This document shows positions 1-64,000 of a stretch of 64,000 nucleotides of DNA, piece after piece. Below the pieces are notes generated by a model that did no database searches, was not told where the DNA came from, and was given only the letters and a program-made list of their open reading frames with translations. The stretch spans positions 248,001 through 312,000 of the forward strand of contig NZ_RCVQ01000003.1 in NCBI RefSeq assembly GCF_016107285.1, written 5' to 3'. Origin of the DNA: Roseomonas sp. KE0001 (GTDB lineage Bacteria > Pseudomonadota > Alphaproteobacteria > Acetobacterales > Acetobacteraceae). Made by a program: the position numbers and the translations under genes. How positions within the stretch are numbered: the first letter of the stretch is position 1; each line of letters opens with the position of its first letter.

Positions 1-24
1 TCGTAACGACCGGGGACTCCCTTC

Positions 25-1080
25 ATGAAGGCCGGCGGTTTTCTTCCCGTCCTGCTGGGACTCGGGGCGGTTGTGCTGGTGCTCGCCGGGCTTTGGGCGG
101 CGGCGTCCCTGATGGCGCCGCTGACCGTCGCCCTGTTCATCATCGCATCGGTCGTCCCGTGGCAGCGGCAGCTGGAACGCATCCTGCCGCGCCCGCTGGC
201 GATGCTGCTGATGCTGCTGGCCATCGTGACCGTCGTGGGCGCTTTCGGCAGCCTCGCCGTCTGGGCCGTCAACCGCGCCGGTCACTGGCTGGTCGAGAAC
301 AGCGCCAGCATCCTGGCCCTCTACGCGGCGGCGACGGCCATGCTCGACGCCCAGGGGCTGGACACGGCCGCCGCCCTGGCCGGGCAGCTCGATGTCTCCA
401 TGATGCTGCGCACCGCGCGCAGCCTGGCGGCCTATCTGCAAGGCTTCATCAGCTTCATGATGCTGATGCTGATCTTCATCATCCTGGGCCTGCCGGAGGC
501 GGGGCCGGTGGCGCGCCGGCTGGAGGCGCTGGGGCCGGAGGGCCATGGCGGCCGGGCGTTGCGCGTCGCCAGGTCGACCTCGCGGAAGTTCCAGCACTAC
601 CTGCTGGTCCGCACGGTGATGAGCCTGGCGACAGGCCTCTGTGTCTATGGCATCGCACTGCTGTTTCATCTGGAACTGGCCCTGGAATGGGGTGTGCTCG
701 CCTTCGTGCTGAACTACCTCCCCTTCATCGGCCCCCTGGTCGCGACGATCCTGCCGGCGCTGCTCGCCGGGGTGCAGTTCGGGGCCCTGACGCCGGCGGT
801 CGGTGTCATGCTCGTCATGATCCTCACGCAGAATCTCATCGGCACCTATGTGGAACCGCGCGTGGCGGGCAACGCGCTGGCGATCTCGCCCTTCCTCATT
901 CTGCTGGCGGTCTTCTTCTGGAGCTTCCTGTGGGGCATTGCCGGCGCCTTCATCGGCGTGCCGATCGCCATCGCCATCATGGAAGCCTGTGGCGCCTATC
1001 CCCGTACCCGCTGGGTCGCGGCCCTGCTTTCCGCCGCATCCTCCGATCCGGTGCCGCGCCGGGCTTCCGGGGAATCATGA
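25..1080 (+). CDS. AI-2E family transporter (PerM-like permease)
   Basis: Inner-membrane protein of 351 residues of the AI-2E/PerM family. Members export small molecules, such as autoinducer-2, or ions in exchange for cations, but the substrate cannot be read from sequence. A hydrophobic N-terminal block (about residues 5-90), a soluble middle, and four or five closely spaced C-terminal membrane segments (about 195-330) match the family layout. The C-terminal region contains the typical stretch LNYLPFIGPLVATILPALLA. Length is normal. The ATG at 25 is the first in-frame start; the upstream region lies outside the window, so operon membership is unknown. A strong hairpin follows the stop. Family assignment is firm, substrate unknown. 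Confidence 0.85.
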   Translation: MKAGGFLPVLLGLGAVVLVLAGLWAAASLMAPLTVALFIIASVVPWQRQLERILPRPLAMLLMLLAIVTVVGAFGSLAVWAVNRAGHWLVENSASILALYAAATAMLDAQGLDTAAALAGQLDVSMMLRTARSLAAYLQGFISFMMLMLIFIILGLPEAGPVARRLEALGPEGHGGRALRVARSTSRKFQHYLLVRTVMSLATGLCVYGIALLFHLELALEWGVLAFVLNYLPFIGPLVATILPALLAGVQFGALTPAVGVMLVMILTQNLIGTYVEPRVAGNALAISPFLILLAVFFWSFLWGIAGAFIGVPIAIAIMEACGAYPRTRWVAALLSAASSDPVPRRASGES

Positions 1081-1081
1081 A

Positions 1082-1112
1082 GGGGCGGGCGCCATGCCCT
1101 GGCGCCCGCCCC
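1082..1112. terminator. Bidirectional hairpin between convergent genes
   Basis: A perfect 13-bp inverted repeat (arms 1082-1094 and 1100-1112, loop TGCCC) sits immediately after the permease stop and before the 3' end of the opposing MFS gene. There is no T-run on the plus side, so it is a strong hairpin in terminator position rather than a classical intrinsic terminator. Confidence 0.65.
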
Positions 1113-1141
1113 CTGACCGATGTGTCTGACGAAGACGGGCG

Positions 1142-2776
1142 CTACCGGACCGCCTCGGGATCCGGCGGGATGTTGCCCGGACGATAGTTGGGCAGGCCGC
1201 CGGAGGGGATGATGGCGATGAGCGCCAGGCCGGCCATGATCAGCAGGCCGATCTTGAGGGCCCGCAACCGGGCCTCGGTGTTGATCCGCACCGCCTCGGC
1301 CACCTGCTCGGGCGAGGCCGTCGTGTTGCTGAGCACGGCCTGCAGGCGGTCGTTGCTGACGAAGTTGATGTTGTCGAGATTGACCTGGGCGCGCAGCTCC
1401 TCGGTCAGCACCGGGCTGGCCGTGACCCTGCCGAGGACGGCGCTGCTCAACAGGCCGACCACGAGCGCCCCGGCGACGGCGGTGCCCACGGCGGAAGCCA
1501 GGTTCTGCGTGGTGCCCCGCAGCGAGCCGACATCGCTGGCCAGTTCCTTGGGCGAGGCGGTGACCAGCACGTTGAACAGCAGGGTGACAAGCGCGCCCTG
1601 GCCGATGCCGAAGAGGATCAGCCCGAGCAGGACAGGCCACTCGTTCCAGTCGTTGCGCACGACGAAGGCCAGCCAGAGCAGGGCCACGGTGCAGATGACG
1701 AAGCTGCACCGCGCGATCAGCCGCGGCGTCATCTTGTCGTAGAGATTGACGACCAGCATGGCGGTGAAGAAGACGGTCAGGTTGAAGGGCATCATGGCCA
1801 CGGCCGTGGCGATCGGCGATCGGCCCTGCACGATCTGGATATAGAGCGGCACCAGGAAGTTCAGTGCCGCCTCCAGCGCCACGACGACGAACAGGGCATA
1901 GACCGCGGAGCGCTCCTTCGGCGAATCCACGACCTCCAGCGCCAGCAGGGGCGTCCGTCCCTGCGCCCTGGCGCGGTGCGTCCAGGCCAGGAAGGCCTGG
2001 CCCAGCACGATGCCGAGGATGATCAGCACCGGCGCGGGGGACAGGCCCAGGAGGTCGAACGGCGCCCCCGGCCGCGCCCATCCGAGGCCCCAGCGGTTCA
2101 GGTTGTTGAAGCCGAAGCTGATGCAGATGATGGCGGCGGCCGCGAGCACGACGCCCAGCAGGTCGATCCGGACATCGGGATGCGGGGTCGAGGGCTTGAG
2201 GCGCAGGCTGGCGGCGAAGGCGATGGCGGAGGCCACGATCAGGATGCCGAAGGAGGGCCGCCAGCCGATATGGGTGCCGAGAACGCCGCCGATCACGAAG
2301 GCCAGCACCCCCGCGGCGGCGCGGGCCGAACCCAGCGCGCCCACCGCCGTGGCCTGCTGGCGCCCGCGGTAGTTCTCGGCGATCAGCGCGACCAGGCAGG
2401 GAACGATCACGGCGGCCGAAAGGCCGCACAGGGCCTGCGCCGTGATCATCAGCGTCGCGGTCGGCGTGAGCGTCATCAGCACCTGTGCCGCGAGGAAAGC
2501 GAGGATGGCGCCACGGAAGACGCGGGACGGGCCGAAGCGCTGGGAAAGCTTCGCGCCCAGCATGACGAAGCCCGCGACCAGCATGCCGTACATCACGATG
2601 CCGGTGGCCACCGTGGTCGGCGGCACATCGAAGCTGGCCACCATGCCGCCCAGCGCCACGGGAAGAGAGGCCACGTTGAACGACATGATCATCTGGCCGA
2701 GCACGATGGCCATGAGGGGAACCCAGCTCTCGCGGCTCTCCGCGTCCTGGCCTGTCACATCGGCGTCGAGCGCCAT
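1142..2776 (-). CDS. MFS multidrug transporter, DHA2-type (14 TM)
   Basis: Major facilitator of 544 residues, long enough for the 14-helix drug:H+ antiporter-2 group (EmrB/QacA type). Helices run from about residue 20 to 525. A motif-A-like loop after TM2 (GAKLSQRFGPSRVFR) and the length are typical. It carries a long C-terminal loop (about 440-500) before the last helix. The start at 2776 is preceded by GGAG at a good distance. It is oriented with glsA upstream, 42 bp away, so the two may be co-transcribed. Likely role: proton-driven efflux of organic compounds; the substrate is inferred only from the family. Confidence 0.85.
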   Translation of the reverse strand: MALDADVTGQDAESRESWVPLMAIVLGQMIMSFNVASLPVALGGMVASFDVPPTTVATGIVMYGMLVAGFVMLGAKLSQRFGPSRVFRGAILAFLAAQVLMTLTPTATLMITAQALCGLSAAVIVPCLVALIAENYRGRQQATAVGALGSARAAAGVLAFVIGGVLGTHIGWRPSFGILIVASAIAFAASLRLKPSTPHPDVRIDLLGVVLAAAAIICISFGFNNLNRWGLGWARPGAPFDLLGLSPAPVLIILGIVLGQAFLAWTHRARAQGRTPLLALEVVDSPKERSAVYALFVVVALEAALNFLVPLYIQIVQGRSPIATAVAMMPFNLTVFFTAMLVVNLYDKMTPRLIARCSFVICTVALLWLAFVVRNDWNEWPVLLGLILFGIGQGALVTLLFNVLVTASPKELASDVGSLRGTTQNLASAVGTAVAGALVVGLLSSAVLGRVTASPVLTEELRAQVNLDNINFVSNDRLQAVLSNTTASPEQVAEAVRINTEARLRALKIGLLIMAGLALIAIIPSGGLPNYRPGNIPPDPEAVR

Positions 2777-2818
2777 GGCGTTCTCCAGTTCATGCTTGCC
2801 GAAAGAATCGGAATGGCC

Positions 2819-3826
2819 TCAGGCCGGCTTGGACACCAGCAGGTCTAGGCCGAGGCGATGCGACAGGAACCGCGCCACCTGCTGGCCCTTGACGCTGTTG
2901 CCCGCCTTGTCCAGCCGTGGCGCATAGGTGCCGAGGCCGCCTTTCCCGGGGGAGACGGTGACGATGCCGCCGCCGATGCCGCTCTTGCCCGGAAGGCCGA
3001 TCTCGTAGAGCCAGTCTCCGGAGGTTTCGTAGAGCCCGGCGGTGATCATGACGGCCAGGGTGTAGTGGCAGACCTCCGGGCTGACGATCTGCTCGCCGGT
3101 CACCGGATTGACGCCGCCATCGGCCAGCGTGGCGCCCATGATCGCCAGATCCCGCGCGGTGACCTGAAGCGAGCACTGGCGGGTGTAGAGATCGGTCGCC
3201 TCGGCCGGGTCGGAGTAGATGGCGCCCATCCCCTGCAGCGCATTGGCGATGCCGCGGTTGCGGAAATTGGTCTCGCTGGCGCAGCGGTAGGTTTCCTCAT
3301 CCAGCTCCAGCTGCCGGCCGGCGAAGCGGCTCAGGCCCTGATGAATGAAGCTCCACTTCTCCGCCTCCGACCGGCCGGGAACCAGGCTCGTCGTCGCGAT
3401 GGCGCCGGGATTGACCATCGGATTCGTCTTGCCGTCGCGGCTGAACTCGATGGCCGCCAGCGAATTGAAGGGGCGGCCGGTGCCGTTCACGCCGAGCTTC
3501 TCGCGTGCGGCCTGCGGGCCCAGGAGCTGACAGACCAGCGCGAAGAGAAACGGCTTGGAGACGCTCATGATCGTGAATGGCGTCTCGACATCCCCGACGG
3601 CGGCGATCCCGCCGTCATTCGCCACGATGCAGATGCCGAACTGCTGAGGCGGCACCCGCGCCAGGGCGGGATAGACGGTGGAAACCTCGCCCTCCTCGGA
3701 GTCCTTGAAGCGGTTGTAGGCCTCGTCGATCAGGCGTTTGACCGGCTCCTCGTCGGGAAGCTGGCCGGTCGAGACGTAATCATAGCCTTCATCCTCGGAA
3801 GGCTGGGGAAATGGGGACACCTCCAT
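2819..3826 (-). CDS. glsA: Glutaminase (serine-dependent)
   Basis: Hydrolyses L-glutamine to glutamate and ammonia. The 335-residue protein has the beta-lactamase-like SxxK nucleophile motif (SVSK, about residues 88-91), an asparagine-rich substrate region (NPMVNPGAIA), the conserved SETNFRNR segment, and the glycine-rich GKSGIGGGI loop near residue 270, all typical of GlsA. Length is slightly above the usual 305-310 because of an N-terminal extension of about 25 residues. It lies 42 bp upstream of the MFS gene in the same direction. In acidophilic or acetic-type bacteria, glutaminase ammonia can serve in acid resistance; that use here is only a possibility. Confidence 0.92.
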   Translation of the reverse strand: MEVSPFPQPSEDEGYDYVSTGQLPDEEPVKRLIDEAYNRFKDSEEGEVSTVYPALARVPPQQFGICIVANDGGIAAVGDVETPFTIMSVSKPFLFALVCQLLGPQAAREKLGVNGTGRPFNSLAAIEFSRDGKTNPMVNPGAIATTSLVPGRSEAEKWSFIHQGLSRFAGRQLELDEETYRCASETNFRNRGIANALQGMGAIYSDPAEATDLYTRQCSLQVTARDLAIMGATLADGGVNPVTGEQIVSPEVCHYTLAVMITAGLYETSGDWLYEIGLPGKSGIGGGIVTVSPGKGGLGTYAPRLDKAGNSVKGQQVARFLSHRLGLDLLVSKPA

Positions 3827-4140
3827 GGCGGACCTACTCCTCCCGATACCGACATCGTTGTTCTTCTGTTGAGTGGGCGTCGTCGAAGCCCGGGCATACC
3901 GGAGCGCATACCTTCACCTCTGCAGTGAGGCTGCGCCTCCGAAAGGGTGTCGTCAATTTGCATGTCAACGTCCGCCACGCGCCCGGGGATGACAAATTGG
4001 TGTGGTCAATCCTCCTTGGCGCGGGCTTTCGGGAGCCACCGTGGGGCAGGTCCGGCATGCTGACGGACCCCTGCGGTGGCCCGGCCCGTTGCGAGCCCGC
4101 AGCGGCCGTGACAGATGTGCGAGTGTTGGAGACGTCGCTG
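3827..4140. other. Divergent intergenic region glsA / RND operon
   Basis: About 310 bp without a convincing gene; an upstream in-frame extension of the efflux adaptor reads as low-quality sequence with no signal peptide. It contains an inverted pair CAATTTG (about 3954) and CAAATTG (about 3993) in an AT-richer patch, a plausible promoter/operator zone for the divergent genes. No regulator gene is adjacent. Confidence 0.4.
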
Positions 4141-5271
4141 ATGCAAACTGTAATCCTTCCCCGTGACAGCTACAGCTATGGAACGCCGCTGGCCATTCTG
4201 GCGGCCCTGCTGTCGCTGAGCGGGCCGGCGATGGCGCAGGCGCCGGCAGTGAGCGTCACGCCCGTGGCGGTCGAGGACGTCGCGCCGGGGGCTCGTTTCG
4301 TCGGACGCGTGGAGGCGATCAACGCGGTCGACATCCGCTCTCGCGTCGAAGGCTTTGTCGAGGCGCGCGGCTTCCGCGAAGGGCAGTTCGTCGAGCAGGG
4401 TCAGGACCTCTTCCGGATCGAGAGCGCGGGCTACGAGGCCGCCCTCTCCGCCGCGCGGGCCAGCCTGGCGGGCGGGGAGGCCGATCTGCGGGATGCCGAG
4501 GGGCGCTTCGAGCGCAGCCAGCAGCTCCGCCGGACGCAGGCGGCCTCCCAGGCGGCGCTGGAGGAAGCCCTGGCCGCGCGGGACCGCGGCCGCGCCAACG
4601 TCATGGCGGCGGAAGCCAACCTGCGGCAGGCCGAACTCAATCTCAGCTACACCACCATCCGCGCGCCGCTGGCGGGGCGGATCGGGCATACCACCGTCGC
4701 GGTGGGCAGTCTCGTCTCGCCCTCATCGGGGGTGCTCGCCCGCATCGTGCAGGTCGATCCGATCCGCGTCGTCTTCTCGGTGAGCGACCAGAGCCTTCTG
4801 GAGTTCCGCGGCGGCGCCACGGCCGGGCCGGCGGAGACCTTCGTGCCGACGCTGACCCTGTCCTCCGGCCAGACCTATCCCGGCGCCGGCGAGATCGACT
4901 TCATCGGCAACGAGGTCGATCCCCGGACCGGTACGGTGCCGGTGCGCGTCCGCTTCGCGAACCCGGACGGCCTCCTGGTCCCCGGACAGTTCGTCACCGT
5001 GGCCGTGCATCCGGATGCGCCCCGCCAGCGCCCCGTCGTGCCGCTGGGCGCGGTGCAGCTGGACCGGGAAGGGCGCTTCGTGCTCCTTGCCGATGACAGC
5101 GACAAGGTCGTGCTGCGGCGCATCCGGACAGGCGCGCAGCTCGATCAGAACTGGATCGTCGAGGAAGGGCTGAAGGGCGGCGAGCGGCTGATCGTCCAGG
5201 GCCTGCAGAATGCGCGGCCCGGCGCCGCCGTGACCGTCGTGCCCGTGGCCGGCGCGCCCGCCCGCCCATGA
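4141..5271 (+). CDS. RND efflux periplasmic adaptor (membrane fusion protein)
   Basis: Periplasmic adaptor of a tripartite RND pump (MexA/AcrA-like), 376 residues. The ATG at 4141 is preferred because it opens on a signal sequence (hydrophobic core about residues 17-32, ending AMAQA), whereas the longer reading adds low-quality sequence. After cleavage come a barrel-sandwich lipoyl half ([20 protein letters not shown]), an alpha-helical hairpin (about 100-165) rich in Ala, Gln and Glu, the second lipoyl half ([11 protein letters not shown]) and the beta-barrel/proximal domains. No lipobox cysteine is visible. It overlaps the RND permease by 4 bp (ATGA), so the two are translationally coupled. 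No outer-membrane factor gene is present locally. Confidence 0.9.
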
Positions 5272-8200
5272 TCGCCGCGCTCTTCGTCCGGCGGCCCCGC
5301 TTCGCGATGGTGATCGCGGTGGTCACCACGCTGGCCGGACTGCTGGCCCTCAGCATGATTCCCGTCGCGCAGTTCCCGCCGATCACGCCGCCGGAGGTCC
5401 AGGTCAGCGCCAGCTATCCCGGTGCCAGCGCCGAGGTGCTGATGAACAGCGTCGGCGCGCCGATCGAGGAGCAGGTCAACGGCGTGGATGACATGATGTA
5501 CATGTCCTCCTCCGCCGGCAACAACGGCAGCTATTCGCTGACCGTCACCTTCCGCGTCGGCACCGATCCGGCCATGGCGCAGGTGAATGTGCAGAACCGT
5601 GTGGCGCTGGCGACGGCGCGGCTGCCGCCGGCCGTGACGCAGACAGGCGTGTCCGTCCGCGCCCGCTCCACCAGCATGCTGATGGGCGTGTCGCTCTACT
5701 CGCCGGGCGGTACGCGCGACGAGATCTTCATCAGCAACTACGCCTCGGTCAATCTGCGCGACGCCCTCGCCCGGATTCCGGGCGTCGGGGATGTCGGCGT
5801 CTTCGGCCCGGTCTACAGCATGCGGGTCTGGATGAACCCCGATCGCATGCAGGCCCTGGGTATCACGGCGGCCGATATCACGGAGGCCATCCGCGCGCAC
5901 AACGCGCAGGCCTCGGCGGGGCTGATCGGCGCGCCGCCCGCGCCCGCCGGGCAGGAGCTGCAGATGGCGGTGATGGCGCGCGGGCGCCTGGAGACGGCGG
6001 AGGAGTTCGGCGACATCGTCCTGCGCACGAATGCCGATGGCGCGATCGTCAGCCTTCGCGACGTGGCCCGCCTCGAGCTCGGCGCGCAGTCCTATGACAT
6101 CGGATCGCGCTTCAACGGCCAGCCAAGCGCGACCCTCGTCATCTATGCCGCGCCGGAGGCCAACGCCCTGAACGTCGCCTCCGCCGTCCGGTCGGAGCTG
6201 GCGCGCGCCGCACCGCAGTTTCCGGAGGACCTCGCGCAGACGGTCGTCTTCGACACCACGGCCTTCGTCAGCGAGACGATCCGCGAGATCGCCATCACGC
6301 TCGGCATCACCTTCCTGCTGGTCGTCCTGGTCACCTATGTCTTCCTGCAGGATTGGCGCGCCACACTGATCCCGATGCTGACGATCCCGGTCTCGCTGCT
6401 CGGCGGATTTGTCATCCTCTACGCGCTGGGCTATTCGGCGAACACCGTCACCCTCTTCGCCATCGTGCTGGCCATCAGCCTGGTCGTCGATGATGCCATC
6501 ATCGTCGTCGAGGGTGTGCAGCGCGCCATGCAGGAGCAGGGCCTCGCCGTCGTCGAGGCCACCCTGGAGACGATGCGCCAGGTCACCGGGCCCATTGTCG
6601 TGACGACCCTGGTGCTCGGCGCCCTGTTCCTGCCGATCGGCTTCATCTCCGGCGTCACCGGGCAGCTCTACGGACAGTTCGCCGTGACGATCATGGCGAC
6701 CATCACGCTCTCGACCGTCAACGCGCTGACCCTGAGCCCCGCCCTCTGCGTGCTCCTCCTGCGGCGGCCGGCCGGCCCGCGGGGCGGGGTCTTCGCCCTT
6801 CTCGAGCGGGTCATCGGGCGGTCGCGGCGGGGCTACCTGGCCCTGCTCGGCCGTCTGGCGCGGCGGCTGGTGCTGGCGGGCGGCATCATGGTGGCGGTCC
6901 TGGCCGGCGTGACCGGCCTGTTCCGCACGCTGCCGACGGGCTTCATCCCCTCCGAGGATCTCGGATACATCTTCGTGAATGTGCAGTTGCCGAGCGCCGC
7001 CTCGCTCGAGAGGACGCAGGCCGCGCTGGACGAGGTGGTGCGGATCGTGCGCGCGACGCCGGGCATCGACAATGTCATCGGCGTCGCGGGTGCCAGCCTT
7101 CTCGGCGGCGGCGGCTCCGATTCCGGCATGGTCATCGCGGCGCTCAGGCCCTGGCGCGAGCGCCGCGATGCGAGCGGGCGTCTCGACCATGTGCTGGCCC
7201 ACCTGCGGGCCCGCTTCGCCACCGTGACGGCGGGGGCGGTCGTCGCCTTCGTGCCACCGGCCATTCCGGGGCTCGGCGCCACGGGCGGGTTCGACCTCCG
7301 CCTCCAGGCCCGCGGCGGACAGAGCCAGGAGGAACTGGCGGAGGCGATGCGGGGCCTGATCGTCCGGGCGAACCAGGCCCCGGACCTGACCGCCGTATTC
7401 AGCACCTTCCGGGCCGACACGCCGCAGGTCCATCTGCAGATCGACCGCCACCGCGCGGAGTTGCTGGGCGTGACCCCGGGCGCGATCTTCCAGACGCTGC
7501 AGGCGCACCTCGGCTCCGCCTATGTGGACGACTTCAACATCCTCTCGCGCGTGTTCCAGGTCCGCATCCAGGACGAGGCGGGCTTCCGCAGCCAGGCGGC
7601 CGATATCGGGCGCCTGCATGTGCGCGCCAGCTCGGGCGAGCTGGTGCCGCTCCGTGCCCTGGTGACGACCCGCGCCACCCTCGGGCCGAGCGTCATCAAC
7701 CGCTACAATCTTTTCCCCGCCGTCGCCATCAACGGGCAGGCCGCGGACGGCGCCAGCAGCGGCGCCGCGCTGGACCGCATGGAGGCATTGGCGCTGGAGA
7801 GCCTGCCGGAGGGCTTCGGCTTCGAATGGACCGGCCTCGCCCTGCAGGAACGGCAGGCCGGGGCGGAGACGATGATGATCATTCTTGTCGGCATCGTCTT
7901 CACCTACCTCTTCCTGGTCGCTCAGTATGAGAGCTGGAGCGTTCCCCTGGCGGTCATGCTGTCCGTGGCGCTGGCGGTGCTGGGCGCCCTCGCCAGCCTG
8001 GCCCTGGCGGGAATGCCGATCGACGTCTACTCGCAGATCGGCCTGCTTCTGCTGATCGGACTGGCCGCGAAGAACGCGATCCTCATCGTCGAATTCGCCA
8101 AGACCCGGCGGGAGCAGGGCATGAGCACGCTGGAGGCGGCGATCGACGCGACGCGGCAGCGTTTCCGCCCGCTGGTCATGACCGCCTTCAGCTCGGTCCT

Positions 8201-8399
8201 CGGTGTCGTTCCGCTGGTCATCGCGAGCGGGGCGGGGGCCGAGAGCCGGCGCTCGATCGGCATGACCCTCTTCGGCGGCCTGCTGATCGGAACCCTGCTC
8301 GGCCTGCTGATGATCCCGGTGCTCTATGTCATCGTCCAGACCGTCCGGGAAAGGCTCAAGGCGCGGTTCCTCGCCGCGCCCGGGGCGGAGCGGGGATAG
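5268..8399 (+). CDS. RND multidrug efflux permease (HAE1 type)
   Basis: Inner-membrane proton-driven pump of 1043 residues, the expected size for AcrB/MexB-type HAE1 transporters. Two repeats of one plus five helices flank two large periplasmic loops. The TM4 proton-relay aspartates appear in [13 protein letters not shown] (about residue 405), and the TM10 lysine in [15 protein letters not shown] (about 940). The N-terminus ([20 protein letters not shown]) is canonical. It is coupled to the adaptor upstream. Its 3' end overlaps the opposite-strand remnant of a LacI-type regulator gene by about 44 bp. Substrate spectrum is unknown. Confidence 0.93.
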
Positions 8400-8814
8400 G
8401 GACGGCGGCGCGGTCTTCCCGCCCCTGTTCCGTGCCATCCGCGGGCAGCCGGGCGGAGCGGCCCCGGATCAGCGCGCCCTGTAGAAGGACGCGCTCGCGC
8501 GGCAGGGCGGCGTCACCGATGCGGGCGGCAAGCAGATCCAGCCCCCGCGCGACCATGGCCTGCAGCGGCTGGGCCACAGTGGTCAGGCGATAGGGAGGCT
8601 GGCGGGCGGGTCCGATGCCGTCCATGCCGACCACCGAGATGTCGCCGGGCGCCGCGACGCCGGCTTCCCACAGGGCGTCCATGCCTCCCATGGCCAGGAT
8701 GTCGCTGACTCAGAAGACGGCGTCCGGGCGCCGCGCGGGCGCCAGGGCGGCCAGGGCGGTGCCCGCGGCGAAGCCGGCGGCGTGGCTGGCGCCGCGAGGG
8801 CGATACGCGCGGCC
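8356..8814 (-). pseudogene. LacI-family regulator remnant with in-frame TGA
   Basis: Reading leftward there is a single open frame interrupted once: ARRPDAVF, then TGA (8710-8712), then VSDILAMGGMDALWEAG and VAAPGDISVVGMDGI. This is the sugar-binding C-terminal half of LacI/GalR regulators, where the family normally reads PDAVFC(A/V)SDxLAxG. The TGA therefore probably replaces a cysteine TGC/TGT. The N-terminal helix-turn-helix and most of the first lobe are absent upstream of about 8814. The remaining C-terminus runs on into the end of the RND gene. Truncation plus nonsense mutation means a pseudogene; a sequencing error would explain only the stop, not the missing half. Confidence 0.75.
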
Positions 8815-8821
8815 TGGCACG

Positions 8822-8920
8822 CTGCAGGACCTCGCCGGAATGAACACGCTGATGGGCTTCGAGGAAGTCCGGGACTTCGACCGCCGCTGGGCCCGCCCCG
8901 CCTCCGGCACGACGGAGTAG
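8822..8920 (+). pseudogene. C-terminal fragment of an unidentified protein
   Basis: A short plus-strand reading that starts in a sensible composition (LQDLAGMNTLMGFEEVRDFD) and ends at TAG 8918-8920. It has no start codon of its own, because the upstream part of that frame is antisense to the LacI remnant. It looks like the tail of a lost gene caught between two other remnants. I do not recognise the family; it could be chance. Confidence 0.25.
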
Positions 8921-8962
8921 CCTGACCGGACCCTGTGGTCCCCGACATCACGAGGAACGTCC

Positions 8963-9300
8963 ATGACAACAAGAAACACGCTTACCCGCCGCGGGTTCGG
9001 CGGGATCGCGGCCGGCCTGGCGCTGGCGCCCGCTCTCGCGCGGCCGGGGTGGTGCCGGGCCTCGCCAATGCCGGGGCGGTGCTGGAGAACTGGCTGGCCA
9101 ATTTCGACTACATGCGGCGGAACACCGACTGGGGCATGCTGGTCTATACCTTCCACCCCTATGTCAGCGGCCGGGGCCACCGCATGATAATGATGGAGCG
9201 GCTGATCGACGGCCTGGCGGCGCGGGGCGCCGAGTTCCTGACGCTGGACGAGGTGCAGCAGGCGTTCCGCGCCCGGCGCGCGCCGGGCGGCGGGGGTTGA
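8963..9300 (+). pseudogene. Chimeric remnant: Tat signal peptide fused out of frame to polysaccharide deacetylase C-terminus
   Basis: The first frame opens with ATG 8963 and a textbook twin-arginine leader (TRRGFGGIAAGLALAPALA), then degenerates. From about 9052 the neighbouring frame carries GLANAGAVLENWLANFDYM, then GMLVYTFHPYVSGRGHRM and a C-terminal helix ending at TGA 9300. That is the characteristic last quarter of NodB-like polysaccharide deacetylases (HP-x-GR-HR motif). The catalytic N-terminal part (metal-binding D/H/H) is missing. This looks like a deletion joining an exported-protein start to a deacetylase tail in another frame, so no functional product is expected. Confidence 0.65.
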
Positions 9301-9417
9301 GGCGGGAGGGCGCCATGGCCTAGGCTCTCGGCACAGGCCTTCCGGGACGTCCCTCGCGCCCGGCCGGGCGGCTTCTTCCCGACCGGCGGCCCCGCGCCGG
9401 CCTGGAGGAGGCCGCGC

Positions 9418-9450
9418 GGCCCTCCGCCGCGCCGGACCGCGCGGAGGGCC
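9418..9450. terminator. Hairpin downstream of the deacetylase remnant
   Basis: A perfect 10-bp stem GGCCCTCCGC / GCGGAGGGCC (9418-9427 and 9441-9450) with a 13-nt loop lies in the 261-bp gap before the aminotransferase gene. No T-run follows. The rest of the gap shows no coding signal; the aminotransferase promoter is presumably between here and 9562. Confidence 0.4.
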
Positions 9451-9561
9451 TGGGCGGCGGCCGGGCCGGGGACAGGACGCCCGACCCTGGCCGGTGGAGA
9501 GAGACAGGGATCCGATCGTACGGCGCATGTCCGGCTTGCACGATCCAGCGAAGGGCTGATC

Positions 9562-10944
9562 ATGAACTACGTTCCGAAGAGCAACGACATCGCCGGGCTG
9601 ATCGAGGCCGACCGCGCGCATGTCTGGCATCATCTCTCCCAGCACAAGCAGTACGAGACCGTCGACCCGCAGCTGATGGTCGAGGGCAAGGGCATGCGGA
9701 TCTGGGATGCCACCGGCAAGGAGTATCTCGACGCCACCTCGGGCGGCGTCTGGACGGTGAATGTCGGCTACGGCCGCGAATCCATCGCCGATGTGGTGCG
9801 CGAGCAGCTGGTGACGCTGAACTACTTCGCCGGCGCCAAGGGCAGCGCGCCGGGCGCCGCCTTCGCCAAGCGGCTGATCGAGAAGATGCCGGGCATGACC
9901 CGCGTCTACTACTCGAACTCCGGCTCCGAGGCGAACGAGAAGGCCTTCAAGATGGTGCGGCAGATCGCCGCGCGCCATCATGGCGGCAGGAAGTGGAAGA
10001 TCCTCTACCGCGAGCGCGACTACCACGGCACCACCTTCGGCGCCCTCGCCGCCTGCGGCCAGCCGCAGCGCAACGCCGATTACGGCCCCTACCCGGAGGG
10101 CTTCGTCGAGGTGCCGCACTGCCTCGAATACCGCAGCCAGTATCCGGACGCCGAGGATTACGGCATCGCCGCCGCCGATGCGATCGAGGCGGTGATCCTG
10201 CGCGAGGGGCCGGAGACGGTGGGCGCGATCTGCCTGGAGCCGATCACCGCCGGCGGCGGCGTCATCGTGCCGCCGGCCAGCTACTGGCCGCGCGTGCAGG
10301 AGATCTGCCGCAAGTACGACGTGCTGCTGCATATCGACGAGGTGGTCTGCGGTCTCGGCCGCACCGGCAAGTGGTTCGGCTACCAGCAGTTCGGCATCGA
10401 GCCGGATTTCGTGACCATGGCCAAGGGCGTGGCCTCGGGCTACGCGGCGATCTCCTGCACGGTGACGACCGAGAAGGTCTTCAACCTGTTCAAGGACAAC
10501 CCCGCCGACCCGATGAGCTACTTCCGCGACATCTCCACCTTCGGCGGCTGCCTGGCCGGCCCGGCGGCGGCGCTCGAGAACATCCGCATCATCGAGGATG
10601 AGGGTCTGCTCGAGAACACCCAACGGATGGGCGCGCGGCTGCGCGACAACCTTCTGGCGCTGCAGGAGAAGCATGCCGTCATCGGCGAGGTGCGCGGCCT
10701 GGGCCTGTTCCAGGGCGCGGAGCTGGTGGCCGACCGAGCGACGAAGGAGCCGCTGGCCGAGGCCAAGGTGCAGGCCGTCGTGGCGAAGTGCATGGAGCTC
10801 GGCGTCATCATCGGCGCCACCAACCGCTCCCTGCCCGGGCTGAACAACACCCTGACGCTGAGCCCCGCGCTGATCGCCACCGAGGCGGAGATCGACCGCA
10901 TCACCGAGGTCATCGGGCAGGCGCTGACCGCCGTCACCGGCTGA
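9562..10944 (+). CDS. tpa: Taurine--pyruvate aminotransferase-like class III transaminase
   Basis: PLP-dependent class III (omega) aminotransferase of 460 residues. The N-terminal and central stretches (VWHHLSQHKQYE, SGGVWTVNVGYGRESI, YYSNSGSEANEKAFKMVRQI, DEVVCGLGRTGKWFGYQ, FVTMAKGVASGYA with the PLP lysine, YFRDISTFGGC) closely resemble characterised taurine:pyruvate aminotransferases, which convert taurine plus pyruvate to sulfoacetaldehyde plus alanine. The family also includes beta-alanine/GABA and aminoethylphosphonate transaminases, so the substrate is inferred. It converges on genes for a sulfopyruvate-decarboxylase-type enzyme, which would also yield sulfoacetaldehyde, strengthening an organosulfonate theme. 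No xsc gene lies in the window. Confidence 0.75.
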   Translation: MNYVPKSNDIAGLIEADRAHVWHHLSQHKQYETVDPQLMVEGKGMRIWDATGKEYLDATSGGVWTVNVGYGRESIADVVREQLVTLNYFAGAKGSAPGAAFAKRLIEKMPGMTRVYYSNSGSEANEKAFKMVRQIAARHHGGRKWKILYRERDYHGTTFGALAACGQPQRNADYGPYPEGFVEVPHCLEYRSQYPDAEDYGIAAADAIEAVILREGPETVGAICLEPITAGGGVIVPPASYWPRVQEICRKYDVLLHIDEVVCGLGRTGKWFGYQQFGIEPDFVTMAKGVASGYAAISCTVTTEKVFNLFKDNPADPMSYFRDISTFGGCLAGPAAALENIRIIEDEGLLENTQRMGARLRDNLLALQEKHAVIGEVRGLGLFQGAELVADRATKEPLAEAKVQAVVAKCMELGVIIGATNRSLPGLNNTLTLSPALIATEAEIDRITEVIGQALTAVTG

Positions 10945-10953
10945 GGCGGCCCG

Positions 10954-10985
10954 CCGGCCACGGTCCCGGCCGGGACCGTGGCCGG
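10954..10985. terminator. 32-bp perfect palindrome, bidirectional terminator-like
   Basis: Arms 10954-10969 and 10970-10985 are exact reverse complements with no spacer, between the convergent aminotransferase and decarboxylase genes. In RNA the central bases would form a small loop. Position and symmetry suggest shared transcription termination; there is no T-tract. Confidence 0.6.
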
Positions 10986-10991
10986 GCGGCG

Positions 10992-11597
10992 TCAGGCCAG
11001 GTGCGCCTCCGGCCCGAGCAGGGATTCCCGCATCCGCGCCTGCAGCAGGGCGCCTTCGCGGGGCGGCAGCACCAGCGGAAGCGCTTCCGCGTTGATCTTC
11101 ACCTGGGCGAAGAGCGGGCCGTCGCAGCGGTGGACCGCGTCGCGCAGGGCCGCGATATCGTCCATCGCCTCGACCCGGCTGGCCTGCGGGAAGCCGGCGG
11201 CGCGGGCGATCCCCGCCAGGTCCACGCCGGCGCCGGTATGGGTCGGCTGCATGCCGGTCTCGCCGTAGTGCTCGTTGTCCAGCACGACCACGGAGAGATT
11301 GGCGGGGCGGGCCACGGCGATGGTGGCTAGGGCGCCGAGGCTCATCAGCATCTCGCCGTCGCCGGTGATCACCAGCACCGGCACCTTCGGCTGCGCCAGG
11401 GCCAGGCCGAGGCCGATCATCGCCGCCCCGCCCATGCCGCCCCAGAGCGGCAGGTTGCGCGGGTGGTCGCCCGCCGCGGTGATGTCCCAGGCCGGCGCGC
11501 CGAGCCCGGCCACCACCAGCAATTCGCCCCGGTCGGCCAGCAGCGCCGGGACGACCTCGCGCCGGCGCAGCGTGCCGGAGGATGCGGTCTCGCTCAT
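10992..11597 (-). CDS. ThDP-dependent decarboxylase beta subunit (sulfopyruvate/phosphonopyruvate decarboxylase type)
   Basis: Small ThDP-binding subunit (201 residues). The diphosphate-binding motif is complete: GDGEMLMSLGALATIAVARP followed by LDN about 28 residues after GDG. The region LDNEHYGETGMQPTHTG is characteristic of ComE-like subunits of sulfopyruvate decarboxylase and their relatives. It is made with the alpha subunit upstream: alpha stop 11602, this ATG 11597, with the AAGGAG ribosome site overlapping the alpha stop. Together they would decarboxylate a 3-substituted pyruvate (sulfopyruvate to sulfoacetaldehyde, or phosphonopyruvate to phosphonoacetaldehyde). Which acid is used cannot be settled from sequence. 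Confidence 0.7.
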   Translation of the reverse strand: MSETASSGTLRRREVVPALLADRGELLVVAGLGAPAWDITAAGDHPRNLPLWGGMGGAAMIGLGLALAQPKVPVLVITGDGEMLMSLGALATIAVARPANLSVVVLDNEHYGETGMQPTHTGAGVDLAGIARAAGFPQASRVEAMDDIAALRDAVHRCDGPLFAQVKINAEALPLVLPPREGALLQARMRESLLGPEAHLA

Positions 11598-11601
11598 GGC
11601 G

Positions 11602-12153
11602 TCACTCCTTGCCGAAGGTCTTGGCGCCCAGCACGCGCTGGCCGATCAGCGTCGCCGTGGGGCGGAAGGTGTTGAAGGCCATGCGCAGCGTGGCATCCGC
11701 GGTGGGCGCGATGTCGGCGGCGTGGTCGGCGCGGCACACCAGCGTCCCCATGGCCTCCAGCACGGCCTGCGTGGCCTGGCCCATGGGCATCTGCGCCGGG
11801 TTGAACTCGCCGAAATCGCCGCGCATCGTCACCAGCATCGGCATGGGCGTGCGGTGCAGGATGCCGAGCGACAGCATGTTGACGCAGTTGCCGACGCCCG
11901 AGCTCTGCATCAGCAGCACGCTCCTCTCGCCGCCGAGCCAGGCGCCGAGCATCAGCGCGATGCCTTCTTCCTCGGTGGTCAGCGAGACGGCCCGGATCGC
12001 GGGATCGGCCTGGCAGCGGCGGATCAGGCGTGAGTGTCCGGCATCCGGGACATAGGCGACCTGGCGGACCTTGTGGGCCCTGAGCAGTTCGAACAATTCG
12101 TCCGGCCAGGTGTCGGCCGGCGCCGGCGCCACGTCCATGGCTGTGTCGTTCAC
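11602..12153 (-). CDS. ThDP-dependent decarboxylase alpha subunit (pyrimidine-binding, ComD-like)
   Basis: 183-residue partner carrying the Pyr domain of split ThDP decarboxylases. The catalytic-glutamate region TTEEEGIALMLGAW and the segment SVLLMQSSGVGNCVNMLSL match ComD-type subunits. The start is taken as GTG 12153 because AGGAGG lies seven bases upstream; an in-frame ATG five codons later has no such site, and a longer reading to 12666 runs through the promoter zone and the opposing binding-protein gene. It sits four bases upstream of the beta subunit and is divergent from the ABC importer, with 181 bp between the two starts. Confidence 0.7.
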   Translation of the reverse strand: MNDTAMDVAPAPADTWPDELFELLRAHKVRQVAYVPDAGHSRLIRRCQADPAIRAVSLTTEEEGIALMLGAWLGGERSVLLMQSSGVGNCVNMLSLGILHRTPMPMLVTMRGDFGEFNPAQMPMGQATQAVLEAMGTLVCRADHAADIAPTADATLRMAFNTFRPTATLIGQRVLGAKTFGKE

Positions 12154-12276
12154 GCGTTTTCCTCCTGCGAAAAGAGCGAATGCTCCTGCCTTGTCCCGGC
12201 CGCTGTCCGCTCCTGAGCGGAGACGAGGGTCGAGGAAGCGGCAGCCGCTGTCAATCGGGCGAGGCGCCGCCGATGC

Positions 12277-12292
12277 GGGCATGGATCTTGCT
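12277..12292 (+). promoter_or_regulatory. Candidate sigma-54 (-24/-12) promoter for the ABC importer
   Basis: GGGCATGGATCTTGCT fits the GG-N10-GC core of the RpoN consensus TGGCACG-N4-TTGCW with two deviations. It ends 42 bases before the substrate-binding-protein ATG. A similar element precedes the hydrolase gene further along the cluster. No activator gene is present locally. Confidence 0.45.
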
Positions 12293-12334
12293 TCCGGTCC
12301 CGGCGTGTCCTTTCGCCGAACAGGAGGCTTGCCG

Positions 12335-13366
12335 ATGCCCCGCTTCACCCGCCGCCATGTCCTGGCCGCATCCTCCGGTATGGCGCTCGGCCTGGCGGCC
12401 CCCTCCGTCGTGCGCGCGCAGCCGCGGGAGATCTTCGTCGGCGGCCCTGCCTCGCCCGGCCTGACCGACATGCTGTTCCCGCTGATCGAGCGCAAGCACG
12501 GCTTCAAGATCCTGTTCGAGGGCAGCAACTCCCTCATCAACCTGGAGAAGATCCGCGCCAACAAGGCGCGCCCGACCATGACGGTGACGATGATGGACGA
12601 TCCGGTCCTCATCCTCGCCGAGCGGGAGAAGGTGATCGCCCCGCTGAAGGGCGCCAATATTCCCAACCTCGCGGATGTGCGGGCGGACGCGAAGCCGCGC
12701 GACGCGATGTGGGTGAACTGGTGCCAGCCTGCCTCCTCGATTGCCTACAACACGGACAGCGTGAGGCCTGGCCCGGCCTCCTACGCCGAGGCCTGGGACA
12801 GCAGGCACCGCGACAAGGTCATCCTGATCTCCATGCGCATCACCCAGGCGGTGGTGCCGCTCCTGGCGGCGGCGCATCTGGCCACCGGCAAGCCGCTCGC
12901 CGAATGCCTGAAGGAGGCGGATGCGGGGTTCGAGAAGCTGAAGGAACTGAAGCCCAACGTGCTGCAGGTGACGAGCAACGCGCCGCAGGCGCAACAGCTC
13001 CTGGAAACCGGCGAGATCGACTTCTTTCTCAGCCCCGACACGCGCACGGTGCTGTTCCGCAAGGCCCAGGGCGCGCCGGTCGACCAGGCGCAGCCGAAGG
13101 AGGGGATGGTCGCCATGCCGGCCGGCGCCGCGCTGGTCGCCAATGGCCCGAACCCCGAACTGGGGATGACCTTCATCAACGAGCTGCTGGACCCCGAGAC
13201 CCAGGCGCTGATCGCCAAGACCTTCTACTCCAACCCGACCAACACCAAGACGGTGAAGCCGGCCGGGCTCGACCTGCCGGAGCTGGCGGTGCTGGACTGG
13301 GAGTACTTCGCCGACAACCGCAACCGCTGGATCGAGCGCTTCGAGCGCGAGATCTCGGGCGGCTGA
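12335..13366 (+). CDS. ABC transporter substrate-binding protein (PotD/spermidine-putrescine type)
   Basis: Periplasmic solute receptor of 343 residues. The ATG at 12335 is chosen because AGGAGG lies 7 bases upstream and it opens on a Tat-like leader (TRRHVLAASSGMALGLAAP...VVRAQP). The mature protein has the class-II receptor layout with conserved GPNPELGMTFINELLDPETQALIA near the C-terminus, typical of PotD-family receptors. It overlaps the ATPase gene by one base and heads a four-gene importer operon. The ligand is unknown; neighbouring transaminase and amidohydrolase genes suggest an amino or amide compound rather than necessarily a polyamine. Confidence 0.85.
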   Translation: MPRFTRRHVLAASSGMALGLAAPSVVRAQPREIFVGGPASPGLTDMLFPLIERKHGFKILFEGSNSLINLEKIRANKARPTMTVTMMDDPVLILAEREKVIAPLKGANIPNLADVRADAKPRDAMWVNWCQPASSIAYNTDSVRPGPASYAEAWDSRHRDKVILISMRITQAVVPLLAAAHLATGKPLAECLKEADAGFEKLKELKPNVLQVTSNAPQAQQLLETGEIDFFLSPDTRTVLFRKAQGAPVDQAQPKEGMVAMPAGAALVANGPNPELGMTFINELLDPETQALIAKTFYSNPTNTKTVKPAGLDLPELAVLDWEYFADNRNRWIERFEREISGG

Positions 13367-14475
13367 TGCTGATCGGCACGAGGCCCGGCGCCGCCGCGCC
13401 GGGCGGCCTCACCGCGCCCGCCCATCTCCGCGTCGCGGGTCTGGGCAAGCGCTTCGGCGCGGCCAGCGTGCTGGACGACCTCTCGCTGACCGTCGCGCGG
13501 GGCGAGTTCGTCTCGCTGCTCGGGCCCTCGGGCTGCGGCAAGACCACGCTGCTGCGCCTGATCGCCGGGCTGATGCGCCCCGACCGCGGCAGCATCGTGG
13601 TGGGCGGCGCCGAGATCACCCGCCTCCCGGCGCACCGGCGCAACATCGGCGTGGTGTTCCAGAACTACGCGCTGTTCCCGCATCTGACCGTGGCGGAGAA
13701 CCTGGCCTTCGGCCTGCGTGCCCAGGGCGTGCCGCGCCGCGAGCAGGCGGCGCGCGTCGAGGAGGCGCTGGCGCTGGTCCGCATGGGCGAGCATGCCGGC
13801 AAGCCGGTGACGGCGCTCTCGGGCGGCCAGCAGCAGCGCGTCGCGGTGGCGCGCGCGCTGGTGGTGCGCCCCTCGCTGCTGCTGCTGGACGAGCCCTTCT
13901 CGGCGCTGGACCGCAAGCTGCGCGACACGATGCAGGTCGAGCTCAAGGGGCTGCTGCGCGAGGTCGGCATCACCGCCATCTTCGTCACCCATGACCAGGA
14001 GGAGGCGCTGGTCGTCAGCGACCGCATCGCGGTGATGAACGCCGGCCGCATCGAGCAGCTGGCCGATCCGGCGACGCTCTACCGGCAGCCGGCCACGCTC
14101 TATGTGCTGGACTTCGTCGGCCGCTCCACGCGCCTTGCCGGACGAGTGGCGGAGAGCCGGGGCGGTGGGCTGGTGGTGGAGACGGCGCTGGGCCGGCTGC
14201 GCGCCCGGGGCAGCTACCTGCCCGGCTCGCCGGTGGTGGCGGCCATCCGGCCGGAGGCGATCCTGCTGGACCCGGCGGCGGAGGAGGGGCTGGCGGCGCG
14301 CATCGCCGATGTCAGCTTCCTCGGCTCCCGCGTGCAGCTGCACCTGGATCTGCCGGCGGGCGGGCCGGATCGCGGCATGGTCGAGCTGGCCCGCCTGCCG
14401 GAGGGCCTAGCACCCGGCCGCCCGGTGCGGCTGGCCTTCCCGGAGGCCGAGGTCATGGTCTTTCCCGCGCCATGA
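13366..14475 (+). CDS. ABC transporter ATP-binding protein (PotA type)
   Basis: 369-residue ATPase with Walker A GPSGCGKTT (about residue 50), Q-loop VVFQNYALFPH, signature LSGGQQQR, Walker B LLLLDEPFSALD, H-loop THDQEEAL, and a C-terminal TOBE domain (about 280-369) as in PotA/UgpC subunits. The start ATG overlaps the preceding stop (TGATG). It supplies ATP hydrolysis for the importer formed with the receptor and the two permeases, and its stop overlaps the next start by 4 bp. Confidence 0.92.
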   Translation: MLIGTRPGAAAPGGLTAPAHLRVAGLGKRFGAASVLDDLSLTVARGEFVSLLGPSGCGKTTLLRLIAGLMRPDRGSIVVGGAEITRLPAHRRNIGVVFQNYALFPHLTVAENLAFGLRAQGVPRREQAARVEEALALVRMGEHAGKPVTALSGGQQQRVAVARALVVRPSLLLLDEPFSALDRKLRDTMQVELKGLLREVGITAIFVTHDQEEALVVSDRIAVMNAGRIEQLADPATLYRQPATLYVLDFVGRSTRLAGRVAESRGGGLVVETALGRLRARGSYLPGSPVVAAIRPEAILLDPAAEEGLAARIADVSFLGSRVQLHLDLPAGGPDRGMVELARLPEGLAPGRPVRLAFPEAEVMVFPAP

Positions 14476-15347
14476 GCACCACCGCGCCGACGGTCCTGGC
14501 ACCGGCCGCCGCACCCGCCGCGCGGCCGGCGATCGACCCGCTGGCCCTGCTGGCGCTGCCGGCCGTGGCCTTCATGGTCACGGTCTTCGCGCTGCCGGTG
14601 CTGCTGCTGCTCATCACCTCATTGCGTTCGGAGGCGGGCTTCAGCCTTGACGGCTATGCCCGGCTGCTGGGCGATCCCTATTACCTCCGGGTGATCGGAC
14701 GCTCGCTCTGGCTGGGGCTCGCGACGACGCTCGGCGCCGCGCTGATCGGCTATCCCGCCGCCTTCGCCCTGGCGCGGGCGCGCGGCTACTGGCAGGTGGC
14801 GCTCTTCGCCCTGGTCTTCCTGCCGATGACCGTCAGCGTCATCGTCAAGTCCTTCGGCTGGGCCATCATGCTGCGGCGCGACGGCATCGTGAACTGGGCG
14901 CTGCTCTCGGCGGGATGGATCGAGCGGCCGCTGCGCCTGCTCTTCACCGAGGAGACGCTCTACATCGGCATGATCAACGTCTTCCTGCCGTTCATGCTGC
15001 TGCCGGTCTATTCCGGCGTGCGGATGATGGACAGCCGGCTGCCGGAGGCCGCGGCGACGCTCGGCGCCGGGCCGGTCTTCCGCTTCCTGCACGTGATCCT
15101 GCCGCTCAGCCTGCCGGGCCTGGTCGCCGGCGCGACGCTGGTCTTCTCGCTCGCGGTGGCGGCCTATGTGACGCCGCAGCTGCTGATCGGCGAGCGCTAC
15201 ATGACGATGTCGATGGTCATGGCCAAGGCCTTCCTGAACCTGCGCGACTGGCAGCTGGGCGCGGCCATGGCCGCCGTGCTGCTGGCGGTGGCGGTGGCGG
15301 TGGTGGTGGGCGCCGCGCTGCTGCAGCGCCGCCTGGCCCGGCGATGA
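14472..15347 (+). CDS. ABC transporter permease (PotB type)
   Basis: 291-residue inner-membrane subunit with about six helices and the EAA loop (LPEAAATLGAGPVFRFLHVILPLSLPG, about residues 190-215) that contacts the ATPase. The N-terminal Ala/Pro-rich tail precedes the first helix. Translation is coupled to the ATPase gene by an ATGA overlap, and the second permease follows after 10 bp. Confidence 0.9.
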   Translation: MSTTAPTVLAPAAAPAARPAIDPLALLALPAVAFMVTVFALPVLLLLITSLRSEAGFSLDGYARLLGDPYYLRVIGRSLWLGLATTLGAALIGYPAAFALARARGYWQVALFALVFLPMTVSVIVKSFGWAIMLRRDGIVNWALLSAGWIERPLRLLFTEETLYIGMINVFLPFMLLPVYSGVRMMDSRLPEAAATLGAGPVFRFLHVILPLSLPGLVAGATLVFSLAVAAYVTPQLLIGERYMTMSMVMAKAFLNLRDWQLGAAMAAVLLAVAVAVVVGAALLQRRLARR

Positions 15348-15357
15348 GGAGGGACGG

Positions 15358-16152
15358 ATGATCGAACGGATGGGACGCGGCTTCTGCGCCGCCATGCTGG
15401 CGCTGGCCATCCTCTTCCTGCTGCTGCCGATCCTGGTGGTGATTCCGGTCTCCTTCACCGACACCGCGGTGTTCCGCTTCCCGCCGACCGGCTTCTCCTT
15501 CCGCTGGTACGCGCGGGTCCTGGAGATCGATGCGCTGCTTGGGGCGCTCTGGCTCTCGGCCAGCATCGCCGCCCTCTCGACCGTTATCTCCCTCGTCCTC
15601 GGCACGCTCTGCGCCGTGGCGCTGGTGCGCGGGCAGGTGCCCTGGGGGCAGGCGGTGGCGACCTTCATGATCTCGCCGCTGATGCTGCCGGGCCTCGTGC
15701 TCGGCATCGCCCTGTTGCAGGCGGCGCGCGAGATCGGCCTGCGGGATGCCTGGTGGTCGCTGCTCCTGGCGCATGTGGTCATCACCATGCCCTTCGTCAT
15801 GCGCACCGTGCTGGCGAGCCTCTCGCTCTTCGACTTCACGCTGGTCGACGCGGCGCGGACGCTCGGCTGCTCCTATCCGATCGCCCTCTGGCGCGTGCTG
15901 GTGCCGGCCATCCTGCCGGGCTTTCTCAGCGGGGCGCTCTTCGCCTTCTTCGCCTCCTTCGACAACTACCCGATCTCGATGTTCCTGGTGGATGTCCGCA
16001 CCAAGACCCTGCCCATCCAGTTGCTGAACCAGCTCGAGGTGTCGCCCGATCCGACACTCGCGGCGGTTTCGGTCCTGCTGATCGGGCTGACGGTGCTGAT
16101 GCTGCTGTTCTGCGACCGGCTGGTCGGGCTGCGGCGGATGGCGGCGCTGTAG
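15358..16152 (+). CDS. ABC transporter permease (PotC type)
   Basis: 264-residue second permease of the same importer. It has the typical SFTDTAVFRFPPTGFSFRWY region after TM1 and the EAA loop VDAARTLGCSYPIALWRVLVPAILPG (about 160-185). GAGGGACGG upstream of ATG 15358 serves as ribosome site. It is the last gene of the operon and converges on the hydrolase gene with 36 bp between the stops. Confidence 0.9.
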   Translation: MIERMGRGFCAAMLALAILFLLLPILVVIPVSFTDTAVFRFPPTGFSFRWYARVLEIDALLGALWLSASIAALSTVISLVLGTLCAVALVRGQVPWGQAVATFMISPLMLPGLVLGIALLQAAREIGLRDAWWSLLLAHVVITMPFVMRTVLASLSLFDFTLVDAARTLGCSYPIALWRVLVPAILPGFLSGALFAFFASFDNYPISMFLVDVRTKTLPIQLLNQLEVSPDPTLAAVSVLLIGLTVLMLLFCDRLVGLRRMAAL

Positions 16153-16188
16153 CGGTGCCATCCGCCGGCGGGGCAGGTCGCCTTCCCG

Positions 16189-17643
16189 TCAGGCCGGCAC
16201 GCCATCGACCGGGTTGAACGGCCCGGGGAAGACGCCGCGCGGCGCGATCAGCGGATAGGGGCCGCGGGCGAGGAAGCGGCCGCCGCCCGGCGCGGTGGCG
16301 ATCTCGCCCCCGTCACAGACGACGGTGCCGCGCACCAGGGTCGTCACCGGCCAGCCCTTCACCGCCATGCCTTCATAGGGCGTGTAGTCGCTGCCGTGAT
16401 GCAGCAGGCTGTTGGTGATGGTGACCTCCTTCTCGGGGTCCCAGATCGTCAGATCGGCATCCGCGCCGACGGCGATGGTGCCCTTGCGCGGATGCAGGCC
16501 GAAGAGCTTGGCCGGATTGGTGGCGGTGATGGCGACGAAGGTCTGCAGGTCGATCCGCCCCTTCGAGACCCCTTCGGAGAACAGCACCGGCAGCCGGGTC
16601 GCCAGGCCGGGCAGGCCGTTCGGCACCTTGGTGAAGGGCGCGTCCTCGCCATAGGCCTTCTTGCCGTCCGGCCCCTCGTAGCGGCTGGGCGCGTGGTCGG
16701 AGGAGACATTGCCGATCACGCCGGCGCGGATCGCGGCCCAGAGCGCCTCCTGGTCCGCCGTCGTCCGCGCGGCGGGGCTGAAGATGAACTTCGCGCCCTC
16801 GAAGCCCGGGCGGTCCATGTCCGCTGTCGTCAGCGTCAGGTATTGCGGGCATGTCTCGGCCCAGACCTTCAGCCCGCGCGCCTGGCCGCGCGCCACCTCC
16901 TCGGCCGATTCCGCGCCGGAGACGTGAAAGACCTGGATCGGCGTGTCCAGCGCCTCGGCCATGGCGATGATGCGGTGGGTGCACTCGCGCTCCACCACCA
17001 TGGGCTTGACCCAGCCATGGTACTTCGGCGCGGTCAGCCCGGCGGCGAGCAGCGCGTCGCGGTAGAATTCGATCAGGTCGTTGTGCTCGGCGTGCACGCA
17101 GACCAGCGCGCCGAGGCGGCGCGCGGCGGCGAGGACGCGCAGCGCCTCCGCATCCGTCACCTTCGCGCCCTCGTAGGTGAGGAAGATCTTGAGCGAGCGG
17201 TGCCCCGCCTCGACCAGCGGCGGCAGCTCCCGCTCCAGCAGCTCCGGCGTCGGGTCGCTGAGGATCAGGTGGAAGGAGTAGTCGACGCGCGAGGCCTTCG
17301 CGAGCTCGTGGTAGGCGGCGACCTTGTCCGCCAGCGTGCCGCCGCGCGGCTGCCGCGCGAAGCAGATCACCGTCGTCGTGCCGCCGGCGGCGGCCGAGGC
17401 GGAGGCGGTGTCGAAACTGTCGGCGTTGCGGGCCGGGCCTTTCGCGGGCTCCTCGATATGCGTGTGCGTGTCCACGCCGCCCGGCAGGACCAGCCGGCCG
17501 GAGGCGTCGATCTCGCGCCGGCCGGCCGGCAGGTCGCGGCCCAGCGCGACCACGACGCCGTCGACAATGCCTATATCACAGGCGACCGTGTCGCTCGCCG
17601 TGACCACCGTGCCGTTGCGGACCACGCAATCGAAGGATGCCAT
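16189..17643 (-). CDS. Dihydropyrimidinase/D-hydantoinase-like amidohydrolase
   Basis: 484-residue cyclic-amide hydrolase of the dihydropyrimidinase branch. Metal-binding HxH is in DTHTHIEEPAKG (about 60), the carbamylated lysine in SLKIFLTYEGAK (about 150), further histidines in VCVHAEHND and FHVSGAES, and the catalytic aspartate in SSDHAPSRYE (about 315). The family normally reads HTHxxxPF, so the EEPAKG variant may mark a different substrate. ATG 17643 is chosen because the protein begins there with the usual family N-terminus; the longer frame overlaps myg1. Likely chemistry: ring opening of a hydantoin, dihydropyrimidine or related cyclic amide, plausibly the solute imported by the adjacent ABC system. 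Confidence 0.82.
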   Translation of the reverse strand: MASFDCVVRNGTVVTASDTVACDIGIVDGVVVALGRDLPAGRREIDASGRLVLPGGVDTHTHIEEPAKGPARNADSFDTASASAAAGGTTTVICFARQPRGGTLADKVAAYHELAKASRVDYSFHLILSDPTPELLERELPPLVEAGHRSLKIFLTYEGAKVTDAEALRVLAAARRLGALVCVHAEHNDLIEFYRDALLAAGLTAPKYHGWVKPMVVERECTHRIIAMAEALDTPIQVFHVSGAESAEEVARGQARGLKVWAETCPQYLTLTTADMDRPGFEGAKFIFSPAARTTADQEALWAAIRAGVIGNVSSDHAPSRYEGPDGKKAYGEDAPFTKVPNGLPGLATRLPVLFSEGVSKGRIDLQTFVAITATNPAKLFGLHPRKGTIAVGADADLTIWDPEKEVTITNSLLHHGSDYTPYEGMAVKGWPVTTLVRGTVVCDGGEIATAPGGGRFLARGPYPLIAPRGVFPGPFNPVDGVPA

Positions 17644-17711
17644 CTGCCGTTCTCTCCTCGGTTCTGCCGTCACATGCTGCCCGGAAGCCGCCATGTCGCA
17701 AGCGGCCACGC

Positions 17712-17727
17712 TGCAAGCGGCATGCCG
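17712..17727 (-). promoter_or_regulatory. Candidate sigma-54 (-24/-12) promoter for the hydrolase gene
   Basis: On the minus strand CGGCATGCCGCTTGCA matches TGGCACG-N4-TTGCA at 14 of 16 informative or free positions, 68 bases upstream of ATG 17643. It overlaps a direct repeat GCAAGCGGC (17698-17706 and 17713-17721), which could be an independent site. It resembles the element upstream of the importer. Confidence 0.45.
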
Positions 17728-17758
17728 GGGCGCCGGCGCCCGGGCGGGTGGGGCGGTC

Positions 17759-18709
17759 TCAGCCCGCCCCGTGCCGGGCGATGGTGCGCCGTGCCATCTC
17801 CACCGCGCCCGCGCGCGAGCGGGCGGCGGCGACGAAGCGGCGCAGATGCACGAAGACGGCGTCCGGCACGCCGGAGGCCGCGGCCAGGGCGGCGTCCTGC
17901 AGCCCGGCCCAGTCCTGCGGCAGCGGCAGGCGCTGGGCGAAGGAGCCGGGCTCGGGTGGCATGGCATCGACCATCCAGTTGCCGTTCGGCACCGGGTAGA
18001 CGGCGAAGAGCACCGGCAGGTCATGGGCGAAGACGGCGCCCTTCCAGGGCATGCCGCGATCCAGCTCCAGGATGCGCGGATCGGCCGAGGCGGCATGCGC
18101 CGCCGCCACCAGGGCGTCGGCCGCCAGCCGGGCGCGCAGCACGGCGACGCGGCGGCGCAGCACCTGCTCCACCAGGGCGACGGCATCCAGGAAGGCGGCA
18201 TCCTCCGCCGCCTGGCGGCCCTCGGCGGGAACGTCCCAGGGCAGGTTGCAGTCACCCACCAGGGAGGCGAGGTCGAGCGGCTCGCGGCTGCCGGCCACTC
18301 CATTGTCGATCTCGTCGATCCGGCGCACCAGGCTGCGGTCCAGCTCGGCGGCGATGGCCGGGGCCAGGCCCTCCTCCCCGCCGCCGGCGCGCAGCAGGGC
18401 CGCCACCGCCGCCTCGCCGTACTGCTGCCAGACCAGGCCGGCCGAGCTGAAGGGCGTGCCGTCCGGCCGCACCGGGGCGCCGCGCTGGTGGTGGTCGAAG
18501 CGGCGGGCGGCAGGATCGAAGACCGTCCCGACATCCCAGACGTAGTCGCCCTGGGCGATGGCCGCCGCGTCCCGCGTGCGCAGCAGGCGGTGGTCGCCGC
18601 CCGGCCGGTGCAGGCCGAGCGCCTGCCGCAGCACCACATAGGCGAAGGCCTCGTCGCAGTGGAAGCCGCCGCTATGGGTGACGAGCAGGGGCAGGGCGGT
18701 GTCGGTCAT
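17759..18709 (-). CDS. MYG1 family protein (DHH-like phosphoesterase/exonuclease fold)
   Basis: 316-residue homologue of eukaryotic MYG1, a DHH-superfamily protein. The N-terminal THSGGFHCDEAFAYVVLR and the signature VWDVGTVFDPAARRFDHHQRG (metal-binding DHH) are clear. Human and yeast members act as 3'-5' RNA exonucleases; bacterial function is not established. ATG 18709 gives the family N-terminus; the longer reading enters the repeat-rich gap. It lies upstream of the hydrolase gene in the same direction, with 115 bp between, which holds the sigma-54-like site, so the two may be separately promoted. Confidence 0.85.
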   Translation of the reverse strand: MTDTALPLLVTHSGGFHCDEAFAYVVLRQALGLHRPGGDHRLLRTRDAAAIAQGDYVWDVGTVFDPAARRFDHHQRGAPVRPDGTPFSSAGLVWQQYGEAAVAALLRAGGGEEGLAPAIAAELDRSLVRRIDEIDNGVAGSREPLDLASLVGDCNLPWDVPAEGRQAAEDAAFLDAVALVEQVLRRRVAVLRARLAADALVAAAHAASADPRILELDRGMPWKGAVFAHDLPVLFAVYPVPNGNWMVDAMPPEPGSFAQRLPLPQDWAGLQDAALAAASGVPDAVFVHLRRFVAAARSRAGAVEMARRTIARHGAG

Positions 18710-18730
18710 GCGGATCCTTCGCGTGGGCTG

Positions 18731-18772
18731 GGCCAGGGGGTGGGGGCCAGGGGGTGGAGGCCAGGGGGCCTG
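18731..18772. repeat. Three tandem copies of a 14-bp G-rich unit
   Basis: GGCCAGGGGGTGGG, GGCCAGGGGGTGGA and GGCCAGGGGGCCTG follow each other exactly in the gap between the divergent myg1 and phosphate-transporter genes. The purine-rich strand has four or more G-runs. A variable-number repeat in a promoter region is possible; copy number elsewhere is unknown. Confidence 0.75.
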
Positions 18773-18893
18773 GGGCCTGGGTGCTCCCGGAAGGCAGGCC
18801 TTATCCGCCAGCGGCCCGGCCGGCGCCACCCCCCCCTCCGCTTTGCGCCCTGTCCTGCCGCGTGCTTCCCTGATGACAGGAGGATGACGGGAG

Positions 18894-20573
18894 ATGAGCC
18901 TGATCGTCGTGCTGATCAGCCTGTCGGGGACGGTGGCTCTCCTGCTCTGGGGCACCCGCATGGTCCAGACCGGGGTGCAGCGCGCCTTCGGCGCCCGGTT
19001 GCGGGGGCTGCTGGGCCGCGCCCTGAGCAACCGGCTCAGGGCTTTCCTGGCGGGTCTCGGCGTCACCGCCCTGTTGCAGAGCAGCACGGCGACCGGCCTG
19101 ATGGTCGCGGGCTTCGCGGCCGGTGGGGTTGTGGGGCTGGTGCCGGCGCTGGCGGTCATGCTGGGCGCCAATCTGGGCACCACGCTGATCGTCCAGCTCC
19201 TGTCCTTCGACATGGCGATGGTGGCGCCGGCCCTCATCCTGCTGGGCTTCATCCTGTTCCGGCGGGAGGCGCCGCTGCCGCATGACCTCGGGCGGGCGGT
19301 GATCGGCCTCGGGTTGATGCTGATGGCGCTGCACCAGCTCGTGGCGCTGATGGGCCCCTACGAAGCCACGCCTCAGCTGCGGGCCCTGCTCGGCCTGATC
19401 GCCGCCGTGCCGCTGCTCGACGTCCTCGTGGCGGCGCTGATGAGCTGGGCCCTGCATTCCAGTGTGGCCACCGTGCTGCTGATCATGTCCCTGGCCGAGC
19501 ATGGCGTCGTGTCGCCGGAGGCGGCGCTGGCCATGGTGATCGGGGCCAATCTCGGCAGCGCCCTGAACCCGCTGCTGGAGGGCGGCGGCGGGGACCCGGC
19601 CGGGAGGCGCCTGCCGCTGGGCAACCTGCTCAACCGCCTGGTGGGGCTGGCCATCGCCATGCCGCTGCTGGGGCCGGCGGCGGCGCTGCTGGGCGGCGGG
19701 TCCGGCGATGCCGGCCGGGCGGTGGCGCAGTTCCACAGCCTGTTCAACCTGGTGCTGGCGGCGCTTTTCCTGCCCCTGCTGACGCCCTACGCGGCGCTGC
19801 TGCGGCGCCTTCTGCCACGCCGGGAGAACCCCGCCGATCCCGCCCGCCCGCTCTATCTCGATCCCGCCGCGCGGGAGGTGCCAGTGGTGGCGCTGGGCGG
19901 CGCGGCGCGGGAGGCGCTGCGGCTGGCGGACCTGGTCGAGGCGATGCTGCGCGACGCGCGGGGGGTGCTGGCGACGCCCGGCGCCCGGCCGGCGGCCGTG
20001 TCGCGTCAGGCGGAGGATGCGCTGGACCGGCTGAACCGGGAGCTCAAGACCTATCTCGCGGGGCTCGACACCGAGGAGCTGAGCGAGGCGGACCAGCGGC
20101 GGGTGCAGGAGATCCTGCTTTTCGCCATGCATCTGGAGCAGGCCGGGGACGTGGTGCAGGGCGGCTTGCTGCCGCATGCCGGCAAGCTCCGCAAACGCGG
20201 CCTGATGCTGTCCGCCGAGGGGAGGGACGAGCTTCTCGGGCTGATCGATCGGGTGATCGGCAATCTCCGGATCGCGGCCTCGCTGCTGATGACCGAGGAT
20301 GCCCGCGCGGCGTGGCTGCTCGCTGCCGAGAAGGCCGCCTTCCGTGACGTCGAGGCACAGGCCACCGTGCGGCATTTCGAACGGCTGCGCGCCGGGCGGC
20401 TGGAGAGCCTGGACAGTGGCGGCCTGCATCTCGACCTGCTGCGCGATCTCAAGCTGGTGAACAGCCACGTGGTCGCGGCGGCGGCTTATCCCGTGCTGGA
20501 GCGGGAAGGGGAATTGCGGCCGAGCCGGCTGGTCGAGGCGGAGGAGGCCACGGCCGGACCGGCGGCAGGCTGA
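18894..20573 (+). CDS. Na+/phosphate cotransporter family protein with PhoU-like C-terminus
   Basis: 559-residue NptA/PNaS family protein. Two inverted halves carry the signature glutamine/serine motifs: LLQSSTATGLMVAGF (about residue 60) and ALHSSVATVLLIMSL (about 185). About nine helices end near residue 305. The C-terminal 220 residues form a helical PhoU-like domain (for example ELSEADQRRVQEILLFAMHLEQAGDVV). Bacterial members import or export phosphate driven by sodium; direction is not predictable. GGGAG precedes ATG 18894. It stands alone, divergent from myg1. Confidence 0.88.
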   Translation: MSLIVVLISLSGTVALLLWGTRMVQTGVQRAFGARLRGLLGRALSNRLRAFLAGLGVTALLQSSTATGLMVAGFAAGGVVGLVPALAVMLGANLGTTLIVQLLSFDMAMVAPALILLGFILFRREAPLPHDLGRAVIGLGLMLMALHQLVALMGPYEATPQLRALLGLIAAVPLLDVLVAALMSWALHSSVATVLLIMSLAEHGVVSPEAALAMVIGANLGSALNPLLEGGGGDPAGRRLPLGNLLNRLVGLAIAMPLLGPAAALLGGGSGDAGRAVAQFHSLFNLVLAALFLPLLTPYAALLRRLLPRRENPADPARPLYLDPAAREVPVVALGGAAREALRLADLVEAMLRDARGVLATPGARPAAVSRQAEDALDRLNRELKTYLAGLDTEELSEADQRRVQEILLFAMHLEQAGDVVQGGLLPHAGKLRKRGLMLSAEGRDELLGLIDRVIGNLRIAASLLMTEDARAAWLLAAEKAAFRDVEAQATVRHFERLRAGRLESLDSGGLHLDLLRDLKLVNSHVVAAAAYPVLEREGELRPSRLVEAEEATAGPAAG

Positions 20574-20621
20574 AAGAAATTTTTTACGTGAGAATGTGTT
20601 CGCGGCGCCTGGGAAGGTGGC

Positions 20622-20630
20622 GGTGGATAA
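20622..20630 (-). promoter_or_regulatory. DnaA-box-like site upstream of nrdA
   Basis: Minus-strand TTATCCACC differs from the DnaA consensus TTATCCACA by the last base, 190 bp upstream of the nrdA start. DnaA control of ribonucleotide reductase genes is known in other proteobacteria; here it is only suggested. Confidence 0.35.
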
Positions 20631-20726
20631 CCCTGGCTTTGCCAGATTTTTCCGTGAGTCGCGGCGCGGTGGGTGCTGTGGGCAAAACGCCAGGCAAGCA
20701 AATTGTGGGGGGATGTCCTGCATCCG

Positions 20727-20743
20727 ACCCACCAGATATGGGT
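20727..20743. promoter_or_regulatory. Candidate NrdR box upstream of nrdA
   Basis: ACCCACCAGATATGGGT is a 17-bp inverted repeat (ACCCA/TGGGT) around an AT-type core, resembling NrdR boxes of ribonucleotide reductase operons. A weaker half-site (TGTGGGG, about 20704-20710) lies roughly one box-period (31 bp) upstream. The location, 67 bp before GTG 20811, fits a repressor overlapping or just after the promoter. Confidence 0.45.
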
Positions 20744-20810
20744 TGAAGCTCCGGGCGACGCGGTGCAAACCTGCGCCTCACCACACTACAACCCATCAGG
20801 GATTCTCGCC

Positions 20811-22724
20811 GTGTTCGATGCCATTCAGCTTGCCGATGACATTCAGCTCGCGGGGCATGGCCAGGTGCATGTGGACCGGTCGCGGGATGCGCTGCTGACC
20901 GATTTCGGCAAGGCGACGCTGGACGACCGGTACCTGATGCCGGGCGAATCCTATCAGGATCTTTTCGCGCGCGTGGCCAGCGCCTATGGCGACGACGCGG
21001 CGCATGCGCAGCGCATCTACAATTACATCTCGCAGCTCTGGTTCATGCCGGCGACGCCGGTGCTGTCGAATGGCGGCACGACGCGCGGCCTGCCCATCTC
21101 CTGCTTCCTGAACGAGGCGAATGACAGCCTGAACGGCATTGTCGACCTGTGGAACGAGAATGTCTGGCTGGCCTCCAAGGGTGGCGGCATCGGTTCCTAC
21201 TGGGGCAATCTGCGTTCGATCGGCGAGAAGGTCGGGCAGAACGGCAAGACCAGCGGCATCATCCCCTTCATCCGCGTGATGGACAGCCTGACGCTGGCGA
21301 TCAGCCAGGGCTCGCTGCGGCGCGGCTCGGCGGCGGTCTATCTGCCGGTCTCGCACCCCGAGATCGAGGAATTCATCGACATGCGCCGCCCGACCGGCGG
21401 CGATCCGAACCGCAAGGCGCTGAACCTGCACCACGGCATCCTGATCCCGGATGCCTTCATGCGCGCCGTCGAGGCGGATGAGGAATGGGCGCTGACCTCG
21501 CCCAAGGACGGCGCCGTCATTCGCAAGATCCCGGCGCGCGGGCTGTGGATCCGCATCCTGATGGCCCGCATCGAGCAGGGCGAGCCCTACATCATCTATT
21601 CCGACCACGTGAACCGCGCGCAGCCGGAGCACCAGAAGCTCGCCGGCCTGGAGGTCAAGACCTCCAACCTGTGCTCCGAGATCACCCTGCCCACCGGGCG
21701 CGACCAGCATGGCCAGGAGCGCACCGCGGTGTGCTGCCTCTCCTCGCTGAACCTCGAGACCTGGTTCCAGTGGAAGGATGAGCCGCGCTTCATCCCCGAC
21801 GTGATGCGCTTCCTCGACAACGTGCTGCAGAGCTTCATCGACAACGCCCCCGACAGCATGGCGCGCGCCAAGTACAGCGCCATGCGCGAGCGCTCGGTGG
21901 GCCTCGGCGTGATGGGCTTCCACTCCTTCCTGCAGGCGCAGAACGTGCCGTTCGAAAGCGTTATCGCGAAGGTGTGGAACAAGCGGATGTTCCGGCACAT
22001 CCGCGAGCAGGCCGATGTCGCCAGCCGGCAGCTCGCCGAGGAGCGCGGGCCTTGCCCGGATGCCGCCGAATACGGTTTCATGGAGCGTTTCTCGAACAAG
22101 ATGGCGATCGCGCCGACGGCGTCGATCAGCATCATCTGCGGTGGCGCCAGCCCGGGCATCGAGCCGATCGCGGCCAATGTCTACAACCACAAGACGCTGT
22201 CCGGCAGCTTCATCGTGCGCAACCCGTATCTGAAGAAGCTGCTTCAGAAGCACGGCCGCGACGATGACGAGACCTGGACCAACATCACCGTCACGAAGGG
22301 CAGCGTGCAGCACCTGGATTTCCTGGACGAGCAGGAGAAGGCCGTCTTCAAGACCGCCTTCGAGCTGGACCAGCGCTGGGTGGTGGAACATGCCGCCGAC
22401 CGCACGCCGTTCATCTGCCAGAGCCAGTCGGTGAACCTCTTCCTGCCGGCCGATGTGCACAAGCGCGACCTGCACCAGATCCACTTCCAGGCCTGGAAGA
22501 AGGGTGTGAAGTCGCTCTACTACTGCCGCTCGCTGTCGATCCAGCGCGCCGACACCATCAGCGAGAAGGTCTCGGCCCAGCCCGCGCTCGGCTTCGCCGC
22601 GGCCAACAGCCTGGAGGCCGTGTTGCCGAGCGCGCCGCTTCCCGGTGTGGCGCCGGTGCGCGCCGTGGCCGCGGAGGCGGGCGGCAACGGCACGAATTAC
22701 GAGGAATGCCTCGCCTGCCAGTGA
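20811..22724 (+). CDS. nrdA: Class I ribonucleoside-diphosphate reductase, alpha subunit (no ATP cone)
   Basis: Catalytic subunit reducing ribonucleotides to deoxyribonucleotides, 637 residues. The active-site set is intact: first redox cysteine in GLPISCFLNEANDSL, NLCSEI (Asn, radical Cys, Glu), the radical-transfer tyrosine pair in KSLYYCRS, and the C-terminal CLAC pair. The protein begins directly with the catalytic fold, without the N-terminal ATP-cone domain that gives dATP inhibition. GTG 20811 is preferred: AGGGA lies 8 bases upstream, and a longer reading from 20673 would translate the NrdR-like box into unrelated sequence. nrdB follows after 112 bp. Confidence 0.93.
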   Translation: MFDAIQLADDIQLAGHGQVHVDRSRDALLTDFGKATLDDRYLMPGESYQDLFARVASAYGDDAAHAQRIYNYISQLWFMPATPVLSNGGTTRGLPISCFLNEANDSLNGIVDLWNENVWLASKGGGIGSYWGNLRSIGEKVGQNGKTSGIIPFIRVMDSLTLAISQGSLRRGSAAVYLPVSHPEIEEFIDMRRPTGGDPNRKALNLHHGILIPDAFMRAVEADEEWALTSPKDGAVIRKIPARGLWIRILMARIEQGEPYIIYSDHVNRAQPEHQKLAGLEVKTSNLCSEITLPTGRDQHGQERTAVCCLSSLNLETWFQWKDEPRFIPDVMRFLDNVLQSFIDNAPDSMARAKYSAMRERSVGLGVMGFHSFLQAQNVPFESVIAKVWNKRMFRHIREQADVASRQLAEERGPCPDAAEYGFMERFSNKMAIAPTASISIICGGASPGIEPIAANVYNHKTLSGSFIVRNPYLKKLLQKHGRDDDETWTNITVTKGSVQHLDFLDEQEKAVFKTAFELDQRWVVEHAADRTPFICQSQSVNLFLPADVHKRDLHQIHFQAWKKGVKSLYYCRSLSIQRADTISEKVSAQPALGFAAANSLEAVLPSAPLPGVAPVRAVAAEAGGNGTNYEECLACQ

Positions 22725-22836
22725 GACGGGTCTGGCCTTCCACCCCCGACCAAGCCTTTTCCTGACCAGCGATGGCGCCGCCGGCCCGTGATCCGGGTCG
22801 GCCGGGCGCCTCGCGTCCAGACGCCGGAGACATGCC

Positions 22837-23874
22837 ATGTCCGCGACCACCGATGCCGCCCCCGAAAGGTTGGACCTGCTGACCGCCAACCCGGTCTACA
22901 AGCCCTTCCGCTATCCTTGGGCCTATGATGCCTGGATGACGCAGCAGCGCGTCCACTGGCTGCCGGAAGAGGTTCCGATGGCCGATGACGTGAAGGACTG
23001 GCAGAAGAACCTGACCGAGGCCGAGCGGAACCTTCTGACGCAGATCTTCCGCTTCTTCACCCAGGCCGATGTCGAGGTGAACAACTGCTACATGAAGCAC
23101 TATTCCCAGGTGTTCAAGCCGACGGAAGTGCTGATGATGCTCTCGGCCTTCTCCAACATCGAGACCATCCATATCGCGGCGTATTCGCATCTCCTCGACA
23201 CCATCGGGATGCCGGAAATCGAGTACACGGCCTTCCTGAAGTACAAGGAGATGAAGGACAAGTACGACTACATGCAGTCCTTCTCGGTCGAGAACAAGAC
23301 CGAGATCGCCAAGACGCTGGCCGCCTTCGGCGCCTTCACCGAGGGGCTGCAGCTCTTCGCCTCCTTCGCCATCCTGATGAACTTCCCGCGCTTCAACAAG
23401 ATGAAGGGCATGGGACAGATCGTCTCCTGGTCGGTGCGCGACGAAACGCTGCATTGCCTCTCCGTCATCCGGCTGTTCCGCACCTTCGTGCAGGAGAACC
23501 CGGAGATCTGGACGCCGCAGCTGAAGCGGGAGCTGCTGGAGATCTGCACCACGATCGTCGAGCACGAGGACGCCTTCATCGACCTCGCCTTCGAGCTGGG
23601 CGGCGTGCAGGGCATGACGGCGGAGGATGTGAAGCTCTATATCCGCTTCATCGCCGACCGCCGCCTGCAGCAGCTCGGCCTCGACCCCCATTACGGGATC
23701 GAGAAGAACCCGCTGCCCTGGCTGGACGAGATCCTGAATGCCGTCGAGCACATGAACTTCTTCGAGGGACGCGCCACTGAGTATTCCAAGGCCAGCACCC
23801 AGGGCAGCTGGGAGGAGGCCTTCGCCGACGGTGTCTTCGCCGACAAGCAGCCGGAAGGGCAGCTGCTGCCCTGA
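22837..23874 (+). CDS. nrdB: Ribonucleoside-diphosphate reductase, beta subunit
   Basis: Radical-generating subunit of 345 residues. All six metal ligands of the di-metal site appear in order: QADVEVNN (Asp), NIETIHIAAY (Glu, His), FTEGLQLFASF (Glu), SVRDETLHC (Glu, His). The tyrosine four residues after the first histidine is the expected radical site, so this is a conventional tyrosyl-radical enzyme rather than a Phe-type class Ic one. No ATP cone is fused at either end, so the holoenzyme seems to lack that activity site altogether. GGAGA precedes ATG 22837. It works with nrdA upstream. Confidence 0.94.
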   Translation: MSATTDAAPERLDLLTANPVYKPFRYPWAYDAWMTQQRVHWLPEEVPMADDVKDWQKNLTEAERNLLTQIFRFFTQADVEVNNCYMKHYSQVFKPTEVLMMLSAFSNIETIHIAAYSHLLDTIGMPEIEYTAFLKYKEMKDKYDYMQSFSVENKTEIAKTLAAFGAFTEGLQLFASFAILMNFPRFNKMKGMGQIVSWSVRDETLHCLSVIRLFRTFVQENPEIWTPQLKRELLEICTTIVEHEDAFIDLAFELGGVQGMTAEDVKLYIRFIADRRLQQLGLDPHYGIEKNPLPWLDEILNAVEHMNFFEGRATEYSKASTQGSWEEAFADGVFADKQPEGQLLP

Positions 23875-23950
23875 TCCGTCCGCCGGCCGGGGGCGGGTGG
23901 GACAATCGGTCCCCCTCCGCTTCCGGCGCCGGATCGGCTAAGCAGGCGGG

Positions 23951-24628
23951 ATGCAAAGGCTGATCCGCATCCTCGTGCTCTTCCTGATCCTGGGCCTCGG
24001 CGCGCTCTGGGGCGCCGCGGCCTTCAACCGCCAGCCGGGCGAGCCGCTCGGCGATGCCTTCATGCGCCAGGTCGCTGGGCTGATGGGGCAGGAGGCGGCG
24101 GTGCCCTCCGTGGGGGGCGTGCAGCTCCCCGAGGGCATGGTGCTGGGCGGCCCCTTCCGCCTGACCGACCAGGAGGGGCGCAGCGTCACCCAGGCCGAAC
24201 TGGGCGGCGCGCTGATGGTGGGCTACTTCGGCTTCACCTACTGCCCCGACGTCTGCCCGACCGAGCTTGGCGCCATCGCCAGCGCCCTGGACCTGCTGCC
24301 CGCGGCCCAGGCCGAGCGGGTCACGCCGGTCCTGTTCAGCGTCGATCCCGAGCGGGATACGCCCGAGCAGCTCAAGGCCTACGTGACCAACTTCCATCCG
24401 CGCATGGTCGGGCTGACCGGGACGCCGGAGCAGGTCGCCGAGGTGGCACGCCGGTTCCGGGTCTTCTACGCCAAGGTGAAGCGCCCCGAGATGACCGAGT
24501 ACCTCGTCGACCATTCCTCCTTCATCTACCTGATCGGCAAGGATGGGCGCGTGCGCATGCTGCTGCGCCCGCAATCGACGCCGGAAGACATCGCCAAGGC
24601 CGTTCAGGCGCAGCTCGCGACACTATAG
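23951..24628 (+). CDS. SCO1/SenC family copper-binding thioredoxin-like protein
   Basis: 225-residue membrane-anchored, periplasm-facing protein. One N-terminal helix (about residues 4-24) precedes a thioredoxin-fold domain with the copper-binding CPDVCP motif (about 98-103) and the distal histidine in VDHSSFIYLIGKDG (about 184). SCO proteins deliver copper to the CuA site of cytochrome c oxidase or act as thiol reductants. No oxidase genes are nearby. The last hydrophobic start is ATG 23951. Family assignment is secure. Confidence 0.92.
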   Translation: MQRLIRILVLFLILGLGALWGAAAFNRQPGEPLGDAFMRQVAGLMGQEAAVPSVGGVQLPEGMVLGGPFRLTDQEGRSVTQAELGGALMVGYFGFTYCPDVCPTELGAIASALDLLPAAQAERVTPVLFSVDPERDTPEQLKAYVTNFHPRMVGLTGTPEQVAEVARRFRVFYAKVKRPEMTEYLVDHSSFIYLIGKDGRVRMLLRPQSTPEDIAKAVQAQLATL

Positions 24629-24780
24629 ACACAGTTGGGCCTTACATCTTTAAAGGGCAACGCGATCGTGATCACCACCCTGTGCAGCCGGGGCTTTGTC
24701 GCGTACATGTCCTTGATGCGAAGCTTGCGTGAGCCCGTGGCGCGCGCGGCACGCCTGCGAAAGCAAGGAGGCTAGGCAGC

Positions 24781-25062
24781 ATGGCGGAAGATTGGTCAGA
24801 AGGGCAGGGCGTTCAGGAGCCAGCCAAGGTCCAGCCGGCTCCGCGTCACACGCGTCGGTTGTCGGACAAGATCCTGATCGCCTTCCACCAGGCCTGCGAC
24901 CAGAGCGACTACGAGGTTGCCGAGGAGCTGCTGCGGATCCTGGAGAAGATGGTGACCCGGCGGCCGAACTCCCCGGACACCAACCGCCGCAAGAACATGG
25001 AGAGCCTGGTCGCGGCGCATGAGCGCCTCTGGCTTCTCCGGCATCCGGAGCCGGGCAACTAG
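24781..25062 (+). CDS. Small conserved hypothetical protein
   Basis: 93 residues, soluble and charged, with two predicted helices (DKILIAFHQACDQSDYEVAE and NRRKNMESLVAAHERLWLLR) and a Pro-rich N-terminus. I recall near-identical short proteins as conserved hypotheticals in Rhodospirillales, with no assigned function. A strong ribosome site (AAGGAGG, 24765-24771) nine bases before ATG 24781 supports real translation. The 150-bp upstream gap is AT-richer than its surroundings and presumably holds its promoter. Confidence 0.75.
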   Translation: MAEDWSEGQGVQEPAKVQPAPRHTRRLSDKILIAFHQACDQSDYEVAEELLRILEKMVTRRPNSPDTNRRKNMESLVAAHERLWLLRHPEPGN

Positions 25063-25064
25063 AC

Positions 25065-25076
25065 CGTCAATTGACG
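25065..25076. promoter_or_regulatory. Perfect 12-bp palindrome upstream of the peroxiredoxin gene
   Basis: CGTCAATTGACG is an exact palindrome 117 bp before ATG 25193, followed by a second TTGA-type half (GAATTGAG). It lies in a locally AT-rich promoter-like gap and may be a repressor/activator site. The regulator is unidentified. Confidence 0.35.
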
Positions 25077-25192
25077 AATTGAGATCGCGGAATCGCGGGG
25101 ATCATCTGATATCTCCGTCCTCGGTACGTATTTCAGAATTGATGTTCCGCGCGAGTCGTGATTTCCTTCCTGAACGCCAGGGAGATCGCGGC

Positions 25193-25828
25193 ATGACCCT
25201 TCAGCTGGGCCAAACGGCCCCCGATTTCAGCGCCGAGACGTCGGAGGGGCCGATCCGCTTCCATGACTGGGCGGAGGAGTCCTGGGTGGTGCTGTTCAGC
25301 CACCCCCGTGATTTCACGCCGGTCTGCACCACCGAGCTGGGCGAGGCCGCCCGGCTGAAGCCGGAATTCGACCGGCGCGGCGTCAAGGTGATCGGCCTCT
25401 CGGTGGATACCCTGGACAATCACGCCGGCTGGAACGCGGATATCGCCGACACGCAGGGCGCGGCCGTCAACTTCCCGCTGATCTCCGACGCGGACCGTGC
25501 GGTGTCCCACCTCTATGGCATGATCCATCCCGAGGCGGACGCGGCCGTCACGGTCCGCACCGTCTTCGTCATCGATCCGGCGAAGAAGGTACGCCTGACC
25601 CTGGCCTATCCGCCCTCGACCGGGCGGAACTTCCAGGAAGTGCTGCGGGTGATCGACAGTCTCCAGTTGACGGACCGCCACAAGGTCGCGACTCCGGTGA
25701 ACTGGCAGCCGGGCGAGCGGGCGATCATCGTTCCCTCCATCCCGGACGAGCAGGCCCGGGAGCGGTTCCCGCAGGGCTGGGAGGCCGAGAGGCCGTATCT
25801 GCGTTGGGTGGATGTGGAGAAGGCATGA
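25193..25828 (+). CDS. 1-Cys peroxiredoxin (Prx6/AhpC-TSA type)
   Basis: 211-residue peroxidase. The peroxidatic cysteine sits in DFTPVCTTELGEAARL (about residue 47), with the conserved threonine and the downstream arginine (ADAAVTVRTVFVIDP). The long C-terminal arm (TPVNWQPGERAIIVPSIPDE) is diagnostic of the Prx6 class. No resolving cysteine is seen. ATG 25193 has GGGAG 8-12 bases upstream; the longer reading starts inside the preceding gene. It overlaps the cysteine synthase gene by 4 bp, linking peroxide defence with cysteine supply. Confidence 0.92.
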   Translation: MTLQLGQTAPDFSAETSEGPIRFHDWAEESWVVLFSHPRDFTPVCTTELGEAARLKPEFDRRGVKVIGLSVDTLDNHAGWNADIADTQGAAVNFPLISDADRAVSHLYGMIHPEADAAVTVRTVFVIDPAKKVRLTLAYPPSTGRNFQEVLRVIDSLQLTDRHKVATPVNWQPGERAIIVPSIPDEQARERFPQGWEAERPYLRWVDVEKA

Positions 25829-26838
25829 TGCTGGCACCGGTCTCGCAGGCGGTCGAAGGCTTCTGGGGCGCGGTCGGCCGGACACCGCTGATCCGGCTTC
25901 GCCGGGCCTCGGAGGAGACCGGCTGCGAGATCCTGGGCAAGGCCGAGTTCATGAATCCCGGCGGCTCGGTGAAGGACCGGGCGGCGCTCGGCATCCTGCA
26001 GGATGCGGTGGAACGCGGCCTGCTGACCCCGGGCCGGCCGGGCACCGTGGTCGAGGGCACGGCCGGCAATACCGGCATCGGCCTGGCGCTGGCCGCCAAT
26101 GCCCGCGGCTGGAAGAGCATCATCGTCGTGCCCGAGACGCAGAGCCGGGAAAAGCTCGATTTCCTGCGCATGATCGGCGCCGACCTCCGCCTGGTGCCGG
26201 CCAGGCCCTATGCCGATCCGGGCAACTACGTCCATGTCTCCCGCCGGCTGGCCGAGGAGCTGGGCGCGGTCTGGGCCAACCAGTTCGACAACCTGGCCAA
26301 TGCGCGGGCGCACGAGGCGACCACCGGGCCGGAGATCTGGGACCAGACCGGCGGGCGGATCGACGCCTTCACCTGCTCCTGCGGCACCGGCGGGACGCTG
26401 GCGGGCATCGCCCGGGCCCTGAAGGCGCGGCATTCCGGCGTGCGCGTCGTGCTGGCCGATCCCGAGGGCAGCGCCCTGGCGCCCTGGGTCCGGAATGGCA
26501 CGGTCAAGGCGACGGCGGGCAGCTCCATCACGGAGGGAATCGGCCAGGCGGCGCGGGTGCCCGGCAATCTGGACGGCGCGCCGATCGATGGCGCCGAGAC
26601 CATCCCGGATGCCGAGGCGCTGCGGCAGGTCTTCTCCCTGCTGGTGGAGGAGGGGCTCTCGGTCGGCGGCAGCGCCGGGCTGAACGTGGCGGCCGCGGTG
26701 CGCGTGGCAAAGGCGCTGGGGCCCGGCCACACGGTGGTGACCATCCTCTGCGACGGCGGCGCCCGCTATCAGTCCAAGCTCTTCAACCCCGCCTTCCTGC
26801 GCGAGAAGGGCTTGCCGGTCCCGCCCTGGCTGGACTGA
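25825..26838 (+). CDS. Cysteine synthase (O-acetylserine sulfhydrylase family)
   Basis: 337-residue PLP enzyme of the CysK/CBS family. The PLP lysine is in MNPGGSVKDRAA (about residue 45), the asparagine loop in EGTAGNTGIGLA, and the phosphate-binding glycine loop in CGTGGTLAGIA. The serine near the C-terminal GGSAGLN and the ITEGIG segment fit the fold. The family makes cysteine from O-acetylserine and sulfide. It is slightly longer than CysK and closer to CysK2/CBS-like versions, so the donor is less certain. Start ATG 25825 overlaps the peroxiredoxin stop. Confidence 0.85.
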   Translation: MMLAPVSQAVEGFWGAVGRTPLIRLRRASEETGCEILGKAEFMNPGGSVKDRAALGILQDAVERGLLTPGRPGTVVEGTAGNTGIGLALAANARGWKSIIVVPETQSREKLDFLRMIGADLRLVPARPYADPGNYVHVSRRLAEELGAVWANQFDNLANARAHEATTGPEIWDQTGGRIDAFTCSCGTGGTLAGIARALKARHSGVRVVLADPEGSALAPWVRNGTVKATAGSSITEGIGQAARVPGNLDGAPIDGAETIPDAEALRQVFSLLVEEGLSVGGSAGLNVAAAVRVAKALGPGHTVVTILCDGGARYQSKLFNPAFLREKGLPVPPWLD

Positions 26839-26944
26839 CGCGGGTTTTCGCGCCGCCGTATCGGAATGCGATCGCGCCGGGCTTGGCCGCCCGCCGCTTT
26901 GGCGTCACCCTGGCCGCCGCCGATGGCTGCAAGGGAGAACGCCG

Positions 26945-28486
26945 GTGAACGGAGCTGAAAGCCTGGTCCACACGCTGCTCAAGAGCGAGGTGGACACCTG
27001 TTTTGCCAATCCTGGCACCAGCGAGATGCACTTCGTCGCGGCACTCGACCGGATCCCCGGCATGCGCTGCGTGCTGGGGCTGCAGGAGAACATCGTCACC
27101 GGCATGGCCGACGGCTACTGGCGCATGGCGCAGAAGCCGGCGGCCACCCTGCTGCATTGCGGCCCCGGCCTCGCCAACGGCCTGGCCAACCTGCACAACG
27201 CCCGTCGCGCCCGCAGCGGGATCGTCAACATCGTCGGCGATCAGGCCACCTATCACCGCCCGCTGGATGCCCAGCTCACCGCCGATACCGAGGGCTGGGC
27301 GCGCGGCGTCTCCGGCTGGGTGCGGACCGCGATGGATGCCCGCCGCGTCGGTGCCGATGCCGCCGTGGCGGTGCAGGCCGCGCGGACCTCGCCGGGGCAG
27401 ATCGCGACCCTGATCCTGCCGGCGGACACGGCCTGGAACGAGGGCGGCGAAGTCGCCGCCGCCCTGCCGGTGCCGCCCGCCCCGGCGCCCGACCCGCATG
27501 CGGTGAAGACCGCCGCGCGGGTGCTGCGCGAGAAGAAGAACGTGCTGATCCTGCTGGGCGGCGCGGCCCTGCGCGGCGAGGCGCAGGCTTTCGCCTGGCG
27601 CGCCGCCCAGGCCACCGGCCAGCGCGTCATGGCCGAGATGTCGAATGCCCGGCATGAGCGCGGGCGGGGCCGGCTGCCGCTGGAGCGCGTGCCCTATCCG
27701 GTCGACCAGGCGATCGAGGCGCTGAAGTGGGTCGAGCACCTGATCCTGGTGAACGCCAAGGCGCCGGTCGGCTTCTTCGCCTATCCCGGAAAGCCCAGCC
27801 TGCACTATCCCGAGACCGCCGAGGTGCATGTCCTGGCGCGCTACGAGCAGGACGGGCTTGCGGCGCTCCGGGCGCTGGTCGAGGAGCTGGGCGCGGCCGA
27901 GGCGGCCATCCCCGACCCCGGCCCGAGGCCGGAGATCGCCCGCGGCGCGCCGACGCCGGAAGGGCTGGCGCGGACGCTGGCGGCGGTGATGCCGGAAGGC
28001 GCCATCATCGCCGACGAGAGCGTCTCCTTCGGACGCGGCTTCTTCAAGGAGACGCACGCGGCGCCGGCGCATGACTGGCTGCAGATCACCGGCGGCGCCA
28101 TCGGCTGCGGCATGCCGCTCGCCACCGGTGCCGCGATCGGCGCCGGGCGGCAGCGGCGGGTGATCAACCTGCAGGCCGATGGCTCGGCCATGTACACGCT
28201 TCAGTCGCTCTGGACCCAGGCCCGCGAGAAGCTGCCGGTGACCACGGTCATCCTCTCCAACCGCAAGTACCAGATCCTCATCGGCGAGTATCAGAATGTC
28301 GGCGCCAATCCGGGGCCGACGGCGATGAGCATGCTCGACCTTGGCAATCCCGATCTCGATTGGCTGAAGCTCGCCGGCGGCATGGGGGTCGCGGCGGCGC
28401 GGGCCACCTCGCTGGAGCAGTGCGCGGACCTGATGAGCCAGTCCTTCTCCAGCGACGCGCCCTTCCTGATCGAGCTGATGATCTGA
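26945..28486 (+). CDS. ThDP-dependent enzyme, acetolactate synthase large-subunit family
   Basis: 513-residue ThDP enzyme with the Pyr domain first (catalytic glutamate in GLQENIVTGMADGYWRM, about residue 50), a central domain with a Rossmann-like stretch, and the PP domain with ADGSAMYTLQSLWTQARE (about 410). It is shorter than true IlvB (about 560-590), has no small-subunit gene nearby, and resembles the benzoylformate-decarboxylase-like proteins commonly labelled acetolactate synthase large subunit, whose substrates are unknown. GTG 26945 is chosen for AGGGAG seven bases upstream. It follows the cysteine synthase gene after 106 bp. Confidence 0.8.
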   Translation: MNGAESLVHTLLKSEVDTCFANPGTSEMHFVAALDRIPGMRCVLGLQENIVTGMADGYWRMAQKPAATLLHCGPGLANGLANLHNARRARSGIVNIVGDQATYHRPLDAQLTADTEGWARGVSGWVRTAMDARRVGADAAVAVQAARTSPGQIATLILPADTAWNEGGEVAAALPVPPAPAPDPHAVKTAARVLREKKNVLILLGGAALRGEAQAFAWRAAQATGQRVMAEMSNARHERGRGRLPLERVPYPVDQAIEALKWVEHLILVNAKAPVGFFAYPGKPSLHYPETAEVHVLARYEQDGLAALRALVEELGAAEAAIPDPGPRPEIARGAPTPEGLARTLAAVMPEGAIIADESVSFGRGFFKETHAAPAHDWLQITGGAIGCGMPLATGAAIGAGRQRRVINLQADGSAMYTLQSLWTQAREKLPVTTVILSNRKYQILIGEYQNVGANPGPTAMSMLDLGNPDLDWLKLAGGMGVAAARATSLEQCADLMSQSFSSDAPFLIELMI

Positions 28487-28542
28487 ACCGGCGGGGCCGG
28501 GGGGCCTCGTTCCCCCGGCCCCCGGCAGCCCCTCCGGGGGGC

Positions 28543-28852
28543 TTGACCCGGCCGCCAGGTCGGTTTAATTGAGAATAACTCGCAGTTGCAGAAGATGAGG
28601 TGGAACGCGGTCACGACCGTCCCACCGCGGAACCGGATCCCGCACTACTCTCCCCGGCTCCCCGCCTTCTCTGTCTGACATTGCGGGATCCGGCGCTCCG
28701 CCTGCAGGGGAGGCGAAGCGCCGGAAGCGGACCGGGATGAAGCGCGCCGCTCCTCAGGCGCGCTTCCGGCCTGGGGAGCCCGAAGGGGGCGCCACAGGCT
28801 CTGTCGATTGGCACGCGGGCAGGGCGTGCCGGTCCCGGTCCGCGCCCCTTCC
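28543..28852 (+). ncRNA. Structured non-coding element, copy A (candidate Fur-regulated RNA)
   Basis: Shares ordered blocks with 43267-43584, including TAACTCGCAGTTGCAG, a CGGTNACNACCG hairpin, GCACTACTCTCCCCGG, GCAGGGGAGGC and GCACGCGGGCAGGGCGTGC, separated by diverged sequence. Stems: 28690-28703 with 28711-28724 (14 bp, one C-A mismatch, loop GCAGGGG); 28739-28748 with 28757-28766 (10 bp perfect); 28811-28816 with 28824-28829. An alternative 12-bp stem (28633-28644 with 28682-28693) encloses the CTCTCCCC stretch and competes with the first. Differences from copy B preserve pairing, which argues for a functional RNA. It fills the 444-bp gap before the YciI gene. A minus-strand reading across it (28645-28932) is judged spurious. 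Confidence 0.6.
28569..28589 (+). promoter_or_regulatory. Fur-box-like palindrome at the head of copy A
   Basis: TGAGAATAACTCGCA (28571-28585) is a 7-1-7 inverted repeat of the Fur type with four mismatches to TGATAATNATTATCA, followed by the extra half GTTGC. It overlaps a TTTAAT/TAATTG -10-like element; TTGACC (28543-28548) is a possible -35. The same arrangement heads copy B. Confidence 0.5.
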
Positions 28853-28930
28853 TCCCGAGGTTGCCGGACGCTTTCCTCTCCGGGCGGGGAGGGGCCAGAA
28901 TGGGCCGGCCGGCAATCAGGAGGAATCGCC

Positions 28931-29236
28931 ATGCCCTATCTCATCGAAACCTGGGACAAGGCCGACAGCCAGGCGCTGCGCCAGTCCACCCGGGCCGTGC
29001 ACATCGATTTCCTGGACCGCAACGCCGCCCTGCTCCTGGCCTGCGGCGCCAAGCTGACCGATGACGGCGCCGATGCCGGCGGCGGTCTCTACATCGTCGA
29101 TGTCGAGAGCCGGGCCGAGGCGGAGGCCTTCATCCAGCAGGACCCCTTCACCCAGGCCGGCCTGTTCGAGACCATCCGCATCACGCGGTGGCGCAAGGCC
29201 TATCTGGACGGCAGGCGCCACCTGCCGCCGCGCTGA
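28931..29236 (+). CDS. YciI-like protein
   Basis: 101-residue ferredoxin-like alpha/beta protein of the YciI/YCII family. It has the conserved HIDFLDRN segment (with the usual catalytic-looking histidine and aspartate), GGGLYIVDVESRAEAEAF and QQDPFTQAGLFETI. Functions in this family are mostly unknown; some act as dehydrochlorinase-like or pathway accessory enzymes. AGGAGGAATCGCC gives an excellent ribosome site for ATG 28931. The CDF exporter starts 25 bp after its stop, so they likely form an operon that could be read through from structured element A. Confidence 0.82.
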   Translation: MPYLIETWDKADSQALRQSTRAVHIDFLDRNAALLLACGAKLTDDGADAGGGLYIVDVESRAEAEAFIQQDPFTQAGLFETIRITRWRKAYLDGRRHLPPR

Positions 29237-29261
29237 GCCGCCAGGAGCAGGAGCAGCGGAC

Positions 29262-30173
29262 ATGCCGCAGGGCCAGTCCAGGGCGGAGGAGAAGGTGCTC
29301 CGCCGCTCCTTCGGCGTCACGCTCGTCGTGGCGGTGGCGGGCGTGCTGTTCGGCCTGCTGTCCGGCTCGCTCTCCATCGTCTTCGACGGCGTCTTCTCGC
29401 TGATCGACGCCACCATGTCGCTGCTGGCGCTGCTCGTCGCCCGCCTGCTGGCGCGCGGTGACAGCCGGCGCTTCCAGCACGGCTTCTGGCACATCGAGCC
29501 CATGGTGCTCGTCTTCAACGGCTTCGTGCTGATGCTGACCTGCGCCTATGCCTTCCTCAACGCGGTGGGCAGCCTGCTGCAGGGCGGCCGCGACCTCGCC
29601 TTCGGCTGGGCCGTCGGCTACGCCGCGGCCATCGCCGCGGTGAGCTTCGCCATGGCCGCCTATGGCCGCCGCGCCAACCGCCGCATCGGCTCGGATCTGG
29701 TGGCGCTGGACGTGCAGGGCTGGATCATGGCGGGGACGATCACTGGGGCGCTGCTGCTGGCCTTCCTCGCCGGGCTGCTGCTGGGCCGGGGGCCCTACGC
29801 GCATCTGACGCCCTATGCCGATCCGCTGGCCCTGGCGGTGCTGACGCTCTGCCTGCTGCCCGTGCCGGTCCGCACGGTGCGCAAGGCGATGTCGGAGGTG
29901 CTGCTGGTCACGCCCACCTCCCTCGACCGCCGGGTGCGCGCCATCCTGGACGAGGTGACGGCGCGGCACGGCTTCCCCGCCTATTCCAGCTATGTCGCCA
30001 AGATCGGGCGCGGCCTCTTTGTCGAGGCCCATATCCTGGTGCCGCCCTGCCATCCGCTGGACGGTGTCCAGGGCTTCGACGCCGTGCGGGAGGAGATCAG
30101 CGCGGCGCTGGGGAGCGACGGGCCGCATCGCTGGCTGACCGTGGATTTCGTCGGCGACCGGCGCTGGTTCTGA
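29262..30173 (+). CDS. Cation diffusion facilitator (CDF) metal exporter
   Basis: 303-residue CDF antiporter. Six helices span about residues 15-215, with metal-site aspartates in SIVFDGVFSLIDATMSLLAL (TM2) and DLVALDVQGWIMAG (TM5). A soluble C-terminal domain follows. There is no histidine-rich loop, so zinc specificity is not obvious; iron, manganese or cobalt are possible. ATG 29262 is preceded by AGGAGCAGGAG. Being downstream of YciI and of a Fur-box-bearing element makes iron or manganese export worth considering. Confidence 0.85.
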   Translation: MPQGQSRAEEKVLRRSFGVTLVVAVAGVLFGLLSGSLSIVFDGVFSLIDATMSLLALLVARLLARGDSRRFQHGFWHIEPMVLVFNGFVLMLTCAYAFLNAVGSLLQGGRDLAFGWAVGYAAAIAAVSFAMAAYGRRANRRIGSDLVALDVQGWIMAGTITGALLLAFLAGLLLGRGPYAHLTPYADPLALAVLTLCLLPVPVRTVRKAMSEVLLVTPTSLDRRVRAILDEVTARHGFPAYSSYVAKIGRGLFVEAHILVPPCHPLDGVQGFDAVREEISAALGSDGPHRWLTVDFVGDRRWF

Positions 30174-30196
30174 AGCGCCCGGCGCCCTTCCGGGCC

Positions 30197-30964
30197 TCAG
30201 CCCTTCCGCGCCAGGGCGCCGCGCATCGCCCGGCCCGGGGCATCGGTCGTGAAGGCCTCGGCGAAGACCGGCACGCTGGCGGCGACGGAGGCCGTCAGCG
30301 GCAGCTCCTCCCATTGCCGCAGGAGGGCCTTCTGCGCCGCGATGGCGCGCGGCTCGCATTCCAGGATCGGCGCCAGCGCCGCCTCGACGGCCGAGTCCAG
30401 CCCTTCCGGCCCGGCCACGGCGTCGATCAGCCCCCAGTCCAGCGCCGTGGCGGCGTCGATGGTGGCGGCGGTCATCAGCATCCAGCGCGCCCGGCCCCAG
30501 CCGATCAGCCGCGGCATCAGCGCCGCATGGATCACGGAGGGAATGCCGACCTTCACCTCCGGCATGGCGAACTGGGCCCCGGGTGCCGCGACGCGCAGAT
30601 CGCAGGCCATGGCCAGTTCCAGCCCGCCGCCCAGGGCCCAGCCCTGGATGCGCGCCACCACCGGCAGCGGGCATTGCCGCGCCGCCTCGCAAAGCCCGCC
30701 CAGGCGGGTGATGAAGGCCTCGGCGGAGGCAGGGTCCAGCGCCGCCATCTCGCGCAGGTCGGCGCCGCCGATGAAGCTGCGCTCGCCCGATCCGGTCAGC
30801 ACGATGGCGCGCAACCCGGCCTCCCGGCCCAGCAGCCCGAGCCCCTCGGTCAGCGCCAGGATCACCGCGGTGCTCAGGATATTGGCCCGGCCGGCCTCAT
30901 GGATGGTCAGCCAGGCCACCTCGCCCCGGCGCTCGACGGCGCAATGCCGGTTCAGCAGTTCCAT
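30197..30964 (-). CDS. Enoyl-CoA hydratase/isomerase family protein
   Basis: 255-residue crotonase-fold protein. The oxyanion-hole glycines are in RSFIGGADLREMAALD (about residue 65) and GWALGGGLELAMACDLRVA (about 110), followed by PEVKVGIPSVIHAALMPRLIG. It lacks the usual pair of catalytic glutamates in an unambiguous form (GLELAM replaces GGGCELAM-type, PEVKVGI holds Glu), so hydratase versus other crotonase chemistry is open. It lies 54 bp downstream of the dGTPase stop in the same direction. Confidence 0.85.
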   Translation of the reverse strand: MELLNRHCAVERRGEVAWLTIHEAGRANILSTAVILALTEGLGLLGREAGLRAIVLTGSGERSFIGGADLREMAALDPASAEAFITRLGGLCEAARQCPLPVVARIQGWALGGGLELAMACDLRVAAPGAQFAMPEVKVGIPSVIHAALMPRLIGWGRARWMLMTAATIDAATALDWGLIDAVAGPEGLDSAVEAALAPILECEPRAIAAQKALLRQWEELPLTASVAASVPVFAEAFTTDAPGRAMRGALARKG

Positions 30965-31018
30965 GCGTTCCTCCCGCGTTTCGTGCGCCGCCGCGCCGGT
31001 GCCGGGCGGCCGGTGCGG

Positions 31019-32332
31019 CTACAGGCCGCGCAGCCGGGCGGCCAGATAGGCGGCGTAGTTGTCCGTCATGCCGGCGACGAAATCGACGGCGCAGCGGATG
31101 GTCTCGCTCGGGCTGTAATCCCGCTTCGGATGATAGTCGCGCATCAGCGACAGGGCCTGCCGTGCCGGACCGGAGACGCGCTCGACATCGCCCCCGGCCT
31201 GGACGAAGGCGAGGCAGGCCTCCAGGAAGACGCTGAGCGTCTTCTCCAGCACGTCGCGCGCGCCGATCTCGAACTCCGCCTTGCGCGGGTGGAAGTAGAG
31301 CGTGTCGCGGTTGGTGCGGCGGATGGCGTCGAAGGGCTCCAGGAGGTCCGGCGCGCAGAGGCCGATCAGCGACTGTCCGGGCGCCATCCGGCCTTCCAGG
31401 ATGGGCTCGCGATGCCGGGCGAAGGCCACCGCCACGGCGCCGATCATCCGGCCGATGGCCTTGGAGCGCAGCAGGGCGACCTTCTGCACCTCGGTGTCCT
31501 CGCCCGCCAGCCGGGCGCGGTCGGCCTGGGCGAGGGGAGCGACCAGGGCCTCGTAGTCGCGATAGGGCACCATATCGAGCTCGACCGCGTCCTCGAGATC
31601 GGCCAGGCCATAGGTGATGTCGTCCGCCGCCTCCATCAGCCAGACGGCGGGATGGCGCGGATGCGGCCCGTCGAGCCCGCAGCCCGCCAGCACCTCCCCG
31701 AAGGCGGCGCGCTCGGTGGCGAAATGGTTGAACTTCACGCCGGGCCGGCCACGCCGCTCGGCCCGCGGGTCGGTCGCGTCCCAGGGGTATTTCAGGAAGG
31801 CGCCGAGGCTGGCCAGCGTCAGCTTCAGGCCGCCGCGCTCGCGGTAGCCGTCGGCCCGGGTCAGGATGCGGAAGCCCTGGGCATTGCCGTCGAAGAAACG
31901 CAGATCCGCGTCCAGCTCCAGACCGGCGGCGCCTGGCCCCTGCAGCCACTGGGCCATGAAGCCGGCGATCACCTCCTCGCCGGCATGGCCGAAGGGCGGA
32001 TTGCCGATGTCATGCGCCAGGCAGACCGCCTGCACCAGATAGCCGAGGTCGTCCGGCGTATGGCCGCTGCCGGCCAACTCGGCGGCGCAGTCGGTGCCGA
32101 CGGTGAAGCCGAGCGAGCGCCCGACCGAGGCCACCTCCAGCGTGTGCAGCAGGCGGTTGCGGACATGCGCGTTGAAGGGCAGGGGATGGACCTGGGTCTT
32201 CTGCTGCAGCCGGCGGAAGGGGCGGCTGAAGACGATGCGGTCCTGGTCGATCTGGAAGGCGTTGCGGTTGGCGGCGACGCGGGCGGAGGGCTCGGTGAAG
32301 CGGCGGGTCTCGAACAGGCGGGACCAGCGCAC
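31019..32332 (-). CDS. dgt: Deoxyguanosinetriphosphate triphosphohydrolase-like protein (HD domain)
   Basis: 437-residue HD-superfamily dNTPase that converts dGTP to deoxyguanosine and triphosphate. Motifs: RDRIVFS-type N-terminus (QDRIVFSRPFRRLQQKTQV), first histidine in NRLLHTLEVASVGRSLG, HD pair in CLAHDIGNPPFGHAGE, and later aspartate in EAADDITYGLADLEDAVEL, all typical of dGTPase family type 2. It starts 6 bp after the hldE stop, so the two are probably co-transcribed. It helps balance dNTP pools. Confidence 0.92.
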   Translation of the reverse strand: MRWSRLFETRRFTEPSARVAANRNAFQIDQDRIVFSRPFRRLQQKTQVHPLPFNAHVRNRLLHTLEVASVGRSLGFTVGTDCAAELAGSGHTPDDLGYLVQAVCLAHDIGNPPFGHAGEEVIAGFMAQWLQGPGAAGLELDADLRFFDGNAQGFRILTRADGYRERGGLKLTLASLGAFLKYPWDATDPRAERRGRPGVKFNHFATERAAFGEVLAGCGLDGPHPRHPAVWLMEAADDITYGLADLEDAVELDMVPYRDYEALVAPLAQADRARLAGEDTEVQKVALLRSKAIGRMIGAVAVAFARHREPILEGRMAPGQSLIGLCAPDLLEPFDAIRRTNRDTLYFHPRKAEFEIGARDVLEKTLSVFLEACLAFVQAGGDVERVSGPARQALSLMRDYHPKRDYSPSETIRCAVDFVAGMTDNYAAYLAARLRGL

Positions 32333-32338
32333 CGGCGC

Positions 32339-33883
32339 TCAGCCCCGCATCCGCGCCACGGTCGCGGTGGTGGAATTGCCCGGCAGCAACTCGGCGAGCT
32401 TCACCACCCCGCCCCAGTCCTGCAGCAACTCACCGCCCACCACCTGATCCACGGTATAGTCGGCGCCCTTCACCAGCACCTCGGGCTGCAGCAGCCGGAT
32501 CAGGTCCAGCGGCGTGTCCTCCTCGAAGATGGTGACGAGGTCGACGGTGGCGAGGGAGGCCAGCACGGCGGCGCGCGCCGCCTCGGGCTGCACCGGGCGG
32601 GATGGGCCCTTCAGCCGCTTGACGCTGGAATCGGCGTTGAGCCCGACCACCAGACGGTCACACCAGGAGCGCGCCTGCTCCAGCAGATGCACATGTCCCG
32701 GATGCAGCAGGTCGAAGCAGCCATTGGTGAAGCCAACGCGCCAGCCGCGCTGGCGCCAGCGCTCCACCTGCTCGGCGGCGGCGGCGCGGCGCATCACCTT
32801 GCGCAGCGCGCCACGCTCGGGCGTCAGGGCCTCCAGCAGATCGGCCTCCCGGGCCACCGCGGTGCCGACCTTTCCCACCACGAGCCCGGCGGCGATATTG
32901 GCGAGGCGCGCTGCCAGCGGCAGCGGCAGGCCGGCGGCGAAGCCGGCCGCCAGCACGGCGACCACCGTATCCCCCGCGCCCGAGACGTCATGCACCTCGG
33001 GGGCCTCGGCCGGCAGGTGATGCACCGCCTCCCCCTCAAGCAGGGTCATGCCGTCCTCGCTGCGCGTCACCAGCACGGCGTGGAAGCCGTGGCGCGCCTG
33101 CAGGGCACGGGCGGCGGCGACGATGGCCGCCTCGCTGTCCACCGGCATCTGGGTGGCGAGCGCCAGCTCGGCGCGGTTCGGCGTGATGACATCGGCCCCC
33201 GCGTAGCGGGAGAAATCCTCGCCCTTGGGGTCCACGACAACGCGCCGGCCGGCCGCCCTGGCGGCGGCGATCAGCTTCTCCGTCGTGCCGCCGGAGAGCA
33301 CGCCCTTGCGGTAGTCGGAGAGCACCATGACACTGGTGGCGGCCACGGTGTCGGTGGCGATGCGGATCAGCCGCTCGGCCAGCCGCTCATGGATCGGCCG
33401 CGCCACCTCCTGGTCGGCGCGCAGCATCTGCTGGCCGGCGGCGATGAAGCGGGTCTTGGTGGTGGTGATGCGCCCGCCCTGGACCAGCAGCCAGGGCTCG
33501 ACGCCGGGCTGGCCGCCGATCAGCCCGGTCAGGTCGCTGCCCGCCTGGTCGTCCCCCACGACGGAGAGGAAGGCCACGGCGGAGCCCAGCGCCGTCAGGT
33601 TGCGCACCACATTGCCCGCCCCGCCCGGCATGGCCAGCTCCCGCTCCACCGTCAGCACGGGGACGGGCGCCTCCGGGCTGATGCGGCGGACATGGCCGTA
33701 GACGTAGCGGTCCAGCATGGCGTCGCCCACCACGAGGACGGAGGCGCGCTTCAGCTGCCGCACCGCATCGGCCAGATCCGGCTGGGTGCCGGGGCCGGGC
33801 CGCGGATCGTCCTGCGTGTTCGGCCGGGGGGCATCCGGCAGGGGTGCGTCCGGCAGGGGGGAGGGGGGCACGGGGCCTTGCAT
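32339..33883 (-). CDS. hldE: Bifunctional heptose-7-phosphate kinase / heptose-1-phosphate adenylyltransferase
   Basis: Makes ADP-heptose for LPS inner core. The N-terminal PfkB-type kinase (about residues 30-345) shows GDAMLDRYVYG, PGGAGNVVRNL and DVSGAGDTVVAVLAAGFAAG. The C-terminal cytidylyltransferase-fold domain (about 370-514) shows GFTNGCFDLLHPGHVHLLEQAR and the final NSTTATVARMRG. ATG 33883 is used; a GTG 11 codons upstream is possible, neither having a clear ribosome site. The first 30 residues are a low-complexity Pro/Asp/Ala tail with a LPDAP duplication, unusual for HldE. Four genes in one direction (phosphatase, hldE, dgt, hydratase) may be transcribed together. Confidence 0.94.
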   Translation of the reverse strand: MQGPVPPSPLPDAPLPDAPRPNTQDDPRPGPGTQPDLADAVRQLKRASVLVVGDAMLDRYVYGHVRRISPEAPVPVLTVERELAMPGGAGNVVRNLTALGSAVAFLSVVGDDQAGSDLTGLIGGQPGVEPWLLVQGGRITTTKTRFIAAGQQMLRADQEVARPIHERLAERLIRIATDTVAATSVMVLSDYRKGVLSGGTTEKLIAAARAAGRRVVVDPKGEDFSRYAGADVITPNRAELALATQMPVDSEAAIVAAARALQARHGFHAVLVTRSEDGMTLLEGEAVHHLPAEAPEVHDVSGAGDTVVAVLAAGFAAGLPLPLAARLANIAAGLVVGKVGTAVAREADLLEALTPERGALRKVMRRAAAAEQVERWRQRGWRVGFTNGCFDLLHPGHVHLLEQARSWCDRLVVGLNADSSVKRLKGPSRPVQPEAARAAVLASLATVDLVTIFEEDTPLDLIRLLQPEVLVKGADYTVDQVVGGELLQDWGGVVKLAELLPGNSTTATVARMRG

Positions 33884-33955
33884 CGGCAAGGGCCTAGCGC
33901 AGCCCTGGCGCTGCACGCAAGGCGCCCTGGCGGCCCGGCCTCCGGGGCGGCGGCC

Positions 33956-34651
33956 TCATGCCGAGAGAAACCGCAGGCTGGCGGCGTCCAGCGCCAGGGC
34001 GGTGAGGGCGCCTCCGGCCACCGCGCCGGTGTCGATGCCGATTCGCCAGCGCCGCAGTTCCGGGGCGCGGGAGGGGGTATGGCCGTGGACGACGATGCGC
34101 GGCAGCGGCCGGGGCCAGGAGAGGAAGGGCTCGCGGATCCACATCAGGTCCAGCTCGCGCTGGCTCTCGAGGGCGCGACGCGGGTCGATGCCGGCATGGA
34201 CGAAGAAATAGTCGCCCGCCGACCAGGACGGCCGCAGGCCGCGCAGCAGCGCCAGATGCGCCTCCGGCAGCACCAGGCGGCTGTCCTCGGCGCCGTAGCT
34301 GGCCAGGGTGGCGTCGCCGCCATTCCACAGCCAGAGATCCTCGGCCACCGTTCCGGGCCCCGCCGTCAGGGCGTCGAGCATCATCGCCTCGTGATTGCCG
34401 CGCAGCAGAATCCATTCCGCCCCCGCGATCGGCCCGGGCCCGGCGAGGCGGTCGAGCACCGCCGCGCTGGCCTCGCCGCGATCGATATAGTCGCCCAGAT
34501 GGACGATGGCGCAGCGCGCCGCCGGGCGGTCGCGCCAGTCCCGCGCGATGCGGGCATGCAGGGCCTCCAGCCGGTCGGCGCAGCCATGCACGTCGCCGAT
34601 GGCGTAGACGCGGAGGCCGTCCGGCAGCAGGCCGGGGGCGGGTAGATCCAT
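33956..34651 (-). CDS. Metallophosphoesterase, PrpA/ApaH-like serine/threonine phosphatase
   Basis: 231-residue calcineurin-like phosphoesterase. The metal ligands appear in order: GDVHGCADRL, HLGDYIDRGEAS, LLRGNHEAMM, FVHAGIDPRRAL and VVHGHTPSRAPELR. Length and motif spacing fit bacterial PPP-type phosphatases that remove phosphate from proteins or nucleotides. The start ATG 34651 gives the usual short N-terminus. It is 72 bp upstream of hldE. Confidence 0.88.
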   Translation of the reverse strand: MDLPAPGLLPDGLRVYAIGDVHGCADRLEALHARIARDWRDRPAARCAIVHLGDYIDRGEASAAVLDRLAGPGPIAGAEWILLRGNHEAMMLDALTAGPGTVAEDLWLWNGGDATLASYGAEDSRLVLPEAHLALLRGLRPSWSAGDYFFVHAGIDPRRALESQRELDLMWIREPFLSWPRPLPRIVVHGHTPSRAPELRRWRIGIDTGAVAGGALTALALDAASLRFLSA

Positions 34652-34761
34652 GACGATGAAGCCCCCAGGAGACAGCGGCGCCAGCGTGGCGCCGCCGCAT
34701 CATGCGCCCGCGGCGGCGGGGGTTCAACGCATCCGCGTCACGCGGCCCCAGGCGGCGCCTT

Positions 34762-36084
34762 TCAGACGGCGGGCGTGACGCGCCAGATGCGGTTGCCGGT
34801 GTCGTCCGTCACCAGCACGGCGCCGCGCGCGTCCTGGATCACGCCGACCGGCCGGCCGTGGGTCTCGCCCCGCTCCGGGTCAGGCATGAAGCCGGTCAGG
34901 AAGTCCTCCGCCAGACCGCTCGGCCGGCCCCCGGCGAAGGGGACGAAGGCGACGCGATAGCCGCTGAACGCGCTGCGGTTCCAGGAGCCGCGCTGCGCCA
35001 CCAGGGCGCCGCCCCGGTAGCGTTCCGGCACCGCCGTGCCGCGCAGGAACTGCAGGCCGATGCAGGCCGTGTGGCTGCCCAGCGCGTAGTCCGGCGCGAT
35101 GGCGGCGCGCACCAGGTCGGGCCGTTCATGCGCCATTCGGGGGTCGGGATGGCTGCCCCAGTAGCTGTAGGGCCACCCGTAGAAGCCGCCCTCGCGCACA
35201 TGGGTGATATAATCCGGCACCAGGTTGTCGCCGATGTTGTCGCGCTCGTTCACCGCGGTCCAGAGCGCGCCGGTCACGGGCTCCCAGTCCATGCCATTGG
35301 GGTTGCGCAGGCCATGGGCGAAGATCCGCTGGCCGCCGCCGTCGGGATCGATCTCCAGGATCGCGGCGCGGCGCCGCTCCTCCTCCATGCCATACTCGCC
35401 ATTGTTGCTGGCCGAGCCGACCGAGACGTAGAGGCGCCGCCCATCGGGACTGGCGATGATGTTGCGCGTCCAGTGGTTGTTGTAGCCGCCTGCGGGCAGG
35501 TCCAGGATGCGCTCGGCCCGGCTGCCGTCGATGCGCGTCTCGCCGGGCCGGAAGGGGAAGCGAAGCACGCCGTCCGTATTCGCCACGTAGAGCCGTCCCT
35601 CGCGATAGAGCATCCCGAAAGGCTGGTTCAGATCGGTCAGCAGCACGTGGCGCTCCGGCTGCCCGGTGCCATCCACGTCACGCAGGAGCGTGATCCGGTT
35701 GGCGCTGCCGCCGGTCACGGTGCCCGCGCGCTTCTGCTGTGCCTGCTGCTCCCGCTCCTCCGCCGTCCGGGCCGGCTTCGGCAGGGTACGCGCCTCGGCG
35801 ACCAGAACGTCGCCATTCGGCAGGAGATGCATCCAGCGCGGGCTGTCGAGGTCGCGCGCATATTCGGTCACGGCGAAGCCTGGCGCGGCGCGCGGCGTCT
35901 TGCCCTCCGGCCAGCCGATCTGGCGGGAGAAGTTGCGTGTCTCGTGACGAAGATCGGGCGCCGGCAGGGCGGGAGCGCGGCCGATGCCGGCGGCAGGAAC
36001 CTCCTGGGCCCCGGCCCTTCCGGCCAATAGGCCGCCGGCGCCGAGGGCCGAGGCCAGGATCAGCCGGCGCGAGGTGATGGGCAT
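34762..36084 (-). CDS. PQQ-type soluble sugar dehydrogenase (sorbosone/glucose dehydrogenase family)
   Basis: 440-residue exported beta-propeller protein of the soluble aldose/sorbosone dehydrogenase family. ATG 36084 has GGGAG upstream and opens on a Tat-type leader (TSRRLILASALGAGGLLAG). The body shows FAVTEYARDLDSPRWMHLLPNGDVLVAE, NRITLLRDVDG, HWTRNIIASPDGRRLYVSVGS, GLRNPNGMDWEP, EGGFYGWPYSYWG and HTACIGLQFLRG, the usual PQQ/propeller family marks. It is divergent from pqqABCDE by 179 bp, so cofactor synthesis and a likely user are neighbours. Acts in the periplasm, passing electrons to the respiratory chain; the sugar substrate is not known. Confidence 0.88.
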   Translation of the reverse strand: MPITSRRLILASALGAGGLLAGRAGAQEVPAAGIGRAPALPAPDLRHETRNFSRQIGWPEGKTPRAAPGFAVTEYARDLDSPRWMHLLPNGDVLVAEARTLPKPARTAEEREQQAQQKRAGTVTGGSANRITLLRDVDGTGQPERHVLLTDLNQPFGMLYREGRLYVANTDGVLRFPFRPGETRIDGSRAERILDLPAGGYNNHWTRNIIASPDGRRLYVSVGSASNNGEYGMEEERRRAAILEIDPDGGGQRIFAHGLRNPNGMDWEPVTGALWTAVNERDNIGDNLVPDYITHVREGGFYGWPYSYWGSHPDPRMAHERPDLVRAAIAPDYALGSHTACIGLQFLRGTAVPERYRGGALVAQRGSWNRSAFSGYRVAFVPFAGGRPSGLAEDFLTGFMPDPERGETHGRPVGVIQDARGAVLVTDDTGNRIWRVTPAV

Positions 36085-36219
36085 GGGCAACTCCCGTCTC
36101 AGACAGCGATGCCGCCTCAATCCTGCCCGGCAGGATAGGTTTCCGATATGTCATGTTTCATCATCCCCACGGCAACTCCCGCTTCTGGGGCCGCGTTGAG
36201 CGGGATGCCAGGCCATGGG

Positions 36220-36243
36220 GCGCCCTGACCCCGGCCAGGGCGC
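36220..36243 (+). promoter_or_regulatory. Hairpin in the pqqA leader
   Basis: GCGCCCTG (36220-36227) and CAGGGCGC (36236-36243) form a perfect 8-bp stem ending 20 bases before the pqqA ATG and just upstream of its ribosome site. It may tune pqqA expression or mRNA stability; no T-run follows, so it is not a typical terminator. Confidence 0.4.
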
Positions 36244-36263
36244 AACCGCTGAGGAGCAGCCGC

Positions 36264-36341
36264 ATGAAGATCTGGAAGAAGCCTCGAATCGTCGAGATCC
36301 ATACCGGCATGGAGATCAATTCCTACGCCGTTGCGGAGTGA
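36264..36341 (+). CDS. pqqA: PQQ precursor peptide
   Basis: 25-residue ribosomal peptide whose glutamate and tyrosine side chains become PQQ. It starts MKIWKKPRIVEIHTGMEINS and carries the invariant E-x3-Y pair as Glu17 and Tyr21. GAGGAGC eight bases upstream of ATG 36264 is its ribosome site. It is too short for most gene finders. pqqB starts 10 bp after the stop. The divergent sugar dehydrogenase and the operon share the 179-bp region upstream, which holds a hairpin but no regulator site I can name. Confidence 0.95.
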   Translation: MKIWKKPRIVEIHTGMEINSYAVAE

Positions 36342-36351
36342 TCCGCGAGGG

Positions 36352-37248
36352 ATGCGCTGGCTCGTGCTGGGCGCCGCGGCCGGTGGCGGGTTTCCCCAAT
36401 GGAACTGCGCCTGTCCGAACTGCCGGGCGGCGCGGGCCGGTGATCCGCATCTCCGTCCGCGCAGTCAGTCCTCCCTGGCCATGGCCTTGCAGGGGGGGGA
36501 CTGGCTGCTGGTGAATGCCGCGCCGGAGCTGCTGCAGCAGATCGCGCAGCAGCCTGTCCTGCATCCGAACAATCGGCAGCCGCGCCATAGTCCGCTCTCG
36601 CATGTTCTGCTCACGGGGGGCGAGATTGACCAGCTTGCCGGCCTGCTATCCCTGCGGGAGCGGCACGCCTTCGAGTTGCGGGCGACGCAGCGCGTCCTGG
36701 GCATTCTGGCGGAGAACCGCATCTTCGATGCACTATCCGGCGAATGCGTGACGCGCCGGCCACTGCCTCTGGAGGAGGTCTGGAACCTGCCCGGCGGAGC
36801 CCGCCTGCGACTCTTCGCCATCCCCGGCAAGCCGCCCCTCTACCTTGAGGCGCAGGCGGAGGCCGAGGCCGAGGACACCGTCGCGGTGGAGGTCGAGGCG
36901 CGGGATGGCCGGCGCGCCTACTACATTCCCGCCTGTCATGCCGTGACGGCGGCGCTGCGCGAACGGATTCAGGGGGCGGAACTCCTGCTCTTCGACGGCA
37001 CGGTCTGGACCGACGACGAGATGGCGCGGGCCGGCGTCGGAAGCAGGACAGGGCGTCAGATGGGCCATCAGCCACTCTCGGGCGCCGACGGGTCGCTCGC
37101 CGCCTTGTCCGGCCTCGACATCGGCCGGAAGGTGCTGATCCATATCAACAACACCAACCCGGTGCTGCGCGAGGGCTCCCCCGAGCGGAACGAGGCGACG
37201 GCAGGAGGGTGGGAGATCGCGGAGGATGGCCTGGAGCTGTCATGGTGA
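36352..37248 (+). CDS. pqqB: PQQ biosynthesis protein PqqB
   Basis: 298-residue metallo-beta-lactamase-fold protein, reported in other species as the hydroxylase forming the dihydroxylated tyrosine of the excised Glu-Tyr. It opens MRWLVLGAAAGGGFPQWNCAC with the conserved CACPNC cysteines, then FVLLTGGEIDQ-like HVLLTGGEIDQLAGLLSLRE and the C-terminal HINNTNPVL. The atypical metal-binding motif of PqqB rather than HxHxDH is consistent with the family. ATG 36352 is supported by GCGAGGG upstream; a TTG further up would overlap pqqA. Confidence 0.95.
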   Translation: MRWLVLGAAAGGGFPQWNCACPNCRAARAGDPHLRPRSQSSLAMALQGGDWLLVNAAPELLQQIAQQPVLHPNNRQPRHSPLSHVLLTGGEIDQLAGLLSLRERHAFELRATQRVLGILAENRIFDALSGECVTRRPLPLEEVWNLPGGARLRLFAIPGKPPLYLEAQAEAEAEDTVAVEVEARDGRRAYYIPACHAVTAALRERIQGAELLLFDGTVWTDDEMARAGVGSRTGRQMGHQPLSGADGSLAALSGLDIGRKVLIHINNTNPVLREGSPERNEATAGGWEIAEDGLELSW

Positions 37249-37973
37249 GCCCGCTGCTGTCCCCGGAGGAGCTGGAGGTCGCGCTGCGCGCCATCGGCGC
37301 CGAGCGCTACCACAACCTGCATCCCTTCCATCGCCTGCTGCATGACGGGGCGTTGACCCGGGGCCAAGTGCAGGCCTGGGCGCTGAACAGATACTACTAC
37401 CAGAGCCGCATCCCGCTGAAGGACGCCGCCTTCCTGTCCCGCGCCGAGGACCCGGCGCTGCGCCGCGTATGGCGGCAGCGGCTGGAGGATCATGACGGCG
37501 ACGCGGACAACCCGGGCGGCATCCGACGCTGGCTGGCATTGACCGATGGCGTGGGGCTGGAGCGTGGCCAGGTGGAGGCCGGGACCGGCATCCTCCCGGC
37601 GACGCGCTTCGCCGTGGATGCCTATGTCCGCTTCGTTCGCGACCGCCCGCTTCTGGAGGCCGTCGCCTCCTCGCTGACGGAACTCTTCTCGCCCATCATC
37701 ATCTCCGAACGCGTCGCCGGCATGTTGCGGCACTACGACTTCATCGACGCCGCGGCCCTGGACTATTTCTCGCACCGCATGGAGCAGGCGCCGCGCGATT
37801 CCGATTTTGCCCTGGACTATGTCCGCCGCGAGGCGAGAACGCCGGAGCAGCAGGCCCAGGTGCTGGAGGCCTTGCGCTTCAAGTGTGATGTCCTGTGGGC
37901 GCAGCTCGACGCCCTGCATCACGCCTATGTCGTGCCGGGCCTGATCCCGCCTGGCGGCTTCCGCCCGACGTGA
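37242..37973 (+). CDS. pqqC: Pyrroloquinoline-quinone synthase PqqC
   Basis: Cofactor-free oxidase that closes the ring and performs the eight-electron oxidation of AHQQ to PQQ. 243 residues, all-helical TenA-like fold, with conserved HPFHRLLHDGALTRGQVQAW, NRYYYQSRIPLKDAAFLSR, EDHDGD and the C-terminal KCDVLWAQLDALHHAYV. The ATG at 37242 overlaps the pqqB stop by 7 bases; the longer frame lies inside pqqB. Confidence 0.96.
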   Translation: MVSPLLSPEELEVALRAIGAERYHNLHPFHRLLHDGALTRGQVQAWALNRYYYQSRIPLKDAAFLSRAEDPALRRVWRQRLEDHDGDADNPGGIRRWLALTDGVGLERGQVEAGTGILPATRFAVDAYVRFVRDRPLLEAVASSLTELFSPIIISERVAGMLRHYDFIDAAALDYFSHRMEQAPRDSDFALDYVRREARTPEQQAQVLEALRFKCDVLWAQLDALHHAYVVPGLIPPGGFRPT

Positions 37974-38230
37974 GCGCGCCCCGCCTCTCGCCGCATGCGC
38001 GGCTGCATTATGACAGGCGCCGCGAGAGCTGGGTGCTGCTGGCGCCTGAACGCGTCCTGGTGCTGGACGACGTGGCCTACGCCATCCTGCGGCGGCTGGA
38101 CGGACAGCACGATGTCGCGCGGCTCGCCGCCGCGCTGGCCGAGGAATACGACGCGCCGGCCTCCGCCATCGCCGAGGACGTTCGCGAGGTCCTGGAGGAT
38201 TTGCGGCGGAAGGGGCTGGTGCAGCCGTGA
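37970..38230 (+). CDS. pqqD: PqqA-binding chaperone PqqD
   Basis: 86-residue RiPP recognition element that presents PqqA to PqqE. Conserved pattern [40 protein letters not shown], with acidic [14 protein letters not shown] at the end. GTG 37970 overlaps the pqqC stop (GTGA), implying translational coupling; there is no ATG in a suitable place. Confidence 0.93.
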
Positions 38231-39315
38231 ACGTCCCAGGACCGCCCGCGATCCCGCCACCGCTGGGCCTGCTGGCCGAACTCACCCACCGCTGCCCGCT
38301 CGGGTGCCCCTACTGCTCCAACCCCGTGGACCTGGAGCGGCGGAACGCCGAACTCGACACGGCCACTTGGCAGCGGGTGCTGCGCGAGGCGGCGGCGCTC
38401 GGCGTGCTGCAACTGCATCTCTCGGGCGGCGAGCCGGCAGCGCGGCCGGATCTGGAGGCGATCACCGCCACGGCCACGGAAGTCGGCCTCTATGCCAATC
38501 TTATCACCTCCGGCGTGCTGCTGGACGCGGCACGGCTCAAGGCGCTTGCCGCCGCCGGCCTGCCGCATGTGCAGCTTTCCATCCAGCATGCCGATGCGCA
38601 GGCGGCGGACCGCATCGCGCGTTTCCGCGGCGCCCATGCACGCAAGCTCGCGCTCGCCGAGGCGGTACATGCCGCCGGCATGGCGCTCACCGTCAACGCC
38701 GTGCTGCACCGGGAGAACGTGGACGCGCTGGAGGCGATGATCGCCCTGGCCGAGCGGATGGGCGCCACGCGGCTGGAAGTCGCGCATACGCAGTATCATG
38801 GCTGGGCGCTGCGTAACCGCGCGGCCCTGATGCCGGACGCCTCGCAGGTCGCGCGGTCACGGCAGATCGTGGCCGGAGCGGAGCGGCGCCTGGCGGGTCG
38901 GATGGCGATCGACTTCGTCACGCCGGACTATCATGCCAGCCGGCCCAAGGCCTGCATGGGCGGCTGGGGGCGGCGCTTCCTCAACGTGACGCCGAGCGGC
39001 GCCGTGCTGCCCTGTCATGCCGCCGAAAGCATTCCCGGATTGTCCTTCGACCGTGTCACCGAGCGCAGCCTGGAGCAGATCTGGTATGGCTCGGCCGCCT
39101 TCAACCGCTTCCGCGGCACGGGATGGATGTCTGAGCCCTGCCGGAGCTGCGAGCGCCGCGAGCTGGACTGGGGCGGCTGCCGCTGTCAGGCGCTGGCGCT
39201 GACCGGCGACGCGGCGCGGACCGATCCCGCCTGCGCTCTCTCGCCGGACCGCCGCCGGCTGGACGAGGCGCTGGCCGTGATGCCGGCGGAGGGCTTCGCC
39301 TGGCGCCGGCCATGA
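38227..39315 (+). CDS. pqqE: Radical SAM PqqA peptide cyclase PqqE
   Basis: Forms the Glu-Tyr carbon-carbon crosslink in PqqA, using PqqD as partner. 362 residues. The radical-SAM cluster CxxxCxxC is CPLGCPYC (about residues 23-30), followed by SGGEP (about 62). The SPASM region at the C-terminus has the cysteines of [36 protein letters not shown] 38227 overlaps the pqqD stop (GTGA). It ends the operon; no pqqF protease gene is seen. Confidence 0.95.
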
Positions 39316-39382
39316 CGCGGGAGGCTCGGCGCCGCCTGGCGGCGCCCTCCGCCGCGCCGCGGCCGTGATCGAGCCGCCGCCC

Positions 39383-39406
39383 CGCGCGCCCGGGGGGGGG
39401 CGCGCG
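39383..39406. terminator. GC hairpin between pqqE and pcaF
   Basis: CGCGCGCCC (39383-39391) pairs with GGGCGCGCG (39398-39406) across a loop of six G. It lies in the 170-bp gap between convergent genes and probably ends both transcripts; no T-run. Nothing else was found in the gap. Confidence 0.5.
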
Positions 39407-39485
39407 AGGGAGAGCTGCGGGAGGGCATGGACACCGGACGATCCGGTTCGTCGGTTCCGACGGCGAAGGCCGGCCCGTCCGCCTT

Positions 39486-40693
<1,208 letters not shown>

Positions 40694-40694
<1 letters not shown>

Positions 40695-41356
40695 CAGGCG
40701 GGCTCCCCCTGGCGCAGCGGCGCGTCGGTCCGGGCCTGCAGGTCGTCGAAACTCAGCCCCGGCGCCATCTCGACCACGGCGAAGCCCTGTTCCGTGACGT
40801 CCAGCACGGCGAGGTTGGTGTAGACCCGGCGCACCGAGCGCATCGCCGTCAGCGGATAGCCGCACTGGCGAACCAGCTTGGAACGGCCCTCCTTGGTCGT
40901 GTGCTCCATGATGACCCAGAGGTTCTTGGCGCCGGCGGCGAGGTCCATGGCGCCGCCCACGGCGGGGGCGGTGTCGTTGGCCGAGGTCGCCCAGTTGGCG
41001 ATGTCGCCATTCTCCGCCACCTCGAAGGCGCCGAGCACGCAGAGGTCGAGATGCCCGCCGCGGATCATGGCGAAGCTGTCGGCGTGGTGCACATAGGCGC
41101 CGCCGCGGCGCAGCGTGACCAGCTGCTTGCCGGCATTGATCAGCCAGGGATCGGCATCCAGCTCACCGGGCGCCGGGCCCATGCCGAGCAGGCCGTTCTC
41201 GGAATGGAACACCACCTCGCGCTCCAGCGGCACGTAGTCGGCCACCATGGTCGGGATGCCGATGCCGAGGTTGACGTACCAACCTTCGGGAATGTCCCGC
41301 GCCAGGCGCCGCGCCATGTCCTTGCGCGACCAGGAAGTGAAGCTCGTCTCGCTCAT
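40694..41356 (-). CDS. pcaJ: 3-oxoadipate CoA-transferase, subunit B
   Basis: 220-residue beta subunit of a class I CoA-transferase. The catalytic glutamate is in VFHSENGLLGMGPAP (about residue 51), and the N-terminus has GWYVNLGIGIPTMVADY. Further marks are GGAYVHHADSFAMIRGGHLDL and the C-terminal TNLAVLDVTEQGFAVVEMAPG. It transfers CoA from succinyl-CoA to 3-oxoadipate with PcaI. It starts 10 bp after pcaI and overlaps pcaF by one base. The thiolase neighbour favours 3-oxoadipate over acetoacetate as substrate, but the families overlap. Confidence 0.88.
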
Positions 41357-41366
41357 GATGGCCTCC

Positions 41367-42035
41367 TCAGGCGACGGGATGGGTCAGGACGCGGTCGACG
41401 AAGATGCCGGGGGTCACGACATGCTCCGGGTCCAGCGTGCCGAGCGGCTCGATCAGGTCGACCTGGGCGATGGTGAGCTTCGCCGCCATGGCCATCACCG
41501 GGTTGAAGTTGCGGCCGGAGCGCCGGTAGGTGAGGTTGCCCCAGCGGTCGGCGCGGTGCGCCTGGACCAGCGCCACATCGCCCGGCAGGGCGTGCTCCAG
41601 CACGCAGGAGCGGCCGCCGAACTCGGCGGTGGGCTTGCCCTCGGTCAGCAGGGTGCCGTAGCCGGTCGGGGTGTAGAAGGCCGGCACGCCGGCGCCGGCG
41701 GCGCGCATGCGTTCGGCCAGCGTGCCCTGCGGCACGATCTCCAGCTCCAGCCGGCCCGCCTTATACAGCTCCTCGAAGACCACCGAGCCGGCGCTGCGCG
41801 GGAAGGAGCAGATGATCTTCCGCACGCGGCCGAGTTCCATCAGCCGCGCCAGGCCGACGCGCCCGGCGCCGGCGTTGTTGGCGACGACGGTGAGATCCTT
41901 GGCGCCCTGCTCGATCAGGCCGTCGATCAGCGCATCGGGCTGGCCGACCGAGCCGAAGCCGCCGACCAGGACTGTGGAGCCATCGACGATGCCCTGCATG
42001 GCCTCGGCCATGTCGCGGACGATCTTGTTGATCAT
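41367..42035 (-). CDS. pcaI: 3-oxoadipate CoA-transferase, subunit A
   Basis: 222-residue alpha subunit. It has the CoA-binding glycine region VLVGGFGSVGQPDALIDGL and NNAGAGRVGLARLMELGRVRKIICSF. The start ATG 42035 begins the usual INKIVRDMAEAMQGI helix; the longer reading enters the promoter region. It is the first gene of the pcaIJF operon. About 105 bp upstream lies an inverted repeat typical of IclR-type regulators of this pathway. Confidence 0.88.
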   Translation of the reverse strand: MINKIVRDMAEAMQGIVDGSTVLVGGFGSVGQPDALIDGLIEQGAKDLTVVANNAGAGRVGLARLMELGRVRKIICSFPRSAGSVVFEELYKAGRLELEIVPQGTLAERMRAAGAGVPAFYTPTGYGTLLTEGKPTAEFGGRSCVLEHALPGDVALVQAHRADRWGNLTYRRSGRNFNPVMAMAAKLTIAQVDLIEPLGTLDPEHVVTPGIFVDRVLTHPVA

Positions 42036-42225
42036 GCGGGATTTTCCTGGTTGAGCATGGTTTCCTCCGCCGCCCGCTGTCAGCGCGGGCCGGTGCCATC
42101 CCGCGACACTAGGTCGGCCCTCCCACGCCCCGCAACGCCGTGCGCTATCCGCACAGGACCTTTCCGTGCCGGAAATCGGACCTGCCCGTGGAATTCGGAC
42201 CTGCACGGTACTTTGTCGATGCATG
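42036..42225. other. pcaIJF promoter region
   Basis: 190 bp between pcaI and the prophage remnant (the whole gap to the next full ORF at 42408 is 372 bp). It contains the IclR-like palindrome and a repeated GGACCT element (about 42157 and 42179). No gene is visible; the remnant from 42226 onward fills the rest of the gap. Confidence 0.4.
42140..42154 (-). promoter_or_regulatory. Candidate IclR/PcaR-type operator for pcaIJF
   Basis: GTGCGCTATCCGCAC (perfect 5-bp arms GTGCG/CGCAC, 5-bp spacer) matches 11 of 15 positions of the recalled pseudomonad PcaR site GTTCGATAATCGCAC and lies 105 bp upstream of the pcaI ATG. A pcaR-like gene is not in the window. Confidence 0.5.
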
Positions 42226-42369
42226 AAACGAGATGGAGATGGTGCTGCCGCCGGGCACCCGCTTCGCGGTACTGAGGGTGCAGCAGGGCGTCACCAATGG
42301 CCTATGGGGCAAGGGTGTGGGAGCCTATGGCGTGTGATCGTCGACGTGATCGCATTGCCGCCCGAATGA
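42226..42369 (+). pseudogene. Phage head-protein C-terminal remnant (MuF/ADP-ribosyltransferase-like)
   Basis: One frame reads EMVLPPGTRFAVLRVQQG and stops at TGA about 42339. The neighbouring frame continues with WRVIVDVIALPPE and stops at TGA 42367. The phrase LPPGTRFxVxxV followed by VxVDVxxLP is the usual tail of phage minor-head or toxin ADP-ribosyltransferase domains. Splitting over two frames and the missing body mark a decayed fragment. Identification rests on a short motif. Confidence 0.45.
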
Positions 42370-42407
42370 TGCCGCCCAAATGACCCTCCGCCGCACGAGG
42401 TCCTGCG

Positions 42408-42959
42408 ATGTCTGATCGTCCGCCGCCCAATCCCGCTCCTGGCCCCGACCAGGGCCGCCCCGCTGGCACCGTCCCGGCCGAGGCGGCGCGTGCCACCGCC
42501 GCCGCGCTGCGCGAGGCTGCCCATCCCGGCTATCTCGGCGACCTCAAGGTGGTCGACGGGGTGCTACGCGACCTCGCGCAGGCCTATGTCGAGCGCGTCC
42601 GCCTCGCCCTCGAGCAGCCCGATCCGCCGGCCGCCGCGCACGCCGGGGTGCAGCGGAACATCGACGAGGCCACGCGGGTCTGGCGGATCTTCACCGGCCA
42701 GGACCCGGCCTTCCGGCCGACCCGCTTGCACAGCCGCGAGGCGATGGATGCGCACGTGCTGCGGCACCATGCGGGCGCCGACCGCCAAGCCCCGACGCTC
42801 ATGGCGGTGGTCGATTTCATGACCGCGATCGGCGCCGCGGCCATGCATTCCGACGGCCAGGAGGCCAATGCCGAGGCGCAGATCGAGGACGCCTTCGCCA
42901 CCTACACGCGCCTGTTCGCCGGCCTGCCGTCGGCGCTGCCCGAGGAGCCTCCCCCGTGA
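42408..42959 (+). CDS. Hypothetical protein, probably prophage-derived
   Basis: 183-residue soluble protein with Pro/Ala-rich ends and a helical centre (AAHPGYLGDLKVVDGVLRDLAQAYVERVRLALEQ, split by ordinary loops). I do not recognise a family. It overlaps the protease-like reading downstream by 4 bp (GTGA), as phage structural genes do, and sits between two phage fragments, so a packaging or head-region gene is likely. Frame is intact. Confidence 0.55.
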   Translation: MSDRPPPNPAPGPDQGRPAGTVPAEAARATAAALREAAHPGYLGDLKVVDGVLRDLAQAYVERVRLALEQPDPPAAAHAGVQRNIDEATRVWRIFTGQDPAFRPTRLHSREAMDAHVLRHHAGADRQAPTLMAVVDFMTAIGAAAMHSDGQEANAEAQIEDAFATYTRLFAGLPSALPEEPPP

Positions 42960-43270
42960 CTGACGTCATCCCGCCTGACGACTCCCCCGCCGTCCGCGTC
43001 GACCTGCCGCAGAGCGCCGAGGCCGAGCTGATGAAGGCCGATACCAGCCTCCGCACCGTATGGGGCTGGGCCTCGGTCATCTCCGAGCATGGCCAGCCGG
43101 TGGTCGACCGTCGGGGCGATGTCATCAACGAGGTCAAGGTGCGCAAGGCCGCGCACGCCTTGTTCAGGACGTCCGCGTCGGCAAGGCCATGCATCAGGGC
43201 GTCGCGGTCACCGAGCTGGTGGAGTCGGTGGTCCTAACCGAATTTCGAGGAGGCCGAGGAATCCGCTTGA
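42956..43270 (+). pseudogene. Frameshifted phage prohead-protease-like fragment
   Basis: Begins GTG/ATG-overlapped with the previous gene. The first frame reads TSLRTVWGWASVISEHGQPV and VDRRGDVINEVKVRKAAHAL. A one-base shift near 43160 moves the homology to the next frame (VQDVRVGKAMHQGVAVTELV, ESVVLTE). After that the original frame closes as FEEAEESA with TGA 43268-43270. The pattern, self-cleaving prohead protease (XkdF-like) with the H/GKAMH region, is truncated before the usual catalytic end. Structured element B begins exactly at this stop. Confidence 0.6.
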
Positions 43271-43584
43271 CGCCGGCCAGGGGACAGCGTTTATTGCGAC
43301 TAACTCGCAGTTGCAGCGAGGGCTGGCGGAAAGCGGTTACTACCGTCCCACCGCTCCGGATCCCGCACTACTCTCCCCGGGTCCGCCAGTCCTCGCTCGC
43401 AGCGGGAACCGATACCTGGCCTGCAGGGGAGGCCAGGTGTCGGGAGCGGGCCGGGGCGGAGCGCGTGTCACTATGCGAACCGCGCGCTCCAGGCTGGTGG
43501 CACCTGAAGGGGGACGCCATCCGCCAGACTTTCTTGCACGCGGGCAGGGCGTGCAGGTCCCGGTCCGCGCCCCCTTCCTTTTTT
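43267..43584 (+). ncRNA. Structured non-coding element, copy B (candidate Fur-regulated RNA)
   Basis: Paralogue of 28543-28852. Stems: 43409-43422 with 43430-43443 (14 continuous pairs including one U-G, loop GCAGGGG); 43458-43465 with 43483-43490; 43536-43541 with 43549-43554. A long-range stem (GCGAGGGCTGGCGGA from 43316 with TCCGCCAGTCCTCGC from 43382) closes the 5' domain. An element matching stem 43356-43366/43402-43411 also exists in copy A. A six-T run ends it (43579-43584). The next gene is in the opposite orientation, so this copy cannot be a leader of a downstream gene. It fills the gap before the dihydroorotase-like gene; minus-strand readings here are judged spurious. Confidence 0.6.
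43294..43314 (+). promoter_or_regulatory. Fur-box-like palindrome at the head of copy B
   Basis: TGCGACTAACTCGCA (43295-43309) is a nearly perfect 7-1-7 inverted repeat followed by GTTGC. It overlaps TTTATT (43290-43295), which lies 17 bp after TTGACG (43267-43272), a plausible -35/-10 pair. Confidence 0.5.
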
Positions 43585-43664
43585 CAGGGAAGGCGGCGCG
43601 ACCCTTTCTCCGGCGAGAATCCCCGGTCCACGCCGGCATGAGGCGCGGCCTCCAGGCTGCCCCC

Positions 43665-44981
43665 TTAGTGGAAGAGCGCCGGCGCGCCGATGGCCTCGCC
43701 CAGGATCTCGTCCTCACGCATCACCAGATGGCCGCGCACCAGCGTCATCACCGGCCAGCCGGTGCAGGACTGGCCGGCGAAGGGCGTCCAGCCGCAGGGC
43801 GAGACAATCCATCTCTCCTCGATGGTGCGGGTCTTGCGCAGGTCGACGATGGTGAAATCGGCATCGAAGCCGGCGGCCAGGCGGCCCTTGGTCACCGCGC
43901 CATAGACGCGCGCCGGGCCGGCGGCCATCAGGTCCACCATCCGGCCGAGGCTGAGGCGGCCGGCGTTCACGTGGTCCAGCATGATCGGCACCAGCGTCTG
44001 CACCCCGGTCAGCCCGGCGGCGGTGGCCGGCCAGGGCTTCTCCTTGTTGGCGCGGGAATGCGGCGCGTGATCGGAGCCGATGCAGTCCACCGTGCCATCG
44101 GCGACGGCGGCCCAGGCGGCCCGCATGTGCCGCTCGTCGCGGATCGGCGGGTTCATCACCGCGTAGCCGCCGAGCCGGTCATAGGCCTCGTCGGTCTGGC
44201 TGAGGTGGTTCACCAGCACCTCGACCGTGGCGACGTCGCGGAAGTCGCGCAGATAGGCCAGCTCCTCGGCCGTGGAGACATGCAGGATATGCGCCGGGCG
44301 GCCGGTCTCCCGCGCCAGCGCCATCAGGCGGCGGGTTCCGAGGAAGGCGCATTCCACATCGCGCCACTCGGCGTGCAGCCGGTGCGGGCCGCCGGCGGCA
44401 TAGAGCGGCTTGCGCTCCTGCAGCCGGTACTCATCCTCCGAGTGGTAGCAGACGCGGCGGCGGCCGGAGCGCATCACCCGCTCCAGGCTGGCATCGTCCT
44501 CCACCAGGAGGTCGCCGGTGGAGGAGCCGGCGAAGACCTTCACGGCGCAGACATCCGGCTCCAGCTCCAGCGCCGCCAGCTCCGGGATGTTGGACTTGCC
44601 GGCGCCGACGTAGAAGCCGATGTCGCACCAGGACTTCCCCTGCGCATAGGCCCGCTTCTCCTCCAGCGCCTTCTGCGTGGTGATGGAGGGGGTGGTGTTC
44701 GGCATGTCGAAGACGGTGGCGATGCCGCCCAGCACGGCGGCGCGGGTTCCGGTCGGGATCGTCTCCACCGCCGGATCGCCGGGGTCGCGCAGATGCACAT
44801 GCGGGTCGATCAGGCCGGGCAGGACATGCAGCCCGCGGCAGTCGATCTCGCGCTCCGCCGTGGCGCCGCCGAGCGCGCCGATCGCGGCGATCCGGCCGGC
44901 GCGCACGCCGATATCGGCCTCCGCCTCGCCCCAGGGCAGCACGCAGCGTCCGCCGCGCAGGATGAGATCATAGCTGGTCAT
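43665..44981 (-). CDS. pyrC: Dihydroorotase-like amidohydrolase
   Basis: 438-residue cyclic-amidohydrolase. HxH metal site in GLIDPHVHLRDPGDPA (about residue 60), carbamylated lysine in CAVKVFAGSSTGDLLVED (about 153), histidines in VCYHSEDEY and HILHVSTAEEL, and aspartate in CIGSDHAPHSRANKEKPW (about 305). This is type I dihydroorotase, with the alternative of an allantoinase-like relative. It converts carbamoyl-aspartate to dihydroorotate in pyrimidine synthesis. ATG 44981 gives the usual N-terminus. It is divergent from the TenA gene. Confidence 0.82.
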   Translation of the reverse strand: MTSYDLILRGGRCVLPWGEAEADIGVRAGRIAAIGALGGATAEREIDCRGLHVLPGLIDPHVHLRDPGDPAVETIPTGTRAAVLGGIATVFDMPNTTPSITTQKALEEKRAYAQGKSWCDIGFYVGAGKSNIPELAALELEPDVCAVKVFAGSSTGDLLVEDDASLERVMRSGRRRVCYHSEDEYRLQERKPLYAAGGPHRLHAEWRDVECAFLGTRRLMALARETGRPAHILHVSTAEELAYLRDFRDVATVEVLVNHLSQTDEAYDRLGGYAVMNPPIRDERHMRAAWAAVADGTVDCIGSDHAPHSRANKEKPWPATAAGLTGVQTLVPIMLDHVNAGRLSLGRMVDLMAAGPARVYGAVTKGRLAAGFDADFTIVDLRKTRTIEERWIVSPCGWTPFAGQSCTGWPVMTLVRGHLVMREDEILGEAIGAPALFH

Positions 44982-45098
44982 GCGGAAAATCCTCTCGGGG
45001 GCGGTGGTCTCTGATCCTGTCTCTAGGCAGAATCCATCGCGGCGGCGACCCCTCGCGGGAGGGGAAGGGGCCAAGGGACAAGGAAGGGAGGCGGCAGG

Positions 45099-45782
45099 AT
45101 GGCCAGGGCGACACCGGAACCAGGCTTCTCGGCACAGTTGCGCCAGCGCTGTGCCGCCGACTGGGAGGCAGCGACCGGACACCGCTTCGTGGAGGAACTG
45201 CTGGCCGGGCGGGTGGAGCCGGCGGTGATGCGCCGCTACCTGGTGCAGGACTACCAGTTCATCGACCGCTTCGTGGCGCTGCTGGGGGCCGCCATCGCCA
45301 GCGCCGATTCCTATGCCGCGCGGCTGCGCCTCTCGCGCTTCCTGGCGATGATCACCAGCGATGAGAACACCTATTTCCAGCGCGCCTTCGACGCGCTTGG
45401 CGTGCCGGCGGCGGAGCGCGACGCCCCGGCGCTGAGCGAGACGACGCGCAGCTTCCAGGCGCTGATGGGCGTGGCGGCGGAGAGCCGGTCCTATGCCCGC
45501 TGCCTGGCCGTGCTTTGCGTCGCCGAGTGGCTCTACCTGAGCTGGGCCAGCCGGCTGGAGGGGCCGCCGCCGCCCGACTTCGTCCATGCCGAATGGATCG
45601 CCCTGCACGCGAACGAGGCCTTCCGCGACTTCGTGGGCTGGCTGCGTGGCGAGCTGGACCGGGTCGGGCCGGCGGAGGCGGATGTCTGCCTCGCCCTGTT
45701 CCGCCGCGCCGTGGCCCTGGAGCGGCGGTTCTTCGACGACCTCTATGGCGAAGGCGGGGCCGCGCCACCCCGCCCGGCCTGA
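45099..45782 (+). CDS. TenA family protein (thiaminase II / aminopyrimidine aminohydrolase fold)
   Basis: 227-residue all-helical TenA/PqqC-fold protein. Conserved marks are GHRFVEELLAGRVEPAVMRRYLVQDYQFIDRF, the C-terminal CVAEWLYLSWAS and HANEAFRDFVGWL. TenA enzymes salvage thiamin pyrimidine. The classical active-site cysteine expected near SYARCLAVLCVAEW is present as candidate cysteines, not proven. GGGAGGCGGCAGG lies upstream of ATG 45099. It is the second PqqC-fold protein in the window but lacks PqqC-specific motifs. Confidence 0.82.
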   Translation: MARATPEPGFSAQLRQRCAADWEAATGHRFVEELLAGRVEPAVMRRYLVQDYQFIDRFVALLGAAIASADSYAARLRLSRFLAMITSDENTYFQRAFDALGVPAAERDAPALSETTRSFQALMGVAAESRSYARCLAVLCVAEWLYLSWASRLEGPPPPDFVHAEWIALHANEAFRDFVGWLRGELDRVGPAEADVCLALFRRAVALERRFFDDLYGEGGAAPPRPA

Positions 45783-45826
45783 CGCCTCCCCTTTCCGCCG
45801 TACCTCTTCTGTTCCATATCTGCCGG

Positions 45827-47293
45827 ATGGCCAAGTCCCCGAACCGCTTCGTCTGCCAGAACTGCGGCACCCTGGCGCCGCGCTGGCAGGGCCGCTGCGA
45901 CACCTGCGGCGAATGGAACACCATCGTCGAGGAGCAGCCGGAGGTCCGCGCCCCCGGCCCGGCCGGCAAGTCGGGCGGCGGGCGGAAGCTGGAGTTCGTC
46001 GGGCTGAAGGGCCGCGCGGCGCCGCCGCCGCGCACGGTGAGCGGCATGGCGGAGCTGGACCGGGTGCTGGGCGGCGGCTTCGTGCCGGGCTCGGTCGTGC
46101 TGGTGGGCGGAGATCCGGGCATCGGCAAGTCCACCATCCTGCTGCAGGCGGCGGCGCGCATCGCCGCGGCGGGCCGGCGCGTGCTCTATGTCTCGGGCGA
46201 GGAGGCGATCGACCAGGTGCGGCTGCGCGCCCTGCGGCTGGGCCTGGCCGAGAGCCCGCTGGGCCTCGCCGCCTCCACCAGCCTGCGCGATATCGCGGCC
46301 AGCCTGGAGGAGGAGCGTGACGCCACGCTGGTGATCGTCGATTCGATCCAGACGGTCTGGCTCGACAGCCTCGATTCGGCGCCCGGCACGGTCAGCCAGG
46401 TGCGCGCCTGCGCCGCCGAGCTGACGCGCCTGGCCAAGACCCGCAACTTCGCGGTCGTGCTGGTCGGCCATGTCACCAAGGAGGGCACGCTGGCCGGTCC
46501 CCGCGTTCTGGAGCACATGGTCGATGCCACCCTCTACTTCGAGGGCGACCGGGGGCACCAGTTCCGCATCCTGCGAGCGGTGAAGAACCGTTTCGGCGCG
46601 ACCGACGAGATCGGCGTCTTCGAGATGACCGACAAGGGGCTCATGGAGGTGGCCAACCCCTCGGCCCTGTTCCTGGCCGAGCGGCGCGGCAACATCTCCG
46701 GCAGCGCCGTCTTCGCCGGCATGGAGGGCACCCGCCCGGTGCTGGTGGAGATCCAGGCGCTGCTCTCGCCCTCGGCCTCCGGCGGCTCGCCCCGGCGGCA
46801 GGTGGTGGGCTGGGATTCCGGGCGGCTGGCCATGCTGATGGCGGTGCTGGAGAGCCGGTGCCGCGTCAGCCTCGGCCAGAACGACGTCTACCTGAACATC
46901 GCCGGCGGGCTGCGCATCAACGAGCCGGCGGCCGATCTGGCGGTGGCCGCCGCGCTGGTCTCCGCCGCCACCGACCGGCCGACCGATCCGGACCAGGTCT
47001 TCTTCGGCGAGGTCGGGCTCTCGGGCGAGGTGCGGCAGGTGGCGCAGACCGATCTCCGCCTGCGCGAGGCCGCGAAGCTCGGCTTCGCCGGCGCCACCCT
47101 GCCCCGCCGCGTGGCGCGGGGGGGGCGGGCCCCGGGCAAGGGCCCGGAGGGGCTGCGGCTCGACGAGGTCGGGCATCTGGCGGATCTGGTGGCCCCGATC
47201 GCCGCGGCGGCGGCGGGCCAGGCCGGGGCGGCGCGGGCCGGGGCGGCGCGGGCCGGGGCGGAGGCTCCGCCGGAAGGGCCAGAGGAAGAGTGA
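45827..47293 (+). CDS. radA: DNA repair protein RadA
   Basis: 488-residue RecA-like branch-migration protein. It has an N-terminal zinc finger (CQNCGTLAPRWQGRCDTCGEWNT), Walker A GGDPGIGKSTILLQ (about residue 90), Walker B LVIVDSIQTVW, the RadA-specific KNRFG motif, and a C-terminal Lon-like domain (about 305-455). The end is an unusual Ala/Gly-rich tail encoded by tandem 15-bp units (GGCCGGGGCGGCGCG) near 47220-47265. ATG 45827 precedes the zinc finger. It follows TenA after 44 bp and leads to cvpA. Confidence 0.95.
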   Translation: MAKSPNRFVCQNCGTLAPRWQGRCDTCGEWNTIVEEQPEVRAPGPAGKSGGGRKLEFVGLKGRAAPPPRTVSGMAELDRVLGGGFVPGSVVLVGGDPGIGKSTILLQAAARIAAAGRRVLYVSGEEAIDQVRLRALRLGLAESPLGLAASTSLRDIAASLEEERDATLVIVDSIQTVWLDSLDSAPGTVSQVRACAAELTRLAKTRNFAVVLVGHVTKEGTLAGPRVLEHMVDATLYFEGDRGHQFRILRAVKNRFGATDEIGVFEMTDKGLMEVANPSALFLAERRGNISGSAVFAGMEGTRPVLVEIQALLSPSASGGSPRRQVVGWDSGRLAMLMAVLESRCRVSLGQNDVYLNIAGGLRINEPAADLAVAAALVSAATDRPTDPDQVFFGEVGLSGEVRQVAQTDLRLREAAKLGFAGATLPRRVARGGRAPGKGPEGLRLDEVGHLADLVAPIAAAAAGQAGAARAGAARAGAEAPPEGPEEE

Positions 47294-47327
47294 CAGCCGG
47301 ACAGGGCTTGGCTATAGGCTGGCGCCG

Positions 47328-47885
47328 ATGACCTGGGTGGACGGCATTGTCCTCGCGGTGCTCGCCCTCTCGGCGCTCATCGCCTTCTTTCGCGGGCTGG
47401 TGCAGGAGGTGCTGGGCGTCGGCGCCTGGGCCGGCGCCGTGCTCTTCGCGCTCTACATGCTGCCCGGCACCGGGCCGCTGGTGAAGACCTGGGTCGAGCC
47501 GGACTGGCTGGCCGAGATCATCGCGCTCGGCGGTATCTTCCTGGTTGCCCTCGTGGTGCTCAAGCTGATGATCGGCTGGTTCGCCGGCAGGGTGCGGGCT
47601 TCCGTGCTCGGGGGTCTGGACCGCGCCCTCGGCATGGTCTTCGGTCTCGCGCGGGGTGCTTTCCTGGTCGTCCTCGCCTATATCGTCGGCGGGCTGTTGC
47701 TTCCCGCTGTCGATCGCTGGCCGGAGCCGGTGCGCGACGCACGGACCCTACCCCTGGTGGCGGATGGCGCCGGGACGCTTGTCTCGTGGCTTCCGCCGGA
47801 GTATCGCCCGCGACTTCCCGATTTGCCGCAGCGCAGCATCCCCGGCATGGACGAGCTGCTGCGGCCCCCGGCGCGAGGCCGGTAG
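47328..47885 (+). CDS. cvpA: CvpA family membrane protein
   Basis: 185-residue protein with four predicted helices (about 5-25, 30-45, 63-83, 100-125) and a C-terminal hydrophilic tail. It has the family phrase WVDGIVLAVLALSALIAFFRGLVQEVLG. CvpA proteins sit in the inner membrane, often directly before purF, and are linked to colicin V production and envelope or stress functions of unclear mechanism. purF starts 11 bp after its stop, preserving that classic pairing. Confidence 0.9.
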   Translation: MTWVDGIVLAVLALSALIAFFRGLVQEVLGVGAWAGAVLFALYMLPGTGPLVKTWVEPDWLAEIIALGGIFLVALVVLKLMIGWFAGRVRASVLGGLDRALGMVFGLARGAFLVVLAYIVGGLLLPAVDRWPEPVRDARTLPLVADGAGTLVSWLPPEYRPRLPDLPQRSIPGMDELLRPPARGR

Positions 47886-47896
47886 CGAGGACACCG

Positions 47897-49381
47897 ATGC
47901 AGCCCCTGCCCTCCACCAACCCCTGGGATGAAGACGACGGCTTCCACGAGGAATGCGGCGTCTTCGGTGTCTGGAACGCCTCGGATGCCGCGGCGCTGAC
48001 CGCCCTTGGGTTGCATGCCCTGCAGCATCGCGGGCAGGAGGCCTCGGGTGTCGTCGCCCTGACCGATCCGGGCTCGGAGAAGGGCGTGTTCAACGCGCAT
48101 CGCGGCCTCGGGCTGGTGGGCGACATCTTCGGCGACGCCAAGGTGATGGCCGGGCTGAAGGGCCGCGCCGCCGTCGGCCACAACCGCTACGCGACGACGG
48201 GCGAGACGGCGCTGCGCAACGTCCAGCCGCTCTATGCCGATTTCGAGTTCGGCGGCCTCGCCGTGGCGCATAACGGCAACCTGACCAATGCGACGGCCCT
48301 CAAGCGCGCCCTGGTCCGCCGCGGCTGCCTGTTCCAGAGCACCACGGATTCGGAGGTCTTCGTCCACCTCATCGCCATCAGCCTCTACGCCAATGTGGTG
48401 GACCGCCTGATCGACGCGCTGAAGCAGGTGCAGGGGGCCTATTCGCTGATCGCCCTGCATCACGGCGCCCTGATCGGCGCCCGCGATCCGCTCGGCGTCC
48501 GCCCGCTGGTGCTTGGCCGCCTGCCCGAGGGCGCCATGGTGCTGGCCAGCGAGACCTGCGCCCTCGACATCGTCGGCGCCGAGTTCGTGCGCGACATCGA
48601 GCCGGGCGAGATCGTCGTCATCGATGACAGCGGGCTGCGCAGCATCAACCCCTTCGGCCGGCAGCAGAGCCGGTTCTGCATCTTCGAGTACATCTACTTC
48701 GCCCGGCCGGATTCCGTCATGGAAGGCACGCCGGTCTATGGCGTGCGCAAGTCGATCGGCGCCGAGCTGGCGCGCGAGAGCCATGTCGAGGCCGATGTCA
48801 TCGTGCCGGTGCCCGATTCCGGCGTGCCCGCCGCCATGGGCTACGCCGCCGAGAGCGGCATCCCCTTCGAGCTCGGCATCATCCGCAACCACTATGTCGG
48901 CCGCACCTTCATCGAGCCGACCGACCAGATCCGCAATCTGGGCGTGAAGCTGAAGCATTCGGCGAACCGGCCGATGATCGAGGGGCGGCGGGTGATCCTG
49001 GTGGACGATTCCATCGTCCGCGGCACCACCTCCAAGAAGATCGTCGAGATGGTGCGGCAGGCCGGGGCCAAGGAGGTGCACATGCGCATCTCCTCGCCGC
49101 CGACGACGCATCCCTGCTTCTATGGCATCGACACGCCGGAGCGGGAGAAGCTCCTCGCCGCCAACCACGATGTCGAGGAGATGGCGCGCATCATCGGCGC
49201 CGACAGCCTGGCCTTCATCTCGCTCGACGGTCTCTACCGCGCCCTCGGCCACGCCCGGCGCGAGAGCGGCGCGCCGCAGTATTGCGACGCCTGCTTCACC
49301 GGCGACTATGCCATTCCGCTGACCGATCTCGTCGGCCATCCCGAGCGCGTGCCCGCCCTGCTGGCGGCGAACGGCCAGTGA
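47897..49381 (+). CDS. purF: Amidophosphoribosyltransferase
   Basis: First enzyme of purine synthesis: PRPP plus glutamine to phosphoribosylamine. 494 residues. The N-terminal nucleophile cysteine follows a propeptide (HEECGVFGVWNASDAAALTA, Cys about residue 20). The glutaminase region includes LQHRGQEASGVV and the PRPP loop VILVDDSIVRGTTSKKIVEM (about 375). The C-terminal cysteines (PQYCDACFTGDY) suggest the iron-sulfur or related class. AGCGAGG lies before ATG 47897; the longer reading overlaps cvpA. The SDR gene overlaps its stop. Confidence 0.95.
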   Translation: MQPLPSTNPWDEDDGFHEECGVFGVWNASDAAALTALGLHALQHRGQEASGVVALTDPGSEKGVFNAHRGLGLVGDIFGDAKVMAGLKGRAAVGHNRYATTGETALRNVQPLYADFEFGGLAVAHNGNLTNATALKRALVRRGCLFQSTTDSEVFVHLIAISLYANVVDRLIDALKQVQGAYSLIALHHGALIGARDPLGVRPLVLGRLPEGAMVLASETCALDIVGAEFVRDIEPGEIVVIDDSGLRSINPFGRQQSRFCIFEYIYFARPDSVMEGTPVYGVRKSIGAELARESHVEADVIVPVPDSGVPAAMGYAAESGIPFELGIIRNHYVGRTFIEPTDQIRNLGVKLKHSANRPMIEGRRVILVDDSIVRGTTSKKIVEMVRQAGAKEVHMRISSPPTTHPCFYGIDTPEREKLLAANHDVEEMARIIGADSLAFISLDGLYRALGHARRESGAPQYCDACFTGDYAIPLTDLVGHPERVPALLAANGQ

Positions 49382-50130
49382 CAGGACAGCCAGAGACGGG
49401 GCGGCCGCTCGCCGGGCAGGTCGCCCTCATCACCGGCGCCAGCCGTGGCATCGGTGCCGCCACCGCCATCGAGCTGGCCCGGCTGGGGGCGCATTGCGTG
49501 CTGGTGGCGCGCACCCAGGGGGGGCTGGAGGAGACCGACGACGCGATCCGGGCGCTGGGCGGCGGGTCCACCCTGCTGCCCTTCGACCTGGTGAAGCAGG
49601 CCGACAAGATCGACGTCATCGGCCCCTCCCTGGTCGAGCGCTTCGGCCGGCTCGACATCCTGGTGCACAATGCCGGGGCGCTCGGCAGCCTGACGCCGGT
49701 GGCGCATATCCAGCCGCGCGACTGGGCGGATGTGGTCGGCGTCAACCTGACGGCGAGCTGGCGGCTGATCCGCACCTGCGACCCGCCGCTGCGCGCCGCG
49801 CCCGCCGGCCGGGCCGTCTTCGTCACCACCGGGCGGGTACGGCGGCCCAAGCCCTACTGGGGCGCCTATGGCGCGACCAAGGCGGGGATGGAGCATCTGG
49901 TCCTGACCTGGGCACGGGAGGTGGAGCACACCCCCCTGCGCGTGAACCTCTTCGACCCTGATGTGGTGGCGACCAAGATGCGCGCCCAGGCCATGCCGGG
50001 GGAGGACCCCGCCAGCATCGTCCAGCCCGCCGAGGTGGCGCCCGCGCTCGCCGCGCTCTGCCGGCCGGAGGAGGCACGGCATGGCAGCACCGTGGTTTTC
50101 GAGCGTCAGGCGGCACAGGCCGCCTCTTGA
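49378..50130 (+). CDS. Short-chain dehydrogenase/reductase
   Basis: 250-residue Rossmann-fold SDR. Coenzyme motif TGASRGIGAA (about residues 18-27), NNAG-type HNAGALGS, and active-site Tyr-x3-Lys as YGATKAGM (about 160). A serine normally preceding it appears as TTGRVRRPKPYWGAYGATK. GTG 49378 overlaps the purF stop (GTGA). It is classed with the YciK-like SDRs often next to purF in alphaproteobacteria; substrate unknown. Transcription may be ended before the asd leader. Confidence 0.85.
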   Translation: MTGQPETGRPLAGQVALITGASRGIGAATAIELARLGAHCVLVARTQGGLEETDDAIRALGGGSTLLPFDLVKQADKIDVIGPSLVERFGRLDILVHNAGALGSLTPVAHIQPRDWADVVGVNLTASWRLIRTCDPPLRAAPAGRAVFVTTGRVRRPKPYWGAYGATKAGMEHLVLTWAREVEHTPLRVNLFDPDVVATKMRAQAMPGEDPASIVQPAEVAPALAALCRPEEARHGSTVVFERQAAQAAS

Positions 50131-50161
50131 CGGCGCCGTGCCGGCCGGCAAAATCCCTCGC

Positions 50162-50254
50162 ATGTCCGTGACGATCACCCTCAAGCGCATTACCAAGACG
50201 ACCGCTCCGGCGGGGCGTCCTCTGGTGGCTGCGCGGACCGACACCGCGGCATAG
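50162..50254 (+). CDS. Probable regulatory leader peptide for asd (Thr/Ile/Lys-rich)
   Basis: A 30-codon reading frame beginning MSVTITLKRITKTT. Nine of residues 4-14 are threonine, isoleucine or lysine, the end products whose pathways pass through the downstream enzyme. Two tandem Thr codons (13-14, 50198-50203) lie immediately before one strand of a 12-bp antiterminator. This is the arrangement of amino-acid attenuators such as the thr leader. The ATG lacks a clear Shine-Dalgarno sequence. It could also be a chance frame, but composition and placement argue otherwise. Confidence 0.55.
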   Translation: MSVTITLKRITKTTAPAGRPLVAARTDTAA

Positions 50255-50289
50255 CACCAGAAGGCCCCGCCGGAGACGGACGGGGCCTT
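50205..50289 (+). promoter_or_regulatory. Candidate transcription attenuator upstream of asd
   Basis: Antiterminator: CTCCGGCGGGGC (50205-50216) is exactly complementary to GCCCCGCCGGAG (50264-50275). Terminator-like: AAGGCCCCG (50261-50269) is exactly complementary to CGGGGCCTT (50281-50289). The two share 50264-50269 and are mutually exclusive. The first strand overlaps codons 15-19 of the leader peptide. The T-run after the terminator is poor (TTG), which weakens the model. Confidence 0.55.
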
Positions 50290-50340
50290 GCCGGACGGAA
50301 CCGGCACCCCGTCTCCTCCGGCCTCCATGGAAGAGACATC

Positions 50341-51402
50341 ATGCTGTCCCTCGAAGAACCCGCCGAAGCCGCCTTCCGCCAGGTCGAGGCCGCCGCGCCC
50401 GTGGTGGCCATCGTCGGCGCCACCGGCGCCGTCGGTGTCGAGCTGCTGCACTGCCTGGAGAGCCGGGGCTTCCCGCTCGGCGGGCTGAAGCTGCTGGCCT
50501 CACCGCGCTCGGCCGGGCGGACGCTCGACTTCAAGGGCCGGCCCGTCACCGTCGAGGCGCTGACCGAGGACAGTTTCGCGGGCGTCGACATCGCGCTCTT
50601 CTCCGCCGGCTCCGGCATCTCCAAGCGCTTCGCCGCCGCCGCGGTGAAGGCGGGCGCCCTGGTGGTGGACAATTCCTCGGCCTTCCGCATGGAGCCCGAG
50701 GTGCCGCTGGTGGTGCCGGAAGTGAATGCGGCCGCCCTGGCCGGGCATCACGGCATCGTCGCCAACCCGAACTGCGTCGCCGCCATCGCCACCGTCGCCC
50801 TGGCGCCGCTGCACCGCGCCCACCCCATCCGCCGACTGACGGCCGCGACCTATCAGGCGGCCTCCGGCGCCGGCGCCGCGGCGATGGAGGAGCTGCGCGA
50901 GGCCACCGCCGCCTATCTCCGGGGCGAGAGCTTCGAGCCCAAGGTCCTGCCGCACCCCTACGCCTTCAACCTGTTCAGCCACAACGCCGAGATGGACCCG
51001 GAGAGTGGCTATAATGGCGAGGAGACCAAGGTGGTGGCGGAGACCCGCCGGATCCTCGGCGCGCCCGAGCTGCCGATCGGCATCACCTGCATCCGCGTGC
51101 CCGTGCTGCGCGCGCATGCCATGGCGCTGACCGTGGAGTTCGACGAGGTGGTGACGCCGGAGGAGGCGCGCGAACTGCTGGCCGCCGCCCCGGGCCTGCG
51201 CCTGGTGGACGACCGCGCCGCCAACCACTTCCCGATGCCCTCCGAGGCCTCGGGCCAGGACGATGTGCTGGTGGGCCGCATCCGCCGCGACATCGGCGAC
51301 CCCTCGGGCCGTTCGCTCGCCCTGTTCGTGGCCGGCGACCAGTTGCTGAAGGGCGCGGCGCTGAACGCGGTGCAGATCGCGGAACTGCTGCTGAAGCGGT
51401 AG
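50341..51402 (+). CDS. asd: Aspartate-semialdehyde dehydrogenase
   Basis: 353-residue NADP-dependent enzyme reducing aspartyl phosphate to the semialdehyde on the way to lysine/DAP, threonine, isoleucine and methionine. Motifs are GATGAVGVELLHCLESRGFP (nucleotide loop), SAGSGISKRFA, NSSAFRM, the nucleophile cysteine in VANPNCVAAIATVAL (about residue 143) and the later GDQLLKGAALNAVQIAE. Length is normal. GGAAGAGAC precedes ATG 50341. It is preceded by a probable leader-peptide attenuator and followed by a hairpin. Confidence 0.95.
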   Translation: MLSLEEPAEAAFRQVEAAAPVVAIVGATGAVGVELLHCLESRGFPLGGLKLLASPRSAGRTLDFKGRPVTVEALTEDSFAGVDIALFSAGSGISKRFAAAAVKAGALVVDNSSAFRMEPEVPLVVPEVNAAALAGHHGIVANPNCVAAIATVALAPLHRAHPIRRLTAATYQAASGAGAAAMEELREATAAYLRGESFEPKVLPHPYAFNLFSHNAEMDPESGYNGEETKVVAETRRILGAPELPIGITCIRVPVLRAHAMALTVEFDEVVTPEEARELLAAAPGLRLVDDRAANHFPMPSEASGQDDVLVGRIRRDIGDPSGRSLALFVAGDQLLKGAALNAVQIAELLLKR

Positions 51403-51414
51403 GCGGGCAGGGGA

Positions 51415-51430
51415 GGGGGCTCGCGCCCCC
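51415..51430. terminator. Hairpin between asd and mlaF
   Basis: GGGGGC-TCGC-GCCCCC (51415-51420, 51425-51430) in the short convergent gap; extended partly by GGA/TTCC. Followed by TT on the plus strand. Confidence 0.6.
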
Positions 51431-51448
51431 TTCCGACCTTCGGCCTGC

Positions 51449-52222
51449 TTACTTCCGCAATTCCATCCCGATCGGCCCCTCGCGCTCGCCGCGCGCGAAC
51501 TGGTCCACCATGGCATTGCCGGTCTGGCCCAGCGTCGCGGCGGGGCCGGTCCAGACGATGCGGCCCTTGTGGATCATCGCCGCCGTGTCGCCGATGCGCC
51601 GTGCGCTGGCCATGTCGTGGGTGATGGAGACGGCGGTCGCGCCCAGCTTCTTCACGGTGTCCACGATCAGCCCGTCGATCACGGCGCCCATGATCGGGTC
51701 GAGGCCGGTGGTCGGCTCGTCGAAGAAGATGATGTCCGGCCGCGCCGCGATGGCGCGCGCCAGGCCGACGCGCTTCTGCATGCCCCCCGAGAGCTCGGCG
51801 GGCGAGAGATCGCCGACGCTGCCGTCCAGCCCGACCTGGGCCAGGATCTCCGCCGCCTTGCCGCGGGCCTCGGCCCGGGTGACGCGCTTCTGCGCCAGCA
51901 GCTTGAAGCAGACATTCTCCCAGACCGGCAGGCTGTCGAACAGCGCCGCGTTCTGGAACAGCATGCCGATGCGGTCGTTCAGCGCCTCGCGCTCGCGCCG
52001 GGGCATGGTCAGGACATCGTGCCCGTCGATCTCGATCGAGCCGGAATCCGGCGTGATCAGGCCGAGGATGCACTTGATGGTGACGGACTTGCCTGAGCCC
52101 GAGCCGCCCAGGATCACCATGCTCTGCCCGGCCCCGACATCGAGATCGACGCCGTCCAGCACCTTCTTGGCGCCGAAGCTCTTGGTCAGGCCGCGCAGGC
52201 GGATTTTCGGGGTGCTGCTCAT
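51449..52222 (-). CDS. mlaF: Phospholipid ABC transporter ATP-binding protein (MlaF-like)
   Basis: 257-residue ATPase: Walker A GGSGSGKSVTIKCILGL (about residue 38), Q-loop LFQNAALFDSLPVWEN, signature LSGGMQKRVGLARAI, Walker B DIIFFDEPTTGLDP and H-loop THDMASA. The lysine-rich VGLARAIAARP and DSLPVWENVCF phrases are typical of MlaF rather than sugar importers. It drives retrograde phospholipid transport from the outer membrane with MlaE. It overlaps the mlaE stop by 4 bp. Confidence 0.9.
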   Translation of the reverse strand: MSSTPKIRLRGLTKSFGAKKVLDGVDLDVGAGQSMVILGGSGSGKSVTIKCILGLITPDSGSIEIDGHDVLTMPRREREALNDRIGMLFQNAALFDSLPVWENVCFKLLAQKRVTRAEARGKAAEILAQVGLDGSVGDLSPAELSGGMQKRVGLARAIAARPDIIFFDEPTTGLDPIMGAVIDGLIVDTVKKLGATAVSITHDMASARRIGDTAAMIHKGRIVWTGPAATLGQTGNAMVDQFARGEREGPIGMELRK

Positions 52223-53004
52223 GCGCCGAAGAACAGGGCGGTCAGGACATAGTCCAGCGCCAGGATGAGGATGGAGGAGGAGACCACGGCCGAAGTGGTG
52301 GCCGCGCCGACGCCCTGCGCGCCGCCCTTGCTGCGATAGCCGCTGTAGCAGCCCATCAGCGTGATGATGAAGCCGAAGACCGCCGCCTTCACCAGGCCGG
52401 AGATGACATCCATCGGCTCCAGGAAGTTCAGCGTCGAGGTCAGATAGGAGGTCGAGGTGAAGCCGAGCTGGGTGGTGCCGATGAGCCAGCCGCCCATGAC
52501 ACCGAGGATATCGGCGATCACCACCAGCAGCGGCATGGCCAGCGTGCCCGCCAGCAGGCGGGGCGCCACCAGGTACTTCATCGGGTTGGTCGAGAGCGTG
52601 GTCAGCGCGTCGATCTGGTCGGTGACGCGCATGGTGCCGATCTCGGCGGCGAAGGCGGCGCCGATGCGGCCCGCCACCATCAGCCCGGCCAGCACCGGCC
52701 CCAGTTCCCGGGTGATGGAGATCACCACCACATTGGCGATGGCGCTCTCGGCGCCGAAGCGCGAGAAGCCCGAATAGGACTGCAGCGCCAGCACCATGCC
52801 GGTGAAGACCGCCGTCAGCGAGACCACCGGCAGGGAGAAATAGGCGATCTCGACGAAGGCGCGGCCGATCAGATGGGGATAGAAGGGCGGCCGCACGATA
52901 TGCGACACGCCGTTCATCGCGAAGAGCACGATGCCGCCCACCGTACGGAGGGCCTCCAGGACGCCGCGTCCGATCGCGGCGAGGAAATCCAGGACGAGGG
53001 TCAA
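52219..53004 (-). CDS. mlaE: Phospholipid ABC transporter permease (MlaE-like)
   Basis: 261-residue permease with five to six helices and family phrases RPPFYPHLIGRAFVEIAYFSLPVV, TGMVLALQSYSGFSRFGAESA, TRELGPVLAGLMVAGRIGAA, GTMRVTDQIDALTTLSTNPMKYL and CYSGYRSKGGAQGVGAATT. TTG 53004 is chosen because homologues begin at this point; a reading from 53106 would overlap alr by 86 bp and adds Ser/Pro-rich residues. No ribosome site supports either, so the start is uncertain. mlaD, mlaB and mlaC are not nearby. Confidence 0.88.
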   Translation of the reverse strand: MTLVLDFLAAIGRGVLEALRTVGGIVLFAMNGVSHIVRPPFYPHLIGRAFVEIAYFSLPVVSLTAVFTGMVLALQSYSGFSRFGAESAIANVVVISITRELGPVLAGLMVAGRIGAAFAAEIGTMRVTDQIDALTTLSTNPMKYLVAPRLLAGTLAMPLLVVIADILGVMGGWLIGTTQLGFTSTSYLTSTLNFLEPMDVISGLVKAAVFGFIITLMGCYSGYRSKGGAQGVGAATTSAVVSSSILILALDYVLTALFFGA

Positions 53005-53020
53005 GTTCGGGGGCGCCAGT

Positions 53021-54097
53021 TCATGCCGGGATGTAGCGCCGCTGGTAGCGGGCGCCGAGGGCGGTAAGGATCTCGTAGCCGATGGTCCCGGCACGCGCGG
53101 CGACATCGTCCGGCGTCTGCGCCGCGCCGATCAGCTCGATGCGGTCGCCGGGCGCGACATCCAGGCCGGTGACGTCGAAGGTGGCGAGGTCCATGGAGAC
53201 GCGGCCTACCAGCGGGACGGGGTGTCCGTCCAGGCTGCCGATGGCCTGACCTGAAAGGCTGCGGGGATAGCCATCGGCATAGCCCACGGCGATGGTGGCG
53301 ATCCGACTCGGGCGCGGCGCCCGCCAGGAGGCGCCGTAGCCCACGGTCGCGCCTTCCGGGACCTCGCGCACCTGCAGGACGGGCGCGGTGAGCCGCACCG
53401 CCTGCCGCATCGGGTTGGGGCGGCCCGGAGTGGGGTTGATGCCGTAGAGCGCGCAGCCGGGGCGCGCCAGGTCGGAGGCGAAGTCCTCGCCCAGGAACAG
53501 GCCGGCGGAATTGGCGAAGCTGCGCGGAACGCCGGGAAGCGCCGCGCAGCCGGCGGCGAAGCGGCGCGCCTGCTCGGCGTTCAGCGGATGGTCCGGCTCG
53601 TCGGCGCAGGCGAGGTGGGTCATGACGTAGCGCAGCCCCAGCCCCGAGAGATCCCCCGCCCCCGCCAGCCCGGCGGCGTCCAGCCCGAGCCGCTCCATCC
53701 CGGTATCGAGGTGCAGGATGGCGCCGGTCGTGCCGGCGGCCCGGTGGGCCGCGACATCCTGCGGCGTGTTCAGCACCGGGGTCAGCGCGGCCCCCTGGTC
53801 GGCGCCCGGCGCGAAGCCACCCAGCACCGCGATCATCGGCCCATGGCTCAGCACGCGCCGCAGGGCGATGCCCTCCGAGAGATGGGCGACGAAGAAGTAC
53901 CAGCAGCTGGCGGCCGCCAGGGCCCTGGCCACCGGCCCGGCGCCGAGGCCATAGGCATCGGCCTTGACCACCGCGGCCACGGCGCCATCCACATGCCGCT
54001 CACAGAGCGACTGCCAGTTGCCGACGATGGCGCCGAGATCGACCTCCAGAAGCCCGGCGCGCTCGCCGGGGTCAGTAGCCGTCATGCGCGCCGCCAT
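53021..54097 (-). CDS. alr: Alanine racemase
   Basis: 358-residue PLP enzyme making D-alanine for peptidoglycan. The PLP lysine is in AVVKADAYGLGAGPVARAL (about residue 43), and the second-base tyrosine in VGYGASWRAPRPSRIATIAVGYADGYPRSL (about 250). The TIM-barrel N-domain and C-terminal beta-domain lengths are normal. Two ATGs (54097, 54085) are possible; both overlap the dnaB 3' end slightly, and neither has a clear ribosome site. It lies between dnaB and mlaE in one direction, probably one transcript. Confidence 0.93.
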   Translation of the reverse strand: MAARMTATDPGERAGLLEVDLGAIVGNWQSLCERHVDGAVAAVVKADAYGLGAGPVARALAAASCWYFFVAHLSEGIALRRVLSHGPMIAVLGGFAPGADQGAALTPVLNTPQDVAAHRAAGTTGAILHLDTGMERLGLDAAGLAGAGDLSGLGLRYVMTHLACADEPDHPLNAEQARRFAAGCAALPGVPRSFANSAGLFLGEDFASDLARPGCALYGINPTPGRPNPMRQAVRLTAPVLQVREVPEGATVGYGASWRAPRPSRIATIAVGYADGYPRSLSGQAIGSLDGHPVPLVGRVSMDLATFDVTGLDVAPGDRIELIGAAQTPDDVAARAGTIGYEILTALGARYQRRYIPA

Positions 54098-55586
54098 GGT
54101 GGATGTCGAGGTCGCCGAAGCGGGTGAACTCGGCCTCGAAGAAGAGGGGGATGGTGCCGGTCGGACCGTGCCGCTGCTTGGCCACGATCAGGTCGGCGCG
54201 GTTGTAGGCCTTCTCCATCCGCTCCTTCCAGGCCGCCAGGGCATTCTCGTACTTTTCCCCATTGTCGAAGCCGGCCGCCTTGGGTTCCTGCATCTTCAGA
54301 TAGTAGTCGTCGCGGTAGACGAACATCACCATGTCGGCATCCTGCTCGATCGAGCCGGATTCGCGCAGGTCGGCCAGCTGCGGCCGCTTGTCCTCGCGGT
54401 TCTCCACCTGGCGGGACAGCTGCGAGAGGGCGATCACGGGCACCGCCAGCTCCTTGGCGATGGCCTTCAGCCCCTGCGTGATCTGGCTGATCTCCTGCAC
54501 CCGGTTCTCGGGGCGGGAGCCGGCGGCCGGGCGCATGAGCTGCAGGTAGTCGACCACGATCAGGTCCAGGCCGCGCGTGCGCTTGATGCGCCGGCAGCGG
54601 GTGCGCAGCGCCGAGATGGTGATGGCCGGCGTGTCGTCGATGAAGAGCGGCAGGCGGGCCAGCTCACGGCTGACCTCGACGAAGCGGTCGAAGTCGCGCT
54701 GCTGGATCTCGCCGCGGCGGATGCGGTCGCCCGAGACCCGCGCCTCCTCCGAGAGCAGGCGGGTGGCGAGCTGGTCGGCGCTCATTTCCAGCGAGAAGAT
54801 GGCGCAGCCGCCCTTGGGCACGGCGCCGGGCCCGTGCTCGTCCTCGGCGGCGCGCAGGAGGGACTTGGCGGCGCCGAAGGCGATCTTGGTGGCCAGCGCC
54901 GTCTTGCCCATGCCCGGGCGGCCGGCGAGGATGACGAGGTCGGAAGGGTGCAGCCCGCCCGTCTTGGCGTCGAGGTCGCGCAGGCCCGAGGGCAGGCCGG
55001 AGACGCCGCCGCCGCTGGTGAAGGCCTTCTCCGCCATGGTGACGGCCTCGGTCAGCGCCCGGCCGAAGGTGACGAAGCCGCCCTCCGAGCCGCCATCCTT
55101 GGCGAGGTCGAAGAGCGCCTGCTCGGCCGCTTCCAGCTGCTCCTTGGCGCCCAGCTCGGCCTCGGCGCCGAAGGCGCGGTTCACCACCGTCTCGCCCAGG
55201 TCGATGAGCTGCCGCCGCAGCCAGGCGTCATGAATGACGCGGCCATATTCGCCGGCATTGATGATGCCGACCATGGCGGTCAGCAGCTCGGCCAGATAGG
55301 CGCTCCCGCCCACCTCCTGCAGCACGCCGGAATGCTCGAACTCGGCGCGCAGCGTCACCGCGTCGGCGAGCTGGCCCGCCTCGATCCGGCGTTGGATGGC
55401 GGCGTAGATGCGGCCATGCACGGCATGGGCGAAATGCTCGGGCGCCAGGAACTCGGAAACCCGCTCATAGGCCTTGTTGTTGGCCAGCAGCGCTCCCAGC
55501 AGCGCCTGCTCGGCCTGCGCATTCGCCGGGGGCTGCCGCTGCGACAGGCCGATCAGCCCGTCTCCGGGAGGGGGAACGCTGTTCAT
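54072..55586 (-). CDS. dnaB: Replicative DNA helicase DnaB
   Basis: 504-residue hexameric helicase. The N-terminal helical domain (about 20-120) begins PPANAQAEQALLGALLANNKAYE. RecA-like domain: Walker A AGRPGMGKTALATKIAFGA (about 220), Walker B DLIVVDYLQLMRP, the arginine-finger region SQLSRQVENREDKRPQLADL, and C-terminal GPTGTIPLFFEAEFTRF. It unwinds DNA at the replication fork. A perfect DnaA box lies 46 bp upstream of the start. The gene order rpsR/rplI-dnaB-alr is common in alphaproteobacteria. Confidence 0.96.
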   Translation of the reverse strand: MNSVPPPGDGLIGLSQRQPPANAQAEQALLGALLANNKAYERVSEFLAPEHFAHAVHGRIYAAIQRRIEAGQLADAVTLRAEFEHSGVLQEVGGSAYLAELLTAMVGIINAGEYGRVIHDAWLRRQLIDLGETVVNRAFGAEAELGAKEQLEAAEQALFDLAKDGGSEGGFVTFGRALTEAVTMAEKAFTSGGGVSGLPSGLRDLDAKTGGLHPSDLVILAGRPGMGKTALATKIAFGAAKSLLRAAEDEHGPGAVPKGGCAIFSLEMSADQLATRLLSEEARVSGDRIRRGEIQQRDFDRFVEVSRELARLPLFIDDTPAITISALRTRCRRIKRTRGLDLIVVDYLQLMRPAAGSRPENRVQEISQITQGLKAIAKELAVPVIALSQLSRQVENREDKRPQLADLRESGSIEQDADMVMFVYRDDYYLKMQEPKAAGFDNGEKYENALAAWKERMEKAYNRADLIVAKQRHGPTGTIPLFFEAEFTRFGDLDIHHGGAHDGY

Positions 55587-55631
55587 CCCCCCTACTTAGC
55601 CCGAGAGGCCGTCGGGGTGGAAACCGGGGGC

Positions 55632-55640
55632 TGTGGATAA
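55632..55640 (-). promoter_or_regulatory. Perfect DnaA box upstream of dnaB
   Basis: Minus-strand TTATCCACA (55640-55632) matches the DnaA consensus exactly, 46-54 bp before the dnaB ATG, where it could affect dnaB transcription. A single box, with no cluster or AT-rich unwinding element, so not an origin. Confidence 0.55.
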
Positions 55641-55701
55641 CGGGGATGTTCCGGATTGGGAATTGTGCCGCCGGCCCGGCACACCGCCCGGCGGCCGCCC
55701 C

Positions 55702-56964
55702 TCAGGGCCGCGGGCGGCAGGCCATCTCGCCGCCGGTCCGCCCCTGCGCCTGCGCGCTTTCCGCCGCCGCCCGCTCGGCCGCCTGCATGTAGTCCCGCGT
55801 CAGCGGCAGCGTCTCGGGCGAGCGGGTGAGCTGCAACTGCCAGTTCATATGCCCCATGCGCCGGAAGGCCAGCTCGGAGCCGATCAGGTAGAATTCGAAC
55901 ATGCGGCAGAAGCGTTCGTCATAGAGGCTCTGGATGGCGTCCCGGTTGGCGGCGAAGCGGCGGCGCCAATGCGCCAGGGTCTGCGCGTAGTGCAGCCGCA
56001 GGATCTCGATATCGGTCGTCCAGAGGCCGGACTTCTCGACATGCGGCAGCACCTCGGAGAGGGCCGGGGAGTAGCCGCCCGGAAAGATGTACTTGGCGAT
56101 CCAGGGGTTGGTGCTGCCCGGCCCGTCGCTGCGACCGATGGCGTGGATCAGCGCCACCCCGTCCGGCTTCAGGGCCGCGCGCAGGCTACGGAAGAAGCGG
56201 CGGTAATGATCCACGCCGACATGCTCGAACATGCCGACCGAGACGATCCGGTCCACCGGCTCGCGCCAGTCGCGGTAGTCCATCAGCTCGAAGCGCACGC
56301 GATCGGCCAGGCCGGCCTCGGCGGCGCGGCCGCGGGCCACCTCCAGCTGCTCGGTGGAGAGGGTGATGCCGGTGACGCGGACGCCATGCTCCCGCGCCAG
56401 GTGCAGGGCCATGCCCCCCCATCCGCAGCCGATGTCGAGGACATGGAGGTCAGGATGGTCGAGCTTCAGCTTGGCGGCGATGTGCCGCTTCTTCAGCAGC
56501 TGCGCCTCCTCCAGGGACTCCTCGCCGGTCGGGAAATAGGCGCAGGAGTACTGCCGGTCGCGGTCCAGGAAGAGGGCGTAGAGGCGTCCGTTCAGGTCGT
56601 AGTGATGGGCGACGTTGCGGCGCGCGCGCCCCGCCGGGTTCAGCTGGTCGAAGCGGCGGCGCAGCCAGCGCAGCTTCTCCATCACCCGCTCCCCCGGGTG
56701 CCCGGCTTCCATCAGGTTGAGGACCAGCAGGTCCATCACCTCGTAGAGCGTGCTGCCGACCGGGCGGATCTCGCCGTTCATGTAGCCTTCGCCGAAGGCC
56801 AGGCCCGGATTGGTCACCAGCCGCCACTCGGCGCGCCGGCTGCGGATCTCGAAGGCGGCGGAAGGCCCGTCCTGGCCACCGTAGCGGCGTTCCACGCCGT
56901 CCGGGTAGCGAACGGTCAGCCGCCCGTGACGGATCATACGGGACAGCACACGATCAAACGGCAT
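55702..56964 (-). CDS. cfa: Cyclopropane-fatty-acyl-phospholipid synthase family methyltransferase
   Basis: 420-residue SAM-dependent enzyme. It has an N-terminal lipid-binding region (YMNGEIRPVGSTLYEVMDLL), NVAHHYDLNGRLYALFLDRDRQYSCAYF, SAM motif VLDIGCGWGGMALHLAREHG (about residue 165), TGITLSTEQLEVAR, EHVGVDHYRRFF and KYIFPGGYSPALSEV. It methylenates unsaturated acyl chains of membrane phospholipids. ATG 56964 has GCGAGGG upstream; a GTG at 56988 is less likely. It separates dnaB from rplI by a long gap on each side, so it probably has its own promoter. Confidence 0.92.
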   Translation of the reverse strand: MPFDRVLSRMIRHGRLTVRYPDGVERRYGGQDGPSAAFEIRSRRAEWRLVTNPGLAFGEGYMNGEIRPVGSTLYEVMDLLVLNLMEAGHPGERVMEKLRWLRRRFDQLNPAGRARRNVAHHYDLNGRLYALFLDRDRQYSCAYFPTGEESLEEAQLLKKRHIAAKLKLDHPDLHVLDIGCGWGGMALHLAREHGVRVTGITLSTEQLEVARGRAAEAGLADRVRFELMDYRDWREPVDRIVSVGMFEHVGVDHYRRFFRSLRAALKPDGVALIHAIGRSDGPGSTNPWIAKYIFPGGYSPALSEVLPHVEKSGLWTTDIEILRLHYAQTLAHWRRRFAANRDAIQSLYDERFCRMFEFYLIGSELAFRRMGHMNWQLQLTRSPETLPLTRDYMQAAERAAAESAQAQGRTGGEMACRPRP

Positions 56965-57179
56965 GTCTGGGCCCTCGCTGCTCACCACGATCCCGCATGT
57001 TGGGGAAAGGTCGCGAGGGCTGTCCAGTCACGCGGGGGCGAGGCCGATGGCCCCCCAAATCATGCCGGCCCACCGGAGGATGCCGCCGGCGGACCTCTGC
57101 GACGACAAAAGGGGGAGCGCCTGTCCGGCACTCCCCCCTCTCGACGCGTCCGTGGCCTCGGTGGAGGCCGGGGCCGGTC

Positions 57180-57749
57180 TTACTCTTCGCTGGCGGCGCC
57201 CAGCTCGGACAGCTCGGCGGCCAGCTCGGCCTCCAGGCTCTCCTCCTCGGCCTGCTGCTCGGCGCGAAGATCCTCGCCGCGCGCCTGCTTCTCGGCCTCT
57301 TCCGGGGAACGGGCGACGTTCACCGTCACGAACAGATCCACCTCCGGATGCAGCGCGACGCGAACCTGGGTCAGGCCCACGGTCTTGATCGGCTGCTCCA
57401 GCAACACCTGGTTGCGGAAGATGGTCAGGCCGGCTTCCCGGCAGGCCTCGGCGATGTCGCGGCCGGACACGGAGCCATAGAGGCCGCCGGCCTCGCCCGC
57501 CTGGCGGATGATGACGACCGTGAGGCCGTCCATCCGCTCGGCGATGCGCTCGGCTTCCTCGCGGCGCTTCAGGTTCTGGGCTTCCAGCTGAACGCGCTCG
57601 CGCTCGAACCGGGCCAGATTGTCCTTGTTGGCGCGGATCGCCTTGCCCTGCGGGAGCAGGAAGTTGCGGGCATAGCCAGGGCGGACCTTCACCAGCTCGC
57701 CCATCTGGCCGAGCTTGTCGACCCGCTGCATCAGGATGACTTCGATCAT
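57180..57749 (-). CDS. rplI: 50S ribosomal protein L9
   Basis: 189-residue L9. The N-terminal rRNA-binding domain reads [20 protein letters not shown] and [20 protein letters not shown], followed by the connecting helix and C-domain ([15 protein letters not shown]). A Glu/Ala-rich C-terminal tail of about 40 residues ([20 protein letters not shown]...) exceeds the E. coli length, common in alphaproteobacteria. It follows the DUF2232 gene after 16 bp. Confidence 0.96.
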
Positions 57750-57765
57750 CGGTGTAACCCCGATC

Positions 57766-58698
57766 TCACATGTTGGCGGGCGGGTTGCGGCGCCCGTACT
57801 GTTCGAGGAGGCCGAGCGCCACGAGGATCACGGCGCCCGGCAGGCTGAAGACGAGAATCAGGACATAGAGCAGGATCAGCACCGGCAGCCGGCCGCTGAA
57901 GGAGGCCAGCCGCGTGTGCATCGCGGCCAGCCCCTGCAGCAGCAGCGGCACCGAGAGCACCAGGCAGAGCGACAGCGGCAGCATGGCGTCGGCCTCGTCG
58001 GCCACCAGCCAGGCCAGTCCGGCCAGGGCCGGGAGGGCCGGATACCAGCCGGGCAACCGGCCCGACCGCCAGCGCGGCGCCGGCGCCAGGGCCAGGCCGC
58101 GGCGCTGCAGGAAGCCCTGCGCGCCGGCCGCGTTGGCCAGCAGCGCCAGCCCGACCCAAAGCGCCAGCGCCCCGGGCATGAGGCGGACGATCTGCTCGAC
58201 CATCGGCTCCGACACCCCGCCGCCCATGCGCTCCAGGCCGTCGCGGACGGCCTCGTGCAGCACCGCCTCCAGCCCGCCATGCTCCCCCGCCGCGAGGCTC
58301 GCGGCCAGGGTCACGAAGGCCGGCCAGAGGCCCAGCAGCGCCAGCGGTGCCGTCAGCACGAGGCGCGGCCCGGGCCGCAGGCCGAGGGCCACCAGCATCC
58401 AGGCCGGCAGGGCATAGAGCACCAGCCAGAGCAGAAGGGCGACCCAGCCCGGCCCGGCCAGCAGCAGCGCCGCGCCGCCCACCGGAATGGCGAGGGTCGT
58501 GGCGATGCCGCCGAAGCCGAGCCCGGCCAGGAAGAGCGGCAAGGGGGAGAGCCAGAACAGGCCGAGCCCTCCCGGAAGGCCGCGCAGCGCCCAGAGCGTG
58601 GCCAGCGCCGAGACGAGCCCCGCCGCCGCCCCCGCCAGCAGGCGGGGATCGTCGATCAGACCGGTGGGAAAATTCCCTCGGGGGTGTCCCGCTGCCAC
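57766..58698 (-). CDS. DUF2232 family membrane protein
   Basis: 310 residues with eight or nine hydrophobic segments and very high Ala/Leu/Gly content. It sits in the conserved alphaproteobacterial slot between rpsR and rplI, where DUF2232 proteins are found. No enzymatic motif is visible; a transporter-like or polysaccharide-export-like role has been guessed for relatives but is unproven. It starts 42 bp after rpsR. Confidence 0.75.
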
Positions 58699-58740
58699 GG
58701 CTGTGCCTGCCTCAGAGATCCTGAATCCCGTCCGCTGCCG

Positions 58741-59019
58741 TCAGTCGTTGATGACGTAGGGCAGCAGCGCCAGGAAGCGCGCGCGCTTGATGGCATTGGC
58801 CAGCTCGCGCTGCTTCTTCCCCGACACGGCGGTGATCCGGGACGGGACGATCTTGCCCCGCTCGCTCAGGAAGCGGGAGAGCAGGCGCACGTCCTTGTAG
58901 TCGATCTTCGGCGCGTTCGGGCCGGAGAAGGGGCAGGACTTGCGGCGGCGATAGAAGGGCCGGCGGGCGCCCACGGCGGGGCGACGGGCGGCGATGTTCG
59001 GTTCGCTGGTGTCGGACAT
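58741..59019 (-). CDS. rpsR: 30S ribosomal protein S18
   Basis: 92-residue S18. The N-terminus is extended and Arg-rich ([22 protein letters not shown]), then [40 protein letters not shown] and [11 protein letters not shown]. Cysteine SCPF is the usual alphaproteobacterial single residue. It begins 6 bp after the rpsF stop, in the conserved rpsF-rpsR pair. Confidence 0.97.
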
Positions 59020-59025
59020 GATGGA

Positions 59026-59499
59026 TTACTCCTCGCCGCCGGTGTTCTCGGAATCATCGCGCGAGCGGGCGCGATACTCCTCACGGTCGTCGTTGCGCTC
59101 ACGCGTGCGGCCGGAGGAGAAGCGCCCCGCCGGCGGGCGCGGGCCACGGAAGCCGCGGTCACGCTCGCGGTCGTCGCCGCGCTTGGCCAGGATGGCGGAG
59201 GGCGCCTCGTCGATCGTCTCGACGCGCAGCGTCATGTGGCGCAGCACGTCCTCGTTCAGGCCGAGCTGGCGGGCCACTTCCTGCTCGGCGGCCGCCGGGC
59301 AGTCGAGGCCGAGGAGCATGTAGTGCCCCTTGCGGTTCTTCTTGATGCGGTAGGCCAGGCCCCGAAGGCCCCAGTACTCGCGCTTCTTGACCTCGCCACC
59401 GGCCTCGGTGACGACGCCCGCGACCTGGTCGGTGATGGCCTCGACCTGCTGCTGCGTCAGGTCGTTTCGTGCGATCAGCACGGTCTCATACAACGGCAT
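59026..59499 (-). CDS. rpsF: 30S ribosomal protein S6
   Basis: 157-residue S6. MPLYETVLIARNDLTQQQVE, GGEVKKREYWGLRGLAYRI, KKNRKGHYMLLGLDCPAAA and ILRHMTLRVE-type DVLRHMTLRVETIDEAPS are standard. The C-terminal 45 residues are an Arg/Asp/Glu-rich tail (DDRERDRGFRGPRPPAGRFS), longer than E. coli S6. ATG 59499 has AGGGAG upstream; the longer reading passes through the promoter. First gene of the ribosomal-helicase run. Confidence 0.96.
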   Translation of the reverse strand: MPLYETVLIARNDLTQQQVEAITDQVAGVVTEAGGEVKKREYWGLRGLAYRIKKNRKGHYMLLGLDCPAAAEQEVARQLGLNEDVLRHMTLRVETIDEAPSAILAKRGDDRERDRGFRGPRPPAGRFSSGRTRERNDDREEYRARSRDDSENTGGEE

Positions 59500-59602
59500 G
59501 GGATCTCCCTGTGGCTGTCTCAGCCCAAGCCTGCTCCGGCCCATGCCGGAGAGCGCAAACGGGCATAGCCGGGCGCGATGCCTCCGCGCCCGGCAGGGTG
59601 GC

Positions 59603-59637
59603 GCTGCGTAAACCATAATTGCCCCGCCGCGTAAACC
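59603..59637 (-). promoter_or_regulatory. Direct repeat upstream of rpsF
   Basis: GCTGCGTAAACC (59603-59614) and GCCGCGTAAACC (59626-59637) are 12-mers with one difference, 23 bp apart, about 105-140 bp upstream of the rpsF ATG. On the minus strand they read GGTTTACG. They could be a regulator site or core promoter elements. Confidence 0.35.
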
Positions 59638-59640
59638 GCC

Positions 59641-59649
59641 TTATCCACA
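59641..59649 (+). promoter_or_regulatory. Perfect DnaA box between rpsF and fabD
   Basis: TTATCCACA matches DnaA consensus exactly, directly next to the repeated GTAAACC motif in the divergent rpsF/fabD region. Single box; it may couple these genes to replication status. Confidence 0.45.
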
Positions 59650-59865
59650 GGGCGCGCCGGCCATGCCGTGGCCGCGGGGCTTCGCCGTCATCGCGGGAGC
59701 GCGGGCGGGCAGGGCCCTCCCAGGGGGGCTCGGGATGACATCCCGATGACGCTCGATTGTTGACACCGGGGGGCAGCGCCATTACCCCGCCCGGCTCCAC
59801 ACAGGGATTGTCGCCGGATCCGGCCTGCCGGCCGGCTGTCAGCGCAGAGGAAAGCCGACACCGCC

Positions 59866-60819
59866 ATGCCGATCGCCTTCGTCTTTCCCGGCCAGGGCAG
59901 CCAGGCGCCCGGCATGGGCCGCGAGCTGGCCCAGGCCTTCGCCCCCGCCCGCGAGGTCTTCGAGGCGGTGGACGAGACGCTGCGGCAGAACCTCTCCCGC
60001 CTGATGTTCGAGGGGCCGGCCGAGGAGCTGACCCTAACCGCCAACGCGCAGCCGGCGCTGATGGCCGTCAGCCTGGCGGTCATGCGCGTGCTGGAGCAGG
60101 AGGGCGGCTTCGACCTGAAGTCGCAGGTGGCCCTGGTCGCCGGACATTCGCTCGGCGAGTACAGCGCGCTCGCCGCGGCGCAGAGCCTCGACGTGCCGAC
60201 CGCCGCCCGCCTGCTGCGGCTGCGCGGCGAGGCCATGCAGAAGGCGGTGCCGGCCGGCCTCGGCGCCATGGCGGCGCTGCTCGGCGCCGAGATGGCCCAG
60301 GCCCAGGCGATCTGCGAACGCGCCGCCGAGGGGCCGGAGGGCACCGAGGTGGTCGAGGCGGCCAACGACAATGGCGGCGGCCAGGTGGTGATCTCCGGCC
60401 ATCGCGGCGCCGTGGAGCGGGCCGTCGCCCTCGCCAAGGCCGAGGGCATCAAGCGTGCCATGCTGCTGCCCGTCTCGGCGCCCTTCCATTCCGCCCTGAT
60501 GGCGCCCGCCGCCGACGCCATGGCCGAGGCGCTGGCCCTGGCCGAGCTGCGCCCGCCGCTGGTGCCGGTGGTGGCCAATGTCACCGCCGCGAAGGCGACG
60601 GACCCGGCCGAGATCCGCGAATTGCTTGTCCGGCAGGTGACCGGCACGGTGCGCTGGCGGGAATGCGTGGGCACCATGGTCGAGCTGGGCTGCGACCGAT
60701 TCGTCGAGATCGGCGCCGGCAAGGTGCTGACCGGCCTGATGCGCCGCCTGGCGCCGGAGGCCGCGGCCCTGTCGGTGGGCACGCCCGCCGAGATCGAAGC
60801 CTTCCTCAAGACGTTGTGA
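59866..60819 (+). CDS. fabD: Malonyl-CoA:ACP transacylase
   Basis: 317 residues. It loads malonyl units onto ACP for fatty acid synthesis. It begins FVFPGQGSQAPGMGRELAQA, has the nucleophile serine in VAGHSLGEYSALAA (about residue 92), QRAMLLPVSAPFHSALM with catalytic histidine, and the C-terminal FVEIGAGKVLTGLMRR. ATG 59866 is preceded by GAGGAAAG. It leads a fab cluster: fabG follows after 4 bp. Confidence 0.96.
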   Translation: MPIAFVFPGQGSQAPGMGRELAQAFAPAREVFEAVDETLRQNLSRLMFEGPAEELTLTANAQPALMAVSLAVMRVLEQEGGFDLKSQVALVAGHSLGEYSALAAAQSLDVPTAARLLRLRGEAMQKAVPAGLGAMAALLGAEMAQAQAICERAAEGPEGTEVVEAANDNGGGQVVISGHRGAVERAVALAKAEGIKRAMLLPVSAPFHSALMAPAADAMAEALALAELRPPLVPVVANVTAAKATDPAEIRELLVRQVTGTVRWRECVGTMVELGCDRFVEIGAGKVLTGLMRRLAPEAAALSVGTPAEIEAFLKTL

Positions 60820-60823
60820 GGCG

Positions 60824-61570
60824 ATGAGCGGCATGTTCGGACTGGATGGAAAGGTGGCGCTGGTGACCGGCGCCACGGGCGGCATCGGCGCCGCGATCGC
60901 CCGCGCGCTCCATGCGCAGGGCGCGAAGGTGGCGCTCTCGGGCACGCGTGAGGCGGTGCTGCGCGAGCTGGCCGACGAGCTGGGCGAGGGCGCGCTGGTG
61001 GCGCCGGCCAACCTGTCCGACCCCGCCGCGCCGCAGGCGCTGATCGAGAAGGTCGAGGCGGAGCTCGGGCGGCTCGACATCCTGGTCAACAATGCCGGCT
61101 TCACCCGGGACGGCCTGGCCATGCGGATGTCCGACCAGGACTGGTCGGACGTGCTGGAGGTCGATCTGGCGGCGCCGTTCCGGCTGGCGCGCGCCTCGCT
61201 GCGCGGCATGATGAAGCGTCGCTCGGGCCGGATCGTCTCGATCGCCTCGATCGTCGGCGTCACCGGCAATCCCGGCCAGGCGAACTATGCGGCCGCCAAG
61301 GCCGGGCTGATCGGCATGAGCAAGTCGCTGGCCCAGGAAGTGGCCAGCCGTGGCATCACGGTGAATGTCGTGGCGCCCGGCTTCGTGCGCACCCCGATGA
61401 CCGATGCGCTCAACGAGCAGCAGAAGGCCCGGCTGATGGAGCGGATTCCGCTGGGCCGCATGGGCGAGGCCACTGATATCGCGGCCGCGGTTGCCTATCT
61501 GGCATCCGATGCCGCCGGCTGGGTCACCGGCGCCACCCTGCACGTGAACGGCGGGATGGCGATGACCTGA
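60824..61570 (+). CDS. fabG: 3-oxoacyl-ACP reductase
   Basis: 248-residue NADPH-dependent SDR reducing the beta-keto group of acyl-[58 protein letters not shown] (active-site Ser-Tyr-Lys) and the end [12 protein letters not shown] are classic FabG. GAGGCG precedes ATG 60824. A GCCGGG/CCCGGC hairpin (about 61579-61602) after the stop may attenuate read-through into acpP. Confidence 0.96.
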
Positions 61571-61692
61571 AACGGAACGGCCGGGAAATCTGTTCCCCGG
61601 CTTGCTTCCATGTTAATGCCGCGCAGGTCGACGACGGGGGCGGTCCCCGTCCGGAATGCCGGCAGCGTCTGCAAGCAGGAGAGACTCGGGCG

Positions 61693-61932
61693 ATGAGCGA
61701 TACCGCCGAGAAGGTGAAGAAGATCGTTGTCGAGCACCTCGGCGTCGAGGAAGCCAAGGTCACGTCCGAGGCGTCGTTCATCGACGACCTGGGGGCCGAC
61801 AGCCTCGACACCGTCGAGCTGGTGATGGCCTTCGAGGAGGCCTTTGGCGTCGAGATTCCCGACGACGCGGCCGAGAAGATCACGACCGTCAAGGACGCGA
61901 TCGACTATATCGAGGCGCAGAAGGCCGCCTGA
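61693..61932 (+). CDS. acpP: Acyl carrier protein
   Basis: 79-residue acidic carrier with phosphopantetheine serine in [20 protein letters not shown] (Ser about residue 37). It carries growing acyl chains between fab enzymes. AGGAGAG precedes ATG 61693. The 122-bp gap after fabG suggests a separate promoter for high expression, and fabF follows after 48 bp. Confidence 0.97.
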
Positions 61933-61980
61933 GGGCCTTCCATCCGCGCCGCGCAAGTAGACGTCTGGGGGAGATAACGC

Positions 61981-63264
61981 GTGTTCGGTTCTCTGACGAC
62001 GCCGCGACGCGTCGTCGTCACCGGGATGGGCATTGCATGCCCGCTCGGCGTCGGCGTCGATCATGTGTGGCGGCGGATGCTCGCCAGCGAGAGTGGCATC
62101 GGCCCGATCAGCCTCTTCGATGCCAAGGACCTGCCGGCGCGTATCGCCGGCGAGGTTCCGGCTGGCGCCAAGACCGAGGGAAAGCTCGACTTCAACGAGT
62201 GGGTCCCGGTCAAGGACCAGAAGAAGATGGACCGCTTCATCCAGCTCGCCCTCGTGGCGGCGACGGAGGCGGTCGAGGATTCGGGATGGATGCCCGAGGG
62301 TGAGGCGGATCGGAACGCCACCGGCGTGATGATCGGCTCCGGCATCGGCGGCCTGCCCGCCATCGCCGAGAACGCCCTGCTGGTCGGGGCCGGCAAGGCC
62401 CGCCGCCTGTCGCCCTTCTTCATTCCCTCGGCGCTGATCAACCTGGCCTCCGGCCATGTCTCGATCAAATACGGCTTCAAGGGACCGAACCACGCCGTGG
62501 TCACGGCCTGCGCCACCGGCGTGCACGCGCTGGGCGACGCGGCACGGCTGATCGCGTTGGGCGATGCCGATGTCATGGTCGCCGGCGGCACCGAGGCGGC
62601 GATCAGCGATATCGGCATGGCCGGCTTCTGCGCCGCCCGTGCCCTCTCGACCGGCTACAACGACACGCCGCAGGAGGCCTCGCGCCCCTGGGACGAAGGC
62701 CGCGACGGCTTCGTCATGGGCGAGGGCGCCGGTATCCTGGTGCTCGAGGAGTACGAGCACGCCAGGAAGCGCGGCGCCAAGATCTACGCTGAGGTCCTGG
62801 GCTACGGCATGTCGGGCGATGCCTATCACATCACCGCCCCGGCCGAGGGCCATGAAGGCGCCTTCCGGGCCATGAAGGCGGCGTTGCGCGACGCCGGCGT
62901 CACCCCGGAGCAGATCCAGTACGTCAATGCCCACGGCACCTCGACGCCGTTGGGCGACGACCTGGAGCTGGAAGCGGTCGAGCGGCTTTTCGGCGAGGCC
63001 GCGCGTGGCCTCGCCATGTCCTCCACCAAGTCGGCGATCGGGCATCTGCTCGGGGCCGCCGGCGCCGTGGAAGGGGTCTTCTCCATCCTCGCCATCCGGG
63101 ACGGGGTGGCGCCGCCCACCCTCAACCTGCGCAAGCCCTCGCGGGAGAGCGTGATCGACCGGGTGGCGCTGCAGCCGCAGGAGCGGCCGATCGACGTGGC
63201 GCTGTCGAACAGCTTCGGCTTCGGCGGCACCAATGCCAGCATCCTGTTCCGCAAGGCGGGCTGA
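61981..63264 (+). CDS. fabF: 3-oxoacyl-ACP synthase II
   Basis: 427-residue condensing enzyme. Active-site cysteine in HAVVTACATGVHALGDAA (about residue 176), histidines in NAHGTSTPLGDDLELEAV and KSAIGHLLGAAGAVEGVFS, lysine in the latter, and the C-terminal NSFGFGGTNASILF. It elongates acyl-ACP by two carbons. GTG 61981 is the start: GGGGGAG lies upstream, and it opens FGSLTTPRRVVVTGMGIACP. mltG follows. Confidence 0.96.
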   Translation: MFGSLTTPRRVVVTGMGIACPLGVGVDHVWRRMLASESGIGPISLFDAKDLPARIAGEVPAGAKTEGKLDFNEWVPVKDQKKMDRFIQLALVAATEAVEDSGWMPEGEADRNATGVMIGSGIGGLPAIAENALLVGAGKARRLSPFFIPSALINLASGHVSIKYGFKGPNHAVVTACATGVHALGDAARLIALGDADVMVAGGTEAAISDIGMAGFCAARALSTGYNDTPQEASRPWDEGRDGFVMGEGAGILVLEEYEHARKRGAKIYAEVLGYGMSGDAYHITAPAEGHEGAFRAMKAALRDAGVTPEQIQYVNAHGTSTPLGDDLELEAVERLFGEAARGLAMSSTKSAIGHLLGAAGAVEGVFSILAIRDGVAPPTLNLRKPSRESVIDRVALQPQERPIDVALSNSFGFGGTNASILFRKAG

Positions 63265-63391
63265 GGCACTTCCGGCCGGGCAGCGGGTTCTTCCCCTCCG
63301 CCCGGCCAGCCCCATCTGAGCATCGGGTGGGTGAAGGGCTCGCGGCCCTGGCTCAGCCTCCTTCCCCGCTTGCCGACGAGGAGGGCCGATC

Positions 63392-64000
63392 TTGCGCAAG
63401 TTCTGGATGTTCCTGCTGACCCTATTTCTTCTCCTGGTCGTGGCCGGCGCCGGAACGGCCTGGTGGGGCTGGCGCAGCTGGTCGGCGCCAGGCCCGCTGG
63501 CGCAGGCGACGCCGGTGGTGGTCGAACGCGGCGGCGGTGTCCAGACCATCGGCGCGACCCTGGCCGAGCGAGGGGTGATCCGTGATCCGCGCCTCTTCGC
63601 CGCGGCCGTCTGGCTGACGCGGGAGGAGGGGCCGCTGCGGGCCGGCGAGTTCCTCTTTCCCGCCCAGGGTTCCCTGCGCGACGTGCTGGCCGTGCTCCGC
63701 ACCGCGCGCCCGGTGCAGCGCCGTCTGACTCTGCCGGAAGGTCTGACCGCCCGGCAAATGGCGGCGATCCTGCAGCAGGCGGAGGGCCTGTATGGCGACC
63801 TGCCGACCATCGACGAGGGCGAGCTGCTGCCGGAGACCTATGCCTATAGCTGGGGCGACAACCGCGCCGGCGTGGTGCGGCGTGCCGCCGCCGCCATGCG
63901 CGAGGCGCTGGACCGGTTGTGGAAGGAGCGGGCCCCGGATCTTCCCCTGGCCAGCCCGCGAGAGGCGCTGGTGCTGGCCTCCATCGTCGAGCGGGAGACC
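63392..64000 (+). CDS. mltG: Endolytic murein transglycosylase MltG (partial, runs off window)
   Basis: Open to the window end; at least 203 residues seen. One N-terminal membrane helix (MRKFWMFLLTLFLLLVVAGA, residues 1-20) precedes the LysM-like subdomain (TPVVVERGGGVQTIGATLAE, RGVIRDPRLFAAAVW) and the YceG core with LRAGEFLFPAQGSLRDVL, RLTLPEGLTARQMAAIL and GELLPETYAYSWG, just before the catalytic SIVERET glutamate region. It cleaves nascent glycan strands. TTG 63392 is the start: GAGGAGG lies seven bases upstream and no ATG is suitable. Confidence 0.9.
   Translation, partial: MRKFWMFLLTLFLLLVVAGAGTAWWGWRSWSAPGPLAQATPVVVERGGGVQTIGATLAERGVIRDPRLFAAAVWLTREEGPLRAGEFLFPAQGSLRDVLAVLRTARPVQRRLTLPEGLTARQMAAILQQAEGLYGDLPTIDEGELLPETYAYSWGDNRAGVVRRAAAAMREALDRLWKERAPDLPLASPREALVLASIVERET

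Follow-up and report, generated by a model that had tools for sequence, protein, structure and literature searches.

A ribosome-mediated attenuator probably (we put the probability at about 0.8) precedes asd, the gene for aspartate-semialdehyde dehydrogenase, in the 64,000-nucleotide stretch of Roseomonas sp. KE0001 DNA analysed here (the window), and it would switch on this second asd copy when charged tRNA for threonine, and probably for lysine, methionine or isoleucine, is short. The branch at which Asd acts leads to lysine, threonine, methionine and isoleucine as well as to the diaminopimelate of the cell wall. An initial annotation of the locus had predicted a leader-peptide attenuator upstream of asd, and this prediction is supported by the reading frame, by its Thr and Lys codons and by alternative pairings that co-evolve in relatives. 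The comparative support shown below consists of a conserved frame and conserved codons and of four RNA pairings (1:2, 2:3, 3:4 and 4:5, after the strands involved) that co-evolve. That the leader-controlled asd is a second copy is a fact that the initial annotation did not contain.

The asd gene occupies positions 50341–51402 of the forward strand and is one of two copies in the genome; its product scores 377.9 bits against TIGR01296 (cutoff 324.2), and the other copy likewise scores above this cutoff. Residues C145, Q172 and H259, which we take to be catalytic, are invariant across six aligned Asd proteins, and the closest named relatives in an Asd protein scan are Pseudoroseomonas and Roseomonas. 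The next gene-like ORF after asd (51449–52222) lies on the opposite strand. Upstream of asd, a promoter scan found a sigma-70-like site on the forward strand (50127–50154; -35 TTGACG at 50127–50132, -10 CAAAAT at 50149–50154), that is, one site at the locus vs. a mean of 0.0 in shuffled sequences. The spacing of this promoter predicts a transcription start at, or adjoining, the ATG of a leader ORF that can be read directly on the same strand at 50163–50255 (MSVTITLKRITKTTAPAGRPLVAARTDTAA; ATG at 50163, stop codon TAG at 50253–50255). The leader of close relatives (e.g., L113 and L003) stops approximately five codons earlier. As the initial annotation stated, the leader contains the stretch TITLKRITKTT, with five Thr, two Ile and two Lys. 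The tandem Thr codons (codons 13 and 14, 50199–50204) follow a Lys codon, and the resulting AAG ACG ACC (50196–50204), which homologue comparison marks as the proposed stall site, lies just 5' of strand 1, which starts at 50205.

Five strands can be distinguished on the forward strand between the tandem Thr codons and asd. Strand 1 (50205–50227; pairing search, swap test and synonymous recoding test) lies within the leader ORF. Strand 2 (50255–50275; pairing search, alignment and swap test) can pair with strand 1 or with strand 3 (50279–50289; alignment A1), which in turn is a partner of strand 2, in a terminator-like stem, or of strand 4. Strand 4 (CCCCGTCTC, 50307–50315) can pair with strand 3 or with strand 5 (GGAAGAGAC, 50329–50337), which contains the Shine-Dalgarno region of asd (both from alignment A1 and the swap test). 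Right after the tandem Thr codons, CTCCGGCGGGGC (50205–50216) is the perfect 12-nt complement of 50264–50275, as had been reported, and pairing 1:2 can be extended to 50227/50255. The competing 9-bp terminator-like stem was also recovered by the pairing search (50261–50269/50281–50289). The Shine-Dalgarno hairpin 4:5 and its anti-sequestering partner 3:4, which co-evolve, go beyond the three strands considered initially. The fold of 50131–50345 is better than that of 200 of 200 dinucleotide shuffles (z = -4.6).

The two soft points already conceded, a weak T-run and a missing Shine-Dalgarno sequence, are real. No intrinsic terminator was found at the window locus by consensus scan, and no U-tract follows the 2:3 stem, in which two T close the stem's own 3' arm and none occurs in the next 8 nt; direct reading of the locus revealed no Shine-Dalgarno sequence at the leader ATG. 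With no U-tract terminator, the element of the window genus is not classed here as a canonical transcription attenuator. The proposal that 2:3 acts as a terminator stands only in part: the stem co-evolves, and at least five T are present near its end in 18 of 81 homologues, but in the window genus it is not a canonical terminator. Where the T-run is missing, the co-evolving hairpin over the asd Shine-Dalgarno sequence may be the output. Neither the window nor any of 16 related loci matched an Rfam model (Thr_leader, T-box, lysine riboswitch and others) at its gathering score; when matches of E up to 1 were allowed, the region 50100–50400 matched RsmY alone, on the opposite strand and at chance level.

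Within this context, the switch might operate as follows. The mRNA would begin at or next to the leader AUG, and the leader would be translated without a Shine-Dalgarno sequence, from a presumably leaderless start. With ample amino acids, the ribosome would pass Lys-Thr-Thr and cover strand 1, whereupon 2:3 would form, leaving strand 4 available to strand 5 in a hairpin that covers the asd Shine-Dalgarno sequence; this would be the OFF state, if the direction of control is as we infer. A ribosome stalled in the Thr/Lys/Ile/Met stretch would allow strand 1 to take strand 2; the stall could lie as far as the first tandem Thr codon in the window model and would mostly precede it in homologues. 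Once 1:2 had formed, strand 3 would pair with strand 4, and both 2:3 and 4:5 would be excluded (ON). The dominant output would presumably be termination in lineages with a U-tract and Shine-Dalgarno sequestration, or another step, in the window genus.

These states were modelled by folding the RNA with the ribosome-covered bases unpaired (counted from the first A-site base, the footprint was assumed to reach 15 nt in the 5' and 14 nt in the 3' direction). In the window, 2:3 has a modelled probability of 0.08 when the first tandem Thr codon occupies the A-site, 0.34 for the second and 0.98 for the next codon (Ala), and that of 3:4 falls correspondingly from 0.92 through 0.66 to 0.02; 4:5 reaches 0.83 at the second codon past the tandem Thr codons. 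Across the 81 homologues, the mean modelled probability of 2:3 rises from 0.46–0.48 ahead of the Lys codon to 0.58 at that codon, to 0.67 and then 0.74 at the two tandem Thr codons and to 0.79 past them, so that it changes mainly at or before the Lys codon and little on the tandem Thr codons. In the model, 2:3 is more probable beyond the tandem Thr codons than on them in 57/81 homologues, and more probable beyond than before them in 61/81. A stall at the tandem Thr codons, as first proposed, gives a clear ON state in the window model, but the homologue averages are already at 0.67–0.74 at these codons. Stalling may therefore have to come sooner, with a role for the preceding Thr, Ile or Met codons, and an earlier stall in the Thr/Lys/Ile/Met stretch gives the clearer modelled ON state in most homologues; these averages have slightly lowered our confidence in the attenuator. 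Without a ribosome, 1:2 forms in the window model (0.97), and the OFF state would thus require active translation of the leader. When the ribosome is placed at the window strain's late stop codon, 3:4 is predicted rather than 2:3. Modelled exposure of the asd Shine-Dalgarno sequence hardly changes in the window (0.16–0.37 throughout); the homologue mean is 0.34 vs. 0.30, and exposure is higher in the stalled state in 50–52 of 81.

The homologues come from several searches. An Asd protein scan of named genomes gave 80 loci (the best of 204), and in this set a candidate leader precedes asd everywhere except at L050 and L110, which had little or no upstream sequence; examples are MFANLTTKTTMKTTADAGRFWVRAR from Neorhizobium galegae, MSNMMTKTMTKMTTAQAGECLAWAHRS from Loktanella and MTAVMTIIMTTLKTTRRGGASTGACMV from Phenylobacterium. 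A DNA search of 299 family genomes returned upstream regions repeating a frame like IKRITKTTAPAGRPLVAAR. From 135 loci with an asd match, 99 distinct leader segments were obtained, of which 81 were used after segments shorter than 110 nt and near-identical ones were dropped; these homologues are mutually related, and counts out of 81 are not independent trials. It was also observed that Asd proteins approximately 80% identical to that of the window occur in scattered genera of other orders (loci L031–L110, among the matches listed). Gene and leader may have moved together between lineages.

At each locus, the ORF with the highest content of Thr, Lys, Ile, Met and Asn was taken as the leader, and its composition is thus partly built in; under the same picking rule, at least three Thr and at least one Lys within the first 18 residues were found in 77/81 native leaders vs. 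60/1620 dinucleotide shuffles. Up to Lys-Thr-Thr, Thr makes up 37% of leader residues vs. 4.2% in Asd (8.8-fold), Lys 16% vs. 1.4% (11-fold), and Met and Ile are enriched 4.4-fold and 1.9-fold over the 81 homologues; beyond this site, none of the four is enriched. The site was defined as the last Lys before Thr, Lys, Met or Asn within the first 18 residues, which makes its Lys a matter of definition, and the occurrence of KTT in 59 and of TT in 73 of 81 leaders was counted independently of this rule. Its codons vary synonymously (AAG/AAA, ACG/ACC/ACT). Fewer than three Thr occur in four of the 81 leaders, one of which has no Thr at all. By composition and conservation, then, a short ORF rich in codons for pathway products precedes asd. 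Thr, Lys, Met and Ile are all products of the pathway downstream of Asd. The initial reading placed the stall at Thr codons; the leader composition suggests that Thr and Lys are sensed together, with Met and Ile in addition. In 58/81 homologues, a TTG hexamer has its first base between -38 and -35 relative to the leader ATG. A Shine-Dalgarno-like word (AGGA, GGAG, GAGG or AAGG) lies 5' of the leader ATG in 8/81, vs. 73/81 for the asd ATG, where GAGA was also allowed and the stretch was slightly longer. The leader ORF is thus probably leaderless, with an mRNA starting at its AUG, and the missing Shine-Dalgarno sequence need not be a weakness; leaderless mRNAs are described as common in Caulobacter in the available part of PMC4117421. 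A separate observation concerns the word CATAG/CATAA 3' of strand 1 (50251–50255 in the window): in 8/81 homologues it provides the leader stop, and in 19/81 it comes no more than 40 nt after an earlier stop.

Co-evolution was assessed in alignment A1, which comprises 45 hand-picked sequences (41 nearer ones minus L072, L077, L078 and L079, plus eight of 48 farther ones), and by alignment-free comparisons. Helix 2:3 is paired in 92.5% of cells and shows two-sided changes at four of its pairs; the paired share for helix 4:5 is 74.0%. For the two together, neither the covariation score nor the number of paired cells was reached by any of 500 shuffles, and four of five measures exceeded the shuffles, with one not doing so (272/500 as high). 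Helix 3:4 is paired in 91.9% of cells and helix 1:2 in 86.8% (the part inner to the GC block of strand 2) and 69.0% (outer part). For 1:2 and 3:4 together, the covariation score was matched by 5/500 shuffles and the paired cells by 0/500, but two of the five measures are unexceptional (207/500 and 131/500 as high), one is weak (30/500), and two-sided changes are at least as numerous in slid versions. In the alignment-free swap test, native duplexes exceed the mean of species-swapped ones in 69/81 homologues for 1:2, 63/81 for 3:4 and 64/81 for 4:5, vs. 35/81, 37/81 and 37/81 for the control pairings 1:3, 2:4 and 1:5. Furthermore, in 78/81 the native codons of strand 1 give a stronger pairing with strand 2 than synonymous recodings do on average. 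The initial annotation had proposed that relatives be examined for the frame and the alternative pairings, and the outcome favours its prediction: the frame and the Thr/Lys codons are conserved, and the mutually exclusive pairings are maintained by co-evolution, more weakly in the alignment counts for 1:2 and 3:4. An RNAalifold consensus on A1, which returned only four pairs, probably because of gaps and of the conflict between alternative pairings, was replaced by named structures and swap tests.

Within Acetobacteraceae, an Asd match at E 1e-80 or better is present in 88 of 299 genomes, and 38 of the 88 carry the asd type of the window (at least 65% identity). The covariance model R1 matches directly upstream of this gene in 37 of the 38; in the remaining genome (G094), leader and gene start are split onto another contig. 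At least 21 of the 38 genomes contributed sequences to R1, and the other 17 are independent matches. One genome beyond the 38 (G212) has an R1 match before an asd fragment. The other asd type is also found in 36 of the 38, the window genome included (that of G007 is a contig-end fragment), and G059 and G129 have one asd only. The element recurs across the class Alphaproteobacteria, and two asd genes were found in all 19 class genomes tested, which had been chosen for R1 lying before an asd. In the window genome, the other asd (45% identity; G000:C34:332264) lies near sdhC- and sdhD-like genes, and no leader was seen by eye in the 330 nt upstream of its match. The idea that every asd type has the leader was rejected. 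Twenty upstream regions were fetched, 18 of them of a type with approximately 50% identity; apart from L155, whose region did not reach the gene start, these 18 were inspected by eye, and none of the 17 showed a Thr/Lys-rich leader. The remaining two were L159 (G007), of the leader type with a Thr-poor leader, and L160 (G094), which was cut off. The window genome's own dapA has no comparable leader just upstream, as judged by eye, and its hom appears to follow an aminotransferase gene.

Similar leaders occur at other genes. In the 299 family genomes, R1 gave 59 matches in 54 genomes: 39 before asd, ten before dapA-like genes, six before other genes and four weak matches that were not fetched. 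The ten family dapA leaders (L192–L200 and L204) have Ser-Lys-Lys, or in one case (L198) Ser-Lys-Asn, before strand 1 and a similar hairpin; four of them start with GTG, by eye, the product at L193 scores above the dapA cutoff, and all ten genomes hold at least one more dapA (33–37% identity). Among 385 class genomes, 38, including that of the window, had R1 matches, 48 in all, and inspection of every match placed 22 before asd (two by eye), ten before a short thrS (L222, L224, L235, L239–L242, L250, L253 and L254), four before dapA-like genes and 12 before other or unclear genes. Seven of the ten thrS assignments are backed by TIGR00418, and those of L250, L253 and L254 were made by eye; the short thrS begins at model position 160–170 of 565, and all seven checked genomes have a full-length thrS elsewhere. 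A run of at least three Thr is present in nine of the ten thrS leaders, on the R1 scaffold. It is conceivable, at somewhat less than even odds, that the spare asd, dapA and short thrS genes of Alphaproteobacteria are each under a leaderless, modular leader-peptide switch with a common scaffold, whose codons 5' of strand 1 would specify the amino acid sensed (Thr plus Lys at asd, Lys at dapA and Thr at thrS), and that they would serve as starvation-induced backup isozymes, partly by Shine-Dalgarno release. This reading has been lowered because none of the four class-level dapA loci, which belong to other families, has a Lys-Lys leader; L249 and L252 have a single Lys, and no leader ORF was found for L245 and L256. 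Among the remaining R1 matches, L203 (about 150–380) shows a leader with a run of five Arg codons before an argD-like gene (acetylornithine aminotransferase, by eye). Short leader ORFs with no clear cognate amino acid accompany the matches before methyltransferase-like genes (L191, L205) and acetyltransferase-like genes (L202, L258), again by eye.

Several other explanations of the asd leader should be considered. The element could be a purely transcriptional three-strand attenuator, with 2:3 as terminator, 1:2 as antiterminator and 3:4 and 4:5 incidental. The 18 homologues whose best 8-nt stretch close to the 2:3 end contains at least five T, textbook cases such as L140 and L133 among them, would fit such a device; however, two homologues have four T and 61, including the window strain, have at most three, and 3:4 and 4:5 co-evolve in both the T-rich (at least five) and the T-poor (at most three) group, which makes this explanation unlikely. 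Given this co-evolution in both groups, the Shine-Dalgarno hairpin does not simply replace a terminator that has been lost. It is far less probable still that the stem merely terminates the upstream oxidoreductase gene and that the asd promoter lies further down: short DNA matches to the stem region do exist in genomes outside the 38 (e.g., G088 and G020), but a promoter-like site lies between the two genes, strand 1 is part of a conserved ORF, and the sequence 5' of the promoter differs among relatives, by eye.

Two further explanations retain the leader ORF and change its role. The leader might be a small protein with its own function, as for S. meliloti peTrpL, with RNA structure secondary; the S. 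meliloti SEP5 ORF is indeed translated, and its tagged form is visible on blots (PMC10117765, available part). Nonetheless, the part after Lys-Thr-Thr varies widely in length and sequence across homologues and follows the RNA pairing, as the recoding comparison indicates, which leaves this view very improbable. Equally hard to credit is a leader that senses ribosome-targeting antibiotics or a general slowdown of translation rather than amino acids: antibiotic-sensing bacterial uORFs are known (PMC12121999, as far as that text was available), but the codons found enriched fit the pathway and vary from one target gene to another, being Lys-Lys at family dapA and Thr at thrS. Ribosome-mediated attenuation responding to amino acid supply is the reading we prefer. 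A widespread attenuator before a second asd, with similar ones at dapA and thrS, would show how these bacteria keep spare enzymes in reserve, and the three kinds of leader offer naturally occurring exchanges of the sensed codon within a single scaffold.

Among known systems, the E. coli thr operon leader (thrL; Rfam Thr_leader) has a Thr-rich peptide and alternative RNA pairings, features shared by the asd leader. thrL controls thrABC, has Ile as its second residue and a canonical U-tract, whereas the window leader precedes asd and gives no gathering-score match in Rfam. E. coli asd itself reportedly lacks a typical attenuation signal (Haziza and co-workers, 1982). In Bacillus subtilis, thrZ encodes a starvation-controlled second threonyl-tRNA synthetase; the analogy concerns the thrS loci, which resemble it in being second threonyl-tRNA synthetase genes, and T-box control is where thrZ differs. 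No description of an asd attenuator across alphaproteobacteria was found in the literature searched, which contained few subscription papers and no supplementary files; the term "asd" is absent from PMC2965389, PMC3766115 and PMC8632094, and in the available part of PMC4117421 it stands for anti-Shine-Dalgarno (12 of 26 places). The uORFC-8-2 motif before cysS in Rhodobacterales, a predicted ribosome-mediated attenuator in the part of PMC8632094 available, shares tandem cognate codons with the asd leader and differs in its Cys codons, its target gene and its restriction to one order. The S. meliloti trpL (rnTrpL) ORF starts at its AUG (PMC10117765, available part) and is thus, as predicted for the asd leader, a leaderless alphaproteobacterial leader ORF; it differs in being the trpE leader of a tryptophan attenuator that also yields a dual-function sRNA. 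A parallel in codons is SEP5 of S. meliloti, a small ORF that contains six Thr codons and three Lys codons and lies in the 5'-UTR of a gene called "aspartate dehydrogenase", whose translation was detected by Ribo-seq and Western blot and which, in the available part of its 2023 description, is conserved only in Sinorhizobium and is "possibly a leader peptide" (PMC10117765). It is likely that SEP5 is the asd leader of S. meliloti. The suggestion made for SEP5 is thus prior art for a Thr/Lys leader; its account, in the same part of the source, includes no RNA mechanism, class-wide spread or link to a second copy (PMC10117765), and the second-copy link is new here.
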